56,021 nucleotides of DNA from a virus, in the IMG/VR virus record IMGVR_UViG_3300041583_000090, positions 1 to 56,021 of that record; one strand, 5' to 3'. Position 1 is the first letter of the stretch, and each line of letters starts with the position of its first letter. The translations under genes were made by a program, and so were the position numbers. Positions 1 to 56,021 of this stretch are shown in pieces. The notes beneath the pieces are model-generated. The model saw nothing but the letters and a program-made list of their open reading frames with translations. It had not been told where the DNA came from and did no database searches.

Positions 1-1
1 A

Positions 2-2521
2 TTTAAAATAGGGGAAGAGATCGGTTCATACTTTGTGGGTGAGTGGTATCGCCCAATGTTAGTAGACATCAGAATAGCCGTAAACTCTGCAAGCCTTCTT
101 GTAAACGGAGAAGAAGTCTTAAACATTGCTTATGAGACCTCAGAACTAGTTTTTGAAGACTTGGAAAGCGGAGAAGACTACTGGGGTGTATATGCTTATG
201 AAGATGTGCCAGTTGTTGAGATAGACTGTCCGGCATTCTACCCATACGTAGTCCCATCCCTCGTAGCAAAAAGACGATTTGGTTTCGGTCAAGCTGTGGA
301 GTCTCCAGATGGGTCAAACAAATCTTTTGGAGCAAGCACTGCATTCATAGATTACTCTGTTGCAGATTATACCAACAATTATCAATACCCCGACATGGGG
401 AAGTGGGAGCACGGAATATCTGAAAATATAGACACAGAAGGTCTCGCCCTGTCTTCCCCCTCAGTGAGCCTTCCAGACTTTGTCTTTCAAAACACGGACT
501 ATGACTCGTGGTACAGCGTTCAGAAGAACAATCCGGCCCCTTACTTTACCTTCTCAGATAACCCTGGTTTTATAAGATTTCAAACCCTAGACATAGATAA
601 CCAGCCCTCAAAAGCAGTATATGCCATATTCGAAATTGACAGCTTTAGCTCTGACTCCAAGATAATACTTAAGCTTGTAAACAAGGTTAATGGGGATAGC
701 TTTTCTGTGATCCTCTTGCAAGATGTCTTGAGCTATGAGTTAAAGATTAGAGGTCAAAGTTCTGTTATCAGCACGAAGCCGGGAATCACCCTTAATGAAA
801 AAGTTTTTGTGGGGGCATCCTTTACTTCGTTGAGCAATTACTTTGGCTCAGAAGTTTTATCATTCTTTAGCAATGCTCGCCAACTAATGATGTTCGTTGC
901 AGGAGACAATACCTATGACTCCCAGTTTGATGGAAAGATTTACAAGGTTGGTCTGTGCACACAGAGAAACGTAAATAAAGTACCAGAGTTTTTTGAGGTT
1001 GAAGAGTTAGGCTATGTTGACGCAGGATTTTATAACATGTCCGTTTGGTCTAATGTCTTGGACGGAGGAATTCCGTCCTCCTTTACGTTCCAGGAACTGT
1101 ACGACCATATAGCAACGTACACGCTAACGGCATCCATAGACTATGGGCTCTACAGTCTAGACGTAGACTGCGACTCTTACTGGCAGGACTACCTTCCCCT
1201 CTCATACTTTGCGCAGTACGTAAAAGACGCCTTTGATGAAGAGTATTATGACTTGTCCTTTATCCAGTTTAACGTAGACTATCCGTCTATCCCTAAGTTC
1301 CAGTTATCTTCGTATGATACAGGAGAGTCTCTCGTAAAGACTTACGTGAGCTTTCAGCTAATAGAGTCTGGGGCGACAAAGCAGCTATCTGAATTTTCAG
1401 AGGTAGCCACAGCTCAAAGAAACAACGTGGTGAACCCTACGGACATCAGGTATTCCTCAGGTTGGATAGATACCGCCTTTGAAGTGGTGGACGGAATGAT
1501 CATTTATCCTCCTAGGGATGTCCCCATGACATCCTATGCTCTTGTCACACATATAGAGATGAAGGTTAGAGGAGCTATAAGAAACAAGATTGGGCTAAGG
1601 AGTCTGCAGTATGCATCCCAAGCCTTTAACGATACCACCTCTAACCCAATTGGTACAAAGTTTAACATTCCCGTATTCCCTTACAAAAAGTACTCCCTAT
1701 TTTACGACTACAAGTCTAGAAACCCCTATAGGATTTATAAGGGTAGCACACCCTATCTTTACCTAACCAAAAGAAGCGGCATCGAGACTGTAGGAGACTA
1801 CGACCCACTGATCAACAGAGGCTTCTTAATCAATGTCAATGAGAAAACCGCAGAGAAATACAGCCTGATCGCAACACAGATGTTTATGTTTTTTGGTCAA
1901 GAAACTTTTCCAATAGGTGAAACAAAGATATTTGAGCTGGAATCAAACTACGTTTATATAAAAGTTTTTATGCAACCAACCGACAGCTCCAACAAGCGTG
2001 TAAGGCTTTACGCACTGAACGCAAGAACTGGCCAATTCCAGACCGGATTAGCCTTCTATATAAATGGAAAAATAGTCAAGACTCCTACAATTAACATTAA
2101 CGAGTGGACGACTCTAGGCATCAGGTTTGCAGAACCACTAAGATTTGACTCTGCTGTTGGGGCTATAAGGTTTACAGGACCGATGCTGGTAAACAACATA
2201 TCGTATTACGAGTCAAGTAGCTTGCAGGAGATAGAGCGCCAATCGGTAAGGCTCTGGGACGAGGTTGCCAGTGCCCAGGCTCCCTGGTCTTACTGGAAGG
2301 AGCGATTAACGGAGTCCGCCACCAGTTATCTCTGGAATGATGTCTTAGTCATATCTTCCACGCAGTATTACGGAGTAAATCCTTCGAATATCTACAAAGC
2401 TTATGCTGGAACAAATAAAATCATAGCTGGAGACGATTCTGTTCTATATATAGGAGGAATTCTGGGTTACAAGATCACAAACGGTCTTACTTGGTCATCT
2501 TCTATAGTCAAACCTCTATAG
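2..2521 (+). CDS. Large tail/adhesin-like protein, 5'-truncated by window edge
   Basis: The reading frame is open to the left edge of the window. The first start-like codon inside is GTG at 35, but no stop lies upstream, so the gene probably begins outside. From the GTG, 828 residues are visible, with no transmembrane segment. Two beta-rich stretches (about residues 150-315 and 640-770, counted from GTG 35) have the look of LamG/concanavalin-like domains: short alternating hydrophobic strands, a 'FYINGKIV'-type strand and an 'EWTTLGIRF'-type strand. Such domains are common in phage tail fibres that bind glycans. It directly precedes the portal region, so the tail-fibre genes wrap round to the head genes in the genome map. 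A structural, receptor-contacting role is inferred; the exact family is not recognised. Confidence 0.6.
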   Translation, partial: FKIGEEIGSYFVGEWYRPMLVDIRIAVNSASLLVNGEEVLNIAYETSELVFEDLESGEDYWGVYAYEDVPVVEIDCPAFYPYVVPSLVAKRRFGFGQAVESPDGSNKSFGASTAFIDYSVADYTNNYQYPDMGKWEHGISENIDTEGLALSSPSVSLPDFVFQNTDYDSWYSVQKNNPAPYFTFSDNPGFIRFQTLDIDNQPSKAVYAIFEIDSFSSDSKIILKLVNKVNGDSFSVILLQDVLSYELKIRGQSSVISTKPGITLNEKVFVGASFTSLSNYFGSEVLSFFSNARQLMMFVAGDNTYDSQFDGKIYKVGLCTQRNVNKVPEFFEVEELGYVDAGFYNMSVWSNVLDGGIPSSFTFQELYDHIATYTLTASIDYGLYSLDVDCDSYWQDYLPLSYFAQYVKDAFDEEYYDLSFIQFNVDYPSIPKFQLSSYDTGESLVKTYVSFQLIESGATKQLSEFSEVATAQRNNVVNPTDIRYSSGWIDTAFEVVDGMIIYPPRDVPMTSYALVTHIEMKVRGAIRNKIGLRSLQYASQAFNDTTSNPIGTKFNIPVFPYKKYSLFYDYKSRNPYRIYKGSTPYLYLTKRSGIETVGDYDPLINRGFLINVNEKTAEKYSLIATQMFMFFGQETFPIGETKIFELESNYVYIKVFMQPTDSSNKRVRLYALNARTGQFQTGLAFYINGKIVKTPTININEWTTLGIRFAEPLRFDSAVGAIRFTGPMLVNNISYYESSSLQEIERQSVRLWDEVASAQAPWSYWKERLTESATSYLWNDVLVISSTQYYGVNPSNIYKAYAGTNKIIAGDDSVLYIGGILGYKITNGLTWSSSIVKPL

Positions 2522-2523
2522 TA

Positions 2524-2532
2524 TGGTATACT
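2524..2532 (+). promoter_or_regulatory. Extended -10 promoter candidate (leaderless geometry)
   Basis: TGG followed by TATACT lies just after the stop codon of the upstream tail gene. The ATG at 2540 follows after 7 nt, where transcription would be expected to start. No Shine-Dalgarno lies between. No convincing -35 is visible. Confidence 0.5.
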
Positions 2533-2539
2533 AGTGGTT

Positions 2540-2908
2540 ATGACAGACAAATTTCCAGGACAAATTGGTGAATCAAAAATTACAATGCTTGAAAAAGACT
2601 ACCCCTGGGGTATTTACTTTTGGAAAAAAGCTAACGGAAAGCCTCTCACAGATGGTCACGGGAGTGTATTAAACATTCCGTCGCACCGCGGGGACGCCTT
2701 GCAGATAGAAAAGCTTAAGCGCGAAGCGAACAACCTTGGACATGGCGATGGTTCATATGAGTTTATTCCAGGAGTTTCCAGGGTATCAGAAGACGAATAC
2801 CAAGAACAAAAAGAGAGAATGGCACAGGGGCTGATCCCTAACCTAAATGACCTTGGGGCAGTACAGGCAGCCAAGGATACTCTAAGACTTTACGGAGATG
2901 AAGGCTAA
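2540..2908 (+). CDS. Hypothetical protein upstream of portal
   Basis: A 122-residue protein of unrecognised family. I chose ATG 2540 over the in-frame GTG 2534 because the extended -10 element at 2524-2532 would start transcription at about this ATG and no ribosome site precedes either codon. The N-terminal half contains a 'YPWGIYFWKKANGKPL' stretch. The C-terminal third is helical and charged ('SEDEYQEQKERMAQG'). Its stop overlaps the portal start (TAATG at 2906-2910), so translation is probably coupled. Position suggests a small protein linked to packaging or head assembly, but nothing in the sequence proves it. Confidence 0.6.
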   Translation: MTDKFPGQIGESKITMLEKDYPWGIYFWKKANGKPLTDGHGSVLNIPSHRGDALQIEKLKREANNLGHGDGSYEFIPGVSRVSEDEYQEQKERMAQGLIPNLNDLGAVQAAKDTLRLYGDEG

Positions 2909-4539
2909 TGTCTGAAGAATATTTTATTAACGGAGCTCGACTTGACGAAGATAATGGGCCTGACGATACCTTTAAGAACCAAGATCCTTTCAATAGGTCA
3001 TGGGATGATCTTAAGGATCTGTCTGGATTAGAGAAGAACTTTAAGCGCAGATCAGAAAGAGCTGTAAAGCTATACGACTCGGTTCAGGCTAACCCCGATG
3101 TGGACTTAATGTCTCAGGGATACCTGGACTCCGCCTCTGCTACTAGCACAGGTAAAGAGGGGGTAAAGTCAAAGCAGATCAATTCAGGAGCGGTATACCG
3201 AAATGGATACGGACTCTTTGATGTAATCACCCCACCATGGAACTTATACGAACTAGCTAATTACTATGACACATCTTTTGCAAACCACGCCGCTATTGAT
3301 GCGAAGGTTCAAAACATTGTTGGTCTAGGTTATGACTTTAAGATTTCAGAAAGGACTCAGCTAAAGCTAGAATCAAGCCTCGATGAGGGGCAAAGAGACA
3401 GAGCCCGCAATCGAATTCAAAAAATGATGATTGAAATGAGAGACTGGGTAGAGACTCTTAACGATGACGATTCTTTGACTAACACTCTTAGTAAATTTTT
3501 TACAGATGTCCAGGCAACCGGGAACGGATACCTAGAAATTGGAAGAACTACCAAAGGTGAGATCGGCTATGTAGGTCACATTCCGGCCACTACCATGAGA
3601 GCTAGAAGGCTTCGTGACGGTTACGTCCAGATTATTGGTCAAAAGGTCGTATACTTTAGAAACTTTGGGGCAACCAACCTGAACCCTATTACAGGAGACC
3701 CTCGTCCAAACGAGATACTTCACTACAAAGAATACTCACCCCTTAACACCTTTTATGGAATTCCAGACATTATGGCAGCTATATCTTCTTTGCATGGAGA
3801 TCAGCTAGCCACTCAGTACAACATTGACTACTTTGGAAACAAGGGGGTACCTCGTTACATTATAACTCTTAAAGGTGCAAAGCTATCCTCTGAGGCAGAA
3901 GATAAAATGTTTAGATTCCTACAGACAAGCCTCAAAGGGCAGTCTCATAGAACTCTTTACATTCCCCTACCAGGAGACTCTGACAACAGCAAGGTAGAGT
4001 TCAAGATGGAGCCAATTGAAACCGGGGTTCAAGAAGCATCGTTTAACGAATACAGAATTCGCAATAGAGAAGACATCCTTGTAGCCCATCAGGTTCCACT
4101 ATCCAAGATTGGTGGAGGAGACAGCGCATCTATTGCAGCAGCTCTGTCACAAGACAGGACCTTCAAAGAGCAGGTAGCAAGGCCAGCTCAGCGCAATCTA
4201 GAGAAGATGCTTAATAAAATTATTAGAGAAAAGACAGATGTATTAGAGCTTAAGTTTAATGAGCTCACCCTTACGGACGAGATTTCTCAATCACAGATCT
4301 TAGAACGTTACGTAAAGATGCAGATTCTTACTCCTAACGAAGCTAGAGAGCAGTTGGGGCTTCCCCAGAGGCCAGACGGTGATGAAGTATTTGAGATGTC
4401 TCCACGTCAAGCAACAGATACCCGCGCTAACACAGCGGGGAATAGAGCAAGAGACGCAGAAAGAACCAATAACAATTCAGATAGTCCATCGACAGTATCT
4501 GGAAGGAACGCACAAGGAGAAGGTGCGGCATCATCATAA
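2908..4539 (+). CDS. Portal protein (HK97/PBSX-like)
   Basis: 543 residues. The portal forms the dodecameric ring at one capsid vertex through which DNA is packaged and the tail attaches. The family signature is in the second half: a 'NREDILVAHQVPLSKIG' stretch, then 'DSASIAAALSQDRTFKEQ', then a helix leading to 'LNKIIREK'. This is the usual PBSX/HK97-type stem region. The middle ('GYLEIGRTTKGEIGY', 'FGNKGVPRYIITLKG') matches the typical wing domain. The C-terminus (from about residue 485) is polar, rich in Asn, Ser and Arg, and probably disordered. It starts inside the preceding stop codon and is followed by a promoter-rich gap, so it likely ends a transcription unit shared with the small upstream gene. 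The terminase genes are 37 kb away. Confidence 0.92.
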   Translation: MSEEYFINGARLDEDNGPDDTFKNQDPFNRSWDDLKDLSGLEKNFKRRSERAVKLYDSVQANPDVDLMSQGYLDSASATSTGKEGVKSKQINSGAVYRNGYGLFDVITPPWNLYELANYYDTSFANHAAIDAKVQNIVGLGYDFKISERTQLKLESSLDEGQRDRARNRIQKMMIEMRDWVETLNDDDSLTNTLSKFFTDVQATGNGYLEIGRTTKGEIGYVGHIPATTMRARRLRDGYVQIIGQKVVYFRNFGATNLNPITGDPRPNEILHYKEYSPLNTFYGIPDIMAAISSLHGDQLATQYNIDYFGNKGVPRYIITLKGAKLSSEAEDKMFRFLQTSLKGQSHRTLYIPLPGDSDNSKVEFKMEPIETGVQEASFNEYRIRNREDILVAHQVPLSKIGGGDSASIAAALSQDRTFKEQVARPAQRNLEKMLNKIIREKTDVLELKFNELTLTDEISQSQILERYVKMQILTPNEAREQLGLPQRPDGDEVFEMSPRQATDTRANTAGNRARDAERTNNNSDSPSTVSGRNAQGEGAASS

Positions 4540-4552
4540 CCCCCCAAATGTA

Positions 4553-4592
4553 TGTTATAATATTGTTATAATGTTTTAAAAGGGTGTATAAT
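4553..4592 (+). promoter_or_regulatory. Triple -10 promoter cluster before protease gene
   Basis: Two copies of TGTTATAAT (4553-4561 and 4564-4572) sit in an 11-bp tandem repeat. A third TATAAT lies at 4587-4592, preceded directly by GTG. The third would start transcription within about 3 nt of the ATG at 4602. No clear -35 is seen. Confidence 0.55.
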
Positions 4593-4601
4593 TAGGATAC
4601 T

Positions 4602-6026
4602 ATGAGTATAGCAAAAGCAACATGGAGTACCCAGGGAGACGACCTGCGGCTTTCTATGCCATTCAGCAAGGTGGATGTAGAGAGAAGACTTGTCTCTGGA
4701 TTTGCCACACTCGATAACGTTGACAAGCAGCTAGACATCGTAACTTCTGGCGCAAGCGTAAAAGCCTTTGCAAAATTCCGTGGAAACATTAGAGAAATGC
4801 ACACCCCAACCGCTGTCGGTAAAATGGTTTCTTTTAGAGAAGATAAGTACTTTGACCCAGAGAGCAAGAAGTTTTATTCCGGAGTCTATGTTTCAGCATA
4901 TGTTTCTAAGGGTGCACAGAGTACTTGGGAGAAGGTTCTTGACGGAACTCTTTCAGGCTTTTCTATTGGCGGTAGAATGAACGACTGGGACGAGGGTTAC
5001 GACGAGAAGTCTGACTCCCCTATTCGTATCATTAAAGAGTATGACTTGGTTGAGTTGTCCCTGGTAGACAACCCCGCGAATCAGTTCGCAAATGTTATCT
5101 CTATTGAAAAAGTAGACGGCGTATCCGTAATAAAGGGGGATACAGCATCCCTAGAAATTGAAAATGTATTCTATGACGAAGAGTCTGGAATCGTGACAAT
5201 ATCCAAAGAAGATTCTCAGACGTCACCCGTTACAGGGTCACAGATGAAGAACATTGGTTTTGTTGAAAAGAATGACAATGAGAAATCAGAAATGATAAAG
5301 TTCTTAGTTGATAGTGCTAAAGGCATGAATCTTTCTAAGATGACAAAGGAGGAAGATCCTATGACTGAAACAACAAATGAAATCACAGAGAAGTCTGATG
5401 ATGTAGTTGAAGATGTAAAGGTCGCTCGAGAGGCAGATATCGCAACCGAAGCTGTTGACACAGCTAAGGTAGACGCTACCGGCTCCATGGCCGACGAGGA
5501 CGAGGATGACGAGGATGACATGGAGTCATCTTACACTTCCAAAGCCAAGTCAGGAGACATGGACGAGGATGACGAGGATGACATGGAGTCATCTTACACT
5601 TCCAAAGCCAAGTCAGGAGACATGGACGAGGATGAGATGAAGGCTGAGAAGTCTGACGATTCCGAGGTAGAAGAAGACGTATCAAAATCAGATGATGTAA
5701 CCGCAGCAGTCGCTGAGCTAAAAAACGGTATTGCATCAGCCTTTAGCGATCTATCAGTAGTCGTAAAGTCATTAAGTGACGAGATTATTGAACTAAAGAA
5801 GTCACTCGAAGCTACAAGCAATGACCTAAAGTCTGTAAAGGACGAGGTTGTTTCAGCTAAGAGTAACTTTGATGAATTTGGAAAGAGAGTTGACGCTGTG
5901 GAAGCTGACACCGCTTTTCGTAAATCTGGCGATCTAGGCGAGATCGTACAGGAAACTCAGATCCAAAAATCTGAGAAATCCCTATGGGGCGGACGTTTCC
6001 TCAAAACTGCCGACTTATTTAATTAA
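4602..6026 (+). CDS. Prohead protease fused to acidic scaffold domain
   Basis: 474 residues. The N-terminal 175 or so look like the HK97 prohead protease family (peptidase U35/S78). Likely catalytic residues are His67 in 'EMHTPTAVGK', Ser121 in 'SGFSIGG' and Glu151 in 'LVELSLVDNPAN'. The C-terminal half (about 200-474) is very acidic and then predicted coiled coil (about 365-440), as in capsid scaffolding proteins. The protease would cut scaffold and capsid N-termini during maturation. Within the acidic part is a perfect 63-bp tandem duplication. A strong internal Shine-Dalgarno and ATG at 5361 probably make the scaffold part separately. The major capsid gene follows 27 nt later. Confidence 0.88.
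   Translation: MSIAKATWSTQGDDLRLSMPFSKVDVERRLVSGFATLDNVDKQLDIVTSGASVKAFAKFRGNIREMHTPTAVGKMVSFREDKYFDPESKKFYSGVYVSAYVSKGAQSTWEKVLDGTLSGFSIGGRMNDWDEGYDEKSDSPIRIIKEYDLVELSLVDNPANQFANVISIEKVDGVSVIKGDTASLEIENVFYDEESGIVTISKEDSQTSPVTGSQMKNIGFVEKNDNEKSEMIKFLVDSAKGMNLSKMTKEEDPMTETTNEITEKSDDVVEDVKVAREADIATEAVDTAKVDATGSMADEDEDDEDDMESSYTSKAKSGDMDEDDEDDMESSYTSKAKSGDMDEDEMKAEKSDDSEVEEDVSKSDDVTAAVAELKNGIASAFSDLSVVVKSLSDEIIELKKSLEATSNDLKSVKDEVVSAKSNFDEFGKRVDAVEADTAFRKSGDLGEIVQETQIQKSEKSLWGGRFLKTADLFN
5347..5352 (+). promoter_or_regulatory. Internal ribosome binding site AGGAGG
   Basis: A full AGGAGG lies inside the protease/scaffold gene, 8 nt before an in-frame ATG at 5361. This is ideal Shine-Dalgarno spacing and marks a nested translation start. 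Confidence 0.7.
5361..6026 (+). CDS. Nested in-frame capsid scaffold protein
   Basis: This is an internal, in-frame start at Met254 of the protease/scaffold gene, giving a 221-residue acidic protein. It is supported by an AGGAGG 8 nt upstream, stronger than the site of the full-length gene. The product keeps the Asp/Glu-rich repeats and the C-terminal coiled coil but not the protease domain, which is the composition expected of an internal scaffold. The arrangement resembles lambda C/Nu3, where protease and scaffold share a frame and stop codon. Expression from this start is inferred; the ribosome site and frame are seen directly. Confidence 0.6.
   Translation: MTETTNEITEKSDDVVEDVKVAREADIATEAVDTAKVDATGSMADEDEDDEDDMESSYTSKAKSGDMDEDDEDDMESSYTSKAKSGDMDEDEMKAEKSDDSEVEEDVSKSDDVTAAVAELKNGIASAFSDLSVVVKSLSDEIIELKKSLEATSNDLKSVKDEVVSAKSNFDEFGKRVDAVEADTAFRKSGDLGEIVQETQIQKSEKSLWGGRFLKTADLFN
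5499..5624 (+). repeat. Perfect 63-bp tandem duplication (2 copies)
   Basis: Copies at 5499-5561 and 5562-5624 are identical and encode 21 residues each, starting 'DEDDEDDMESSYTSKAKSGD'. A partial third copy (about 11 bp) begins at 5625. The repeat keeps the reading frame and extends the acidic scaffold region. Confidence 0.95.
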
Positions 6027-6053
6027 GACACAAATCACTTAGGAGGTGACATA

Positions 6054-7181
6054 ATGTCGGAAGAGATTATCAAGAACAACCCCGATGCCGCTGGCGATGA
6101 CAGCGGTCTGTTTAACGGCGAAGGTGCATTTGCATCCGGATCGAGCGCAGGGGCTAACATTCCTGGAAACTACGCTACAGGCGGAGTTATGGGAAACATT
6201 CCAACCGCAAACCTCGGTATAACTACCGGGCCAAACGCTGTAACTCCTTCTGGTGATGCAGGTGGTGGTATCCTACGCCCTGAACAGGCACGTCGTTTTA
6301 TTGACTACGTATGGGACGCTACTATTCTCGCCAAAGATGGCCGCAGAGTTACAATGCGGGCCAACACAATGGAACTTGAGAAAGTTAACGTTGGAGAGCG
6401 TGTAATCCGAGCAGCCGCACAGGCTGGTGGAGACTACACCAACACCGGAGCTACCTTTACCAAGGTAGAACTAACAACCAAGAAGATTCGTCTAGACTGG
6501 GAGGTCTCATCAGAGTCCCTAGAAGACGGTATCGAAGGTGCTGCACTAGAAGACCACCTAGTACGATTGATGACAAACGCTTTTGCGAATGACATCGAAG
6601 ACCTAGCCATTAATGGTGACGGTGCTACTGGAAACTTCTTGTCCATCATGGATGGTTTCGTTAACAAGGAAAAAACTGGAGACGCACACGAGGCAGCAGT
6701 TACTGTTGCATCCAATGCGTGGACTCCAGAGGTTATGCAGAAAATTATCTTGGCCATGCCACGTAAGTATCGTGCAATCAAGTCCAACTTGAAGTTCTAT
6801 GCGGGTACAGATGCATTCCAGGGAATCGTTAAGAACAACGGTACACTGGCTGACGCTATTGCCGAGGCATTTGCTGGTACTCCAGCAGGTACCCCAGCTA
6901 ACCGCCAGAGCTACCTAGATGGTGCAGCACAGACATTCGGTGCAGCACGAACCACTCGCGTTCTTGGCATTGACGTCCAGGAAGTTCCTTACTACCCTGA
7001 AGGCTTTGTAGATCTTACATTCCCCCAGAACCGTGTATGGGGTTTCCAGAGAGACATCACTGTTAACCGTGAGTACAAGCCAAAGAAGGACACCATTGAG
7101 TACACCGTATTCGTACGGTTCGGTCTTCAGTGGGAAGAAGAGGACGCTATTGCGTTCGCTGACGCTGCCGCAGATAGTTAA
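6054..7181 (+). CDS. Major capsid protein (HK97-fold)
   Basis: 375 residues. It forms the icosahedral shell. The first 75 residues are Gly/Ala/Asn-rich. Then comes a typical capsid pattern: 'LRPEQARRFIDYVWDATIL' near residues 76-94, 'DWEVSSESLEDG' and 'AFANDIEDLAINGDG' in the N-arm/E-loop to P-domain region, and 'YTVFVRFGLQWEEEDAIAF' at the C-terminal end. These match the HK97-fold coat family common in actinophages. It has a near-perfect Shine-Dalgarno (AGGAGGTGA at 6042-6050). It follows the scaffold and is followed by a strong intrinsic terminator, as expected for the most expressed protein. Codons look more uniform than in neighbours, which would fit high expression. Confidence 0.88.
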   Translation: MSEEIIKNNPDAAGDDSGLFNGEGAFASGSSAGANIPGNYATGGVMGNIPTANLGITTGPNAVTPSGDAGGGILRPEQARRFIDYVWDATILAKDGRRVTMRANTMELEKVNVGERVIRAAAQAGGDYTNTGATFTKVELTTKKIRLDWEVSSESLEDGIEGAALEDHLVRLMTNAFANDIEDLAINGDGATGNFLSIMDGFVNKEKTGDAHEAAVTVASNAWTPEVMQKIILAMPRKYRAIKSNLKFYAGTDAFQGIVKNNGTLADAIAEAFAGTPAGTPANRQSYLDGAAQTFGAARTTRVLGIDVQEVPYYPEGFVDLTFPQNRVWGFQRDITVNREYKPKKDTIEYTVFVRFGLQWEEEDAIAFADAAADS

Positions 7182-7200
7182 TCTGTAGCAGTAACCTTTT

Positions 7201-7240
7201 AAAGAGAGGCAGGGGCAAAAGCCTCTGTCTCTTTTTATTT
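7201..7240 (+). terminator. Intrinsic terminator after major capsid gene
   Basis: A 7-bp outer stem (AAAGAGA with TCTCTTT) and a 7-bp inner stem are separated by a GG bulge. The loop is AAAA, and the 3' side runs into a T-rich tract. Confidence 0.85.
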
Positions 7241-7244
7241 AATC

Positions 7245-7253
7245 TGATATAAT
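7245..7253 (+). promoter_or_regulatory. Extended -10 promoter candidate
   Basis: TGA-TATAAT lies immediately downstream of the capsid terminator and 17 nt before the ATG at 7271. An AGGAGG (7260-7265) serves the start codon. Confidence 0.55.
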
Positions 7254-7270
7254 TATCACAGGAGGATATT

Positions 7271-7717
7271 ATGACAAACGAAGAAATTAGCAAAGAAGTA
7301 GTCGAGACAGAGAATGTCTCTACTCTTCAAGATGAGGTCGTAGAGGCCGAGGTAGTAGAGGCCCCAAAGCCACGCTCCACCAAGAAGCCAGCAGTCGAGA
7401 AAGACGAAAGCCCCGTAGATGAAGCGGTAGTTTTATCTGAGGAATTAGAGGAAGACAAGACTCCAAGCAGCAATATCAATGCTGCTGGAACTTTTGTTTC
7501 TCCAGGAGCAGACAGGACTTCTAAAAAAGAAAAGACTCCAGAGCTTTCTGAAGACAAGGTCGCTCTTAAGTCAACAAAGAATGTTTTCTGGGAGGGTGTC
7601 GGTCGAGTCTACAAGGGCTACAACATTGTAACCAAGGAGCAGGCCGAGAGCTGGCTGCTTAGAAGTCACATCACACTTGCAACTCCAGAAGAGATCGCTA
7701 GAGAATTTAACGTCTAA
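7271..7717 (+). CDS. Hypothetical acidic head-module protein
   Basis: 148 residues, unrecognised. The first 100 residues are Glu/Val/Lys-rich low-complexity sequence, probably disordered. The last 45 form a compact domain with 'VFWEGVGRVYKGYNIVTKEQAESWLLRSHITLATPEEIAREFNV' features (residues about 105-148). This looks like the small C-terminal module found next to capsid genes in other actinophages. It has its own promoter candidate and AGGAGG site and overlaps the next gene by TAATG. A capsid-associated or connector accessory role is inferred from position only. Confidence 0.6.
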   Translation: MTNEEISKEVVETENVSTLQDEVVEAEVVEAPKPRSTKKPAVEKDESPVDEAVVLSEELEEDKTPSSNINAAGTFVSPGADRTSKKEKTPELSEDKVALKSTKNVFWEGVGRVYKGYNIVTKEQAESWLLRSHITLATPEEIAREFNV

Positions 7718-8628
7718 TGGAGGTCTTGAGGGTTCCACCTTATCCTATCGTAACGATCTGGGATGTCCCAGACGCAAACACTGCCTATGTTATTTACATA
7801 GAGGATTTGGTGGACCACTCAAGCGAAACTGTGAATGTCACATCAGGAAGTAACTCTAAAATTGAGTATGCCTTGCCAAGAGTCAAGGTTCAGTTTGACA
7901 GAAAGTTCTTGTTCAAAGTTTTAGATGTCAACGGGAGTATCGTTGTAGACGATAACCTAGACGTATACCGACCTTACGTAATCCCAGAAAGTTTATCAAA
8001 AAACAAAATAGCCAGCGATATAGCAGAATACAAGATGCTAGAGATTGTGGCTAGATCAATCATTGACGAGTTCGTTGTTCGAGGGTTCTACAACAACAAG
8101 ACTGTGGTTCAGACTACGGGCACTGGAGCAGACTACATCCCAGTCTGGGAAGATACAAATAAGATCTTAAAGGCATACGAGAATGATGTTCTAGTTTACG
8201 ATATAGACTCTGAAGAAAACTTTTACAATTTTGGAATATCCCTGGACAAGTCAGCAATCTTTAAGTCAATTCACCCTGGGGCTGTTAACAGGTTAGAAGG
8301 AAGGGCAAATTTGCTTCCCATCACACGCGGAGATCTAGTGTTTGACGGAAGAAATTTTGGAGACTTTCCTAGAAGTTGGGACTACACTTTCGTATTAGAT
8401 ACTGGGTACAAAACAATTCCGCCAGAAGTCCAGTATGCAACGAGTCTACTCATTGAAGATATAAAGTGTGGAAAGCTAGAGTATTACAAGAGATACGTCA
8501 CAGCTTACAATACAGACCAGTACAAGATTCAGTTTGACAAGCAACTTTTCGGAGGAACAGGAAACCTAATAGTAGACAAGTTGCTTTCAAAGTATACTCA
8601 AACTATTACAAGACTCGGAGTGCTATAG
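7717..8628 (+). CDS. Head-tail connector (adaptor) protein
   Basis: 303 residues. The N-terminal 90 residues are beta-rich and Ig-like. The C-terminal part ('PPEVQYATSLLIEDIKCGKL', then a Tyr-rich helix to the end) resembles the helical gp6-like adaptor fold that docks below the portal. The order capsid, adaptor, stopper, neck, tail terminator is conserved in long-tailed phages and fits here. Its ATG overlaps the previous stop (TAATG) and its TAG overlaps the next GTG. The adaptor call is therefore part motif, part gene order. Confidence 0.6.
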   Translation: MEVLRVPPYPIVTIWDVPDANTAYVIYIEDLVDHSSETVNVTSGSNSKIEYALPRVKVQFDRKFLFKVLDVNGSIVVDDNLDVYRPYVIPESLSKNKIASDIAEYKMLEIVARSIIDEFVVRGFYNNKTVVQTTGTGADYIPVWEDTNKILKAYENDVLVYDIDSEENFYNFGISLDKSAIFKSIHPGAVNRLEGRANLLPITRGDLVFDGRNFGDFPRSWDYTFVLDTGYKTIPPEVQYATSLLIEDIKCGKLEYYKRYVTAYNTDQYKIQFDKQLFGGTGNLIVDKLLSKYTQTITRLGVL

Positions 8629-9080
8629 TGGCCTACACTTGCGAAACTGTAGATTTTATTTACCCCCTGCTAGCAGATATCTATTATCCCATAGTGGAGC
8701 AGACAGCTTACGGTAACGTAAAGAAGCAATGGATATTAGATAAAACAATTTCTTGCAATTTCTCCGCAGTTGGCGCAGCTGGTAAGGAAGAGATTAAGCC
8801 CAACGTAAACATCACAAAAGATATGGTTCTTATGGGCAGGACTAGGCAAGACGTCAGGGTATCAAGTCTAGAAGTTTCTCATGCCACAACAAACATACTA
8901 ATAACAAACATAAGAGACAGCAACAAGAACCCCATATACCTAGAGACCACTGGTCCAAGAGCTGGGAACTCTACCATCTTTGAGCTAGCAACACAAGAGC
9001 CAACCGTCGGTCCATTTGGGGTAGTGGAGCTTTACAAGCTAGTCATAAAGAGATCAGAAAACCAGGGGTCGGACGTATGA
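8628..9080 (+). CDS. Putative head closure (stopper) protein
   Basis: 150 residues starting at GTG 8628, inside the upstream TAG. No Shine-Dalgarno of note is needed if translation is coupled. The protein is beta-rich with no membrane segment. Length and position between adaptor and neck protein match head-completion (SPP1 gp16-like) proteins that close the capsid after packaging. No diagnostic motif was recognised, so the assignment rests on synteny. Confidence 0.45.
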   Translation: MAYTCETVDFIYPLLADIYYPIVEQTAYGNVKKQWILDKTISCNFSAVGAAGKEEIKPNVNITKDMVLMGRTRQDVRVSSLEVSHATTNILITNIRDSNKNPIYLETTGPRAGNSTIFELATQEPTVGPFGVVELYKLVIKRSENQGSDV

Positions 9081-9754
9081 TCAATGCAAGCTACAACACA
9101 AAACTTTTTATGGAACAGATGAATAATGCTATGGAATACTCTTTAGGATTCCTGGATGGAATCCAGAAGGGCAAGAGGGGATTCCTTGATAATCTTGGTC
9201 GTTCAACAGTAGAAGCTATGAAGCAGTTCATAGACTCTATGGCCAGGGTAGATCCAGGAATGCTCCAGCACGTATATGAGTGGTCTCAATCCGGTAGTCC
9301 ATCTGCAAGACTCTACGATATAGACTATACGGTAAGCAACGTGGGGCTTTCTTTTAGGTCAAGCTTTAGACAATCCACCTCTGTAAAAGCTGGATCGAAG
9401 ACTCCTTTCTATGATAAAGCTAGGATTATGGAATCTGGAATACCCGTAAGGATAAAGCCAAGACTGGTAAAAGTTCTAGCCTTTAACGACAATGGGGAGC
9501 AGGTCTTTACCTCTAAAGAGATTCTGGTGAGTGACCCCGGAGGACCAGAGGCTCAGGGAGGGCTCGAAAGGGCCTTGGATATTTTTATAAATCAGTACTT
9601 TAGGCAATCTTTCTTAAACTCTAGTGGTATAATTAATTATCTTAACGATGTATCTATTTACAAGAAAAACTTTTCTGCTGGCTCACGTCAGGGAAAGTCC
9701 AAAGGTACTGATGTTGGATATAGGTGGATAATAAACGCAGGAGTTGCTCTCTAA
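9077..9754 (+). CDS. Putative neck / tail completion protein (HK97 gp10-like)
   Basis: 225 residues. The N-terminal 70 are helical, followed by 'MLQHVYEWSQSGSPSARLYD', a stretch typical of gp10-like neck proteins of actinophages. The middle has 'IPVRIKPRLVKVLAF' beta strands. It overlaps the previous gene by an ATGA-type junction at 9077 and the next by TAATG. A TGG-TATAAT element at 9625-9633 lies inside its 3' part and could start transcripts for the next gene. Function is inferred from motif resemblance and gene order. Confidence 0.5.
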   Translation: MINASYNTKLFMEQMNNAMEYSLGFLDGIQKGKRGFLDNLGRSTVEAMKQFIDSMARVDPGMLQHVYEWSQSGSPSARLYDIDYTVSNVGLSFRSSFRQSTSVKAGSKTPFYDKARIMESGIPVRIKPRLVKVLAFNDNGEQVFTSKEILVSDPGGPEAQGGLERALDIFINQYFRQSFLNSSGIINYLNDVSIYKKNFSAGSRQGKSKGTDVGYRWIINAGVAL

Positions 9755-10296
9755 TGGCTATACACTATCCACCAGTATTTATCAACGCATACCTTGCAGA
9801 CAAGATCTCTACAGAGCTTTCATCTAGGTTTAGTGGACCATTAAAGTTTTTCCCCACTGCCCCTACAGACATAGAAACACTTACTCAATCCTTCCCAGCG
9901 GCCGCAGGTGATGTCTTTGCAGTATTTGACAGAATGTTTAAGATGAGGAGAAGCCCCTTCCCTCACGTCAAGTGTGAGCAGCTTCTTTACTATTTCTACA
10001 AAACTGCAGGAGATCCAGAAGCCTTAATAGAGACAACACAAGTGGTTCAGGATTTATTGGACAACGGTGACGAATCAGCTCAAGACTTAAACCATTGGAT
10101 TTCTAATCTTCCAAGTGGCGAAATCGTTGGGGGTTGCCAGACCAAGAAAATAAGCGGAACAGACTTTCTTATGCCATTTTTTCATGAAATAAAAATTTAT
10201 CAACTAGAAGAAACAAGAGACATTGTTGACTTTGGAACAGCAAGGACCTTTGCTGGTAATAAAATAATAATTGATTATGAATGGCACAAATCTTAA
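9754..10296 (+). CDS. Putative tail terminator protein
   Basis: 180 residues. I chose ATG 9754 (TAATG overlap, GGAG at 9740-9743) rather than the in-frame upstream codon at 9724. The protein sits last before the tail tube gene, where the tail terminator (lambda gpU / HK97 gp10-neighbour type) lies in long-tailed phages. It has mixed alpha/beta composition with a central 'SPFPHVKCEQLLYYFYK' segment. No catalytic motif is seen. The call rests mainly on order and size. Confidence 0.5.
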   Translation: MAIHYPPVFINAYLADKISTELSSRFSGPLKFFPTAPTDIETLTQSFPAAAGDVFAVFDRMFKMRRSPFPHVKCEQLLYYFYKTAGDPEALIETTQVVQDLLDNGDESAQDLNHWISNLPSGEIVGGCQTKKISGTDFLMPFFHEIKIYQLEETRDIVDFGTARTFAGNKIIIDYEWHKS

Positions 10297-10310
10297 TACT
10301 TTAAAAAGAG

Positions 10311-10319
10311 TGTTATAAT
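10311..10319 (+). promoter_or_regulatory. Extended -10 promoter for tail tube gene
   Basis: TGT-TATAAT lies 51 nt before the ATG at 10371. The leader contains a run of seven C residues and an AGAGGTG ribosome site. The terminator at 11058-11094 closes this single-gene unit. Confidence 0.6.
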
Positions 10320-10370
10320 TAGTCTGAGGAAACACCCCCCACCTATCTATAGAAAAAAGAGGTGAAATAA

Positions 10371-11045
10371 ATGGCATATACACGTGGTTCAAGTTCCAAC
10401 ATTATCGTTGGAGCAGCAGCTCTATTCACGTTTGAGTCAGGTCCAATCGGCCAGACCGCCGGAGCAATTACGGAGGCACAGGCAGAACTAGATCTTCCAA
10501 CTTTGGAAGTCGGAACAACCTACAGAAGCACTTTGTCTGACGGGTCCGGTTACCGTAACGTAGGTTACACTATGAACGGTTTAGAAATCCAGTTCCAGCC
10601 AGACTTTGGCGAGGTTCAGGTTGACCAGGTTCTCGACGTTGCTAAACTATACAAGCAGGGTATGCAGGTTAACCTGAATACTACCTTTGCTGAATCAACA
10701 CTAGAGAACCTATTGTTCTCTCTTGCTGCAAAAGACAGCGACTTGGCTGTTGGAGCCGTAGGAACTACCTTTGCTGCCCAGGACGTGCTAAACATGTCTG
10801 CTGGTAACATCGGAGAGTGCCCTGTTGAGCGTGGTTTGGTTGCCGTTGGTCCAGGTACAGGAGACTGTTCTGCATCAGAGACAATCGAGCGTATTTATGT
10901 TGCATACCGTGCACTTTCAATTGAAAGCGTTACAGTATCAGCTAAGCGTGACGAGGCAACAATGTTTGAGGTAAGCTTCCGCTTGCTTCCAAACGATGAC
11001 GCATCGTATGGTAAGATCGTAGATCGCACCATCCCAGCTGCATAA
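10371..11045 (+). CDS. Major tail tube protein
   Basis: 224 residues, rich in Gly, Ala, Thr and Val, with alternating beta strands ('GLEIQFQPDFGEVQVDQVLD', 'TMFEVSFRLLPNDD'). It lies between the tail terminator and the tail chaperones, and it has its own promoter and strong terminator. This is the pattern for the tube subunit, which is made in hundreds of copies. It lacks an obvious C-terminal Ig extension. The tape measure length (3009 residues) implies a very long tube, which fits heavy expression of this gene. Confidence 0.78.
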   Translation: MAYTRGSSSNIIVGAAALFTFESGPIGQTAGAITEAQAELDLPTLEVGTTYRSTLSDGSGYRNVGYTMNGLEIQFQPDFGEVQVDQVLDVAKLYKQGMQVNLNTTFAESTLENLLFSLAAKDSDLAVGAVGTTFAAQDVLNMSAGNIGECPVERGLVAVGPGTGDCSASETIERIYVAYRALSIESVTVSAKRDEATMFEVSFRLLPNDDASYGKIVDRTIPAA

Positions 11046-11057
11046 TTAATATAAGAC

Positions 11058-11094
11058 ATCCCCTCTAGATTGAGTTCTAGGGGGGATTCTTTTT
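11058..11094 (+). terminator. Strong intrinsic terminator after tail tube gene
   Basis: A 12-bp stem (11058-11069 with 11076-11087, one G-T pair), a 6-nt loop and a following TCTTTTT tract. Confidence 0.92.
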
Positions 11095-11102
11095 GGTATA
11101 CT
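11094..11102 (+). promoter_or_regulatory. Extended -10 promoter candidate (leaderless geometry)
   Basis: TGG-TATACT overlaps the end of the upstream terminator T-tract. The ATG at 11109 follows after 6 nt with no ribosome site, so the transcript would begin at the A of ATG. Confidence 0.6.
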
Positions 11103-11108
11103 TATAGT

Positions 11109-11804
11109 ATGGCAACTAAAATATATGAGTATGGTTACATACATCTTGTTGACGGAACATCCGTATATATTGCCCCACTTAAAATAAAATATTTAAGAGA
11201 GTTCATGGACGCTTTCGAAAACGTCAAAGCATCAGCAACAGAAGAAGAGTCTACAACACACCTACTAGAGTGCGTAAGGATATCCATGCAGCAGTACTAT
11301 CCACAAATAGAAACCATATTTGATGTAGAAGACAGCATGGATATCAAGACCCTATACAGAATACTGGATCTGGCGGCGGGCATAAAGATTTCTAATAAAA
11401 AGAGTGAAGAGGACAAGGAGCTGCCAGAAAAAGCCAAGGAAGCTTCTGAAGACTCTTCTTGGGAAAAGCTAGATTTAGCAACCCTAGAGTCTGAGGTTTT
11501 TCAGCTGGGCATCTGGAAAGACTATGAAGACCTGGAGAGATACATGTCATTGCCAGAACTTATGGCAACCCTAAATTCTAAGAGAGAGTCTGACTATGCA
11601 GAAAAGAAGTTCTTAGCTGCCATACAGGGGGTCGACCTAGAAAAGAATTCTGGCAAAAGTAATGAGTGGGAGGAAATGAAGGCTAGGGTATTTAGCAAAG
11701 GTCAGGCTTCAAACGCAAACGACATTACCGCACTGCAGGGCGCTAACGCTCAAAAGGCAGGCTTCGGTATTGGAATGGGCATGAGTTACCAAAAAATAGA
11801 GTAG
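11109..11804 (+). CDS. Tail assembly chaperone, long paralogue
   Basis: 231 residues. I chose ATG 11109 because its product ('MATKIYEYGYIHLVDG') aligns from the first residue with the next gene ('MATTINETKEITLIDG') and because a -10 element lies exactly 6 nt upstream. The first 100 or so residues share 'PLKI..LR.FM..FE' and 'LMECV.I.MEQY'-type patterns with that gene. The C-terminal 120 residues ('LESEVFQLGIWKDYEDLERY', ending in a Gly-rich 'GFGIGMGMSY' tail) match the extension of G-T-type chaperones that bind the tape measure. Usually the two forms come from one gene by frameshifting; here they are separate genes. Confidence 0.72.
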   Translation: MATKIYEYGYIHLVDGTSVYIAPLKIKYLREFMDAFENVKASATEEESTTHLLECVRISMQQYYPQIETIFDVEDSMDIKTLYRILDLAAGIKISNKKSEEDKELPEKAKEASEDSSWEKLDLATLESEVFQLGIWKDYEDLERYMSLPELMATLNSKRESDYAEKKFLAAIQGVDLEKNSGKSNEWEEMKARVFSKGQASNANDITALQGANAQKAGFGIGMGMSYQKIE

Positions 11805-11809
11805 CTTTG

Positions 11810-11818
11810 TGGTATAAT
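11810..11818 (+). promoter_or_regulatory. Extended -10 promoter candidate
   Basis: TGG-TATAAT lies after the long chaperone gene. A 6-bp inverted repeat (AACCAA/TTGGTT, 11825-11839) follows in the leader, then AGGAGG at 11846-11851 and ATG at 11857. Confidence 0.6.
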
Positions 11819-11856
11819 TAAATTAACCAAAAATTGGTTTAAATCAGGAGGAATGA

Positions 11857-12177
11857 ATGGCTACGACCATAAACGAGACAAAAGAAATCACACTTATAGA
11901 CGGAACAAAGATTTCGGTTAGGCCACTAAAGATTTCACTACTTAGAAACTTTATGAAAAAGTTTGAGGGAATCTCCAAGGTTGCAGATGACAATGACAAG
12001 TCTATGGATATTCTTATGGAGTGTGTGCAGATTGCCATGGAACAGTACAAGCCAGAGCTAGCTGTGGATATAAAGGCTCTTGAGGATGTGTTAGACTTGC
12101 CTACAGTTTACAAGATTGTAGAAGAAGCATCCGGAATCGCTATCGGTGATTCTCTTGCAGGCAACCTTAGTCGCTAA
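11857..12177 (+). CDS. Tail assembly chaperone, short paralogue
   Basis: 106 residues, equivalent to the N-terminal domain of the preceding gene and lacking its extension. Shared features are the start 'MAT', 'DGTKISVRPLKISLLRNFMK' near residues 16-35 and 'SMDILMECVQIAMEQY' near 50-65. It thus resembles the short 'G' product of phage tail chaperone pairs. It has its own promoter candidate and strong AGGAGG. It sits directly before the tape measure, the expected chaperone client. No slippery heptamer or readthrough into a longer frame is seen at its 3' end. Confidence 0.7.
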   Translation: MATTINETKEITLIDGTKISVRPLKISLLRNFMKKFEGISKVADDNDKSMDILMECVQIAMEQYKPELAVDIKALEDVLDLPTVYKIVEEASGIAIGDSLAGNLSR

Positions 12178-12207
12178 GGTAAAAAATATAAATTAAGGTA
12201 CTAGTGA

Positions 12208-15200
12208 ATGGCTGATATTAACCCCAATATCGAAATCAATATTGACACGTCCAGTGCGATGGCGTCGATTAAGGCTCTTCAGAGTCAGATATCAGTCTTT
12301 CACCAGTCTCTTCGTGCATCTGGAGATGCATCCAGTATTCAAAAGTCAAACAACTATTCTAAAAACCTTGTAAACTCTATCAATGCCACAGGCAAGTTTT
12401 CTGCCTCTCTTGCAACGGTAGCAAAAGATACAAACACTTTCTCTAATGCATTAGAGCGCAACAAGCTTTCCATGGCAGAAACCTTTAAGTATGGAGCAGC
12501 ATCAAGCGGTAAGTTTGGAAGACTCTTTAAGACAGAGTTTGCCACCATTGAAAAGGTTACAAGGGAAAGAGTAAAGACTCTTCAGACGCAATTCGTAAAA
12601 CTAGGCTCTGACGCTAACGGAGCCATTGAAACAATCAAGGTTAGACCTCTTCGACTTGACATGGATAGTCTAGCAACTCAGACTGCGATTAACTCTCAAA
12701 AGCAACAAATCTTTAACAAGTTACTTAAGCAGGGTTCTACAAATCTTCTAAACTTTGGTAAGAACACACAGTGGGCTGGTAGGCAGCTTATGGTTGGTTT
12801 CACATTACCTCTGGCAGTGTTTGGGACTGTAGCAGGAAAAACTTTCATGGAGATGGAAGAAGCCGTAATCAAGTTTAGGCGTGTTTACGGAGAGCTCAGC
12901 ACTACTGTTTCCGAGACAGACAGCATGGTCAACTCGATTGAGCAGCTGGCAAAAAGCTTTACCAAATATGGAATAGCTATAAAAGATACCATGAACCTAG
13001 CCGCCGACGCAGCGGCCATGGGAAAGATGGGGGCGGACTTAACAGCTCAGGTAGCGGAAGCTACAAGGCTAGCAGTTCTTGGTGGAGTTGACCAGGCTAA
13101 GGCTCTAGAGACCACAATCTCTTTGACGAATGCTTTGGGTGTTTCTACAGAAGACTTGGCCAGCAAGATAGACTTCCTGAACGCTGTAGAGAACCAGACG
13201 GTTACTGCCATTGAAGACCTTACAATAGCTATTCCGAAAGCTGGACCGATCATTCAGCAATTGGGTGGCAGCGTAGAAGATCTAGCCTTCTTCCTAACAG
13301 CCATGAAAGAGGGTGGAATTAACGCCTCTGAAGGAGCTAACGCTCTAAAGTCTGGTCTAGCGTCTTTGATTAACCCCGCAGGTAAAGCTGTAGAAATGCT
13401 TCAAGGCTTCGGTATTAATGTTAATGCCATTGTAGAGGGAAATGCAGGTAACGTCAAGAACACCGTAATAGAGTTTGCTCAAGCCCTAGATACGTTGGAT
13501 CCACTAAACAGAGCAAGAGCTATCGAACAAATGTTCGGTAAGTTTCAGTTTGCCCGTATCTCAACCTTATTCAAAAACGTTGTTGACGAGGGTACTCAGG
13601 CAGGAAGAGTCTTACAGCTAACAAGAGCGACTACAGAAGAGTTAGCGATCCTGTCTCAACGAGAGCTGCAGCGCGTAGAAGACTCCCCTGGATACAAGTT
13701 TAAAAAGCAGATAGAGGACATTAAAAATGAGCTAGTTCCTCTGGGACGAGAGTTTCTGAAGCTAATAACCCCAATTATTGAATTTGCAAGTGGCCTTCTT
13801 AAGCAATTCAATAGCATGGACCAGGGAGTAAAAACCTTTGTTATGGGGCTCATAGGAGTCTTAGGACTCATAGCTCCTACTGTAATCATGTCGATCGGTC
13901 TTTTAGCTAACGGCTTTGCAAATATTATCAAGGGCTTCGGTATGGTCAATACCCTATTTGGCAGGATAGCAGGAGTATCAACCAGCGCAGCTGGAGCCAT
14001 GAACTACTTTACCCAAGAGCAATTGGAAGCCGCCGCCGTGGGAGCTTCCCTTGGTCAGATTCACTCTAACCTGGTTCAGGTGTTCTCTCTTGAGAAGGGC
14101 GCAGTAAATGCCTTGGCCGTAGCTTACAGACAAGCCGCAGCAGCAGCAGGAATTTTTGCATCTGTCCCAATGGTTCCTAGAGTATCTTCTCCTATCATTA
14201 CAAAATCTTCAACAGGAAGAAGAGCTTCTTCCCCAGGAGGGGTTCTGCCTCCGACCATACCGGGATATGCCAAGGGAATCTTAAGTCTACCTGGCCGAAA
14301 GGGTGCTGGAGATATTCTTCCAGCAATGCTAGCTCCGGGCGAAGCGGTCATTCCTGCGAAACAGTCTCAGAAGTATTCTGCGTTCCTACAAGCCATCATG
14401 AACGATGAGGTCCCAGGTTTTGCTAAGGGCGTCATGCTCGGGATGCCAGGATCTGGAAAATCCACTTCAAAAAATAGGGATGCTGGACAGCAAGTTTATG
14501 AGAGTTTCCTCCAGAGCAGCTACAGAAACGTTCCTCCAACAAACTATGGCCACCAGCTTTCACCAACATCTGGACACAGCTTTCCTATCTTTGGTCTTGG
14601 CGGAGTGTACATGGCTCCAGACGGGAAAAAAGTTTTCGTAAAGCCAGTAGTAGACGAAAACTCGGCAAACGCAGAGATGCGAGGAACACAGATTGCAAGA
14701 CAGGTTCACGGACTAAAAGCTCCAGAACAAAAAATTACTGTCATCGCTGACCCTAATGACCCAACCAGAACAAGAAGATTCTTGGCCCTAGAATCTAAAC
14801 TTGACTCAACCTTTATAAACAATGACCCCATGGCTTTGTTCAACGAGCCTCAATACTTTCAGCAACTAGTTGCATCTCTTTTGCGTGTAGACAAAGACCT
14901 TTCAGCAGGAAATGTGTTCGGCAACACCGTGGCTGATGTTGGTCCAGCTGGGGTTTTCAAGAGGGCATCGGGAATAAGAGCCTTCGAACCTAACCTTCCA
15001 TCAATGGAAGAGCAAGCTACAATAAACCTTCTAGGAATTAAAGGTGGAGCAAAGCGGGCATTTGCAGAGTCAACACTAGGCCTGATGGCAGGGATGACTC
15101 CACAACAGTATCACCAAAAGATGATTACTGAAATACAGCAAGTTCTTCCACTGCTAAAGAAAACTGTTGCTGGATTTGGATTAACGAATCCTCAAGAAGC

Positions 15201-18200
15201 AGACAGCTATCAGAATATGATCAAGAGACTTGAGTCTGGCTTGGGAGTAAACTGGTCAAGGTTCCATACCATGCACTCTGCTGTAAAAGTAGCCAAGCCA
15301 AGGCAGTCTACGAAACCAATTCCAGGCTTTGCAGACGGAGTCTTAAGTGTTCCAGGACCAAAGGGAGCAGGAGATGTTATTCCTGCAATGCTTTCTCCTG
15401 GAGAAGCTGTAATCCCTGCAGATAAGGCAAAGAAGTATCGTGGTTTTATAAGCTCTCTAATCGCCGGAAACGTTCCTGGATTTGAGCTAGGTACAGGAAA
15501 TGTGGGCGGAGCACCACAAAGGCTCAACGAAATCATGAGCTTCGTAGATCCAAGAAGAAGGTCTGCTACCGCAAGCTCGGGAATAATAGACCAGGCTGGA
15601 GGGAACTCTAAGGCTTTGGCTTCAGATCTTGCAGAGGCTGGAGTTTCTGCTAAAAACGCTATGAAGATTCTTTCCGAAGCAGCTGACAAGGCAAAGATGG
15701 GACTAGAGGAATTTAACTCTTACGTCTCCCTTGTCAAGAAATCTACCGCAGACGCTCCGAAAAACAAGCAGGGGCTCGTTCAGAATAGTCAGAAGCTGGT
15801 ATCGGACGTCCGGTCTAATTCTGGATTTAACCCAAAGAACCAGGGGGGCTCCTTTACTCATGTTGGTTCTGGAACTGAGCTCTCAGCCGGAGAAATCCTA
15901 AAAAGATCTGGTTCTGGCGACCTAAAACTTTCCCCAGGCCAAGCCAAGAACATTCAGTCTATGGACCCATCAAAGTTGGTTGGGGTCAAGTCCGGACTGG
16001 GGCTGTCCAATTTTGATCAAGAGACTAATAGGCAGCTTGACAAAGGCGGAGCAGATGTTAGCAGATTCTCCGAGGCCTTTGACGAGGCAGGATTAGAAAA
16101 ATGGAATGATTCAATAAGGTTTGGCGGGGGTAAGGTTGAAGACCTGGCTGGCCAAGCTCAGACATTGGACCAAGAATTTAGGAAACTAATATCGTCTTTG
16201 CCAGAGGGAACAAAAGTTTTCGATACAGATTCAAAGAGGCAGGACTATGAATCTGCTACAGGTAAAACGGGTGCCAGCGTTGAAAGCATGTATGGCACTG
16301 CGAGAGGCCAAGCTAAGGCTAAGGGTGCATCCAATCTGGCAGGAGTTATGGACACAGCACAGGCAACGCCAACAGAAATTCGTGACACGGGAACAAGTCC
16401 TGGTAAAAAACGTAGGGCACTCGGTCCAAAGATGGCAGAGTTACAGGTAACCCCAGCAAAAGATTCTATCAGTGATACTTCCATGTACACAGACAAAACA
16501 ATATCCGAAATGGAAGCTAGGGGGCAAGACCTTTACACTTTAGCAAGAGACAGGAATAGCCCACACAGACAAGCGGGCCCTGACGGGGAAGATGATGCCA
16601 AAGCTTATAACAAAGGATTTAACTCCAGCTCAGCTAAGGGACGATCCACTCCTCCTCCAATTCCTGAGGCTTCCGAAAAGCTAAAACAGTCTTCGACATT
16701 ACCAGACTCATTCCACGCCGCAATGGGTGCTTCACAATTTGAGCCTCCTAAAGAAGCTAAGAAAGAAATCAAGAGTGCCATCGGCGGAATGTTTAGAGAG
16801 ATGTCAGGCTCCGTAAAGAACCAGGCAAAGACTAAAGCTAAAGAGCTTGGCGAAAAAATGATCATGCCATTCGCTAAGCATCTTGCAAAGGGCACAGGCA
16901 ATATTCTTGTTAGCGAATATCAAAAAGAAAACGTTAACTACGACTCCGACACGGGGGTTACTACAAGTCAAGAGACAGGTCAAGTCCTATCTGACGAAGC
17001 TGGCTTTGACGCAGCTAACATAGCTACAGATGAACAGGGAAATCCTATCCTGACTCAAAATGGAGACCCTATGACCAGAGAGGCCTATGGCAAGGGTATA
17101 AAGAAACAAGCTTCGGCAATGAAGCGCCAAAGAATGGCAGGGAAAGCTTTTGGAGCCCTCTCAGTGGCCACTATGGGTGCTGGCATGATGTCTGGCCAAG
17201 AGGGTCCTGTAGGAGATGTCGCAAGGCAGGTTATGCCAATACTAGGTGCCTTGGCTATGATTGGTCCAATGCTTCTTGCACTAGCAGCACCTATCGCAAT
17301 ACTCGTGGGTGTTGTAGGTCTGGTTGCCTTTGGTCTGTTCAAGTATAACCAAGAACTTAATAAAGTCAGAAAAGAGTCTAGAGAGCTTGGGGAGTCCCTA
17401 GCTTCTGGCTCCAAGGCTATGGATAGGTTTGCACAATTTGCGGGAACTGTTTCTCCTACAGAGATAATGAACCAGAGAAGAGCTGGTTTAGGAACTCAAG
17501 TAACCGAGGTCCTAGGTAAAAGCGAATTTGCATCTAACTTTATAGCTAGCGACCAGGGTAAAGAGCTTGTTAAAACCGTAGAAGACGGATTAAAGACTTT
17601 GGGCAGATCAGATACAATGTCTAGAGTCTCTAATCAGTTAGCGATGGCTGTTGCCACGGGGATTCTAACTCAAGAGCAGGCCTCGAACATAGCCCTAGAG
17701 CTTGGAAGAACCCTAGAAGACTTTAGCTTTACCATGGGCGTAGTCGGAGAGCTTCAAGATCTTTTGGGTCCGAACGGAGAAAAGCTTCTAGACGGAGAAC
17801 CCATAGATTTGTTTATCTCAATGTCAAAGAGCAGCGCAAAGTCTTTTTCCAATACAGTAAAGGGGGCCCTAGAAAGTCTAAGCTCTGACGAAGGCTGGAT
17901 GAGCGCATTTGGCTTCGGAGAAGAGGCCAAGATTTCGTTTACGGCTGGTGCCATCACTGGTTTCTTTGAAGAGCAGCAAATGCAGCTGGACGGACTGGCA
18001 GTTGCTCAGCAAAAGTCAATAGACAAGATCCTGGAAGAGGCAAGAGCCCTAGAAGCTTCGGGTAAAGTCCAACAGGCTAATGCAAAATTTGCAGAAGCAG
18101 AGCTTTTGAGAGACAGTCAGCTTTCCGACAGAGTCTTAATGCAAAAAGAATATAGCTCTGCTCTAGAGGAAACCCTTGGCCTTCTGGATGCTGGCGACAG

Positions 18201-21200
18201 CAAATACGCCAATATGAGCGTTGCTCAGATTCAAGAAGATATACTTAGCCAAGACAGATTTGGAACTGTTTCTCCGGAAGATGCCCTAGGGCGTGCTGAA
18301 AGAATATTCGAGAACGATGGAGCAATCCTTGGAGACATAGACAAATACGCCCAAAGAACATTAGAGTCTATGACACAAGGCATTAAGGATAGGTTTGCAG
18401 AGGCTGACGAGTTCACAAAGAAAATGATAACCGGTGCTCTGAGCTCAATATCTTCTGGATCTGGACTTACCGTAAGGGCAAAGTTGTTGCTAACTTCTGC
18501 AATTGGATCTGGTGCCTTAGAACCAAAACAAATCGCAATGCTCGTAGACATGTTTGACCCAGATGTAGAAGAAGACGCAAAGCAATTAGAGATTATTGCA
18601 AACGTTGGCCTGTCTCTAGGTCAAGGCGGCATGCAACAAGCAGTCGTCGCAATCGACAGTCTCGTAAAGGACATCGTAAATGAAGCAGAAAGAAAGAAAA
18701 AAGCAGTAGACTTATTAAGCTTTATTGATCTGCAAGTAAAAAAGAGCCCAACAATGGCAAATCAAATTCTTGATTTGGTTTCAATGCTTGGCACTTACTC
18801 TGACCAGGTTGGTGGAGAAAATGTCATAGACTATATCGTTAAGCTAGACGAGAAGTCAATGAAAACCATGATGTCGAAACTGTCAAAGATGCAAAGACTT
18901 GTCGACAGAGCAACAGATCCAATAACAGTTGAGACACTAATTGAGCAAAAGGTAATCACAGACAAGTCAGCAATTGCTGCCTTTAAGGGTGATCAAGAGT
19001 ACTTCCAGCAGCTAGATCCCGTAAGTCAATTCCTTTACGTTCAAACTTTTCTTGCCGTGATTGGGACCATTACCGACGCCGAAGCCATTGCAAGTCTAAA
19101 AACAAAAGGAGTCGCCCAAGAGGGCGAATCTAGAACTATCTCTGGCCCTAAAGGTCGAGGATCAAGGACCCTGGCAAGTTATTCTCAACAACAGATAGAT
19201 GACTCAAGGGCTTCGATCGGCGCCGGAATTGCAGAAAGTGTGACAGATATCGTTGGTTCCTTTACCGGCGACAAAGGCACTAAAGAAGGAGCTGGCGGAG
19301 GGGGGTCTAAGTCGGACCCATTCGAAAACATTCTTAATAGATTAAAGCAAGTTCGAGATGCATCTATCAATGCAGCCGGAGGTGTTAAGGAGCTCATGAA
19401 ATTCCTTGGCGGCAAAAAGAGTATAACAATCTTTGACGGCATGGATCAGCAGATGCTTCTTAAGGGATACAACTCAGAATTCAGAAGCTTTGTAACTAGT
19501 CTCGATGAGGCAGCCAGAGGAGAGTTTGCTACATTCGAAAAAGGAGTCCTTAAAGTAACAGCAGCTGGAAAGGCAATGAATAAAGCCTTCTCAGAAGCAA
19601 CTCTCGGAGACTACCAGATTAGCCTGTCCCAGGGGCTTGCGGATGTAAACATGCAAATCAGGGCCATGACAAAGCTTACAGAAGCTGGAATGTCAAACAA
19701 AGATGCCTTCGAAGTTCTTGCAGATGCAAACTTAGCGTATGCTATTTCTATGGCGGCCACTACAGAAGAGGTTCAGAAGCTAATTAAAGATTTTAATGCT
19801 CTAACAACCGCAAAGAAAAAGCTTGCTAACTCAACAGTTGAGGGCATGGAAGCCGAAGTGTCCGAAGCCTTCTCTAAGATAAATGAGTTTTTCTCTGCTA
19901 AGGAGCAAGCGGTAACGCTCAAGTTTGAGGCAGATACTAAGTCTTTGACAAACGTTACAGACGGAGTCATTGCTCTTGCTCAAAAAGAGATTCAGGACTA
20001 CCAGTACACTATTGACGACCTTAGCTACGAGCTAGATCTTTTGGTGGAAAAAGAAACAGAGATTAACGACAAATACGATAAAAGAATTAATGCTTTAGAA
20101 AAGGTCCAGGAGATAAACCAATCCATCCTCGACCAGCAGAGTAGCCAGCTGAGTGTTGCGGAAGCTCTTTCCTCAGGAGACATAGCAGCAGCCGCTCGAG
20201 CAGTTCGGGAGCTTAGGTCCAAGCAAGCCTCTTCCAGAAAAGAATCATTCTCTAAAGACCTAGACCTCTCTCGTGAAAGGGAACTCGAGTCTCTTAGATC
20301 AACCAGCGGTAAGTCTAGGATTCAGCTTGAAAGAGAAATGAAGGACATCCAGGCACAGATTGCAATAATTGAGGAAACTCGATTAGAACCAGCTCAGAAG
20401 CTCCTGTCAAGTCTTGAAAGGGCCAGAGACGTAGCCTTGGAGGCTATTGGAGAGAATGGATACCTAGGAAAGACTAAAGCCGAGTGGGCTTTGGTTGAAA
20501 ACGGAGTAAGGCTTGCCAAGGTTGAGGCCGAGGGCTATAAAAAAGCTATCCTTGACGCACTAGACTTAATGGAAAAACTAAGGCTTGGGTACGCTGAAGG
20601 CACCAAAAAGGAAGAGTCTCCAGAATCTGGTTTACCAAAAGTAAAGACATCAGTATTCCAGGCCTCGCCCGTAAGCGTAGATCGCCCGACAGCAGAAAAG
20701 GCTGTCGCCTCCGCCATAAAATCTGGATCAGCCTCAGACCCCCTAAACTTTGCCAATCAAATTAAGAGTGCCGTTTTAGATAACCGCGCCGAGGCGGTTG
20801 CAATACGACAGGGAGTTGCTGCAGGAACAGCAACAGCTGCACAGAAGGCTACGCTAAAACAACTAGAAAAAACCAACATAGGCCTTATGACAAAATCTGG
20901 ATTAAAGTTTGCCAAGGGTGGGTTAGTTCCTAAATACTTTATGTCTGGTGGAACAGTCAAAGGCTACGCCTTCGGAGGTCTGGCTAGGGGAACAGACACC
21001 GTGCCAGCAATGCTAACCCCCGGAGAATTTGTTGTAAAGAGGAGTGCTGTAAATAGTTACGGGGTAGACAAGCTAAAGGCTATTAATAATGGACAAGCAC
21101 AAAGTCCTAATTCAGTGTATAATTATAGTCTAACAGTTAATACACAGAACGGCTCCAACCCTGATGATATAGCTAGAACAGTTATTTCAAGCCTAAAGAG

Positions 21201-21237
21201 GGTGGAGTCTCAAAGAATTAGGAGTAGTCGGTACTAA
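12208..21237 (+). CDS. Tape measure protein, 3009 residues, with kinase-like insert
   Basis: This protein sets tail length and is ejected ahead of the DNA. The N-terminal core (about 185-470) matches the TP901-type tape measure family ('GSVEDLAFFLTAMKEGGIN', 'EGANALKSGLASLINP'). Hydrophobic segments lie at about 545-575 and 1675-1712. Coiled coil lies at about 2590-2780. Two related repeats ('KGAGDILPAMLAPGEAVIP', 684-740; 'KGAGDVIPAMLSPGEAVIP', 1037-1093) flank a globular region. A third relative ('TDTVPAMLTPGEFVV') lies near 2925-2945. The flanked region has a P-loop-like 'GMPGSGKS' (about 745-752), a Gly-rich strand plus 'VFVKP' (about 809), and 'RVDKDLSAGNVFG' (about 893), which recall a protein-kinase-like fold. 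At roughly 0.15 nm per residue a tail near 450 nm is expected. Confidence 0.95.
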   Translation: MADINPNIEINIDTSSAMASIKALQSQISVFHQSLRASGDASSIQKSNNYSKNLVNSINATGKFSASLATVAKDTNTFSNALERNKLSMAETFKYGAASSGKFGRLFKTEFATIEKVTRERVKTLQTQFVKLGSDANGAIETIKVRPLRLDMDSLATQTAINSQKQQIFNKLLKQGSTNLLNFGKNTQWAGRQLMVGFTLPLAVFGTVAGKTFMEMEEAVIKFRRVYGELSTTVSETDSMVNSIEQLAKSFTKYGIAIKDTMNLAADAAAMGKMGADLTAQVAEATRLAVLGGVDQAKALETTISLTNALGVSTEDLASKIDFLNAVENQTVTAIEDLTIAIPKAGPIIQQLGGSVEDLAFFLTAMKEGGINASEGANALKSGLASLINPAGKAVEMLQGFGINVNAIVEGNAGNVKNTVIEFAQALDTLDPLNRARAIEQMFGKFQFARISTLFKNVVDEGTQAGRVLQLTRATTEELAILSQRELQRVEDSPGYKFKKQIEDIKNELVPLGREFLKLITPIIEFASGLLKQFNSMDQGVKTFVMGLIGVLGLIAPTVIMSIGLLANGFANIIKGFGMVNTLFGRIAGVSTSAAGAMNYFTQEQLEAAAVGASLGQIHSNLVQVFSLEKGAVNALAVAYRQAAAAAGIFASVPMVPRVSSPIITKSSTGRRASSPGGVLPPTIPGYAKGILSLPGRKGAGDILPAMLAPGEAVIPAKQSQKYSAFLQAIMNDEVPGFAKGVMLGMPGSGKSTSKNRDAGQQVYESFLQSSYRNVPPTNYGHQLSPTSGHSFPIFGLGGVYMAPDGKKVFVKPVVDENSANAEMRGTQIARQVHGLKAPEQKITVIADPNDPTRTRRFLALESKLDSTFINNDPMALFNEPQYFQQLVASLLRVDKDLSAGNVFGNTVADVGPAGVFKRASGIRAFEPNLPSMEEQATINLLGIKGGAKRAFAESTLGLMAGMTPQQYHQKMITEIQQVLPLLKKTVAGFGLTNPQEADSYQNMIKRLESGLGVNWSRFHTMHSAVKVAKPRQSTKPIPGFADGVLSVPGPKGAGDVIPAMLSPGEAVIPADKAKKYRGFISSLIAGNVPGFELGTGNVGGAPQRLNEIMSFVDPRRRSATASSGIIDQAGGNSKALASDLAEAGVSAKNAMKILSEAADKAKMGLEEFNSYVSLVKKSTADAPKNKQGLVQNSQKLVSDVRSNSGFNPKNQGGSFTHVGSGTELSAGEILKRSGSGDLKLSPGQAKNIQSMDPSKLVGVKSGLGLSNFDQETNRQLDKGGADVSRFSEAFDEAGLEKWNDSIRFGGGKVEDLAGQAQTLDQEFRKLISSLPEGTKVFDTDSKRQDYESATGKTGASVESMYGTARGQAKAKGASNLAGVMDTAQATPTEIRDTGTSPGKKRRALGPKMAELQVTPAKDSISDTSMYTDKTISEMEARGQDLYTLARDRNSPHRQAGPDGEDDAKAYNKGFNSSSAKGRSTPPPIPEASEKLKQSSTLPDSFHAAMGASQFEPPKEAKKEIKSAIGGMFREMSGSVKNQAKTKAKELGEKMIMPFAKHLAKGTGNILVSEYQKENVNYDSDTGVTTSQETGQVLSDEAGFDAANIATDEQGNPILTQNGDPMTREAYGKGIKKQASAMKRQRMAGKAFGALSVATMGAGMMSGQEGPVGDVARQVMPILGALAMIGPMLLALAAPIAILVGVVGLVAFGLFKYNQELNKVRKESRELGESLASGSKAMDRFAQFAGTVSPTEIMNQRRAGLGTQVTEVLGKSEFASNFIASDQGKELVKTVEDGLKTLGRSDTMSRVSNQLAMAVATGILTQEQASNIALELGRTLEDFSFTMGVVGELQDLLGPNGEKLLDGEPIDLFISMSKSSAKSFSNTVKGALESLSSDEGWMSAFGFGEEAKISFTAGAITGFFEEQQMQLDGLAVAQQKSIDKILEEARALEASGKVQQANAKFAEAELLRDSQLSDRVLMQKEYSSALEETLGLLDAGDSKYANMSVAQIQEDILSQDRFGTVSPEDALGRAERIFENDGAILGDIDKYAQRTLESMTQGIKDRFAEADEFTKKMITGALSSISSGSGLTVRAKLLLTSAIGSGALEPKQIAMLVDMFDPDVEEDAKQLEIIANVGLSLGQGGMQQAVVAIDSLVKDIVNEAERKKKAVDLLSFIDLQVKKSPTMANQILDLVSMLGTYSDQVGGENVIDYIVKLDEKSMKTMMSKLSKMQRLVDRATDPITVETLIEQKVITDKSAIAAFKGDQEYFQQLDPVSQFLYVQTFLAVIGTITDAEAIASLKTKGVAQEGESRTISGPKGRGSRTLASYSQQQIDDSRASIGAGIAESVTDIVGSFTGDKGTKEGAGGGGSKSDPFENILNRLKQVRDASINAAGGVKELMKFLGGKKSITIFDGMDQQMLLKGYNSEFRSFVTSLDEAARGEFATFEKGVLKVTAAGKAMNKAFSEATLGDYQISLSQGLADVNMQIRAMTKLTEAGMSNKDAFEVLADANLAYAISMAATTEEVQKLIKDFNALTTAKKKLANSTVEGMEAEVSEAFSKINEFFSAKEQAVTLKFEADTKSLTNVTDGVIALAQKEIQDYQYTIDDLSYELDLLVEKETEINDKYDKRINALEKVQEINQSILDQQSSQLSVAEALSSGDIAAAARAVRELRSKQASSRKESFSKDLDLSRERELESLRSTSGKSRIQLEREMKDIQAQIAIIEETRLEPAQKLLSSLERARDVALEAIGENGYLGKTKAEWALVENGVRLAKVEAEGYKKAILDALDLMEKLRLGYAEGTKKEESPESGLPKVKTSVFQASPVSVDRPTAEKAVASAIKSGSASDPLNFANQIKSAVLDNRAEAVAIRQGVAAGTATAAQKATLKQLEKTNIGLMTKSGLKFAKGGLVPKYFMSGGTVKGYAFGGLARGTDTVPAMLTPGEFVVKRSAVNSYGVDKLKAINNGQAQSPNSVYNYSLTVNTQNGSNPDDIARTVISSLKRVESQRIRSSRY

Positions 21238-21863
21238 TGGCAACCTCAGCTTACATGAGCAACAGAAGTAAGTACGGCCGACCACAGGCCATGCTCTGGG
21301 CAGAGAACCCTGGAAGAATAGAGGCAGGGGCCTACATACCTAACGGATACGAGGTGGGGTATGACAACGAAGAAATCTCAGACCTTACCCAGTTAAACCA
21401 GTTTTTAATCTTGTCGGACCACAATCGGTCATCCCTCGAGTTTAGCATAGATAGAATAGAGCAAAGAGAGAGAATGGTTAACGGCAGAATGAGGTCATAC
21501 CATATTGCTGATAAACTGCAGGCTTCTTTATCCTGGAGCATGTTACCTTCTAGGTCTTTTAGGGACTCCCCCTCATTCTCAGAAACAGGAATTGCAAATT
21601 ACTCTACCGATGATCGTTACACTATAGACGGTGGTGCGGGAGGAGTTAGCTTGCTCTCCTGGTATGAGTCACACCCCGGACCTTTCTGGGTTTATTTGGC
21701 ATACGACAAGTTCAACAAAGATGGAGTTGAAGATTACTCCAAGTTGGCAGAGTATAACCAGGTTGTTGAGATGTACATCTCAGATTTTTCGTATAGCGTA
21801 GTAAAGCGAGGAACGAGCAATCACGATTTCTGGGATATTTCGGTATCTCTAGAAGAGGTATAA
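21237..21863 (+). CDS. Distal tail / minor tail protein
   Basis: 208 residues directly after the tape measure, overlapping it by TAATG. This is the position of the distal tail (Dit) protein that caps the tube. It is beta-rich and Tyr/Ser-rich, with 'LSWYESHPGPFWVYLAYDKF' near residues 140-160. No enzymatic motif is seen. A minor-tail role is firm from synteny. The Dit equivalence is inferred. Confidence 0.6.
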   Translation: MATSAYMSNRSKYGRPQAMLWAENPGRIEAGAYIPNGYEVGYDNEEISDLTQLNQFLILSDHNRSSLEFSIDRIEQRERMVNGRMRSYHIADKLQASLSWSMLPSRSFRDSPSFSETGIANYSTDDRYTIDGGAGGVSLLSWYESHPGPFWVYLAYDKFNKDGVEDYSKLAEYNQVVEMYISDFSYSVVKRGTSNHDFWDISVSLEEV

Positions 21864-24800
21864 TGTTTTTAAACGATGAACTAAATAATCACCTCTTAAC
21901 CTCTCCAACAGTAAAGAGCAACTCTAAGATAATTGTAGAGTGGAACCTTAATGCACACGACAACATATCCAAGATCGGGAACTACCGCTATCGACCACTG
22001 GAGGGGCCATCATCAGAGTTAGGGTACCTTCCTTCCTTCTTTGACGCAAACGATGAAGGTGGTTTTTACACGGGGGCAACAGGCTCGGATGTAGTTCTTG
22101 ACGGAGGCATCGATGAAGATGGAACGCCTCTCTTGCTACAGCAGCCCAAGCAGAAAGAAAAGCTTCTCTATTCTTTAGAGGACTGCTTTGCAAGGTTTAG
22201 GCCAAGGTCTGGAATCAACAAGGTTCGTTTTGGAATTACAGAGTTTGTTCATAATGCAAATCCTGATATGGCCAGAAGGCCAAGGTACTATATGTCACAC
22301 AAGGATGATAAGTTTAAGTACTGGTCGTCTTATCGTATAGAGAATGACGTAGAGTATGGAATAGCTAACGCGTCTCCACTTGGGATTAATCATATTAATG
22401 ACGCTGCACCTTTTGTTATTTACGAAGAGCCTGTAGCCACGAATAAGATAGTGGTAAAGGTTCAGACTAACGTAGGAACCATAAAGTCAGAGAGAGTGCT
22501 TAATATTTCTGGCGAAACTGGTGACCCACTCTTTGGAGATGAGAATAAAACTACTCCTTCAGACTGGGGAATAGATGTCTTGGTCAATGATCAATGGCAG
22601 AACGTGATTAACTTTTTCCCAGAAAGCACTAGAGCAGACGGCTCCCCCGTTATGGGACCAGATGGTTACCTAGAGATCTCGTACGGTCTGATCATACCCA
22701 AAAGGTACCAAGAAACTTTTAATTTTAACTATGTGTTATCCTCTTACACGGGCTTACCTAGCTCAGGCTTTGAGGGCGAGGCTTTTCTGGTCAAGGAGTC
22801 AGACTTAGATAAAGGGCTTTATTATATTTGGATAAACAATGGGTACGAGCAGTTTACCCCAGAGTACGGGTGGAAGCTTTCTGAACAGGAGGCTTCTCCA
22901 CAGTCAGAGTTTATTTCAAATATAGGCAATCCCGATTCGTTTGCTGTTCCGAATGAAACCTCTTTACAATTCAGAGAGTTTCAGTATATCTCTGGAATAA
23001 GACTTGCGGTCAGGAGAATGAACAAATTTAATTCGGTACTAGATCTAATAGAGATCTCTCCTAGGTTATGTGTAGACATAACAGATATAACAAATAGTTA
23101 CAGCGTATCAAAGATAGCGTCTGACTTGGGTAACACGGGGCTTCCCGTAGGACAGTTGCTCGCCTCCGTAGGCTCCTTAGAACTCTTTGACCCAGAGCAA
23201 GCTTTTAATAAAAGTAACGAGAAAGCTATCGTCCCCTTTAGCTCAATAAAGAACATGCAAGTAAGGATATATGATGTTATCTCTTATCAGCAAGACCTTT
23301 CTTCTAACCGTAAAAACATTTTTTATGTACCAATAAAAACAATGTACGCAGATTCATTCCCTGAAATATCTTCGGACACAAGGTCAGTATCTTTAGCTCT
23401 TAGAGATTTATACTTTTATTTCGAGTCTCTTCCAGCACCAGATATACTGCTTACCAATATATCCCTGTCCTCAGCAGTCTCAACACTGCTAGATTACATA
23501 GGGTTCTCTAACTATGTATTCAAAAGGTTGCCACAGGAAAGCGAAGATGTTATACCCTTTTTCTACTGTAAGTCAGACAAGACTGTTGCAGAGGTTCTCC
23601 AAGATCTAGCTGTCTCAACTCAAAGCGCGATGTTCTTTGACGAGAGCAACAACTTTATTGTGATGAGTAAAAACTATATGATACCATCATCTGCAGAGAG
23701 GCCTACGGATATGACCCTTCTAGGGGCAGAGGTCTCAGATCAGACAGAGGAAGAGATTCAAGAAGCAGCTGATTTTGGCATAGTTACTCCAGCTAATTTG
23801 CCTAACATTATTTCTATTTCATCTCAGAACGACTCTATTTTTAATGATGGAAAGATAGCTTATAAATCCCTGTATATTCAAAAGAGCCAGGCCAACTCCT
23901 CCCAATCATACAAGCTAGACTCTAGTAAGAGTTGGGTATACAAGCCGGTTCTTCTTTGGGAGGCAGCGGGGGAAGAGGCCTCGAAAGCCCGGAACGAGCA
24001 GATATCTACACAAAATGCATATAGCCTGACAGCAATACCTCTAAAATCAGATTTATCAAACTCTGTACCGCATGTAAGAAATGGAGTAGTGGTTTCTAAT
24101 ATCCTAGACCTAGGAGAAGCTGTTTACTGGCTTGGCCGTTACAACGGATACTTCTACGCCGCAGGAGAAATCATAAGGTTTGACGCTGTAGAATACAGTA
24201 TACCTAACATATCAGAATCAATCTGGCTAACAAGCATAGATGACTACCAGAACTATTTTTCTAAAATATCTTTTGGCGGCAAGATGTACCCCACTGGCAG
24301 GGTACGAATTTTTTCAGAGCCGAACTACAAAAACATTAATGACAGTTTGGTCTTGGTTGAGGGTGCTGTTTCCAAGCATGGTCGCGGCCAATTCGGCACT
24401 GCGATTACCAGCCATTATGCTGGGATAGATCTTTCTTGGACGGATGGATCTAGAATCAATGGTATCGGGATGAATTCTAAGTTCTTATTTGACAGTAGCG
24501 GGGAATCGGAAATAGAGTCTGCAGAAAGCCTCCCGCCAGACATAAGAGCAGTCTACAACAACATCCTAATCGCTAAGTCAGACATCAAGCAGCTCTATGA
24601 GAACATTAGCTCTTTGATCATAGGCGAACTTAGCACACCTATTGGGGGGGTGAACCAAGCTGTTTTGAGTCTACGTTCCCAGATTAATATAAAAGAAATT
24701 TTTGTAAAGTCCAAGATGTTAGAGTTAAAGTCATATATTGAAACATCTTCAAAGTACCCCAGCTCTTCCTCAGCTCTGTCTCAGGCTAGACGTACCCAAG

Positions 24801-26455
24801 TTACTGGCAAGATTAAAAACTTTATGGCATACTCTCATTCTTCAGAGAATCCAGAAAGCTCTTCCCTGTCAACAGATACCGAGATGGTTCAGGCTTCTGC
24901 TCTGATCATGGATGGGGCTAGTTCAACCGACCCCAACTACTCTGCCATAAATCACATAACCTATGCCTTTTCATCCCAAACAACAATTCCTGGACCTGGC
25001 ATATCTGCTATCAGAGACACCCTTCACACTCATTTTGGAACTAGAATGAGGATTATCGGTAGGGTGTCAGCTTCAAGCGAATCTGCTCAAGAAGCTAGCG
25101 GGGCAATGACATATGTCACGGTAGAGACGACATCTCCCGAGGATAAGGCAACCATAACAGGAGGCAGCGGAGGAATAGCTGGATTGCTTAACAGCAAAAC
25201 AGGAGAGGGGTATTATTTTGAGATAGCGGCGTTAGACTCTCTTAATATAGACAAGTACTCTGCTTCAAATATGTTTTTCTACAAAATTATTTCGAGTGGC
25301 TCAGACCAAGAGTCATCATCATTGCCTCAGCTTTTGTGGAAAGGTGTTTCAGATATTCTAGTAGACGGTGGAGATTTTGCTGGACAAAGCAGAGTCTTTG
25401 CACAAGAAAATCAAACAGTGTATGATCTTGCTTTCGAGTACGTTGAAAATATCGATGGAACTAGGACGTTCTTCCTTTATTTAAATGGAACACAGATAGC
25501 AACAGTTGTTGACACATCTCCAATTGTTGCTGGAAACTCCTCAGCATTGTTTATTCGGGGAACCTCGAAATGTATGTTTGAGAATATTTACAGCATGTCA
25601 AATAACTACGCGGACAGCCCATCATCAAAGCTGGATCCAGTAGTTAGTTCTGCCTTCGGCGTCGAGGACTTGACGATAAACTCCTCGTTTTCAAAGTATG
25701 CCATAAGCGGACTTGTCCAATCGACATACTTATCATCAATTGGTCCATCTAATGTTCCGAAGTATAACATATACTATGACGAGTTTGGAACTATAATGAG
25801 AGAGGCCGCTTACCTGAACGTCAAGTATGACAAAGCCTTCCCAGCTCTTTATTCTAGGATCATTCCATCTGCTAGCAAGATTCGAACATACTGCGTGTCA
25901 TCCTACTACGGAAGTCCCTATGGTGCAGAGTTCTTGGTCTTTAACGCTACTGATACAGTCATTAGCCTAGACTCAAGTACAAACTCAGCCCTTAGAATTC
26001 AGGGCATAGCCTTCACCCAAGAGTCTGGAAACGAGCTGACTGTTGACGACTTCTTTAATAAAAAGAGTGATCTTTCAAACCCTACAATAGAAGGCGGGGT
26101 AGTCGTTTCCTCACCATTATATTCTAAGGAAAAGTTCTTGAATATAAGGAACAGCAGATCTACATACGGAAGGCAAGAGTTTACCATAGACGCTCCGTAT
26201 ATACAAAGTAGAGACACTGCAAACTCTATGATGTCCTGGCTTGCCGATAAAGTTATGGTGCCAAGAAAGTCCTTGGGGCTAAGTGTATTCTCTATCCCAA
26301 CATTGCAGCTAGGAGACATCGTTAGTATAAACTATAGCTCAAATGAAATCGATCAGGTTGCAGAGAGTGACCGTTTTGTTGTTTACCAAATAGACTATGC
26401 CAGGTCTAGCGGATCTGTAGAAATGTCTGTATACTTAAGTGAGGTGAAGGCTTAA
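21863..26455 (+). CDS. Large baseplate / tail-tip protein
   Basis: 1530 residues, starting in the stop of the previous gene. A region at about 1090-1250 ('FFLYLNGTQIATVVD', 'SALFIRGTSKCMFENIYSM') looks like a LamG/concanavalin-type carbohydrate-binding domain. The C-terminal 90 residues ('NSMMSWLADKVMVPRKSLGL', then 'LQLGDIVSINYS' and a final strand) resemble the domain that ends many phage tail-hub proteins, where the LGD motif is typical. It is probably the tail-tip hub with built-in receptor-binding parts. No membrane segment or lytic motif was recognised. It overlaps the next gene by TAATG. Confidence 0.65.
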   Translation: MFLNDELNNHLLTSPTVKSNSKIIVEWNLNAHDNISKIGNYRYRPLEGPSSELGYLPSFFDANDEGGFYTGATGSDVVLDGGIDEDGTPLLLQQPKQKEKLLYSLEDCFARFRPRSGINKVRFGITEFVHNANPDMARRPRYYMSHKDDKFKYWSSYRIENDVEYGIANASPLGINHINDAAPFVIYEEPVATNKIVVKVQTNVGTIKSERVLNISGETGDPLFGDENKTTPSDWGIDVLVNDQWQNVINFFPESTRADGSPVMGPDGYLEISYGLIIPKRYQETFNFNYVLSSYTGLPSSGFEGEAFLVKESDLDKGLYYIWINNGYEQFTPEYGWKLSEQEASPQSEFISNIGNPDSFAVPNETSLQFREFQYISGIRLAVRRMNKFNSVLDLIEISPRLCVDITDITNSYSVSKIASDLGNTGLPVGQLLASVGSLELFDPEQAFNKSNEKAIVPFSSIKNMQVRIYDVISYQQDLSSNRKNIFYVPIKTMYADSFPEISSDTRSVSLALRDLYFYFESLPAPDILLTNISLSSAVSTLLDYIGFSNYVFKRLPQESEDVIPFFYCKSDKTVAEVLQDLAVSTQSAMFFDESNNFIVMSKNYMIPSSAERPTDMTLLGAEVSDQTEEEIQEAADFGIVTPANLPNIISISSQNDSIFNDGKIAYKSLYIQKSQANSSQSYKLDSSKSWVYKPVLLWEAAGEEASKARNEQISTQNAYSLTAIPLKSDLSNSVPHVRNGVVVSNILDLGEAVYWLGRYNGYFYAAGEIIRFDAVEYSIPNISESIWLTSIDDYQNYFSKISFGGKMYPTGRVRIFSEPNYKNINDSLVLVEGAVSKHGRGQFGTAITSHYAGIDLSWTDGSRINGIGMNSKFLFDSSGESEIESAESLPPDIRAVYNNILIAKSDIKQLYENISSLIIGELSTPIGGVNQAVLSLRSQINIKEIFVKSKMLELKSYIETSSKYPSSSSALSQARRTQVTGKIKNFMAYSHSSENPESSSLSTDTEMVQASALIMDGASSTDPNYSAINHITYAFSSQTTIPGPGISAIRDTLHTHFGTRMRIIGRVSASSESAQEASGAMTYVTVETTSPEDKATITGGSGGIAGLLNSKTGEGYYFEIAALDSLNIDKYSASNMFFYKIISSGSDQESSSLPQLLWKGVSDILVDGGDFAGQSRVFAQENQTVYDLAFEYVENIDGTRTFFLYLNGTQIATVVDTSPIVAGNSSALFIRGTSKCMFENIYSMSNNYADSPSSKLDPVVSSAFGVEDLTINSSFSKYAISGLVQSTYLSSIGPSNVPKYNIYYDEFGTIMREAAYLNVKYDKAFPALYSRIIPSASKIRTYCVSSYYGSPYGAEFLVFNATDTVISLDSSTNSALRIQGIAFTQESGNELTVDDFFNKKSDLSNPTIEGGVVVSSPLYSKEKFLNIRNSRSTYGRQEFTIDAPYIQSRDTANSMMSWLADKVMVPRKSLGLSVFSIPTLQLGDIVSINYSSNEIDQVAESDRFVVYQIDYARSSGSVEMSVYLSEVKA

Positions 26456-26973
26456 TGAATCAGTCAAGAGCAAATCAAGCTTCAAGAATAGTAAATATAG
26501 GATCAGCCAATACATCGGTAAAGATTCCAGAACTTTATAACGTAGATATTAATTCTGATGTAGTTCCGGATTCTGTTTTAGAGTATTTACTTTTTGAACA
26601 GATAGCTGGGCAAGAGCTTCTTCTAACCTCTAGGACGGATCTCCTTAACGGACAGAATGTTTCTTACGGAGTGATTAGCAACCTCACTGACTTGCAGTTG
26701 GACTATTCTCCGTCAAACATACTAGCTGTGCCCAACACTTTGCCAGACTTGTTTAAAGTTTATGGCTTGGTTCTCGAGAGCTATGTCCCAATCTTGGAGA
26801 TAGAAGCCGGGGGTTCCCTTTCAGGCAACGAATCTCCCAATGCCTACATAGACTTGTCAGAAGAGTCTACTACAAAAAATCAGTTAGTGATAGAGTTTAA
26901 AAATATGCAGTCTAATTATGACGTAGAGATTCAGGTTCTTTTCTCTGGTATAATTAAAGACACCATAATATAG
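26455..26973 (+). CDS. Minor tail protein, hypothetical
   Basis: 172 residues, unrecognised, in the tail-tip cluster. It is beta-rich, with Leu/Asn/Ser-rich sequence and no membrane segment or Cys. It is translationally coupled to the large baseplate gene by TAATG. The last codons contain an extended -10 element for the next gene. A structural role is inferred from position. Confidence 0.55.
   Translation: MNQSRANQASRIVNIGSANTSVKIPELYNVDINSDVVPDSVLEYLLFEQIAGQELLLTSRTDLLNGQNVSYGVISNLTDLQLDYSPSNILAVPNTLPDLFKVYGLVLESYVPILEIEAGGSLSGNESPNAYIDLSEESTTKNQLVIEFKNMQSNYDVEIQVLFSGIIKDTII
26946..26954 (+). promoter_or_regulatory. Extended -10 promoter candidate inside gene end
   Basis: TGG-TATAAT lies within the final codons of the upstream tail gene, 35 nt before the ATG at 26990. 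It could also be chance coding of Gly-Ile-Ile. Confidence 0.4.
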
Positions 26974-26989
26974 AATAAAGAGAGTTAAT

Positions 26990-28147
26990 ATGATCACAAA
27001 TAAAGGAAAAGAAATATTCGGAAAGTACCTGGTAGGTTCTGCTCCGGCATATGCTTCTTATATCGCTATTGGTTGCGGAGCTCCACCAAATCCGGGAGGG
27101 TACGTAACAACCCCAACAAATGTTGACGAGTGGTCTCAGAAGGAAAGCTTAGATTTTGAGATGTTTCGGGTACCAATAACTTCTCGAGGATTTGTTCAAG
27201 ACGAGAATGGAAATTCTCAAGTTGTATTCTCAGCAGAGGTTCCAACCACAGAGCGATATGAAATTACAGAGGTTGGCATATTTTCTGCATCTTCAAACCC
27301 ATCCTCTGTCGGCTATGACAGCAGAACTTTATACGCGTTTACACGGGAAGAGCCATGGAAGTACCAGGAGGCCGCTCTGTTTACAGAGGATCAGCCACTA
27401 GATAATCTGGCTCCTTCGAAGGATATGACTCTTGGAATTCGGGAGAACCCCGTCATCCAGACCAACGCCACTAATAGAATGTTTAGAGACGAGAGGATTG
27501 TTCGGTCAGAGCAATCCAGGTACTTTAATAACATGGTTATGTTGTCTAGTAACTTTTCTGATTTGTCAGATTCTTCGTCAATCGCTGGGGAGTGGAACTT
27601 GGTAGACCAAGACAACATATCCCTTGCAACATCTGTAGATCTATCCAGGAACTCCCCCCTAGATCAAATAAGACTAGCCCTATCAGTTGTTGACGTAGAC
27701 GGAACATCTGGCTTTGCTCCAAATAGAGTAAGACTTTCCTTAGAGTTTACAACCATTAACAATGGAGGATCCTTCAGGTTGGATTTCGAATCATCTCCCG
27801 GAGATTTCTCATCTCAAAGGTATCGAGTATTAGAACAAACTTTAGGAGAAGGCAAGATATCTGGAACTTTTCTTTGGTCTGCCGTAAATAACGTTAACAT
27901 TTATGCCGCCGCCGTGGATCAGTTTGGGGAAGTGATTGTCGAAGCAGGAACTGAATTGCCTTACTACTATATTGCCATAGATGCAATTCGTCTAGAAAAC
28001 GTTGGGTCTAAGAATCCGCTGTATGCCATGACAGGATATACTGTTATAGAAAATACGGAAAACGGTGTCGCTCGTCCGATAGTAAAGCTTCCCAATACCT
28101 CGGCTATGGTTGAGTTTAGGCTAGGTGTAGGGGTTTATAATGGCTAA
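26990..28147 (+). CDS. Minor tail / tail fibre protein
   Basis: 385 residues. The N-terminus ('MITNKGKEIFGKYLVG', 'ASYIAIGCGA', 'FEMFRVPITSRGFV', 'YEITEVGIFSA') is the pattern that opens many actinophage tail-fibre proteins. It probably attaches to the baseplate. The second half (about 185-340) is beta-rich with 'GEWNLVDQDNISLATSVDLS', like a lectin-type jelly-roll. It overlaps the next gene by 8 bp. A receptor-facing role is inferred. Confidence 0.65.
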   Translation: MITNKGKEIFGKYLVGSAPAYASYIAIGCGAPPNPGGYVTTPTNVDEWSQKESLDFEMFRVPITSRGFVQDENGNSQVVFSAEVPTTERYEITEVGIFSASSNPSSVGYDSRTLYAFTREEPWKYQEAALFTEDQPLDNLAPSKDMTLGIRENPVIQTNATNRMFRDERIVRSEQSRYFNNMVMLSSNFSDLSDSSSIAGEWNLVDQDNISLATSVDLSRNSPLDQIRLALSVVDVDGTSGFAPNRVRLSLEFTTINNGGSFRLDFESSPGDFSSQRYRVLEQTLGEGKISGTFLWSAVNNVNIYAAAVDQFGEVIVEAGTELPYYYIAIDAIRLENVGSKNPLYAMTGYTVIENTENGVARPIVKLPNTSAMVEFRLGVGVYNG

Positions 28148-28586
28148 CGGAAGAATAACTCTAAGCCCAGCTTCTTGGGTAGTAAACGAGGATCACGAAG
28201 TAAGCTTTAGGTATAGAATTGTTACTAACGACTTAAACGTTAGGTCTGCCTTTTCTCCAACCTATGTCGTAGCCGTTCCAGCAATTTCAGAAATATTTAA
28301 CACCATCAGTTCGGGTATAAGCTCTAGACTTGTTGGATCTCAAAACCTAGTAGATATCGTATGGTCTCTATCCCCCAGGTATGATAGCATGCCGTACTAC
28401 GTATTCATCAAAGCACCTGGAGCATTAGAGCCTTCTTATCTGAAAGTGACTTATGAGACATCTTTCTCCCACATCCTTCCAGCTTCTAGCCCCACAGGAT
28501 CCTATGAGTTTACGGTAACAATTCCAACAACTAGCAGAACAGTTTTAGCAAATGCAATAATTTTTTCAGCCACGGTAACGATTTAA
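28140..28586 (+). CDS. Small tail protein, Ig-like
   Basis: 148 residues, entirely beta-rich, without Cys or membrane segments. It starts at 28140 within the last codons of the preceding fibre gene. The alternating pattern ('SFRYRIVTNDLN', 'YEFTVTIPTTSRTVL') suggests one Ig-like sandwich, as in accessory tail-tip proteins. The family is not recognised. Confidence 0.5.
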   Translation: MANGRITLSPASWVVNEDHEVSFRYRIVTNDLNVRSAFSPTYVVAVPAISEIFNTISSGISSRLVGSQNLVDIVWSLSPRYDSMPYYVFIKAPGALEPSYLKVTYETSFSHILPASSPTGSYEFTVTIPTTSRTVLANAIIFSATVTI

Positions 28587-28595
28587 TGGTATACT
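28587..28595 (+). promoter_or_regulatory. Extended -10 promoter candidate
   Basis: TGG-TATACT lies directly after the upstream stop and 9 nt before the ATG at 28605. An AGGAG (28596-28600) lies between, so either a very short leader or coupling from upstream transcription is possible. Confidence 0.45.
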
Positions 28596-28604
28596 AGGAG
28601 AACT

Positions 28605-29051
28605 ATGGCAAAGATTCCAACACCAGACAGAGGCCAGCCACTAGATGTTTCTTACATCTATCAGATGGCTACGGCTATCAATGAGCTATCTTCTCAGGTA
28701 TCATCTCCCACGTACAAGTATGCTTCTATCGATACTTCAAGTGGAACCCAGAATAGTCTAGTCTCAAACACAAAGATAGTTGCTGGAACAATAGACATCT
28801 ACTCAACCCTGACGGACGTGTCTCCAGGTCTTGCTATCGACAAGTCTTACTCCTTTAATACTGGAGAGTTTAAGTACCCACCAATCGTAACAGCAAGCCC
28901 AGTCCTGACCTCAAAGTCTGAGAATGGTTCTGACCTTAGCGTAACGATTAAGCAAATTACTACTTCTAGAGTTGACCTCACGGTAACATTTTTCGGAACA
29001 GGTAAGGCAGCCTTGAAGGTGAACCTTATCGCTATCGGGTTACCTCTTTAG
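28605..29051 (+). CDS. Small tail fibre-type protein
   Basis: 148 residues. The first 35 residues ('RGQPLDVSYIYQMATAINEL') form a helix like the short oligomerisation helices of phage fibre proteins. The rest is a beta domain ('SYSFNTGEFKYPPIVTASPV', then 'DLTVTFFGTGKAALKVNLIA'), similar in outline to terminal fibre domains. It is the last gene of the virion module. The structural call is inferred from context and composition. Confidence 0.5.
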   Translation: MAKIPTPDRGQPLDVSYIYQMATAINELSSQVSSPTYKYASIDTSSGTQNSLVSNTKIVAGTIDIYSTLTDVSPGLAIDKSYSFNTGEFKYPPIVTASPVLTSKSENGSDLSVTIKQITTSRVDLTVTFFGTGKAALKVNLIAIGLPL

Positions 29052-29066
29052 AAGCTAAGCCCCTAT

Positions 29067-29615
29067 ATGGCTCCCAACCCAAAGCGTGGATACAGGACTC
29101 GAGAAGAGTACAACGAGGCACCCGTTATTCCTGGTAACAAAAAGGTATACTTCTTAAATGGCAAGCTGGTGAGGGCCCATCATATCAATAGGTCTAACGG
29201 CATTATGTCCGTATATAATATAATTGATGACCAAATAGAAAGTTGTCTTATTAGTGATTTTAAAAAGAATCGGGAGAAGGCATACACTGTAGGAGAAACT
29301 GCAGACCTAGTAAACAGGCATAAGAAATACATGCCGTCACTGATGAAGCGCGAGGAGATCCCAAGGCCTACTGGCAGTCAAAAAGGTGGGGCAACAGGAT
29401 GGCAAGTGAGAAGCTATTATTCAGAGTCACAGGTAAAAGAGATCCGAGACATCCTTGCATCTTACCACATGGGTAGGCCAAGGGGAGACAAACTACTTAC
29501 GAATAACATAACTCCGACATCTCCTGAACTGACAAGACGCATGGGGCATGGTATGCTTGCATATACGAAGACAGAAGATGGAAGATTCATTCCTACTTGG
29601 TCGGAGAGTATTTAA
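29067..29615 (+). CDS. MerR-like helix-turn-helix protein
   Basis: 182 residues. Residues about 72-130 ('AYTVGETADLV' through 'MKREEIPRPTG' and 'VRSYYSESQVKEIRDILASY') have the order of a MerR-type winged HTH: a YTVGE helix, a Y/W-rich turn, then an R-x-Y-(Y/S)-E-x-Q-V wing. The N-terminal 70 residues form another small domain ('KVYFLNGKLVRAHHINR'), and the C-terminus is polar. It lies between virion and replication modules, directly upstream of a gap with two dyads and a -10 element, so it may regulate the early genes. No sensor Cys or ligand domain is visible. Confidence 0.55.
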   Translation: MAPNPKRGYRTREEYNEAPVIPGNKKVYFLNGKLVRAHHINRSNGIMSVYNIIDDQIESCLISDFKKNREKAYTVGETADLVNRHKKYMPSLMKREEIPRPTGSQKGGATGWQVRSYYSESQVKEIRDILASYHMGRPRGDKLLTNNITPTSPELTRRMGHGMLAYTKTEDGRFIPTWSESI

Positions 29616-29639
29616 AGACATTTGGGTATTGCATGTCTT
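29615..29639 (+). repeat. 7-bp inverted repeat in regulatory gap
   Basis: AAGACAT (29615-29621) and ATGTCTT (29633-29639) flank an 11-nt loop. There is no T-tract after it, so an operator or weak attenuator is more likely than a terminator. Confidence 0.5.
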
Positions 29640-29662
29640 ACAGATCTGTGGTACCATATAAT
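29640..29662 (+). promoter_or_regulatory. Palindromic operator candidate plus -10 box
   Basis: A perfect 10-bp palindrome ACAGATCTGT (29640-29649) is followed by the palindrome GGTACC (29650-29655) and TATAAT at 29657-29662. The start codon of the next gene is at 29689, with GAGAGGG before it. The dyad covers the -35 area, as an operator would. Confidence 0.5.
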
Positions 29663-29688
29663 ACAATAAGTTCTATGAGAGGGACATT

Positions 29689-29898
29689 ATGGAAATCGAA
29701 AGTACTAAAGTAACGGTAGCATTAGGCTACACATTAAACCTTGGAAACTTCCAATCACTTAGAGTGGACATTGGTGTTACGGACTCAAGGCGTGACTCAG
29801 AAAATATTGAACAGGCCTTTGACCGTATCTACGCATTCGTAGAGGGCAAGCTTGGGGAGAAAGTCACTGAGGCATCTCAGGAGTTAGAGACTAAGTAA
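29689..29898 (+). CDS. Small conserved-type protein before helicase
   Basis: 69 residues, with no named function recognised. The core 'LGYTLNLGNFQSLRVDIGVT' followed by a helix with acidic and basic residues resembles small proteins found beside primase and helicase genes in other phages. It opens the replication operon after a candidate operator and promoter, has a GAGAGGG site, and overlaps the next gene by TAATG. Position suggests a replication accessory role, without proof. Confidence 0.55.
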   Translation: MEIESTKVTVALGYTLNLGNFQSLRVDIGVTDSRRDSENIEQAFDRIYAFVEGKLGEKVTEASQELETK

Positions 29899-30206
29899 TG
29901 GCAGATCGCAAGGAAAGGTTTTCCTTGCTCAGCCGATACGGCAAGTATCATACTGCACGGTATGAGCAGAGACCTCAAATCAATTTAAACGTAGAGCAAT
30001 GGGCAGCAGACGCTCTAATAGAGTCTTATACCTTAGAGTATTGTTACGACCTGCTACAATACTATTTCGAAGTAGCCCAAAATCCAACATGGAAATATTT
30101 TGCTAACTACGCACATGACATTATTTCTAAGCGTGACATGTACAAGCAAGATTTATCCGAGAGACAGCAGCGAAGAGCTGCAGCAAAGAAGTGGTTGAGT
30201 GAGTAA
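29898..30206 (+). CDS. Hypothetical protein, possible helicase accessory
   Basis: 102 residues, helical, rich in Tyr, Arg and Gln ('ALIESYTLEYCYDLLQYYFE', 'DLSERQQRRAAAKKWLSE'). It overlaps the DnaB-type helicase gene by 8 bp. Small helical proteins in this position are sometimes helicase loaders, but it has no P-loop and no family is recognised. Confidence 0.55.
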   Translation: MADRKERFSLLSRYGKYHTARYEQRPQINLNVEQWAADALIESYTLEYCYDLLQYYFEVAQNPTWKYFANYAHDIISKRDMYKQDLSERQQRRAAAKKWLSE

Positions 30207-31419
30207 CGTAGAGTCCAAACTAATATCCGCAGTCCTAGAGGACAAGCAGGTTCACGTCCTGTTACAGGCAAACGTGGAGAACCTGCTGAGAACGCACAAA
30301 GATATCTGGGAGTTTATTAGAACATACTCAGAAAGAAATGGATCGGTTCCTCCAACGACCTTGCTGGTTGAAAAATTCAGAGACTTCCAGCCAGTTCCTG
30401 GGGTAGGGACAACGAAGTACCACCTAGAAGAGCTACAGGCAGATTATCTCAATGACAGCCTGAAGGACATGATCAGAAACGCAGCAACAGACATCCAGAA
30501 CGGTGAGGGTGTCAAGGTCCTGGAGACCTTGATAAATGACACCTCAGCCTTAAAGAAGAACACTTCTGCTATTCGTGACATTGACGCCACAGACATTGAG
30601 GACGCCATTGCATATTACGAGCACGTTCAGCACCAGACTGCTCTTGGGGTGCAGGGAATTAGAACTGGCCTTCCAGGATTTGACGACTACCTCCCAGCAG
30701 GAATTACCGCAGGACAGCTAGGAGTGTTTCTTGCCTATCCAGGTATTGGCAAATCTTGGTTATCCCTATACTTTGCGGTACAGGCATGGAAGCTTGGAAA
30801 GACTCCTATGGTAGTAAGCCTAGAGATGAGTGAGACAGAAGTCCGTAACCGTGTATTTACAATTATGGGGGAGGGGCTCTGGTCTCACAGGAAGCTTTCT
30901 GCAGGAGACGTAGAGGTAGAGGATCTCAGACGGTGGCACAAGAGCAAGCTAGAGGGCAAGCCAGAGTTTCATATCATATCGAACGACTCTGGCGGAGAGG
31001 TAACCCCCTCGGTCATCAGAGGTAAGATCGATCAGTATAAGCCAGACTTTATTATTGTCGATTACCTACAGCTGATGTCTCCAAACCAGAAATCTGATAA
31101 CGAGACTGTTAGGATGAAGAACCTTTCTCGAGAATTAAAGCTAATGGCTATCTCAGAAGAGATACCTATCCTAGCCATATCCTCAGCGACCCCAGATGAC
31201 GTCACGAAGCTAGATACCGTGCCTACCCTAGGACAAACTGCCTGGAGCCGTCAGATCGCTTACGACGCTGACTGGGTACTTGCGCTGGGACGTGGCCCAA
31301 ACTCTGATGTAATCGAATGCGTCTTCAGGAAAAATAGGAATGGTTTTATGGGAGAGTTTATGATTCAGGCAGACTTTGATAAAGGTTGGTATAAATACCG
31401 TGCTTTCGAGGATATGTAG
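30199..31419 (+). CDS. DnaB-type replicative helicase
   Basis: 406 residues, GTG start at 30199 within the upstream gene. It unwinds DNA ahead of the phage polymerase. Walker A 'AYPGIGKS' is at about 179-186. The following 'SLEMSETEVRNRV' is the usual DnaB motif 1a. Walker B 'FIIVDYLQLM' is at about 284-293. The C-terminal 'VFRKNRNGFMGEF' resembles the final RecA-fold strand and arginine-containing region. It is shorter than bacterial DnaB (about 450-470), with a reduced N-terminal domain, as is common in phages. The primase follows in the same direction, as expected for a primosome pair. Confidence 0.88.
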   Translation: MSNVESKLISAVLEDKQVHVLLQANVENLLRTHKDIWEFIRTYSERNGSVPPTTLLVEKFRDFQPVPGVGTTKYHLEELQADYLNDSLKDMIRNAATDIQNGEGVKVLETLINDTSALKKNTSAIRDIDATDIEDAIAYYEHVQHQTALGVQGIRTGLPGFDDYLPAGITAGQLGVFLAYPGIGKSWLSLYFAVQAWKLGKTPMVVSLEMSETEVRNRVFTIMGEGLWSHRKLSAGDVEVEDLRRWHKSKLEGKPEFHIISNDSGGEVTPSVIRGKIDQYKPDFIIVDYLQLMSPNQKSDNETVRMKNLSRELKLMAISEEIPILAISSATPDDVTKLDTVPTLGQTAWSRQIAYDADWVLALGRGPNSDVIECVFRKNRNGFMGEFMIQADFDKGWYKYRAFEDM

Positions 31420-31425
31420 TATACT
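31420..31425 (+). promoter_or_regulatory. -10 promoter candidate (leaderless geometry)
   Basis: TATACT starts two bases past the stop of the helicase gene. The ATG at 31432 follows after 6 nt, with no ribosome site between. It is not preceded by a TG-N extension. Confidence 0.45.
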
Positions 31426-31431
31426 GTATGT

Positions 31432-31764
31432 ATGGAAAGTTATCATCACAAAGTAATCAAAAGTTTCAATCTCGAGGGAGACATCTACGATGACTCCGCA
31501 ATAGTAAGGCTACGTAAAGACTACGCCATACTTTTGTACACAGAGATGAGGCTTTCTGGTTATGCTCCTAGAATAGATATATCTCAGGACTTCACAATAG
31601 AATACAACGAAAAATCAAAGATATTTAACTTTAAACTAACAATATATGGTTCATACATAGGAAAGAAAAAAAGCGAATGGGTGATGGGACTAGACGGATC
31701 AAATCCAATTTATACTCAGAAGAGCAAATCAAACGAGTTATCACGGGATCAGGCCTCACAATAG
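31432..31764 (+). CDS. Hypothetical protein between helicase and primase
   Basis: 110 residues, unrecognised. The first 85 residues form a plausible mixed fold ('YAILLYTEMRLSGYAPRIDI', then 'FTIEYNEKSKIFNFKLTIYG'). The last 30 are Ser/Lys/Asn-rich and overlap the primase start by 88 bp in another frame. The start has no Shine-Dalgarno but has a TATACT 6 nt upstream, so a leaderless message is likely. Confidence 0.55.
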   Translation: MESYHHKVIKSFNLEGDIYDDSAIVRLRKDYAILLYTEMRLSGYAPRIDISQDFTIEYNEKSKIFNFKLTIYGSYIGKKKSEWVMGLDGSNPIYTQKSKSNELSRDQASQ

Positions 31765-32621
31765 AGGGTGAAGTCGATGTTGACTTCTTGATGTTCTGCC
31801 CATTCCACCCAAACCACCGTACTCCAGCTGGAGAAGTTGACAAGTCTAAGGGAACTTTCTTTTGTTTTTCCTGCCACAAGGTTGCAGACTTGGAAGAACT
31901 GGTCATGCATACAACTGGCAGAACCTATTTCGAGTCAGCCAGATTTATTAAGAGCAAGCAAACAGAAACCAACATAAGCTTAGAAGTTGAGCGAAAGCTA
32001 ATAGACAAGCCTACCTACGTCTTGTTCGATGAAGTTACTATTCAGAGGCTTGCCTCTACGGCCTTGCAGTCCCAGAGAGCAAAGAACTATTATTCTGGCA
32101 GAAACATTTCCGTAGAGTCCATGGAAACTTTTAAGCTTGGCTATTCTGAAAAGCGGGACATGGTCACCATTCCAGTCCACGCCCCAAACGGAATGCCTCT
32201 TGGTTTTGTGGGCAGATCCGTCGAGGGTAAAGAGTTTAAGAACACCCCCGGATTGCCCAAAGCAAAGACCTTGTTCAACTTGCATAGAGTAAAGAATGCA
32301 GACAGAGTTTATGTTGTCGAATCCTCCTTCGACGCCATTAGGCTACACCAGTGTGGCTTTCCAGCGGTAGCTACCTTGGGATCAAACGTATCCAACATAC
32401 AAACAGACCTACTACAAAAATACTTCAATAACGTAATTGTTATTGCGGATAATGATGAAGCAGGCGGTAACATGAAAGACAGGATAATTAAAAAACTTGG
32501 CTCTCGAGTATCCGTAATACAACTAAGTGAAAAATACAAAGACATTGGCGACATGTCTGACGAAGATATAAAAAAGTTAGAGTATTCGTTTGACAAATCA
32601 ATAGCTAATATGCTAAAATAA
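31677..32621 (+). CDS. DNA primase (CHC2 zinc finger + TOPRIM)
   Basis: 314 residues. The zinc site is Cys41-x2-His44 and Cys63-x2-Cys66 (CHC2 type). The TOPRIM domain has 'VYVVESSFDAIRL' with the conserved Glu, and 'VIVIADNDEAGG' with the D-x-D motif. It makes RNA primers for replication. It is shorter than bacterial DnaG and seems to lack the C-terminal helicase-binding domain. ATG 31677 overlaps the upstream gene by 88 bp. No better start is seen before the zinc finger. It sits between helicase and SSB genes in a replication operon. Confidence 0.88.
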   Translation: MGDGTRRIKSNLYSEEQIKRVITGSGLTIEGEVDVDFLMFCPFHPNHRTPAGEVDKSKGTFFCFSCHKVADLEELVMHTTGRTYFESARFIKSKQTETNISLEVERKLIDKPTYVLFDEVTIQRLASTALQSQRAKNYYSGRNISVESMETFKLGYSEKRDMVTIPVHAPNGMPLGFVGRSVEGKEFKNTPGLPKAKTLFNLHRVKNADRVYVVESSFDAIRLHQCGFPAVATLGSNVSNIQTDLLQKYFNNVIVIADNDEAGGNMKDRIIKKLGSRVSVIQLSEKYKDIGDMSDEDIKKLEYSFDKSIANMLK

Positions 32622-32645
32622 TATAAATAAAACAAGGAGAAAAAA

Positions 32646-33302
32646 ATGAGTATTACAAGAGGACTAAAAGAAATCAACGCGCTACTAGACAAGCCAAAGT
32701 ATGAGTCTGGCGGAGAAAAGGTTCGATGGCTAAAGCTTGCAGACGGACAGTCGGCAAAGATTAGGTTCATCGAAGAGCTTGACGAAGACTCTTCTAGCTA
32801 TTCAGAAGCTAGAGGTCTTGCAGTAGTTGTTAAGGAGCACACGAATCCTAAGGATTACAAGCGTAAGGCTTTGGACACCATGGATTCTGAAGGTCGTGAC
32901 TGGGCAGAAGAGATGTCTAGGAAAGACCCAAAGGCAGGATGGAAAGCTCGACTACGTTTCTACTGTAATGTTCTTGTAGATGATGGTCTTGAGCCTCCAT
33001 ACGTTGCAGTTTGGTCTCAGGGTATTGGTAAGCAGTCTGCGTTCAATAACCTACGAGAGTATGCTCTAGAAACTGGAAGCATTTCAAATATGTCGTGGAA
33101 GATTAAGCGTAATGGTCAGGGAACAGAGACTAGCTATACCCTGATCCCGACATCTCCAGACTCTGAGCCTTTCGACTGGTCTGGACACGACCCATTCAAT
33201 CTAGAAAAGGTTGTTCGTCACGTGCCATATGCAGAGCAGGAAAGCTTTTACCTGGGCTTTGACGCTCCGGCTTCGCTGACATCTACCAACATTGACTGGT
33301 AA
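32646..33302 (+). CDS. Single-stranded DNA-binding protein (phage type)
   Basis: 218 residues. The pattern 'RGLKEINALL', 'VRWLKLADGQSAKIRFIEEL' and 'GLAVVVKEHTNPKDYKRKA' resembles the ssDNA-binding proteins annotated in other actinophages. Related proteins often carry a Cys-rich zinc site after this point; here that segment has no Cys cluster. The extreme C-terminus ends Asn-Ile-Asp-Trp, loosely like the acidic/hydrophobic tip by which SSBs recruit partners. It lies between primase and polymerase and ends at a strong hairpin. It is not the short bacterial SSB family. Confidence 0.65.
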   Translation: MSITRGLKEINALLDKPKYESGGEKVRWLKLADGQSAKIRFIEELDEDSSSYSEARGLAVVVKEHTNPKDYKRKALDTMDSEGRDWAEEMSRKDPKAGWKARLRFYCNVLVDDGLEPPYVAVWSQGIGKQSAFNNLREYALETGSISNMSWKIKRNGQGTETSYTLIPTSPDSEPFDWSGHDPFNLEKVVRHVPYAEQESFYLGFDAPASLTSTNIDW

Positions 33303-33312
33303 GTAACACCTT

Positions 33313-33350
33313 GTGGGGGTAGCTAAGGTTACCCCCACTTTGTCATTTCT
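33313..33350 (+). terminator. Terminator hairpin after SSB gene
   Basis: A GC-rich 9-bp perfect stem GTGGGGGTA/TACCCCCAC (33313-33321 with 33330-33338) with an 8-nt loop. The following T-rich stretch is interrupted (TTTGTCATTTCT), so efficiency may be partial. Confidence 0.75.
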
Positions 33351-33351
33351 A

Positions 33352-33380
33352 TTGACTTTTCACACTTCCCATGGCATACT
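33352..33380 (+). promoter_or_regulatory. Full sigma70-type promoter for DNA polymerase gene
   Basis: -35 TTGACT (33352-33357), 17-nt spacer, -10 CATACT (33375-33380) with TGG in front. Transcription would begin near 33387, and the TTG start codon at 33409 has AGAGG upstream. Confidence 0.75.
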
Positions 33381-33408
33381 TATTAAACACAAAAAAGAGG
33401 ATACTTAA

Positions 33409-36400
33409 TTGACGTATAACGGACTCCATGTTCACACACACTATAGTTTGTTTGATGGGATTGCCACGCCTCAGGAGTATGTCGACAGGGCAGAACTTCT
33501 AGGCATGAAAGCTTTAGCCATAACCGATCACGGATCTCTATCTGGACACAGAGAGTTTTATCGAATGGCTAAGGAAAAGGGAATTAAGCCTGTCCTAGGA
33601 GTAGAAGCCTACATCACTGCAGATAGATTTGACCAGCGAGGCAACGATGCCCGTGAAGGATTACTAGACTTAGTTTACAACCACGTTATCATCCTTGCTA
33701 AGAATCAGATTGGCTTAGAGAACTTAAACAAGTTAAATGAGATTGCTTGGACAGAAGGTTTCTTCAAGAAGCCACGCATTGACTATGAAGTTCTAGAGAA
33801 GTATGCAGAGGGGCTCATAGTGACCTCTGGCTGCCTCTCAGGAGCCCTCGCAAAGGCTATCGAAGCAGAAGAGCTGGCAGAAGCTAAGAGGATCATAGAG
33901 TGGCACAAGAGGGTCTTTGGGGACGATTACTATATTGAGATCATGCCACACAATCCCCCAGAAGTAAACATGCAATTGCTTGCATTAGCAGACCAGTATG
34001 GGGTTAAACCTATCGTTACCCCAGATTGCCACCACGCAGACGAAAGCCAGAAAGAGATTCAGGAATTAAAGCTTATTCTTAATAGCTATTCCAACAAAGT
34101 ATTAAAGGAGTCCACGTACGAAAAGTCACTAAAGCATGAGGGCCTAATGGATAGGCTCGACTACTTGTACGGTGAAAGGAAAATGTCTTTCGCTAACTTC
34201 GAGATTCACCTGCTTTCTGACGAAGAGATGCACAGTGCCATGAAGGCTCAGGGTATTGATAGAGAAGATATGTATGACTCTACTCGTGAAGTTGCAGATA
34301 AGGTGGAAGACTATGAAATCCAAGATCATTTAGACCTCTTGCCTGTTCAGTACCAGAACCCTAACGGAGAGCTTAAAGAGCTTGCCTTAGCTGGACTAGA
34401 GCTTAGAGGTGTGAACACGGAGGAATATCGGGACAGGCTAGACGAAGAGCTAGAGATTATTCAGAACAAGAACTTCGGTCCTTATTTTCTGGTTGTTCGT
34501 TCTATGATCGCTTGGGCAAAGAAACAGAACATTATGGTTGGACCAGGAAGAGGCTCTTCCGCAGGGTCATTGCTCTGCTACGCCTTGGAAATTACGGACA
34601 TTGATCCTATTCAGCATGGACTCCTGTTCTTTAGGTTTATCAATCCAGAGCGTAATGACTTTCCAGATATCGATACCGACATTCAGGACACAAGGCGTGA
34701 AGACGTCAAAGATTATTTAGTTAGACAGTACAAGCATGTCGCATCCATCGCTACATTCCTACAGTTTAAAGATAAGGGTGTTGTCAGAGACATAGCTCGA
34801 GTCTTGCACATTCCTCTGACAGACGTGAACAAGGTTCTAAAAGTAATTGATACCTGGGAAGATTACTGCCGCTCCAAGCAGTCTCAATGGTTTAGGGACA
34901 AGTACCCAGAGATTGAACACTACGGAGAGCAGTTGAGAGGCCGAATCAGGGGCACTGGTATCCACGCAGCAGGCGTTGTAACATCCAAGCAGCCTATCTT
35001 CAAGTTTGCCCCTATGGAGACTAGGGTCTCTCCTGGAAACAAGGAGAGGATCCCCGTAGTCGCGGTAGACATGGAGGAGGCAGAGCGTATTGGTCTGATC
35101 AAGATAGACGCACTAGGTCTAAAAACACTATCTGTTCTAAAAGACACCCTAGACATAATCGAAAGTCGCCATGGGAGAAAGATAGATCTCCTTAAGACAG
35201 ATATGGAAGATTCCAAGGTGTATCAAATGCTGTCTGACGGATACACTAAGGGTGTGTTCCAGTGTGAAGCAACACCTTACACAAACCTTCTCGTAAAGAT
35301 GCGTGTTAAAAACTTTGCAGAGCTTGCGGCATCCAATGCTTTAGTCCGTCCAGGAGCTGCGAACACTATTGGTAAAGACTACATTGCTCGCAAGCAAGGC
35401 CGTCAAAGCATAAGCTACCACCACCAGGTATTCAAGCAGTTTACTGCTGAAACCTACGGCTGTGTCCTGTATCAAGAGCAGGTTATGCAAGCTTGTGTTC
35501 ACTTGGGTGGGATGTCTATGGCCGAAGCCGACAAGGTTCGTAAGATTATTGGAAAGAAGAAAGACGCAAAAGAGTTTGACGTTTTCAAGGACAAGTTTAT
35601 TGCTGGAGCTTCCCAGTATCTTAGCCCTAACGTAGCTGCCGAGCTGTGGCATGACTTTGAGGCCCACGCAGGGTATTCTTTTAACAAGTCTCACGCCGTA
35701 GCCTACTCCACGCTTTCATACTGGACAGCATGGCTAAAGACACACTATCCCCTAGAGTTTATGTATTCCATTCTAAAGAATGAGAAAGACAAGGATGCCA
35801 GGACAGAGTACCTTATCGAAGCTAAGCGTATGGGGATTGCCATTAAGCTTCCTCATGTCAACGACTCTGACGGTGACTTTAAGATTGAAGGCAAGGGTAT
35901 TCGTTTTGGGCTAACAGGAATCAAGTACATCTCAGATAATATTGCAGCTAAGTTCATGGCTTCCAGACCGTTTGGATCTTACCAAGAGCTGGAGAAGTTC
36001 TGTCTGACCAAAGGTAGTGGCGTGAACAGCAGGTCCTTGCAAGCACTACGTGTAGTGGGGGCAGCAACATTTCAAGACAATCCCCGTAACGACCAAGAGA
36101 TTAAGGAAAACCTCTATGACTTCTTAAATCTACCAGAGTTCAATATATCAGTTCCGCAACACTTCCACGCATTCATAAGCGACGTTGAGGAGTTCGAGGA
36201 AAAGGGATCCTACATCTTAATGGGCATGGTCAAGAGTATTAAGCGTGGACCGGGATGGTCTCGGGTAGAGCTATTGGATAAGACTGGTAGCACTGGAATC
36301 TTTGATGACGAGCAAACAACTATAGAGCCAGGAAAGACTTACCTTCTTCTGGCTAGTGACAACAGGGTGTTGAATGCTATTCAGATTGACGATATCGGCA

Positions 36401-36684
36401 AGGTAGAGTCATCACTAACTAAATACCTTAACTACAAGACTCTCCCTTTTAAGGATGAAGAAATGTATGTGGTATCGTTTAAGCCGAGGATAACCAAAAC
36501 CGGAAAGAAGATGGCATACTTAACACTGGCAGATGCTGCCAGAGAGCTTCACCCCGTAACAGTTTTCCCTACGCAATTTGCTAAGGCATACATGAAGATA
36601 AAAGAAGGCAACTCATACAAATTTAGTTTTGCAAAAACTAAGGACGGAACAGTAATTATGGAGGATGTAAATGACAACAATTGA
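33409..36684 (+). CDS. DNA polymerase III alpha subunit (DnaE family)
   Basis: 1091 residues, TTG start with AGAGG 8 nt upstream. This is the replicative polymerase. The N-terminal PHP domain begins 'HVHTHYSLFDG' (from residue 7), with 'ITDHGSLSGH' following. The palm has 'GPGRGSSAGSLLCYAL' and the catalytic 'PDIDTDI' at about 419-425. A third acidic residue lies in 'LIKIDALGL' near 564. 'YGCVLYQEQVM' and the helix-hairpin-helix region follow. A C-terminal OB-like domain (from about 925) ends the protein. It is close to full bacterial DnaE length. A separate exonuclease gene at 38124 may supply proofreading. No clamp gene is seen. Confidence 0.93.
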   Translation: MTYNGLHVHTHYSLFDGIATPQEYVDRAELLGMKALAITDHGSLSGHREFYRMAKEKGIKPVLGVEAYITADRFDQRGNDAREGLLDLVYNHVIILAKNQIGLENLNKLNEIAWTEGFFKKPRIDYEVLEKYAEGLIVTSGCLSGALAKAIEAEELAEAKRIIEWHKRVFGDDYYIEIMPHNPPEVNMQLLALADQYGVKPIVTPDCHHADESQKEIQELKLILNSYSNKVLKESTYEKSLKHEGLMDRLDYLYGERKMSFANFEIHLLSDEEMHSAMKAQGIDREDMYDSTREVADKVEDYEIQDHLDLLPVQYQNPNGELKELALAGLELRGVNTEEYRDRLDEELEIIQNKNFGPYFLVVRSMIAWAKKQNIMVGPGRGSSAGSLLCYALEITDIDPIQHGLLFFRFINPERNDFPDIDTDIQDTRREDVKDYLVRQYKHVASIATFLQFKDKGVVRDIARVLHIPLTDVNKVLKVIDTWEDYCRSKQSQWFRDKYPEIEHYGEQLRGRIRGTGIHAAGVVTSKQPIFKFAPMETRVSPGNKERIPVVAVDMEEAERIGLIKIDALGLKTLSVLKDTLDIIESRHGRKIDLLKTDMEDSKVYQMLSDGYTKGVFQCEATPYTNLLVKMRVKNFAELAASNALVRPGAANTIGKDYIARKQGRQSISYHHQVFKQFTAETYGCVLYQEQVMQACVHLGGMSMAEADKVRKIIGKKKDAKEFDVFKDKFIAGASQYLSPNVAAELWHDFEAHAGYSFNKSHAVAYSTLSYWTAWLKTHYPLEFMYSILKNEKDKDARTEYLIEAKRMGIAIKLPHVNDSDGDFKIEGKGIRFGLTGIKYISDNIAAKFMASRPFGSYQELEKFCLTKGSGVNSRSLQALRVVGAATFQDNPRNDQEIKENLYDFLNLPEFNISVPQHFHAFISDVEEFEEKGSYILMGMVKSIKRGPGWSRVELLDKTGSTGIFDDEQTTIEPGKTYLLLASDNRVLNAIQIDDIGKVESSLTKYLNYKTLPFKDEEMYVVSFKPRITKTGKKMAYLTLADAARELHPVTVFPTQFAKAYMKIKEGNSYKFSFAKTKDGTVIMEDVNDNN

Positions 36685-37681
36685 GGAAGCTCTAGCTTTG
36701 CTAGATCCTAAACTAAGAAAGAAAGTATCGGCAGCAGTGGGCATAAAGACAGAGTTTCAGCCTACTCCCAGTCCTGGGCTTAATAAAGCATTGGGTGGAG
36801 GATTCCCCTATGGAAGGCAGGTTCTTCTTTGGGGAAGCAAGTCAAGTGCAAAATCTTCTCTGTGCCTGCAGACAATTGGCTTGGCACAAAAAGAAGGTAA
36901 GCTTTGTGCTTGGGTAGATGCGGAGATGTCCTACGATGCAGAGTGGGCTGAGAGGCTGGGGGTAGACCCTGCACAGTTGATCTACTCGGAGGCCAGGAGT
37001 ATCAATGACATGGTAGACGTCGTAGTAGCCTTGCTGCATGCGGGTGTAGACATGATTGTGATAGATAGTATAAGCTCTCTTCTCCCAGCGGTATACTTTG
37101 AGAAAGACTCCACAGAGCTAAAGCAATTAGACGGCACTAAGCAGATCGGAGCAGAGTCGAAAGACTTAAAACATGCTTGGATGATGATTAACTATGCAAA
37201 CAACCAGGAGAAGCCAGCTCTGATTGTGGCTATCTCTCAAGCTAGGAATAACATTACGGCAATGTACACCCAATCTGTTCCTACTGGGGGTAATGCAACT
37301 CAGTTCTTCTCCTCCACCATCGTAAAGCTATTCTCCTCATCCTCTGATGGCCAGTCCATCAAAGGCAAAATTAAGGTTGGGGACAAGCTTATAGAGCAGA
37401 AACTAGGAAGAACCGTCAGGTGGGAGGTCCAAAACTCAAAGACATCAGCACCAGGAGAGTCTGGAGAGTACGGCTTCTACTATAAGGGAGATATGATCGG
37501 TATTGACGTAATCGGAGACCTTGTGGACACCGCAGAGATGATGGGGTACGTTGAAAGAACAGGAGCTTGGTATATCTTGCCAGACGGAAGCAAGGTTCAG
37601 GGAAGAGATTCATTCGTAAACCGTGTTAGAGAGGATTCTGAATTGCAAGAGCAGCTTAGGAGTAAGGTTAATGGCCAGTAG
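36671..37681 (+). CDS. RecA-like recombinase
   Basis: 336 residues. It promotes strand exchange in recombination-dependent replication and repair. Visible are the Walker A region at 55-63 ('GSKSSAKSS'), an acidic catalytic region 'WVDAEMSYD', Walker B 'MIVIDSISSLLP' and loop L2-like 'QSVPTGGNATQFFSS'. The residue before the Walker A lysine is Ala60 instead of the usual Gly; T4 UvsX also departs here (Phe). The C-terminal domain is short. It overlaps the polymerase gene by 14 bp with a GGAGG site inside that gene, so the two are co-expressed. Confidence 0.88.
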   Translation: MTTIEEALALLDPKLRKKVSAAVGIKTEFQPTPSPGLNKALGGGFPYGRQVLLWGSKSSAKSSLCLQTIGLAQKEGKLCAWVDAEMSYDAEWAERLGVDPAQLIYSEARSINDMVDVVVALLHAGVDMIVIDSISSLLPAVYFEKDSTELKQLDGTKQIGAESKDLKHAWMMINYANNQEKPALIVAISQARNNITAMYTQSVPTGGNATQFFSSTIVKLFSSSSDGQSIKGKIKVGDKLIEQKLGRTVRWEVQNSKTSAPGESGEYGFYYKGDMIGIDVIGDLVDTAEMMGYVERTGAWYILPDGSKVQGRDSFVNRVREDSELQEQLRSKVNGQ

Positions 37682-37853
37682 ATATACCATTTACGCTGGT
37701 AAGTTTATTTGTCAAGCATGTAAAGAAGAGGTCGCATCTATGAGGCACTATCCAGAAGACGAGAAACTTACCTGGATGTGTAGACAAAACCACATGAGTG
37801 CGGTACAATTGACTATTAAGAAAACAAAGAGAGATTATGAGCGAGAGAAGTGA
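37671..37853 (+). CDS. Small zinc-ribbon-like protein
   Basis: 60 residues. I chose ATG 37671 (TTAGGAG upstream) rather than in-frame upstream codons inside recA. Two Cys pairs are not complete: 'CQAC' near residue 14 and 'MCRQNH' near 40 could form a zinc ribbon with a His ligand. The C-terminus is strongly basic ('IKKTKRDYEREK'). It overlaps both neighbours in the recombination operon. A nucleic-acid-binding role is plausible but not proven. Confidence 0.6.
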   Translation: MASRYTIYAGKFICQACKEEVASMRHYPEDEKLTWMCRQNHMSAVQLTIKKTKRDYEREK

Positions 37854-38127
37854 AGCTAAGAGAATGGGTGCCAAGCTTGGTAAAAATTCTGGAAGAGGCC
37901 AAACAAAAGGTGACGCATTCTGGAAAGGCTTCACTGTTGATTTTAAAGAAGTCGGAAAAAGCTTCACCATCAATAAAGACGTTTGGGCCAAGGCCTCTAC
38001 GGATGCAGTCAAGAATAAGAATGATCCTGCAATAATTGCAGTTATAGGAACAGATTCATTTAAGACAAGGCTAGCCATCATAGAGCTATCGTTATTAGAA
38101 CAACTATTGGAAGAGAGAGAACAATGA
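37837..38127 (+). CDS. Putative PD-(D/E)XK nuclease / junction resolvase
   Basis: 96 residues. The stretch 'SGRGQTKGDAFWKGFTVDFK' followed by 'KSFTINKDVWAKASTDAVK' has the layout of small phage endonucleases: a Gly-rich basic lead, an Asp, a beta hairpin with D-x-K, then a helix contacting DNA. Such proteins are annotated as Holliday junction resolvase-like in other phages. It lies between recA and an exonuclease gene, which supports a recombination role. The next start overlaps its stop (ATGA). A RuvC-like resolvase is also present 2 kb downstream. Confidence 0.5.
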   Translation: MSERSEAKRMGAKLGKNSGRGQTKGDAFWKGFTVDFKEVGKSFTINKDVWAKASTDAVKNKNDPAIIAVIGTDSFKTRLAIIELSLLEQLLEEREQ

Positions 38128-38747
38128 AGACACTAATGCTAGATATAGAAACAACACCCCTGCAAGTTTATACTTGGGGGCTTTGGGATCAGAACATTGG
38201 AATTAACCAGATTATTAAGAACACGGAGATGATGTGCTTCGGCGCTCGTTGGTATGGGCAAAAGAAAACGACCTTTCAGTCTATTCATCACGATGGCAAG
38301 AAGAGCATGCTAGAGTCTCTCTGGAGCCTGATGGATGAAGCGGATGTCCTTGTTGGCTGGAACTCAGCTGCATTTGACCACAAGCACATTAACAGAGAGT
38401 TTCTCGAAAACGGATTGGCAGCTCCAGAACCTACAAAAGATCTGGACCTTATGAGTATTGTAAAAGCCAACTTCAAGTTCCCATCTAACAAGCTAGACTA
38501 CGTAGCTCAGACTCTGGGGGTAGGCTCAAAGGTTAAGCACTCCGGATTTGACCTATGGATAAAGTGCATGGCTGGAGATCCAAAAGCTTGGGTAGAGATG
38601 AAGAAGTACCAGATTCAAGATGTTAACCTGCTAGACGAGCTCTACGATATCCTTGTGCCTTGGTTTCCAGCTTCTGGAAGCGTCACTAGCAAGGAGAGAC
38701 AAGACATAGCTGATTCCATTAAAGAGAACCCTATTGACGCAGCTTAG
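38124..38747 (+). CDS. 3'-5' exonuclease, DEDD superfamily
   Basis: 207 residues. Motif I is at the N-terminus, 'MLDIETT' with Asp7 and Glu9. Motif II is 'GWNSAAFDHKHINREF' near residues 74-89. Motif III 'YQIQDVNLLDELY' near 162-174 fits the D-x3-D/Y region. This RNase H-fold is shared by DnaQ-like proofreaders and predicted phage exonucleases. It could proofread for the DnaE polymerase or trim ends in recombination. Its ATG overlaps the previous stop (ATGA). Confidence 0.75.
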   Translation: MKTLMLDIETTPLQVYTWGLWDQNIGINQIIKNTEMMCFGARWYGQKKTTFQSIHHDGKKSMLESLWSLMDEADVLVGWNSAAFDHKHINREFLENGLAAPEPTKDLDLMSIVKANFKFPSNKLDYVAQTLGVGSKVKHSGFDLWIKCMAGDPKAWVEMKKYQIQDVNLLDELYDILVPWFPASGSVTSKERQDIADSIKENPIDAA

Positions 38748-38760
38748 AGCTGAGATGGTG

Positions 38761-38766
38761 TATACT
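38761..38766 (+). promoter_or_regulatory. -10 promoter candidate
   Basis: TATACT lies 16 nt before the ATG at 38783, with AAAGG in between. A second TATAAT (38777-38782) abuts the ATG. Both are in a short AT-rich gap between genes. Confidence 0.4.
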
Positions 38767-38782
38767 AGAGTAAAGGTATAAT

Positions 38783-39097
38783 ATGGAAAACAGTACACAG
38801 GACAGAAGCACTTTAGACCAGGTAAACGGTCTGGCCGAGATAGCAGACTTCATGCAAGATGATGAGCTAACGGCTGCACTTGTTATGGTTGCTAAATTAA
38901 TTATTAAGCCAGACATTCCTTTGCAGGTTGCAGTGGTAGAGATTGTAAGGCTACAGGCAATCGCAGCAAAAATGTCTTTTCGTGCAACTTGGATGGTAAA
39001 CGTAGAAAAAGGAGATAGAGCGAAGAAAAACATATACTTTACAGCAGCAGAGTCTATTAATAGCCTCGTAGCAGCTTTAAAATATATCATTCGCTAG
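38783..39097 (+). CDS. Hypothetical helical protein in recombination cluster
   Basis: 104 residues, unrecognised. It is almost all helix, with hydrophobic 'ALVMVAKLIIKPDIPLQVAV' and 'SINSLVAALKYIIR' segments that look like buried core rather than membrane. AAAGG precedes the ATG. It lies between the exonuclease and the Cas4-like nuclease. A partner role for one of these enzymes is only a guess from position. Confidence 0.6.
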   Translation: MENSTQDRSTLDQVNGLAEIADFMQDDELTAALVMVAKLIIKPDIPLQVAVVEIVRLQAIAAKMSFRATWMVNVEKGDRAKKNIYFTAAESINSLVAALKYIIR

Positions 39098-39104
39098 TAT
39101 TGAT

Positions 39105-39902
39105 ATGGTAAAGAATTTATTGAGTCAAGTAATGGTAAGAGCAGCGCAAGAGCGTTCATTCCTTAATAAGGATGAGCTTGTAGCAAAGATTAACTCTGGC
39201 TATACTATTAAGCGTGTAGCTAAGCACCAGCAGAAGAAGTCTTTTGCTCCCTCTACTATCGCATACTCTCACGGAGAGTGTCCTCGTTACTGGTACCTTG
39301 CTTTTGATGGTACCACTTTCGAAGACAATGCAGATGCTTATGGTGGAGCTAATATGACTGCTGGGACTAAGTCTCACGAACGCATCCAAGAAGCCATGGG
39401 TAATGTCCCAGGTTTCTTGGTAGACTCAGAGTTTAAAGTCATTGCTCAAGACCCTCCTATCTTCGGTTACGGAGATGTTATGCTTAGCTGGGATGGAGAA
39501 GATCTTCTTGGAGAGATTAAGACCATGCCAATGGAAGGCTTTGAGTACCGAAAGAAGGTGGGCAAGCCAAAGGCAGGACACCTCATCCAGCTTTTGATCT
39601 ACATGAAAATTCTGAATAAGACAAAAGCTGTCCTTATTTATGAAAACAAAAACAATCACGAACTACTGATTTTACCAGTAGAGATTAGTGATCACTACAT
39701 TAAGTGGGTTAATGAAGCATTTGACTGGATGAAAACTGTCCGTAAAGCTTGGGAGAATAAAACTCTTCCCGAGAAGAACTACAGATCCAACTCAAAGATT
39801 TGCAAGACATGTCCTGTTCGGGCAACTTGTGATTTGGCTGCTAAGGGAGACATAAAACTACTATCCCTGGAGCCCTTAAATGAAGCCGTGCAGCAAGTGT
39901 AA
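39105..39902 (+). CDS. Cas4/RecB-like PD-(D/E)XK nuclease
   Basis: 265 residues. Near residue 58 is 'GECPRYWYL' with the first Cys. The nuclease core has 'YGDVML' (Asp near 124) and 'LLGEIKTM' (E-x-K near 137-139), followed by 'GHLIQLLIYMKIL', the QxxxY-like helix of RecB-family nucleases. The C-terminal 'CKTCPVRATC' gives three more Cys. One early and three late Cys is the iron-sulfur layout of Cas4 and AddB-like exonucleases. There is no CRISPR array or other cas gene, so a DNA end-processing role with the phage recombinase is more likely than CRISPR adaptation. Confidence 0.78.
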   Translation: MVKNLLSQVMVRAAQERSFLNKDELVAKINSGYTIKRVAKHQQKKSFAPSTIAYSHGECPRYWYLAFDGTTFEDNADAYGGANMTAGTKSHERIQEAMGNVPGFLVDSEFKVIAQDPPIFGYGDVMLSWDGEDLLGEIKTMPMEGFEYRKKVGKPKAGHLIQLLIYMKILNKTKAVLIYENKNNHELLILPVEISDHYIKWVNEAFDWMKTVRKAWENKTLPEKNYRSNSKICKTCPVRATCDLAAKGDIKLLSLEPLNEAVQQV

Positions 39903-40179
39903 TTCTCAGTTCAAGCCAAAGGTAAGCTACCAGATATACTGTTCTGCAGAATGTCGTGAAGAAGCTACCCGAGAGAAGATTGCTGACAGGTATCAGATCA
40001 CTAAAAGATCTAAGAGAAGTGCCAAGGGCAGAACTTGCAAAAGCTGCAAGTCAAGGCTCTCCATTTATAACGATACCATATTCTGTGACAACTGCACAGT
40101 TGACGCCACGGATGTTAACAGAGCCCTTAGAGAGATTAGGGGGATAGCAAATGGTAGACCTTTCGAAGATGATGAATAA
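39880..40179 (+). CDS. Double zinc-ribbon protein
   Basis: 99 residues. Two Cys-rich modules are clear: 'CSKC' with 'YCSAEC' (residues 4-25), and 'CKSCKSRL' with 'FCDNC' (about 52-72). Each could bind one zinc. Basic sequence lies between them. The start lies 23 bp inside the nuclease gene, with GGAG at 39869-39872. It overlaps the RuvC-like gene at its end. A DNA- or RNA-binding accessory role is likely from the fold, with no specific family recognised. Confidence 0.6.
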   Translation: MKPCSKCNSQFKPKVSYQIYCSAECREEATREKIADRYQITKRSKRSAKGRTCKSCKSRLSIYNDTIFCDNCTVDATDVNRALREIRGIANGRPFEDDE

Positions 40180-40726
40180 GCCCAGAAGGGTTTGCTCCAT
40201 AGACGCTAGTACTAATAGCCTAGCCTTCGCAATCTTTGATGGAGAGACCTTGACCCATACGGGCAAGATTAACTTCAAAGGAATAACGACTTACTCCAAG
40301 GTAGCAGATGCTGCAAAGAAATGCGTATCATTCTTTAAACTGTTTGAAATAGATGCAATAATTATTGAGCATACTGTTTTCATGAACTCCCCCAAGACTC
40401 AGGCAGACTTAGCTTTGGTTCAAGGAGCACTACTAGGGGCTGCAGCTCAAAACGGTATAAGGCTAGCTGGATCGATCAATCCAATAACTTGGCAGATATT
40501 TCTGGGCAACGGAAAGCTAACCAAAGAAGATAAGTTTAAGTTAAGAAAAGAACACCCAAAGAAGTCTGACTCCTGGTACAAGAACCAGGAACGTGACTTT
40601 CGAAAGCAAAGAACAATTAACTTAGTTAATATTATTTATGATAGAGACATAGATGATAACGACGTAGCCGATGCTGTTGGCATTGGCCACTATGCAATCA
40701 ACAACTGGATGAAGGTTGACAAGTAA
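40151..40726 (+). CDS. RuvC-like Holliday junction resolvase
   Basis: 191 residues. This RNase H-fold nuclease would cut four-way junctions formed during recombination and before packaging. Catalytic acidic residues can be placed at Asp18 in 'SIDAST', a Glu near 73 in 'IIIEHT' and the paired Asp region 'DDNDVADAVGIGHY' near 170-183. This matches the RuvC order D-E-D-D. It begins inside the zinc-ribbon gene and is followed at once by a small HTH gene, so it lies in the same recombination operon. Confidence 0.75.
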   Translation: MVDLSKMMNKPRRVCSIDASTNSLAFAIFDGETLTHTGKINFKGITTYSKVADAAKKCVSFFKLFEIDAIIIEHTVFMNSPKTQADLALVQGALLGAAAQNGIRLAGSINPITWQIFLGNGKLTKEDKFKLRKEHPKKSDSWYKNQERDFRKQRTINLVNIIYDRDIDDNDVADAVGIGHYAINNWMKVDK

Positions 40727-40727
40727 T

Positions 40728-40886
40728 ATGGCGTCTGCTAAACTATATACATCAGAAAACTGGCTTCGTAAGCGTTATCATATAGACAAGAAGTCACCAG
40801 AAGAAATTGCAAAAGAATGTGGTACAAGCGTAGAGACTATCTACGTATATCTTTCAAAATTTAAACTAAGGAAGTCACGCAGATGA
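40728..40886 (+). CDS. Very small helix-turn-helix protein (52 aa)
   Basis: ATG 40728 to TGA 40886 gives 52 residues: basic, with 'SPEEIAKECGTSVETIYVYL' (residues 23-42), a clear helix-turn-helix of the sigma-region-4/homeodomain-like type. The C-terminal tail is 'KFKLRKSRR'. It begins 1 nt after the RuvC-like stop and its TGA overlaps the next ATG (ATGA at 40883), which strongly supports that it is real. It may act as a DNA-binding adaptor or as a terminase-module regulator. Confidence 0.7.
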   Translation: MASAKLYTSENWLRKRYHIDKKSPEEIAKECGTSVETIYVYLSKFKLRKSRR

Positions 40887-41146
40887 GCGTACAGACAGAG
40901 CAAGACATTGAGCGCATATCTAATCAGGTTAAAGATCTTTTGATAGCTAAGAATCGATCCTATGGAGACTCAGCCCTACATCCTAGTAGAGTCTTCTCCA
41001 AGTCAGACAACGTTGAGCAGATCTTGGTACGCATTGATGACAAGCTATCCAGGATTCAGAACGGTCATGAGTGGCCGGGGGACAATGAGATTGATGACCT
41101 AATAGGATACCTTGTATTGTTAAAGATTGCTAAGGAGAGAGTATAA
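40883..41146 (+). CDS. DUF1599-like (nucleotide modification associated) protein
   Basis: 87 residues. The pattern 'AKNRSYGDSALHP', 'VRIDDKLSRIQNG' and 'DDLIGYLVLLKIA' fits the DUF1599 / Nmad1 helical domain found in phages. This domain has been linked by context to modified nucleotides. The short length covers just this domain. It overlaps the HTH gene (ATGA) and the next gene (TAATG). No DNA-modification enzyme is recognised nearby, so its substrate is unclear. Confidence 0.6.
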   Translation: MSVQTEQDIERISNQVKDLLIAKNRSYGDSALHPSRVFSKSDNVEQILVRIDDKLSRIQNGHEWPGDNEIDDLIGYLVLLKIAKERV

Positions 41147-41433
41147 TGTCTAGACGTAAGAATACAGCTCATGTTTCTAAAAGTATTTTCAGTATGGAGC
41201 CAAGCTTTGAGCTTAATGGTTTTGTCATTGAAGCAGGAGACATTATTAAGATTCAGGGTGAGTACGGTTGCAGGTTTAAGGTTCGTGGCTTAACCACTAA
41301 CACCGAGACTGGGGCTCAGTGGGTAGACACCTTCGAGATGATCAAGGGTACCCCAGCTGCCTATCGTGCCTTCAAGATTGAGCGTGTAAAGCGTGTTCCA
41401 AAGCGCGGGAAGAGAGCCAAGCGTGTCGTTTGA
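41146..41433 (+). CDS. Hypothetical basic beta-rich protein
   Basis: 95 residues, unrecognised. The central part 'GFVIEAGDIIKIQGEYGCRF' followed by 'WVDTFEM' looks like a small beta-barrel (SH3/Tudor-like). The C-terminus is very basic ('VKRVPKRGKRAKRVV'), suggesting nucleic-acid contact. It starts in the previous stop and overlaps the terminase small subunit. Confidence 0.6.
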   Translation: MSRRKNTAHVSKSIFSMEPSFELNGFVIEAGDIIKIQGEYGCRFKVRGLTTNTETGAQWVDTFEMIKGTPAAYRAFKIERVKRVPKRGKRAKRVV

Positions 41434-41953
41434 AGATCTTACAGTAGAGCATCTCGATACAGTAAATAAGGTAGTTGAGAAATATTTAGCTGGAACTCCA
41501 GAGACTCAGATATCCAAAGAGCTTGCCATGCCAAGACAAAAAGTTGTTGGCTACATCAACGAGTGGCGATCGATGGCAGCAGACAACGCTGCTATACGAG
41601 CTAGAGCCAAGGAAGCCTTAGTCGGTGCCGACACTCACTACAGCATGCTAATTGCAAAAGCCTACGAAGTTATCGACGAGGCAACTGTCCTTTCTAACCT
41701 TGGAGCAAAGACTGCGGGTATTAAGCTGGTAATGGACTTAGAGAAAACAAGAATTGACATGTTGCAAAAAGCTGGTCTTCTGGAGAACAAGGAGCTCGCT
41801 GATGAGATGGTTGAGATTGAGGAAAGACAGAACGTCCTCGTTCAAATACTAAAGGATATAGCTTCAGAGCATCCCGAGATTAGGGATAAGATTATGAATA
41901 GACTTTCCAAGGCATCGAAGCCAGGAGAGACCATTACGATTGTGAATGTATAA
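41423..41953 (+). CDS. Terminase small subunit (putative)
   Basis: 176 residues from GTG 41423, chosen over GTG 41393 because AGAGAG precedes it and the overlap with the upstream gene is short. The N-terminal HTH ('GTPETQISKELAMPRQKVVG', about 25-45) would recognise the packaging site. The remainder is helical and acidic ('EMVEIEERQNVLVQILKDI') for oligomerisation. It lies directly upstream of the large subunit and overlaps it by TAATG. The family is not certain from sequence alone, but size, HTH and context agree. Confidence 0.65.
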   Translation: MSFEDLTVEHLDTVNKVVEKYLAGTPETQISKELAMPRQKVVGYINEWRSMAADNAAIRARAKEALVGADTHYSMLIAKAYEVIDEATVLSNLGAKTAGIKLVMDLEKTRIDMLQKAGLLENKELADEMVEIEERQNVLVQILKDIASEHPEIRDKIMNRLSKASKPGETITIVNV

Positions 41954-43734
41954 TGTTTGATGACTTCCTGGAAGCTCTTCAGGACAACCCCTTTGAGGAA
42001 TTGCCTGTAGATGTCGTAACGTTTGTTACTTCTGCCGAGTTCTTGGGGCAACCGGAGTTATCTGAAATGCAGTACGAAACTGTAAAAGCTATGAGCCAAA
42101 TATTAAAGCAACCTGAGCTATCCCTAATCTATGGAGACACTGAGGGTGCTAGGTATTACAAAAAGTATACTAAGAATGAAATTATTTTACAGTGGGGCAA
42201 GGGTAGCGGTAAAGACTTTACTTCTACCGTAGCTGTAGCTTACATCGTATACGTTTTACTATGCTTAAAGGATCCCGCTAGGTATTATGGCAAGCCTCCT
42301 GGAGACGCTATCGATATTATCAATATTGCTATTAACGCCCAGCAAGCAAAGAACGTTTTCTTTAAGGGACTTAAGGTAAAGGTTGAACGCTCCCCATGGT
42401 TTGCTGGAAAATACAATCCTAAGATAGATAGCATTGAGTTTGACAAGTCCATAACAGTTTACTCAGGACACTCCGAGCGTGAGTCTCACGAGGGGCTTAA
42501 CCTTTTGGTTGCTATCCTAGATGAGATATCCGGATTTGCTCAAGAGGTGGGGACAGGTAACGAGCAGGGGAAGACGGCAGATAACATCTACAAAGCTTTC
42601 CGTGCTTCGGTAGACTCTCGTTTCCCAGATCTAGGTAAGGTTGCTCTCTTGTCTTTTCCTCGCTACCCCGGAGACTTTATCTCTCAAAAGTATGACGACG
42701 TCGTTATGGAAAAAGAGGTTGTTACAAAGTATCATACCTTTGTTATGAATGATGAGCTGCCAGCTGACGCAAAAGGCAATAGCTTGGAAATATCCTGGGA
42801 AGAGGACACCATTCTTAGCTACAAGCTCCCAGGAATGTTTGCTTTAAAGAGACCAACATGGGTAGTAAACCCTACTCGCAAGATTGATGACTTTAAGTTA
42901 GCCTTCTACACAGATATCGGGGATGCTATGCAAAGGTTTGCCTGTATACCAACGTTTGCTTCTGACGCCTTCTTTAAGCAAAGAGACAAGGTTCAGAACG
43001 CAATGACGATTAGGAACCCCATAGACGGTTTTAAGAGGTTCGAAGAAACCTTTAAGCCAGACCCTACTAAGAAGTACTATGTTCACGCGGACCTTGCACA
43101 GAAGCATGACAAGTGTGCTGTTGCTATTGCTCACGTAGATAAATGGGTAAACATTCAGGTAATTAAAGACTATGAGCAGGTAGCCCCAGTTGTTGTTGTA
43201 GACGCTGTAGTCTATTGGGAGCCCAGGACTGAGGGTCCTGTCGATCTTTCGGAAGTGAAGCAATGGATTCAGAACTTGCGCAGGGTAGGATTTGATATTG
43301 GGATGGTCTCCTTTGACCGCTGGCAGTCCTTTGACATTCAGAATGAGCTAAAGGCTGTTGGAATTAGAACTGAGACGGTATCGGTAGCAAAGAAGCACTA
43401 CGAGGACATGGCCATGCTGATCTATGAAGAGCGTTTGGTTATGCCTATGATAGATCTTTTATTTGAAGAGCTAACAGAACTTAAGATTATGAAAGGTAAT
43501 AGGGTAGACCACCCTAGAAAGTCTTCTAAGGACCTTGCAGACGCTGTCTGTGGGGCTATCTATGGGGCGATATCTCATACTCCCAAGAATATGAACCAGG
43601 AAATTGAGGTTCATACCTTTAAAGATAAGCCAAAAACTCAAGAGGAAGCTTTTAAAGAGTCGCAAAATGTGATACACTATAAGCCATCCCAAAAAGACAT
43701 TGACGAGTATCTCGGTCAATTCAATTTGATTTAG
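41953..43734 (+). CDS. terL: Terminase large subunit
   Basis: 593 residues. This is the ATP-driven DNA packaging motor with a C-terminal nuclease. Walker A is 'GKGSGKDFT' from about residue 82, Walker B 'VAILDE' near 186-191. The RNase H-like nuclease has 'YVHADLAQKHDKCAVA' (Asp near 379), 'MVSFDRW' near 451 and 'SSKDLADAVCGAI' near 526. The set of acidic residues is complete. Unlike most long-tailed phages, it is not next to the portal but lies between replication and nucleotide-metabolism genes. Confidence 0.92.
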   Translation: MFDDFLEALQDNPFEELPVDVVTFVTSAEFLGQPELSEMQYETVKAMSQILKQPELSLIYGDTEGARYYKKYTKNEIILQWGKGSGKDFTSTVAVAYIVYVLLCLKDPARYYGKPPGDAIDIINIAINAQQAKNVFFKGLKVKVERSPWFAGKYNPKIDSIEFDKSITVYSGHSERESHEGLNLLVAILDEISGFAQEVGTGNEQGKTADNIYKAFRASVDSRFPDLGKVALLSFPRYPGDFISQKYDDVVMEKEVVTKYHTFVMNDELPADAKGNSLEISWEEDTILSYKLPGMFALKRPTWVVNPTRKIDDFKLAFYTDIGDAMQRFACIPTFASDAFFKQRDKVQNAMTIRNPIDGFKRFEETFKPDPTKKYYVHADLAQKHDKCAVAIAHVDKWVNIQVIKDYEQVAPVVVVDAVVYWEPRTEGPVDLSEVKQWIQNLRRVGFDIGMVSFDRWQSFDIQNELKAVGIRTETVSVAKKHYEDMAMLIYEERLVMPMIDLLFEELTELKIMKGNRVDHPRKSSKDLADAVCGAIYGAISHTPKNMNQEIEVHTFKDKPKTQEEAFKESQNVIHYKPSQKDIDEYLGQFNLI

Positions 43735-43740
43735 GAAAAG

Positions 43741-44134
43741 ATGTCTATAAAGATTGTATATTTTTCAAATTATTCGGGCAACACTAAAAGATTTGTGGAG
43801 AAGATAGATGGAAACGCTATTCGTATACCTATTGATTCTGGCAGGAGTGGGTACCCTATTATGGATGCTAGCTATGTACTTTGTGTACCAACTTATGGTG
43901 GTGGTAGCGACTCACACGCTATCCCAAGACAGGTTCGAAAGTTCTTAAACGAACCAGCAAATAGAGAAAACCTTCAGGGTGTTGTTGGATTCGGCAATAT
44001 GAATTTTGGAGAAGACTTTTGTAAGGCCGCACACCTTATATCTAGCAAAGCCGGAGTACCACTGGTCGCTAGAATAGAAATTTTTGGTACACAAGATGAC
44101 GTAAACAAAGTAAAGAATAGGTTGGAGATGCTAT

Positions 44135-44145
<11 letters not shown>
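43741..44145 (+). CDS. nrdI: NrdI flavodoxin-like protein
   Basis: 134 residues. NrdI is the flavoprotein that helps build the dimanganese-tyrosyl radical in NrdF. The flavin phosphate loop is '[14 protein letters not shown]' (residues 8-21), followed by '[17 protein letters not shown]' and '[17 protein letters not shown]', which match NrdI. It lies just 6 nt after the terminase stop and overlaps nrdE. This opens the class Ib ribonucleotide reductase block. Confidence 0.9.
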
Positions 44146-47248
<3,103 letters not shown>

Positions 47249-47249
<1 letters not shown>

Positions 47250-48484
47250 TGACGTTCTATCAGACACTTGAAGAGGCAGACTCTGAGGTATTTGATTTCA
47301 TACAACAAGAAAAGTCAAGACAAAACAACACTCTTGAGATGATTGCAAGTGAAAACTTTGTACCATTGTCTATCATGGAGGCACAGGGTTCAGTCCTCAC
47401 CAATAAGTACGCTGAGGGTTATCCAGGCAAGCGTTACTACGGTGGTTGTGAGTTTGTAGATGAGATAGAGAACCTAGCAATCTACAGGGTAAAACAACTC
47501 TTTGGTGCAAAGTATGCAAACGTTCAACCTCACTCTGGCTCAAGTGCTAGTGCAGCTGTGCTTCATGCGTTGGCTTCACCAGGAGACACTATTCTCGGGA
47601 TGGAGCTGTCTCACGGTGGTCACTTAACCCACGGGATGAAGCTCAACTTTTCGGGTAGAAACTATAAAGCTACATCATACGGTGTAGATCCATTAACTAA
47701 CTTAATAGACATGGATGAGGTAAGAGACAAAGCTCTAGAGCACAGGCCTCAAGTTCTAATTGCTGGCTGGTCTGCATATTCTAGACACCTTGATTTCGAT
47801 GCCTTTAGAAGCATCGCTAATGAGGTTGGAGCAAAGTTATGGGTAGACATGGCTCACTTTGCTGGCCTAGTTGCAGCTGACTTGCACCCAAGCCCCTTCC
47901 CCTTTGCTGATGCAGTTTCTACAACAGTTCATAAAACATTGGGAGGGCCAAGGTCCGGAGTAATCCTTAGCCAGGATGCAGACATTGCCAAAAGAATAAA
48001 CTCCGCAGTGTTTCCTGGACAACAGGGCGGTCCTCTAATGCATGTGATAGCTGCCAAGGCCGTAGCTTTTAAGTTAGCCATGCTTCCAGAATTTAAAGAG
48101 CGTCAAGAGAGAACAATCTCTGGAGCCAAAGTTATAGCAGAGACGCTGGTAGATCGAGGAATAGATGTCTTAACTGGGGGAACAGATGTGCACCTCTTAA
48201 TAGTAGACTTGTCTAACTCTAGTATTAGTGGCAAAGAAGCAGAAGATCTTCTTCATAGCTCTGGCATCACAGTTAACAGAAACTCAGTACCTTTTGACAG
48301 CAGATCGCCTATGATCACTTCTGGACTTAGAATCGGAACTCCTGCTTTAGCTACAAGAGGCTTTGGGGATGAGGAATTCCAAGAGGTAGCAGACGTTATT
48401 GCAGACCTTCTGACAAGCAAGATGTCACCTAGCTCTGCAATGGATAGAGTAAGGCGTCTGACTCAGGCTTATAAGCTTTATTAG
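47249..48484 (+). CDS. glyA: Serine hydroxymethyltransferase
   Basis: 411 residues, full length. It converts serine and tetrahydrofolate to glycine and 5,10-methylene-THF, the donor for thymidylate synthesis. Key motifs are intact: '[18 protein letters not shown]', '[18 protein letters not shown]', '[11 protein letters not shown]' and the PLP-lysine in '[13 protein letters not shown]'. It is an uncommon auxiliary gene in phages. Coupling to nrdF suggests joint supply of dNTP precursors. No thymidylate synthase, dihydrofolate reductase or dCTP-modifying enzyme is found in this window. Confidence 0.95.
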
Positions 48485-48496
48485 TCTCAACTTTGC

Positions 48497-48525
48497 TTGA
48501 CAATCCCTTCTAGTTCCTGTATACT
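48497..48525 (+). promoter_or_regulatory. Consensus sigma70-type promoter
   Basis: TTGACA (48497-48502), exactly 17 nt, TATACT (48520-48525). This is the best match to the bacterial consensus in the window. It drives the 57-residue gene and probably the tRNA cluster behind it. Confidence 0.85.
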
Positions 48526-48532
48526 TAGTATA
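48520..48532 (+). repeat. Dyad over -10 box
   Basis: TATACT-T-AGTATA is an inverted repeat (6-bp arms, 1-nt centre) that coincides with the -10 element. It may be a repressor site. A second TATACT at 48529-48534 overlaps it. Confidence 0.4.
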
Positions 48533-48552
48533 CTATCTAGGAGGGATTAAGC

Positions 48553-48726
48553 ATGAGTGAAGATCTGGGAATCAGAGATTGGTTAAAGATCGGAATTGAT
48601 AAAGGCTGGGTAACCGAGGCATTTTGCAACACTCATGACGGAGACCCCTACATGACAGATGAAGAGGCAGCAGATTGGGAAGACGGTGGAGACCCATGTA
48701 TGCATGTAGTAAAGTTTATTAGTTAG
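48553..48726 (+). CDS. Small acidic protein, conserved type (57 aa)
   Basis: ATG 48553 to TAG 48726, with TAGGAGGG upstream and a consensus promoter. The protein has 'WLKIGIDKGWVTEAFCNTHD' (about residues 10-29) and 'GGDPCMHVVKF' near the C-terminus. Cys25-x2-His28 and Cys49-x-His51 could form a metal site. Short proteins with this 'FC.THDG' and 'GGDPC.HV' layout occur in other actinophages, without known function. It directly precedes the tRNA cluster. Confidence 0.7.
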   Translation: MSEDLGIRDWLKIGIDKGWVTEAFCNTHDGDPYMTDEEAADWEDGGDPCMHVVKFIS

Positions 48727-48736
48727 TAATTTACCT

Positions 48737-48809
48737 TGCCCCATAGCTCAATTGGCAGAGTGCAGAGCTGTTAACTCTGATGTTCCTGGTTCGAGTCCAG
48801 GTGGGGCAG
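48737..48809 (+). tRNA. tRNA-Asn (GTT)
   Basis: Complete cloverleaf: acceptor TGCCCCA/TGGGGCA, D-stem GCTC/GAGT, anticodon stem CAGAG/CTCTG with loop CTGTTAA, T-stem CCTGG/CCAGG with loop TTCGAGT. Anticodon GTT. No CCA is encoded. Confidence 0.95.
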
Positions 48810-48812
48810 CAA

Positions 48813-48991
48813 TGAGAGTGACTTCTCAGATTAGGTGCTAGTGTCGAATCACTAGATGGTAGGTTTTTTGCCAAATAAATAAGAACGGGCATACCAAAGC
48901 CTTCAGCAGGTAAAACACCTGTAATGGTGCTGTTACTCGCAGGTTGTGAAGTAAAGAGTCGGTGATGGTAGTTTAGTCAACTATGCATCAC
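48813..48991 (+). other. Structured non-coding spacer between tRNA-Asn and tRNA-Asp
   Basis: No ORF with a start site was found. Four stem-loops are visible: TGAGA/TCTCA (48813-48828), CTAGTG/CACTAG (48838-48855) followed by a T6 run at 48864-48869, CAGGT/ACCTG nested in CAGCA/TGCTG (48904-48932), and a 12-bp helix with one bulge, GTGATG-GTAGTT/AACTAT-CATCAC (48962-48991). The last ends just before tRNA-Asp. It may be a processed RNA or tRNA-operon processing signal. Confidence 0.4.
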
Positions 48992-48995
48992 ACAA

Positions 48996-49068
48996 GTCTA
49001 CGTAGCTTAGCGGTTAAAGCACCTGGTTGTCAGCCAGGGGATCGTCAGTTCAAATCTGATCGTAGACG
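48996..49068 (+). tRNA. tRNA-Asp (GTC)
   Basis: Acceptor GTCTACG/CGTAGAC is perfect, anticodon stem CCTGG/CCAGG with loop TTGTCAG, and T-loop TTCAAAT with stem GTCAG/CTGAT. Anticodon GTC. No CCA is encoded. Confidence 0.95.
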
Positions 49069-49079
49069 CTAATGGTATT

Positions 49080-49118
49080 GTCCAAGCCACTCCCACGGGT
49101 ATAGGGATAAAGTTGGAC
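49080..49118 (+). repeat. Inverted repeat in spacer between tRNA-Asp and tRNA-Thr
   Basis: GTCCAA (49080-49085) pairs with TTGGAC (49113-49118) across a 27-nt loop. It may help fold or process the polycistronic tRNA transcript. Confidence 0.35.
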
Positions 49119-49122
49119 GCTA

Positions 49123-49197
49123 GCCTCCTTAGCTCAGCGGTAGAGCAACGTTCTTGTACAGCGTAGGTCGTCAGTTCGATCCTGACAGGTGGCTCCA
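49123..49197 (+). tRNA. tRNA-Thr (TGT), CCA encoded
   Basis: Acceptor GCCTCCT/AGGTGGC has one T-T mismatch at the fourth pair. Anticodon stem ACGTT/AGCGT, loop CTTGTAC, anticodon TGT. T-stem GTCAG/CTGAC. The 3' CCA (49195-49197) is present in the DNA, unlike the other two tRNAs. Confidence 0.9.
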
Positions 49198-49223
49198 AAA
49201 AATATAATGAAAGCAAGTTGTTG

Positions 49224-49248
49224 GCGGGTTCGATTCCTGTTTGAGGCT
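49224..49248 (+). pseudogene. tRNA 3'-half fragment
   Basis: T-arm GCGGG-TTCGATT-CCTGT is followed by a 7-nt acceptor-like strand TTGAGGC and T, but there is no matching 5' half, D-arm or anticodon arm upstream. It may be a remnant of a tRNA or a tRNA-derived attachment core. Confidence 0.5.
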
Positions 49249-49251
49249 CTA

Positions 49252-49260
49252 TGCTATAAT
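49252..49260 (+). promoter_or_regulatory. Extended -10 promoter for endolysin gene
   Basis: TGC-TATAAT lies 22 nt before the ATG at 49283, with AAGGAGG between. It would start lysis-module transcription separately from the tRNAs. Confidence 0.6.
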
Positions 49261-49282
49261 AGAGGTAAGGAGGATTACAAAC

Positions 49283-50050
49283 ATGTCAAACTTATTCGCA
49301 TTACCTGTGCAGGGAGAGTACAGAGTCACCTCGCCATTCGGTTGGAGGATAGACCCCGTAACAAAAAAAGCTACTAGGCACCATAACGGTGACGATATCA
49401 TTACTGGTAGGAAAAATGAAAAAGTCTATGCCGTTATGAATGGCAAAGTTCTTAAATCTAGGAAGTCTACCGCCAAAGGCGGTGGTTTCGGTAACTACAT
49501 TGTTATTAGACATTTCATCAGTGGCAAATACTACACATCACTTTACGCTCACCTACAGGATGGTTCCTCGAAGGTACGTCAGGGTCAGATGGTTAAGGCT
49601 GGAGACCAAGTCGGCGTAATGGGTGACACAGGCTACGTAACAGGACTTCATTTACATTTTGAAATATGGAAGGGAAGAACGCACGGCTGGTCACAAGATG
49701 GCAGGGGTTTTCTAGAGCCATTAAAGTTTATTCTTTCTATGATAGCTCTTAATGAAGTAAAAGTTAGCACTCCAAAGGCTACCCCAAAGCCACAGAAACC
49801 TGCCGAGCCTGAGAGTAGGAAAGTCCCAAGGACAAAGAGAGTGGCTGTAAAGGTGTCCAAGCCTTTGCCTGTCGTAGCTCCTGTCAAAAAGCCAACGGTA
49901 TCTAAGCCAAAGACCCATACAGTAAAATCTGGAGATACACTAGGAGCAATAGCTAGAACATACAAGACAACTGTGGCAATACTTGCAAAGCTTAATAAAA
50001 TTGACAACGTTAATCTAATTAATGTTGGACAAGTAATTAGGCTACCTTAG
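49283..50050 (+). CDS. Endolysin: M23 peptidase with LysM domain
   Basis: 255 residues from ATG 49283 (AAGGAGG 9 nt upstream); an upstream in-frame start lies in the promoter and is rejected. The N-terminal M23/LytM zinc peptidase has 'TSPFGWRIDP', the ligand pair in 'RHHNGDDI' and the 'HLHFEIW' motif with H-x-H. A Lys/Pro-rich linker (about 155-205) leads to a C-terminal LysM ('HTVKSGDTLGAIARTYKTTV', about 208-254) that binds peptidoglycan. It would cut cell-wall cross-bridges at lysis. There is no signal peptide, and membrane protein genes follow, so export via a holin is expected. Confidence 0.88.
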   Translation: MSNLFALPVQGEYRVTSPFGWRIDPVTKKATRHHNGDDIITGRKNEKVYAVMNGKVLKSRKSTAKGGGFGNYIVIRHFISGKYYTSLYAHLQDGSSKVRQGQMVKAGDQVGVMGDTGYVTGLHLHFEIWKGRTHGWSQDGRGFLEPLKFILSMIALNEVKVSTPKATPKPQKPAEPESRKVPRTKRVAVKVSKPLPVVAPVKKPTVSKPKTHTVKSGDTLGAIARTYKTTVAILAKLNKIDNVNLINVGQVIRLP

Positions 50051-50059
50051 GAGAATACT

Positions 50060-50398
50060 ATGGCTACAAAAAAGAAGAAAAGTGTTTGGACATCTTTTAA
50101 AGAGAATATGCCGAAGCATGTAGACAATCTTTTTTTCTTGAAAGAAGATGATGGGGGCGACTCGTCTTATGGTCCTTCCTGGAAGTTCAGAAGGAAGCTG
50201 ATCTACGGGGCTTACCGTCTTTCTTTTGCCATGATAATCTTTGGAGCCATTACCTATGTATCCGATACCTCTGTGGGCTCTGGCCTCGTAGCTGGTGGTG
50301 TTAGCCTCCTGGGGATCATTCTGACAGCTTATACGGCTGCCAGCACCTATCAAGACGTGAAGCTCTGGAGGCCTGAAGATGAAAACCCAATGGAGTAA
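50060..50398 (+). CDS. Membrane protein in lysis cassette (holin-like candidate)
   Basis: 112 residues. Two membrane segments: about 55-75 ('LSFAMIIFGAITYVSD') and about 78-98 ('GLVAGGVSLLGIILTAYTAA'). A charged 45-residue N-terminus and short acidic C-terminus flank them. It lies between endolysin and an r1t-type holin gene. It may be a second holin or an accessory lysis protein. No family is recognised with certainty. Confidence 0.6.
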   Translation: MATKKKKSVWTSFKENMPKHVDNLFFLKEDDGGDSSYGPSWKFRRKLIYGAYRLSFAMIIFGAITYVSDTSVGSGLVAGGVSLLGIILTAYTAASTYQDVKLWRPEDENPME

Positions 50399-50400
50399 TT

Positions 50401-50604
50401 ATGTTTAAAATAAGTTTTTGGAGTTACTCAGGAGAACGAGCTATTAAAACTTTTGCGCAAACAGCTATAGCTATGATAGGAACAAACAGTGTGGGACTCT
50501 TTGACTTAAACTGGCTATCCATTATTGGTGTATCAGGAACTGCAGCACTGTTATCCATACTAACATCCATTGTTTCTGTAAATACAACTAATCCAAATCT
50601 ATAG
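50401..50604 (+). CDS. Holin, r1t-like
   Basis: 67 residues with two hydrophobic stretches: 'AIKTFAQTAIAMIGTNSVGL' (about 14-33) and 'SIIGVSGTAALLSILTSIVS' (about 40-59). The pattern W-x(n)-ERA-(I/V)-KTFAQ followed by D-x-NWL and a small-residue-rich second segment is that of r1t-type holins of Gram-positive phages. It starts 3 nt after the previous gene. It would form the membrane lesion that frees the endolysin. Confidence 0.72.
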   Translation: MFKISFWSYSGERAIKTFAQTAIAMIGTNSVGLFDLNWLSIIGVSGTAALLSILTSIVSVNTTNPNL

Positions 50605-50614
50605 GAGTCTTAGC

Positions 50615-50794
50615 TTGGCACTTTACGAATATGTATGTAAAAAATGTAACCTATCTGTTTTGATATCAAGAAGCATTTCGGAACCAGAAGGAAAGAGTCG
50701 CTGCGAACATTGCAGTATTGCCCTGGATAGGGTATACTCTAGTATAGGAGTTGCCTTTAAGGGTAGCGGATTTTACAGCACAGATAAGGCATAG
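50615..50794 (+). CDS. FmdB-type zinc ribbon protein (59 aa)
   Basis: TTG start at 50615 (AGGAG at 50603-50607) to TAG at 50794. Zinc ligands are Cys8-x2-Cys11 and Cys30-x2-Cys33 ('YEYVCKKC', 'CEHC'). The C-terminus 'FKGSGFYSTDKA' is the hallmark of the FmdB/CxxC-CxxC family of small putative regulators, common in actinobacteria and their phages. Function is not established. It is encoded between the holin and the DUF7455-like gene. Confidence 0.72.
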   Translation: MALYEYVCKKCNLSVLISRSISEPEGKSRCEHCSIALDRVYSSIGVAFKGSGFYSTDKA

Positions 50795-50796
50795 CA

Positions 50797-51039
50797 TTGG
50801 AAGTATTAAAAGATAAATCTGAGTGGACGCTCACAACGATAGAACGTTGCGACTCTGACTGCTCTGCGCAAGCTTATGTAAGAGCTATTGGGGTGACAGG
50901 AGAGCTACTTTTCTGTTCCCATCACTATAACATGGTGTTAAACAACCCTATTGGGTATCATAACTTAGAAAAATTTGCTTATCAGATCATAGACGAAAGA
51001 GAAAGATTAGTTGAGAACAGGCTTCAGGGCGAAGACTAA
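50797..51039 (+). CDS. DUF7455-like small zinc protein
   Basis: 80 residues, TTG start at 50797, 2 nt after the FmdB-like stop. The core 'LTTIERCDSDCSAQAYVRAI' and 'GELLFCSHHYN' corresponds to the actinobacterial DUF7455 layout (CDxC-AQA-V-R, FC-HH), which forms a probable zinc site. The tail is charged ('IDERERLVENRLQGED'). Widespread in actinobacteria and their phages, with unknown role. It supports an actinobacterial host. Confidence 0.68.
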   Translation: MEVLKDKSEWTLTTIERCDSDCSAQAYVRAIGVTGELLFCSHHYNMVLNNPIGYHNLEKFAYQIIDERERLVENRLQGED

Positions 51040-51065
51040 TCAATTAATTAGTATAGGAGATTCTT

Positions 51066-51401
51066 ATGGACATGAGCGATGAACTAATAAGCAAGCTAAT
51101 ACTCGATGGAGCTGTTGAGTTTTCGGGATTAAGCTTTGATGGACAGATGCTGTATAGCTTTACTGAAAAGCTGGAAAAGCTTGCCCCAGATCTGTATGCC
51201 GCAATCATGAGTAATTACCAGGCAGACATATACAAGCTATGGGAGCTAGGATTTTTACAGATAGATATGCAATTAGAGAATCCTCCGGTTGCTCCGACCG
51301 TACTGGCTCATGACGAAAGGGCCTTGGGCGATCTCTCAGAACACTTAAGGCTCACCCTTTCCCAGATTGTTTCTGAAACAAAAAGACGACTGGAGCTTTA
51401 G
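51066..51401 (+). CDS. Hypothetical helical protein
   Basis: 111 residues, unrecognised. It is helical and acidic, without Cys or membrane segments ('LAPDLYAAIMSNYQADIYKLWELGF', residues about 38-62). AGGAG lies 6 nt before ATG 51066. The next gene follows at 51403. Confidence 0.6.
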   Translation: MDMSDELISKLILDGAVEFSGLSFDGQMLYSFTEKLEKLAPDLYAAIMSNYQADIYKLWELGFLQIDMQLENPPVAPTVLAHDERALGDLSEHLRLTLSQIVSETKRRLEL

Positions 51402-51402
51402 T

Positions 51403-51828
51403 ATGGAATACTTGATAGGATCATTACTAACTATTGCCATAATCTTTTTTACAAGGCGGTACTTAGAGCCACATCAAGACATAAAGTCTGAGTTTATTAA
51501 GATTAAGTATAGCCAAAGCTACATTCATGACATGGTAGCTCCTTTCCAGAATATTGTATTCCTGGATCGTTACCCACAGCACACGCAGTCTTCCAAGCAT
51601 CTAGAAGCCAGTCAGCTTAGGATTATCATGACTGGAAAGAATGCTTACTGGATTAAAGATAGCAAGGTCTACAGGGCAGATCTATTAGAAGGAAGAGTTC
51701 AAGAAGATTCTGCGAAAGTACTTGACATGATGGCACTTGATAGGGTAGAATTAGAGGAAGTAATATTTATCGTTGACAAGTTAACAGAAGGAAAATCTAA
51801 TGATAATGGCAATCCAAGGAACTCGTAG
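51403..51828 (+). CDS. Small membrane-anchored protein
   Basis: 141 residues from ATG 51403; a longer in-frame upstream start overlaps the previous gene and is not preferred. A single N-terminal membrane segment ('YLIGSLLTIAIIFFTRRY', residues 3-20) is followed by a soluble domain of mixed composition. The orientation would place most of the protein in the cytoplasm. No family is recognised. Confidence 0.6.
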   Translation: MEYLIGSLLTIAIIFFTRRYLEPHQDIKSEFIKIKYSQSYIHDMVAPFQNIVFLDRYPQHTQSSKHLEASQLRIIMTGKNAYWIKDSKVYRADLLEGRVQEDSAKVLDMMALDRVELEEVIFIVDKLTEGKSNDNGNPRNS

Positions 51829-52150
51829 TTTTGATGAGTATCAGATTTTTCTAAGGGCAATGGGCACAGCTCTTTCTTCTTTGGAAAAAGGCGACACCGA
51901 ATTTATTATATACTCAGCTGGCTCGGCAAACATAAACTCTATGGGGCTTGAGTTCTCTAACGTTTCTGAGAGAGGTCTTAAGGCCAGAGGAGTAAGGATT
52001 CGACTGATAAAGGTTCCCGCAAAGTGGATCGCTACAAACATTCATAAAATAGATTACCTTGCATATTTCAGTAAGCCAAAGGAGCCAGTCTCTGAACTGG
52101 TAGACCTAGCAGAGGCCAAAGACATCGAAGTCGGAGTCTACAGATACTAG
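51800..52150 (+). CDS. Conserved-type hypothetical, Rossmann-like
   Basis: 116 residues from ATG 51800 (AAGG 8 nt upstream), overlapping the previous gene. The pattern 'RSFDEYQIFLRAMGTALSSL', 'TEFIIYSAGSANINSMGLEF' and 'LKARGVRIRLIKVPAKW' suggests an alternating alpha/beta fold similar to the SLOG/YspA-like class. It recurs in other actinophages as an unnamed small protein. Ligand and role are unknown. Confidence 0.6.
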   Translation: MIMAIQGTRSFDEYQIFLRAMGTALSSLEKGDTEFIIYSAGSANINSMGLEFSNVSERGLKARGVRIRLIKVPAKWIATNIHKIDYLAYFSKPKEPVSELVDLAEAKDIEVGVYRY

Positions 52151-52174
52151 CATCTCATAGATATTTGAGATGTT
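52149..52174 (+). repeat. Inverted repeat after stop codon
   Basis: AGCATCTCA (52149-52157) and TGAGATGTT (52166-52174) form a 9-bp stem (one G-T) with an 8-nt loop. No T-tract follows, so it may be a weak terminator, processing site or operator. Confidence 0.45.
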
Positions 52175-52212
52175 ATCTACATAAAGGGCAACAGAGAGAG
52201 AAAAAAAATAAA

Positions 52213-52425
52213 ATGGCAACCGTAACTTCCGTGAGTGAAATGGAAAAAATCGTAAGCCGTAACAGGTCTTTGTCATGGGATGGTTGGACGGTATTAAATA
52301 CTTACCCAAATCCTGTGGCATGGAGATACACTAACGGAGCTTATATTAAAAATAAGTGGCACGTTCAGCAACGTTTTGAGATTACAGAAACTGGCTGGGA
52401 GATCCCGAATAAGCTTGTGAGGTAG
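52213..52425 (+). CDS. Hypothetical small protein
   Basis: 70 residues from ATG 52213 (purine-rich GAGAGAG 12 nt upstream); an earlier in-frame ATG at 52165 lies in the hairpin region and is less likely. The core 'LSWDGWTVLNTYPNPVAWRY' and 'RFEITETGWEIPNKL' form beta strands rich in Trp. Seen next to WhiB-like genes, so it may be a partner, but the family is not recognised. Confidence 0.55.
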   Translation: MATVTSVSEMEKIVSRNRSLSWDGWTVLNTYPNPVAWRYTNGAYIKNKWHVQQRFEITETGWEIPNKLVR

Positions 52426-52428
52426 CCC

Positions 52429-52710
52429 GTGGATAAGAATGCCTGGAAAGACCAAGGCTCTTGCGTAAGCTACGATGTTAACCTCTTCTTCGATAAGTAT
52501 GAAGAAAGCGAAAAGCTTAGACCAGCTGTAGAAAGCATTTGTGCAGCTTGTCCTGTGGCTAGGATGTGTTTTGCTGTGGGTATATCTCAAAAAGAATATG
52601 GAATTTGGGGAGGCGTTTACTTGGAAAAGGGTAAGGTCTCCAGAGAATTCGGAAGACACCGATCAAAATCTGATTGGGCAGAAACATGGAAGAATTTGAC
52701 TACGGATTAA
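52429..52710 (+). CDS. WhiB-like transcriptional regulator
   Basis: 93 residues, GTG start at 52429. The four iron-sulfur Cys are Cys12, Cys38, Cys41 and Cys47 ('GSCVS', 'CAACPVARMC'), with the G-(I/V)-W-G-G turn 'YGIWGGVYLEKGK' and a basic C-terminus. WhiB proteins are found almost only in actinobacteria and their phages and act with the main sigma factor. It may redirect or silence host promoters and affect superinfection. Phage WhiB genes are known from mycobacteriophages. Confidence 0.88.
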   Translation: MDKNAWKDQGSCVSYDVNLFFDKYEESEKLRPAVESICAACPVARMCFAVGISQKEYGIWGGVYLEKGKVSREFGRHRSKSDWAETWKNLTTD

Positions 52711-52711
52711 T

Positions 52712-52957
52712 ATGTATACAGACAACATGAGACGAGCAGTTCGCTCACTTGCACATCTTTCTCCAAAGGGGTTTTACCTTGAGATCAGAGACAATGATAA
52801 CTTTTTGTCCGTTAGGGCAAGCGAGCCATTGTTCATGAAGCTAACTGGAGAAGACAAAAGAAAAGCTGTTGAATATATGGCTAAAATAAAAGATGCCCTG
52901 GAGCAAAATGGAGCCATGGTGTTGCTAGTTAGAGAGGGAGGTGTAGAAGATGCCTGA
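52712..52957 (+). CDS. Hypothetical small protein
   Basis: 81 residues, unrecognised. Strand-rich first half ('KGFYLEIRDNDNFLSVRASE') and helix ('KRKAVEYMAKIKDALEQNG'), then a final strand. A compact alpha/beta domain is likely. It starts 1 nt after the WhiB stop and overlaps the next gene by 8 bp. Confidence 0.6.
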   Translation: MYTDNMRRAVRSLAHLSPKGFYLEIRDNDNFLSVRASEPLFMKLTGEDKRKAVEYMAKIKDALEQNGAMVLLVREGGVEDA

Positions 52958-53321
52958 TGTGTTAAACCTAATAGCCTTCGCTGTATACCTTGTATCCTTC
53001 TTTTTTATTTTAGCTTTGTACCTTAGGCTTTATAGACGTAATCAAAAGTCAATAATGTCTATCGGTCAATTAATATTAGATAAGGCTGCCCTGTTATCCA
53101 AGATCGAATCTATGGAATTACAGAAGTCTCCAGAAGCAAATGAAAACTTCATAAAGTTTTTATCTGAATCTAGGGAGCATGCCTTCAAGTATATTGAGGA
53201 TGTCCAGCTCGCGGTGCAGAATTACCTTATTGCAATTGAGAACAAGGACAATGATCAGATACAGTTAGCTCGCATAGAGCTATTCAACCACTTGCCAGAA
53301 GAGCCCGAGACTGGCAACTAA
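52950..53321 (+). CDS. Membrane-anchored coiled-coil protein
   Basis: 123 residues with GGGAGGTG upstream. One N-terminal membrane segment ('LIAFAVYLVSFFFILALYL', about 7-25) and a long helical cytoplasmic part. It resembles spanin- or holin-accessory-type topology, but no family is recognised. It ends the accessory gene string before a hairpin. Confidence 0.6.
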   Translation: MPDVLNLIAFAVYLVSFFFILALYLRLYRRNQKSIMSIGQLILDKAALLSKIESMELQKSPEANENFIKFLSESREHAFKYIEDVQLAVQNYLIAIENKDNDQIQLARIELFNHLPEEPETGN

Positions 53322-53325
53322 AAGC

Positions 53326-53347
53326 GGGGGTACATATATACACCCCC
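53326..53347 (+). terminator. Possible weak terminator hairpin
   Basis: GGGGGT (53326-53331) pairs with ACCCCC (53342-53347) over a 10-nt AT-rich loop. No T-tract follows, so termination would be inefficient or Rho-dependent. Confidence 0.4.
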
Positions 53348-53360
53348 TAAACGCAAATAA

Positions 53361-53379
53361 GGATTATCTAACATAATCC
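53361..53379 (+). repeat. Perfect 7-bp inverted repeat upstream of membrane protein gene
   Basis: GGATTAT and ATAATCC flank a CTAAC loop. It lies 42 nt before the ATG at 53421 in the leader or promoter region, so it may be a regulatory site. Confidence 0.45.
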
Positions 53380-53420
53380 ATAAACATAAAACTAAAAATA
53401 CACTAATAGGAGAAACAAAA

Positions 53421-53777
53421 ATGAATAAAGCTATTATAAAATCATATCTAGAAAACTTGCTGGCTGTTGTCTTGGCTTTGATTGCCACAACCATCGCCGG
53501 TGCCGGAGTGTCTTCACCATTTGAACTCGCGTTGAGTGATTGGCTAGGAGTTGCAAACGGCTTGTGGGCAGCAGCAATCCCAACCTTGCTTCGCTATTTC
53601 AATGGCAAGGACCCAGCGTTCGGTAGAGTCTTCAAGACCGTATCCGATGAGGTAACAAAGAAATTAGAAGAAGCAGCAGAGGAAGCTAAGAAGGCAGCAA
53701 CAAAAGCTGTGGCTAAGACAGCTCCTAAAAAAGCAGTTGCTAAGGTAACCCCGAAGCCACCTGTTACTAAAAAGTAA
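53421..53777 (+). CDS. Membrane protein with Lys/Ala-rich tail (holin-like)
   Basis: 118 residues. An N-terminal hydrophobic segment ('LAVVLALIATTIAGAGVSSP', about 14-33) and a second shorter one ('LGVANGLWAAAIPTLLRYF', about 42-60) are followed by 'NGKDPAFGRV', a stretch seen in actinophage holin-like proteins. The last 45 residues are Lys/Ala/Pro-rich. AGGAG lies upstream of the ATG. A strong terminator follows, making it a single-gene unit. It may be a second holin-type protein. Confidence 0.6.
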   Translation: MNKAIIKSYLENLLAVVLALIATTIAGAGVSSPFELALSDWLGVANGLWAAAIPTLLRYFNGKDPAFGRVFKTVSDEVTKKLEEAAEEAKKAATKAVAKTAPKKAVAKVTPKPPVTKK

Positions 53778-53793
53778 TTAAATAAATATAGAT

Positions 53794-53822
53794 AAGCGGA
53801 TCACTCTTGTGGTCCGCTTTCT
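53794..53822 (+). terminator. Strong intrinsic terminator
   Basis: An 11-bp stem (53794-53804 with 53809-53819, one T-G pair), TCTT loop and a T-rich 3' side. Confidence 0.88.
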
Positions 53823-53826
53823 CTTA

Positions 53827-53835
53827 TGCTATAAT
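53827..53835 (+). promoter_or_regulatory. Extended -10 promoter for structured RNA
   Basis: TGC-TATAAT right after the terminator. Seven nt downstream is 53842, exactly the first base of the long helix described next. Confidence 0.65.
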
Positions 53836-53841
53836 AGTAGT

Positions 53842-53928
53842 GTCCCCATACAGGGCAAGGATTTTGTTTTCTTAGGATGACTAGTTACCATTTTTCTGGG
53901 CAACTCCTTCAGGTTACTGTGTGGGGAC
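53842..53928 (+). ncRNA. Structured RNA / leader with 12-bp closing helix
   Basis: No gene covers this stretch. The ends pair over 12 bp with one G-T: GTCCCCATACAG (53842-53853) with CTGTGTGGGGAC (53917-53928). A further 5-bp helix AAGGA/TCCTT (53857-53861, 53905-53909) lies inside, with asymmetric internal loops containing AGGTTA. A -10 element puts transcription start at the helix's first base. This is consistent with a riboswitch-like leader for the small exported protein downstream or with a free small RNA. It does not match a riboswitch class I can name. Confidence 0.5.
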
Positions 53929-53966
53929 TTAATCTTGCTCAAATACAAACAATAAAGGAATCATTA

Positions 53967-54243
53967 ATGTTAAAGAAAACCCCCCAAATCTAATCGCGCA
54001 ATGCTTTTGTTATCGTCTGTATCTGTGGCATTGTCCCTTGCATTGCTTTCGATTGTGCCCAGTCAAGCCTCTACTCTACCTAGAATCAATCTAGGTGGTG
54101 CTGGCGGCGTCCCTGCAATCCCTTTATCAAGCCTTGAATTGATAGGAGACTTTTTGGTATCAGCTACTTCAGAATTCACAAGAACTGTCAGGGGGTTGGC
54201 TAACTGCACCTCTGATAAACTTAGAGATTCCTATGTGATATAA
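53967..54243 (+). pseudogene. Small exported protein with frameshift in C6 tract
   Basis: ATG 53967 has AAAGG 8 nt upstream and reads Met-Leu-Lys-Lys-Thr-Pro, then meets a stop at 53991 because of a run of six C (53980-53985). If one base is skipped, the frame joins the one that reads from 54001: a textbook Sec signal peptide with basic start, hydrophobic core ('MLLLSSVSVALSLALLSIV') and 'PSQA' cleavage site, then a mature part of about 60 residues ('STLPRINLGGAGGVPAIPLS'). The intact gene would be about 91 residues. It may be disrupted, phase variable, read by +1 frameshifting at CCC-C, or a sequencing error. Role unknown. Confidence 0.55.
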
Positions 54244-54244
54244 T
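54236..54244 (+). promoter_or_regulatory. Extended -10 promoter candidate (leaderless geometry)
   Basis: TGA-TATAAT overlaps the end of the preceding reading frame. The ATG at 54251 follows after exactly 6 nt, all AT, and no ribosome site is present. Confidence 0.65.
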
Positions 54245-54250
54245 ATATTT

Positions 54251-54769
54251 ATGACTAATTTTATTCAGGAAGATAGCAACGAGATTAACAAGCAATCCCC
54301 CTGCTGGGACGGATACGTTCAAAGGGGAATGAAACCTGGACAGGATGGTGGCCCAGTACCGAACTGTGTTCCTGCGACAAAGTCAGACGGCTTTATGGAT
54401 GAGCGCGAGGCTCCCGAGGGATACCACTACATGCCAGACGGGTCTCTGATGGCCGATGAGGAGCATGAAAAGGAAAAGTCAATGTTTGAAAACTTTGGAA
54501 AAGACTTCACAAGAGCTACGAGACTGACAGATGTATTTAAGGCAGATAGTGTTCGTGTTGGACAAATGGTTTCCTGGAACTCTTCTGGAGGACGGGCTAC
54601 CGGAAAAGTTAAAAGAGTAATCCGCAGCGGTTCTTATAAAGTTCCAGGTACAGATGTAACAATTAATGCCAGCGAAGAAAGTCCTGCAGTCGTAATCACA
54701 TTATATCGTAATGGAGAAGCTACAGACACGACAGTAGCACACCGCATGGGGACACTGAGAGCCCTGTAG
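54251..54769 (+). CDS. DUF2945/Tudor-like protein with Cys-rich N-terminus
   Basis: 172 residues. The C-terminal domain (about 100-172) 'VRVGQMVSWNSSGGRATGKV' ... 'VAHRMGTLRAL' is the DUF2945 (hypervirulence-associated Tudor-like) fold, a small beta-barrel common in bacteria. The N-terminal 50 residues contain 'SPCWDGYVQRGMKPG' and 'PVPNCVP', a short Cys-pair motif that also appears in other phage proteins. The middle is acidic. It starts at a leaderless-type promoter. Binding partner unknown. Confidence 0.7.
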   Translation: MTNFIQEDSNEINKQSPCWDGYVQRGMKPGQDGGPVPNCVPATKSDGFMDEREAPEGYHYMPDGSLMADEEHEKEKSMFENFGKDFTRATRLTDVFKADSVRVGQMVSWNSSGGRATGKVKRVIRSGSYKVPGTDVTINASEESPAVVITLYRNGEATDTTVAHRMGTLRAL

Positions 54770-54775
54770 AGCCAC

Positions 54776-54943
54776 TCAAATATCTTTAGGAACTTTTACG
54801 TAGTCCTCCAGGATAGCCTTGATCTGAAGGGTATACCTATCATACTCCATCTCAATAACCATATTGTCCTCATCGATCTTATGAACTTTAATCTCTTTAG
54901 CTATGTCAAATAAGACAGCTTTAATTCTTTGGTCAATGTTCAT
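54776..54943 (-). CDS. Small hypothetical protein (55 aa), minus strand
   Basis: Minus-strand ATG at 54943 to TGA at 54776. The protein is helical and charged ('MNIDQRIKAVLFDIAKEIKV', 'AILEDYVKVPKDI'). It starts 3 nt after the HNH stop in the same direction, with GGGGGGTAA upstream, so it is in an operon with the HNH gene. The convergent plus-strand gene ends 6 nt away. Unrecognised family. Confidence 0.55.
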   Translation of the reverse strand: MNIDQRIKAVLFDIAKEIKVHKIDEDNMVIEMEYDRYTLQIKAILEDYVKVPKDI

Positions 54944-54946
54944 CAC

Positions 54947-55222
54947 TTACCCCCCATACTCACGTTGATAAGTTCTCATCTTGTGACAGTTGGCACACAC
55001 CACATCACACTTAGAAACTTCCTTCCAAGCAGCAGCCTCACCATAATTACGAAGAACCCGGTATACGACGTCTATCTTCTGATGCTCTGGCTTGTGATCA
55101 AACTCTAAGATGTAGTGGGGGAATATGTTCCTGCAATCAAAACACCCGTGCTTCTCTTTGTAGAGATGAAGTTCTTCAAGCACTAGGGACATCGCCTTAC
55201 GATGTTTTGCAGTCTTTACCAT
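54947..55222 (-). CDS. HNH endonuclease-like protein
   Basis: 91 residues from ATG 55222, chosen over GTG 55240 because a TACAAT/TATACT element sits just upstream and homologous proteins tend to begin near this Met. The zinc pairs are 'CFDC' and 'CANC', and the catalytic core is 'LEFDHKPEHQKIDVV' with the Asp-His of HNH. Short free-standing HNH proteins often act as homing-type or packaging-associated nucleases. It is on the minus strand, opposite most genes, which fits a mobile-type insertion, but no flanking repeats were found. Confidence 0.8.
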   Translation of the reverse strand: MVKTAKHRKAMSLVLEELHLYKEKHGCFDCRNIFPHYILEFDHKPEHQKIDVVYRVLRNYGEAAAWKEVSKCDVVCANCHKMRTYQREYGG

Positions 55223-55230
55223 ATAGTATA

Positions 55231-55239
55231 ATTGTACCA
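55231..55239 (-). promoter_or_regulatory. Promoter candidate for HNH gene with dyad
   Basis: On the minus strand TGG-TACAAT precedes the ATG at 55222 by 8 nt, and TATACT (55225-55230) overlaps the gap. GTACCA and TGGTAC form an inverted repeat at 55234-55257 that covers the element and may be an operator. Confidence 0.45.
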
Positions 55240-55240
55240 C

Positions 55241-55326
55241 TATCTTTTTAATGGTACGAGATTATATGCTATAAATATAAAGAATTAAATATTAAAAGAT
55301 AGACTGAAAGATTTTTAAAGGATCAA
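55241..55326. other. AT-rich intergenic stretch
   Basis: 86 bp of mostly A/T between two minus-strand genes. Apart from the right arm of the inverted repeat reaching 55257, I see no ORF, RNA fold or clear terminator. Confidence 0.4.
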
Positions 55327-55938
55327 TTAAAGAATAATAGCTTTAGCGAATACAACCCTAGAAGCCATCTTGCTTGCAGCAATGATCGCAATCGGAGCTG
55401 CTATTCCAAGTACTGTACCAGCCCACATACGAGGCTCCAGCCAGTTCCAATCCCAGTAGTCAAAGGTGTGGAATGCGTTTGCTAGAACAGCTAAGCCACC
55501 GAAGGCAACCATTCCAATAATTGCTCCAGATGTTTTTTCTGGCTTGCCATTGTCACTAAGTCTAGATGATAGCACTAGGTATGCTACTAAGAAAAGAAGG
55601 TACATGAGTTCGATAAAGAAGAAGAACAGCCCGGCCATCCACTCTTGGGACAGGCCTACAAAGGTTGCTACAGATGTTATACCATTAAAAGATACTATGG
55701 CTGAAGAGATAAAGGCTAAGCCAATGCCGACTAACCAGGTCCAAAGAATTACCTTCTGGTCAACCTGTATTTTTGGTGCACGTTTAGATTCTTGAAGCTC
55801 ATAGCGTTCACGCTTTTGATCCTCAATTTTAAGTTTAGTCGATTCTTCCGAGGTAGTTTTATTAATGGAAGCCATAGCATCCATCTTCTCTCGCCTTTGC
55901 GGACTTATTCCAGTCCGACCATTATCATAAATACTCAT
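55327..55938 (-). CDS. Multi-pass membrane protein, possibly DUF2637-like
   Basis: 203 residues on the minus strand. The first 60 are cytoplasmic, basic and acidic ('KLKIEDQKRERYELQESKRA'). Four membrane segments follow (about 66-86, 98-123, 137-157, 170-190), such as 'WMAGLFFFFIELMYLLFLVA' and 'AGTVLGIAAPIAIIAASKMA'. The layout recalls the DUF2637/SpdB-like proteins of actinobacterial plasmids and phages. It has a promoter and palindrome at its start and no Shine-Dalgarno. Function unknown. Confidence 0.55.
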   Translation of the reverse strand: MSIYDNGRTGISPQRREKMDAMASINKTTSEESTKLKIEDQKRERYELQESKRAPKIQVDQKVILWTWLVGIGLAFISSAIVSFNGITSVATFVGLSQEWMAGLFFFFIELMYLLFLVAYLVLSSRLSDNGKPEKTSGAIIGMVAFGGLAVLANAFHTFDYWDWNWLEPRMWAGTVLGIAAPIAIIAASKMASRVVFAKAIIL

Positions 55939-55940
55939 AG

Positions 55941-55960
55941 TTATCTAGATAATTATACCA
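55941..55960 (-). promoter_or_regulatory. Extended -10 promoter with 12-bp palindrome
   Basis: On the minus strand TGG-TATAAT (55952-55960) lies 13 nt before the ATG at 55938. The perfect palindrome TTATCTAGATAA (55941-55952) covers the expected transcription start and lacks a ribosome site. Confidence 0.55.
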
Positions 55961-55965
55961 TAAAG

Positions 55966-56021
55966 TAGGGAGTGCAGGACTCGAACCTGCGACTAAGAGC
56001 TTAGAAAGCTCCTGCTCTATC
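55966..56021 (-). tRNA. tRNA-Arg (TCT), cut by right window edge
   Basis: Minus strand; the 3' part is visible: D-arm remainder, anticodon arm GGAGC-TTTCTAA-GCTCT (anticodon TCT), T-arm GCAGG-TTCGAGT-CCTGC and 3' acceptor strand ACTCCCT with discriminator A. The 5' acceptor lies beyond the window. No CCA is encoded. Confidence 0.85.

What the first reader, a model, noticed from the sequence alone, without database searches (positions are those of the whole stretch)
53827..53966. Unassigned structured RNA with 12-bp closing helix, starting exactly at its promoter's +1
After a strong terminator, an extended -10 element predicts a start at 53842, the first base of a 12-bp helix that closes an 87-nt RNA with an inner 5-bp helix and purine-rich internal loops. 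No ORF explains it. The RNA is followed by a ribosome site and a signal-peptide gene. It could be a riboswitch-like leader or a small regulatory RNA. I cannot match it to a named class.
Basis: partly seen in the sequence, partly recalled or inferred. Interest (0 to 1): 0.62.

Follow-up and report, generated by a model that had tools for sequence, protein, structure and literature searches.

The report
Phage RNA antisense to host ribosome
This virus of an actinobacterium encodes a small RNA, about 87 bases long and held shut by a 12-base-pair stem, whose conserved middle is complementary to the part of the host's 23S ribosomal RNA where the two ribosome halves join, and unrelated phage RNAs carry the same kind of ribosome-matching sequence, which suggests that many phages aim RNAs at the host ribosome.

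Summary
The RNA family is real. The 12-bp closing helix covaries across 49 homologues (11 of 12 pairs have compensatory changes). It usually follows a -10 box directly, is often followed by a T-rich stretch, rarely overlaps an ORF, and matches no Rfam family.

Its conserved core, CUUAGGAUG-(2-4 nt)-UAGUUACC, is antisense to helix 69 of actinobacterial 23S rRNA (E. coli numbers 1909-1929). The window's subfamily adds GGCAAGGA, which can pair with 1940-1947.

Four observations argue that the pairing is selected. (1) The phage's terminase is closest to Streptomyces phages, and the core matches the actinobacterial form of helix 69; phages of other bacteria carry the GGACC...UACGG form. (2) The core sits in several unrelated RNA scaffolds. 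(3) A wobble-keeping A-to-G version was found in 13 viral loci, all outside ORFs; two non-pairing versions together gave 2 loci (one sequence). (4) Antisense to the same region occurs in non-coding DNA of cultured phages, whereas a reversed control matched coding genes only.

Best reading: a trans-acting phage antisense RNA that invades exposed helix 69 of free or nascent 50S subunits and hinders subunit joining. The pairing is well supported by sequence; transcription, binding and consequence are inferred. The leader/riboswitch reading is not supported. I found no description of such RNAs in the library searched.

The parts
53794..53819 (+). intrinsic terminator of the preceding gene
   Evidence: 11-pair stem with T-rich tail
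53827..53835 (+). extended -10 promoter element TGC-TATAAT, six bases upstream of the RNA
   Evidence: sequence; 78 of 90 homologues have a -10-like box within 22 nt upstream
53842..53928 (+). the 87-nt RNA; covariance-model match at 53838-53932
53842..53853 (+). 5' strand of the 12-bp closing helix
   Evidence: 11 of 12 pairs with compensatory changes
53854..53861 (+). GGCAAGGA, complementary to 23S UCCUUGUC 1940-1947 (H70/H71, one G-U); window subfamily only
   Evidence: comparison with actinobacterial 23S; GACAAGGA in homologue L022 is an 8-nt exact antisense match
53871..53879 (+). CUUAGGAUG, complementary to 23S CAUCCUAAG 1921-1929 (3' side of H69 and its flank)
53880..53881 (+). AC linker opposite U1917-C1920; varies in length and sequence in homologues
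53882..53889 (+). UAGUUACC, complementary to GGUAACUA 1909-1916 (5' side and loop of H69); most exposed part of the core, proposed seed
   Evidence: invariant in 49 sequences; mean unpaired probability 0.71 over 90 members
53917..53928 (+). 3' strand of the closing helix; followed by T-rich sequence in most homologues, weak in the window itself
   Evidence: 65 of 90 members have at least 5 T in an 8-nt window within 14 nt

Best explanation
It is a trans-acting phage small RNA. The closing helix holds the ends together, protects them and, where a T-run follows, can end transcription; it presents an antisense core to host 23S rRNA. UAGUUACC pairs with the loop and 5' side of helix 69 (1909-1916), CUUAGGAUG pairs with its 3' side (1921-1929), and in this subfamily GGCAAGGA adds 1940-1947. 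Because H69-H71 is buried in the 70S subunit interface, the likely target is a free, recycled or nascent 50S subunit; pairing would open H69 and block bridge B2a, reducing subunit joining or 50S maturation during infection. Shown by sequence: the RNA family, its helix, the complementarity, and its wobble and host-type agreement. Inferred: transcription, binding in cells, and the effect on subunit joining. My estimates: selected pairing with 23S H69 about 0.88; interference with 50S/70S function given pairing about 0.6.
For: Core found by an unbiased scan of bacterial genomes: the motif hits the antisense strand of actinobacterial 23S rRNA; 0 of 20,000 permuted 9+8 cores match. Of 203 windows of 23S, the window RNA's interior pairs best with H69. 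Host agreement: window terminase nearest Streptomyces phages; GGACC-type cores near a jumbo-phage DNA polymerase closest to rhizobial and enterobacterial phages and in Vibrio phages. Wobble test: A-to-G 13 loci, all outside ORFs; C or T 2 loci with one shared sequence. One family next to tRNA genes has GCTACCTTGGGACCGTTATAGTTACGGC, 27 of 28 identical to antisense 23S. Cultured phages: antisense stretches in non-coding DNA; the reversed control hits only coding genes. An H69-directed PNA inhibits E. coli growth (PMC7038079); H69 mutations strongly inhibit translation or 70S formation (PMC1190176); H69 is exposed when subunits separate (PMC4289901).
Against: No expression or binding data. A phage needs translation, so blocking ribosomes must be timed or limited. 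The window's own T-run is weak. In predicted folds CUUAGGAUG is partly paired inside the RNA (mean unpaired 0.26), and duplex energy alone does not beat all shuffles (best shuffle -49.2 against -48.0, shuffle mean -40.0). Complementary segments outside H69 are only moderately supported: 16 of 47 RNAs against 4.4 in shuffles, 6 of 11 families against 3.5. The number of GGACC loci (18) is not much above the reversed control (12), so only conserved non-coding families count. Not found in 396 Actinomycetota genomes, so no cultured carrier of the window's class is at hand.
Confidence: 0.6

Rival explanations
1. The RNA does pair with 23S H69-H71, but to protect or mark the ribosome rather than disable it: it shields the interface from host ribonuclease toxins induced by infection, or uses 23S only as a dock to ride on 50S subunits.
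For: Same pairing evidence. The window subfamily also covers 1940-1947, in the helix 70 region where MazF-mt6 cuts (23S cleavage at the A site is the title of a reference in PMC13189344; the exact site is from my own knowledge). Phages need working ribosomes, and class B and G1 RNAs lie in tRNA clusters.
Against: Most class A members lack the 1940-1947 segment. A 2026 paper states that no nuclease is known to cleave bacterial H69 (PMC13189344). Pairing through H69 should itself disturb the ribosome.
Confidence: 0.22
2. It guides a chemical change or repair of 23S rRNA: the bulge at U1917-C1920 would expose a nucleotide for modification, or the RNA splints a broken H69 for a ligase.
For: In nearly all class A members the linker is shorter than the facing stretch of the target. 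H69 is modified by host enzymes (own knowledge).
Against: Vibrio and G families pair straight through the loop with no bulge. Neither an RNA_ligase (PF09414) nor an RtcB (PF01139) match in the window's record (the record may be a fragment).
Confidence: 0.07
3. A structured RNA whose core binds a protein; the match to 23S rRNA is coincidental.
For: Invariant loop sequences often bind proteins. Class A members share a neighbourhood (Hsp20-like gene upstream in 42 loci).
Against: Independent scaffolds, host-type agreement, the wobble test and the cultured-phage hits are all unexplained.
Confidence: 0.06
4. A cis-acting leader or riboswitch for the downstream signal-peptide gene.
For: A ribosome site follows within 30 nt in the window.
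Against: The downstream gene is not conserved and is broken or tiny here; the closing helix is usually followed by T-rich sequence; no conserved inner structure.
Confidence: 0.04

Closest known systems
Trans-acting antisense small RNAs of bacteria and phages (for example c4, OOP, phage anti-sRNAs)
   Same: short intergenic RNA, own promoter, pairing region displayed by a hairpin
   Different: those pair with mRNA or sRNA; this one is complementary to a ribosomal RNA at the subunit interface
Box C/D and H/ACA guide RNAs
   Same: small RNAs with antisense stretches to rRNA, including the H69 region in archaea and eukaryotes
   Different: no C/D or H/ACA boxes evident and no such guide system known in bacteria; pairing here is 8-28 nt and arranged differently
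Stable RNAs C and D of phage T4
   Same: small stable phage RNAs in a tRNA cluster, as class B and G1 here lie in tRNA clusters
   Different: their best duplex site in 23S lies outside H69-H71; no shared core
Synthetic PNA against helix 69 (Kulik et al. 2017, cited in PMC7038079)
   Same: antisense to the same rRNA hairpin; inhibits growth of E. coli
   Different: man-made, short, no scaffold
Ribosome-directed phage proteins (PMC10914614)
   Same: phage factors aimed at host ribosomes
   Different: proteins, not RNA

Membership tests
Any Rfam 15 family | score above the curated threshold | tested here: not met
   no match at gathering threshold to the window RNA or the related RNAs; weak matches far below threshold
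Trans-acting antisense RNA | independent transcription unit | tested here: inconclusive
   sequence signals present: -10 box in 78 of 90, terminator upstream, T-rich tail in 65 of 90; transcription itself not testable here
Trans-acting antisense RNA | conserved complementarity to a target encoded elsewhere | tested here: met
   23S H69; wobble test in related RNAs
Trans-acting antisense RNA | binding and effect on the target | not testable with these tools
   needs an experiment
Riboswitch or cis leader | conserved downstream gene on the same strand | tested here: not met
   downstream neighbours differ, some on the minus strand
Riboswitch or cis leader | conserved multi-helix aptamer | tested here: not met
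   only the closing helix is conserved
T4 RNA C / RNA D type stable RNA | shared sequence or same target in 23S | tested here: not met
   rnaC and rnaD pair best outside H69-H71 by duplex energy; rnaD has a weak gapped match at 1931-1953 that 13 of 60 shuffles reach
H/ACA or C/D guide RNA | ACA or C/D boxes and guide proteins | not tested
   not searched systematically; none evident in alignment A1

The most novel reading that the evidence does not exclude
Tailed phages of unrelated lineages and of at least three host groups (actinobacteria, gammaproteobacteria, staphylococci) have independently evolved small RNAs that attack or commandeer the ribosome by base-pairing with the H69-H71 subunit interface of 23S rRNA: a general RNA-based route of host takeover.
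Probability: 0.55. Interest if true: 0.95.

Novelty: categorically new. Interest (0 to 1): 0.85.

Why it matters
Phages are known to aim proteins at host ribosomes. RNAs that pair with ribosomal RNA at the subunit interface would be a new way for a virus to control translation, would give a function to some non-coding RNAs in phage genomes and tRNA clusters, would hint at the host group of an uncultured phage (the core matches the host's H69 type), and would single out H69 as a natural antisense target. It can be tested in cultured Vibrio, Jilinvirus and Staphylococcus phages.

Tried and rejected
Rfam at gathering and permissive thresholds: nothing. BLAST of the window RNA and of individual member RNAs against cultured phages: no full-length homologue; homologues of the window's class come from uncultured viral contigs. 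A second 23S-antisense segment in the 3' half of class A (GGCCATTCGTGC-like, 1961-1974) looked striking by eye, but only 2 of 25 cluster representatives have their best site there, so it is not claimed for class A as a whole; it is better supported in class B, where the best 5' match of 5 of 7 RNAs starts at 1961-1962. The count of TTAGGACC..TAGTTACGG loci (18) was set against a reversed pattern (12) and is not evidence by itself. Class D (L321, L331, L336) was dropped because the core lies in a 61-63 codon ORF. T4 RNA C and D were considered as known examples and dropped. The region next to the polymerase in three cultured jumbo phages shows no obvious gap for an equivalent RNA (annotation only). 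Bacterial chromosomes: none in 396 Actinomycetota genomes. Repair by splint: no RNA ligase or RtcB match in the record.

Full report
OBSERVATION. A terminator hairpin (53794-53819) ends the preceding gene. TGC-TATAAT (53827-53835) lies six bases before G53842, the first base of a 12-bp helix (53842-53853 with 53917-53928) that closes an 87-nt RNA (-31.7 kcal/mol, z -2.9). Rfam has no match. Two details fail: the inner helix is not conserved, and the ribosome site leads to an 8-codon ORF, not in frame with the signal-peptide ORF.

FAMILY. Relatives of the neighbouring Hva1_TUDOR-type protein brought in 80 viral loci; several carry the RNA. A scan with the core motif, and a second, stricter one, gave 96 distinct RNAs with the core inside a closing helix (a handful of these belong to other scaffolds, classes B and F below). 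On 49 of the class A sequences the closing helix pairs in 91.8% of cells, 11 of 12 pairs show changes on both sides, the measures exceed sliding controls, and 0 or 1 of 500 shuffles reach the observed values. The covariance model finds the RNA in 22 of the 80 neighbour loci, including L014, which was not in the alignment. 82 of 91 members have no ORF of 60 codons or more over the RNA, 78 of 90 have a -10-like box within 22 nt upstream, and 65 of 90 have five or more T in an 8-nt window just after the helix. So it looks like a small RNA gene, not a leader: neighbours vary, most often an Hsp20 gene upstream and the Hva1_TUDOR gene or an HNH-like gene downstream.

TARGET. The invariant interior is CUUAGGAUG-linker-UAGUUACC, with G allowed for the A. 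Scanning 84,980 species genomes with GGATGN{1,4}TAGTTACCA returned largely actinobacterial 23S rRNA genes, on the antisense strand (78 of the loci fetched): CCTTAGGATGGTTATAGTTACCACC is the reverse complement of helix 69 and its flanks. In E. coli numbering, UAGUUACC pairs with G1909-A1916 and CUUAGGAUG with C1921-G1929; U1917-C1920 face a shorter linker. In the window subfamily GGCAAGGA before the core pairs with U1940-C1947, giving about 25 pairs over 39 nt of 23S. Of 20,000 permuted 9+8-nt cores none matches 23S. By duplex energy H69 is the best of 203 windows of 23S for the window's interior (-48.0 against -37.0 elsewhere), though shuffled RNAs can reach similar energies at random sites.

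IS THE PAIRING SELECTED? Four lines. (a) Host type. Actinobacteria have GGUGGUAACUAUAACCAUCC in H69; E. coli has GGCCGUAACUAUAACGGUCC, a form I take from general knowledge to be the common one. The window's terminase is nearest to Streptomyces phages (53-54% identity) and its RNA has the actinobacterial form. Class C RNAs (CUUAGGACCGUUUAGUUACGG, L323, L324, L327, L332) sit near a polymerase of jumbo phages, nearest Sinorhizobium and Agrobacterium phages, and Vibrio phages carry CCUUGGGACCGUUAUAGUUAUGGC. (b) Independent scaffolds. Class A (window), class B in tRNA clusters (CCCATATGCCAGC...), class F (L131, L364), class C and class E (L325, L326, L334) share little but the core. (c) Wobble. Changing the A that faces U1926 to G keeps a G-U pair. 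TTGGGACCGTTATAGTTA was found in 13 viral loci, all outside ORFs of 60 codons, in at least three unrelated RNAs; TTYGGACCGTTATAGTTA, which cannot pair there, was found in 2 loci with one shared sequence. One of the families, next to tRNA genes and followed by a hairpin and T-run, is 27/28 identical to antisense 23S. (d) Cultured phages. A 77-nt antisense query of E. coli H69-H71 gives, besides rRNA contaminants, stretches in non-coding DNA of Vibrio phages, Jilinvirus (ACTTACCCGACA conserved in four genomes), Guernseyvirinae (Hafnia TS33, Pantoea AH01) and Staphylococcus phages (one related Escherichia record has a hypothetical protein there, and the Staphylococcus records carry no annotation). 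The reversed query gives two groups, both inside coding genes. These hits are individually weak (E 0.2 to 8); their non-coding position, the terminators that follow several of them and the conserved core are the argument.

LIMITS. The number of GGACC loci alone is not clearly above its control (18 against 12). Class D was dropped as probably coding. Complementary segments beyond H69 (1926-1980) occur in 16 of 47 RNAs against 4.4 in shuffles (200 shuffles, largest 15), but by families 6 of 11 against 3.5, so this is moderate. Members within a class are related and do not count as independent. The class A collection step allowed only A or G before GGATG, so the A/G pattern in class A (63/27) is not evidence in itself; the wobble scan (c) is.

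MECHANISM. UAGUUACC is the most exposed part of the core (mean unpaired 0.71), and its target is the H69 loop, which is released and exposed when subunits separate (PMC4289901). A loop-loop contact followed by invasion of the H69 stem is a natural route. H69 forms bridge B2a; loop mutations block translation or 70S formation (PMC1190176) and a PNA against H69 inhibits E. coli growth (PMC7038079). I therefore take interference with free or nascent 50S subunits as most likely. A protective role, against ribosome-cutting toxins, is the strongest rival; a guide or splint role is less likely because Vibrio and G-family RNAs pair straight through the loop and the record shows no RNA ligase.

NOVELTY. 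Eight searches of the paper library, including specific phrases, gave no report of a phage or bacterial RNA antisense to 23S rRNA; a 2025 review of phage small RNAs does not contain the word rRNA (PMC12197685). Preprints and subscription papers were mostly not searchable, so a recent report may have been missed. Antisense RNA is a known kind; a phage antisense RNA against the ribosome's own RNA, found repeatedly in unrelated phages, is to my knowledge not.

Noticed in passing
L459:1201-1310 (Vibrio phage PWH3a-P1), L466, L467: Unannotated non-coding RNA-like region with CCTTGGGACCGTTATAGTTATGGC (24 nt pairable with 23S 1907-1930) and, 3' of it, TCGCTACC (1929-1936); next to tRNA genes in R16F. 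A cultured system for tests.
   Followed up: partly
L460, L465, L468, L469 (Jilinvirus and Klebsiella phage KA2-1), L462, L463 (Guernseyvirinae): Regions, intergenic in the records examined, with GGAACTTACCCGACAA or near (antisense to 23S H70/H71); terminator hairpins follow. Several also carry AAGGcAGGTGATC or AGGAGGTGAT, resembling the complement of the 16S rRNA 3' end (16S comparison from own knowledge, not computed).
   Followed up: partly
L461, L464, L470 (Staphylococcus sextaecviruses and a record named Arcanobacterium phage TPWB06): GAACTATCCGACGAGGGATTTCGCTACCTT, a 31-column near match to antisense 23S, just after an exonuclease gene. The Arcanobacterium record is nearly identical to the Staphylococcus phages here, so its host label may be doubtful.
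   Followed up: partly
L474, L482, L486: RNA-like region with 28 nt complementary to 23S (27 identical) followed by a hairpin, T-run and a tRNA gene.
   Followed up: partly
L445:1054-1172 (T4 rnaD): Best gapped complement of T4 RNA D in E. coli 23S falls at 1931-1953, inside the target region, but the score is ordinary (13 of 60 shuffles reach it) and duplex energy prefers another site.
   Followed up: partly
window 53980-53985: Run of six C in a short ORF with a good ribosome site; the near-identical contig L001 has five C there, which joins it to the start of the signal-peptide reading frame. Real variation or a sequencing indel.
   Followed up: partly
window 49241-50050 and 53421-53777: M23 peptidase plus LysM protein (endolysin-like), and further on a short protein without Pfam match (holin-like by eye) just upstream of the RNA; the RNA may sit at the end of a lysis region.
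   Followed up: no
window 54947-55240 (-): Small HNH-like protein by eye (no Pfam match); homologues lie near the RNA in 37 loci.
   Followed up: no
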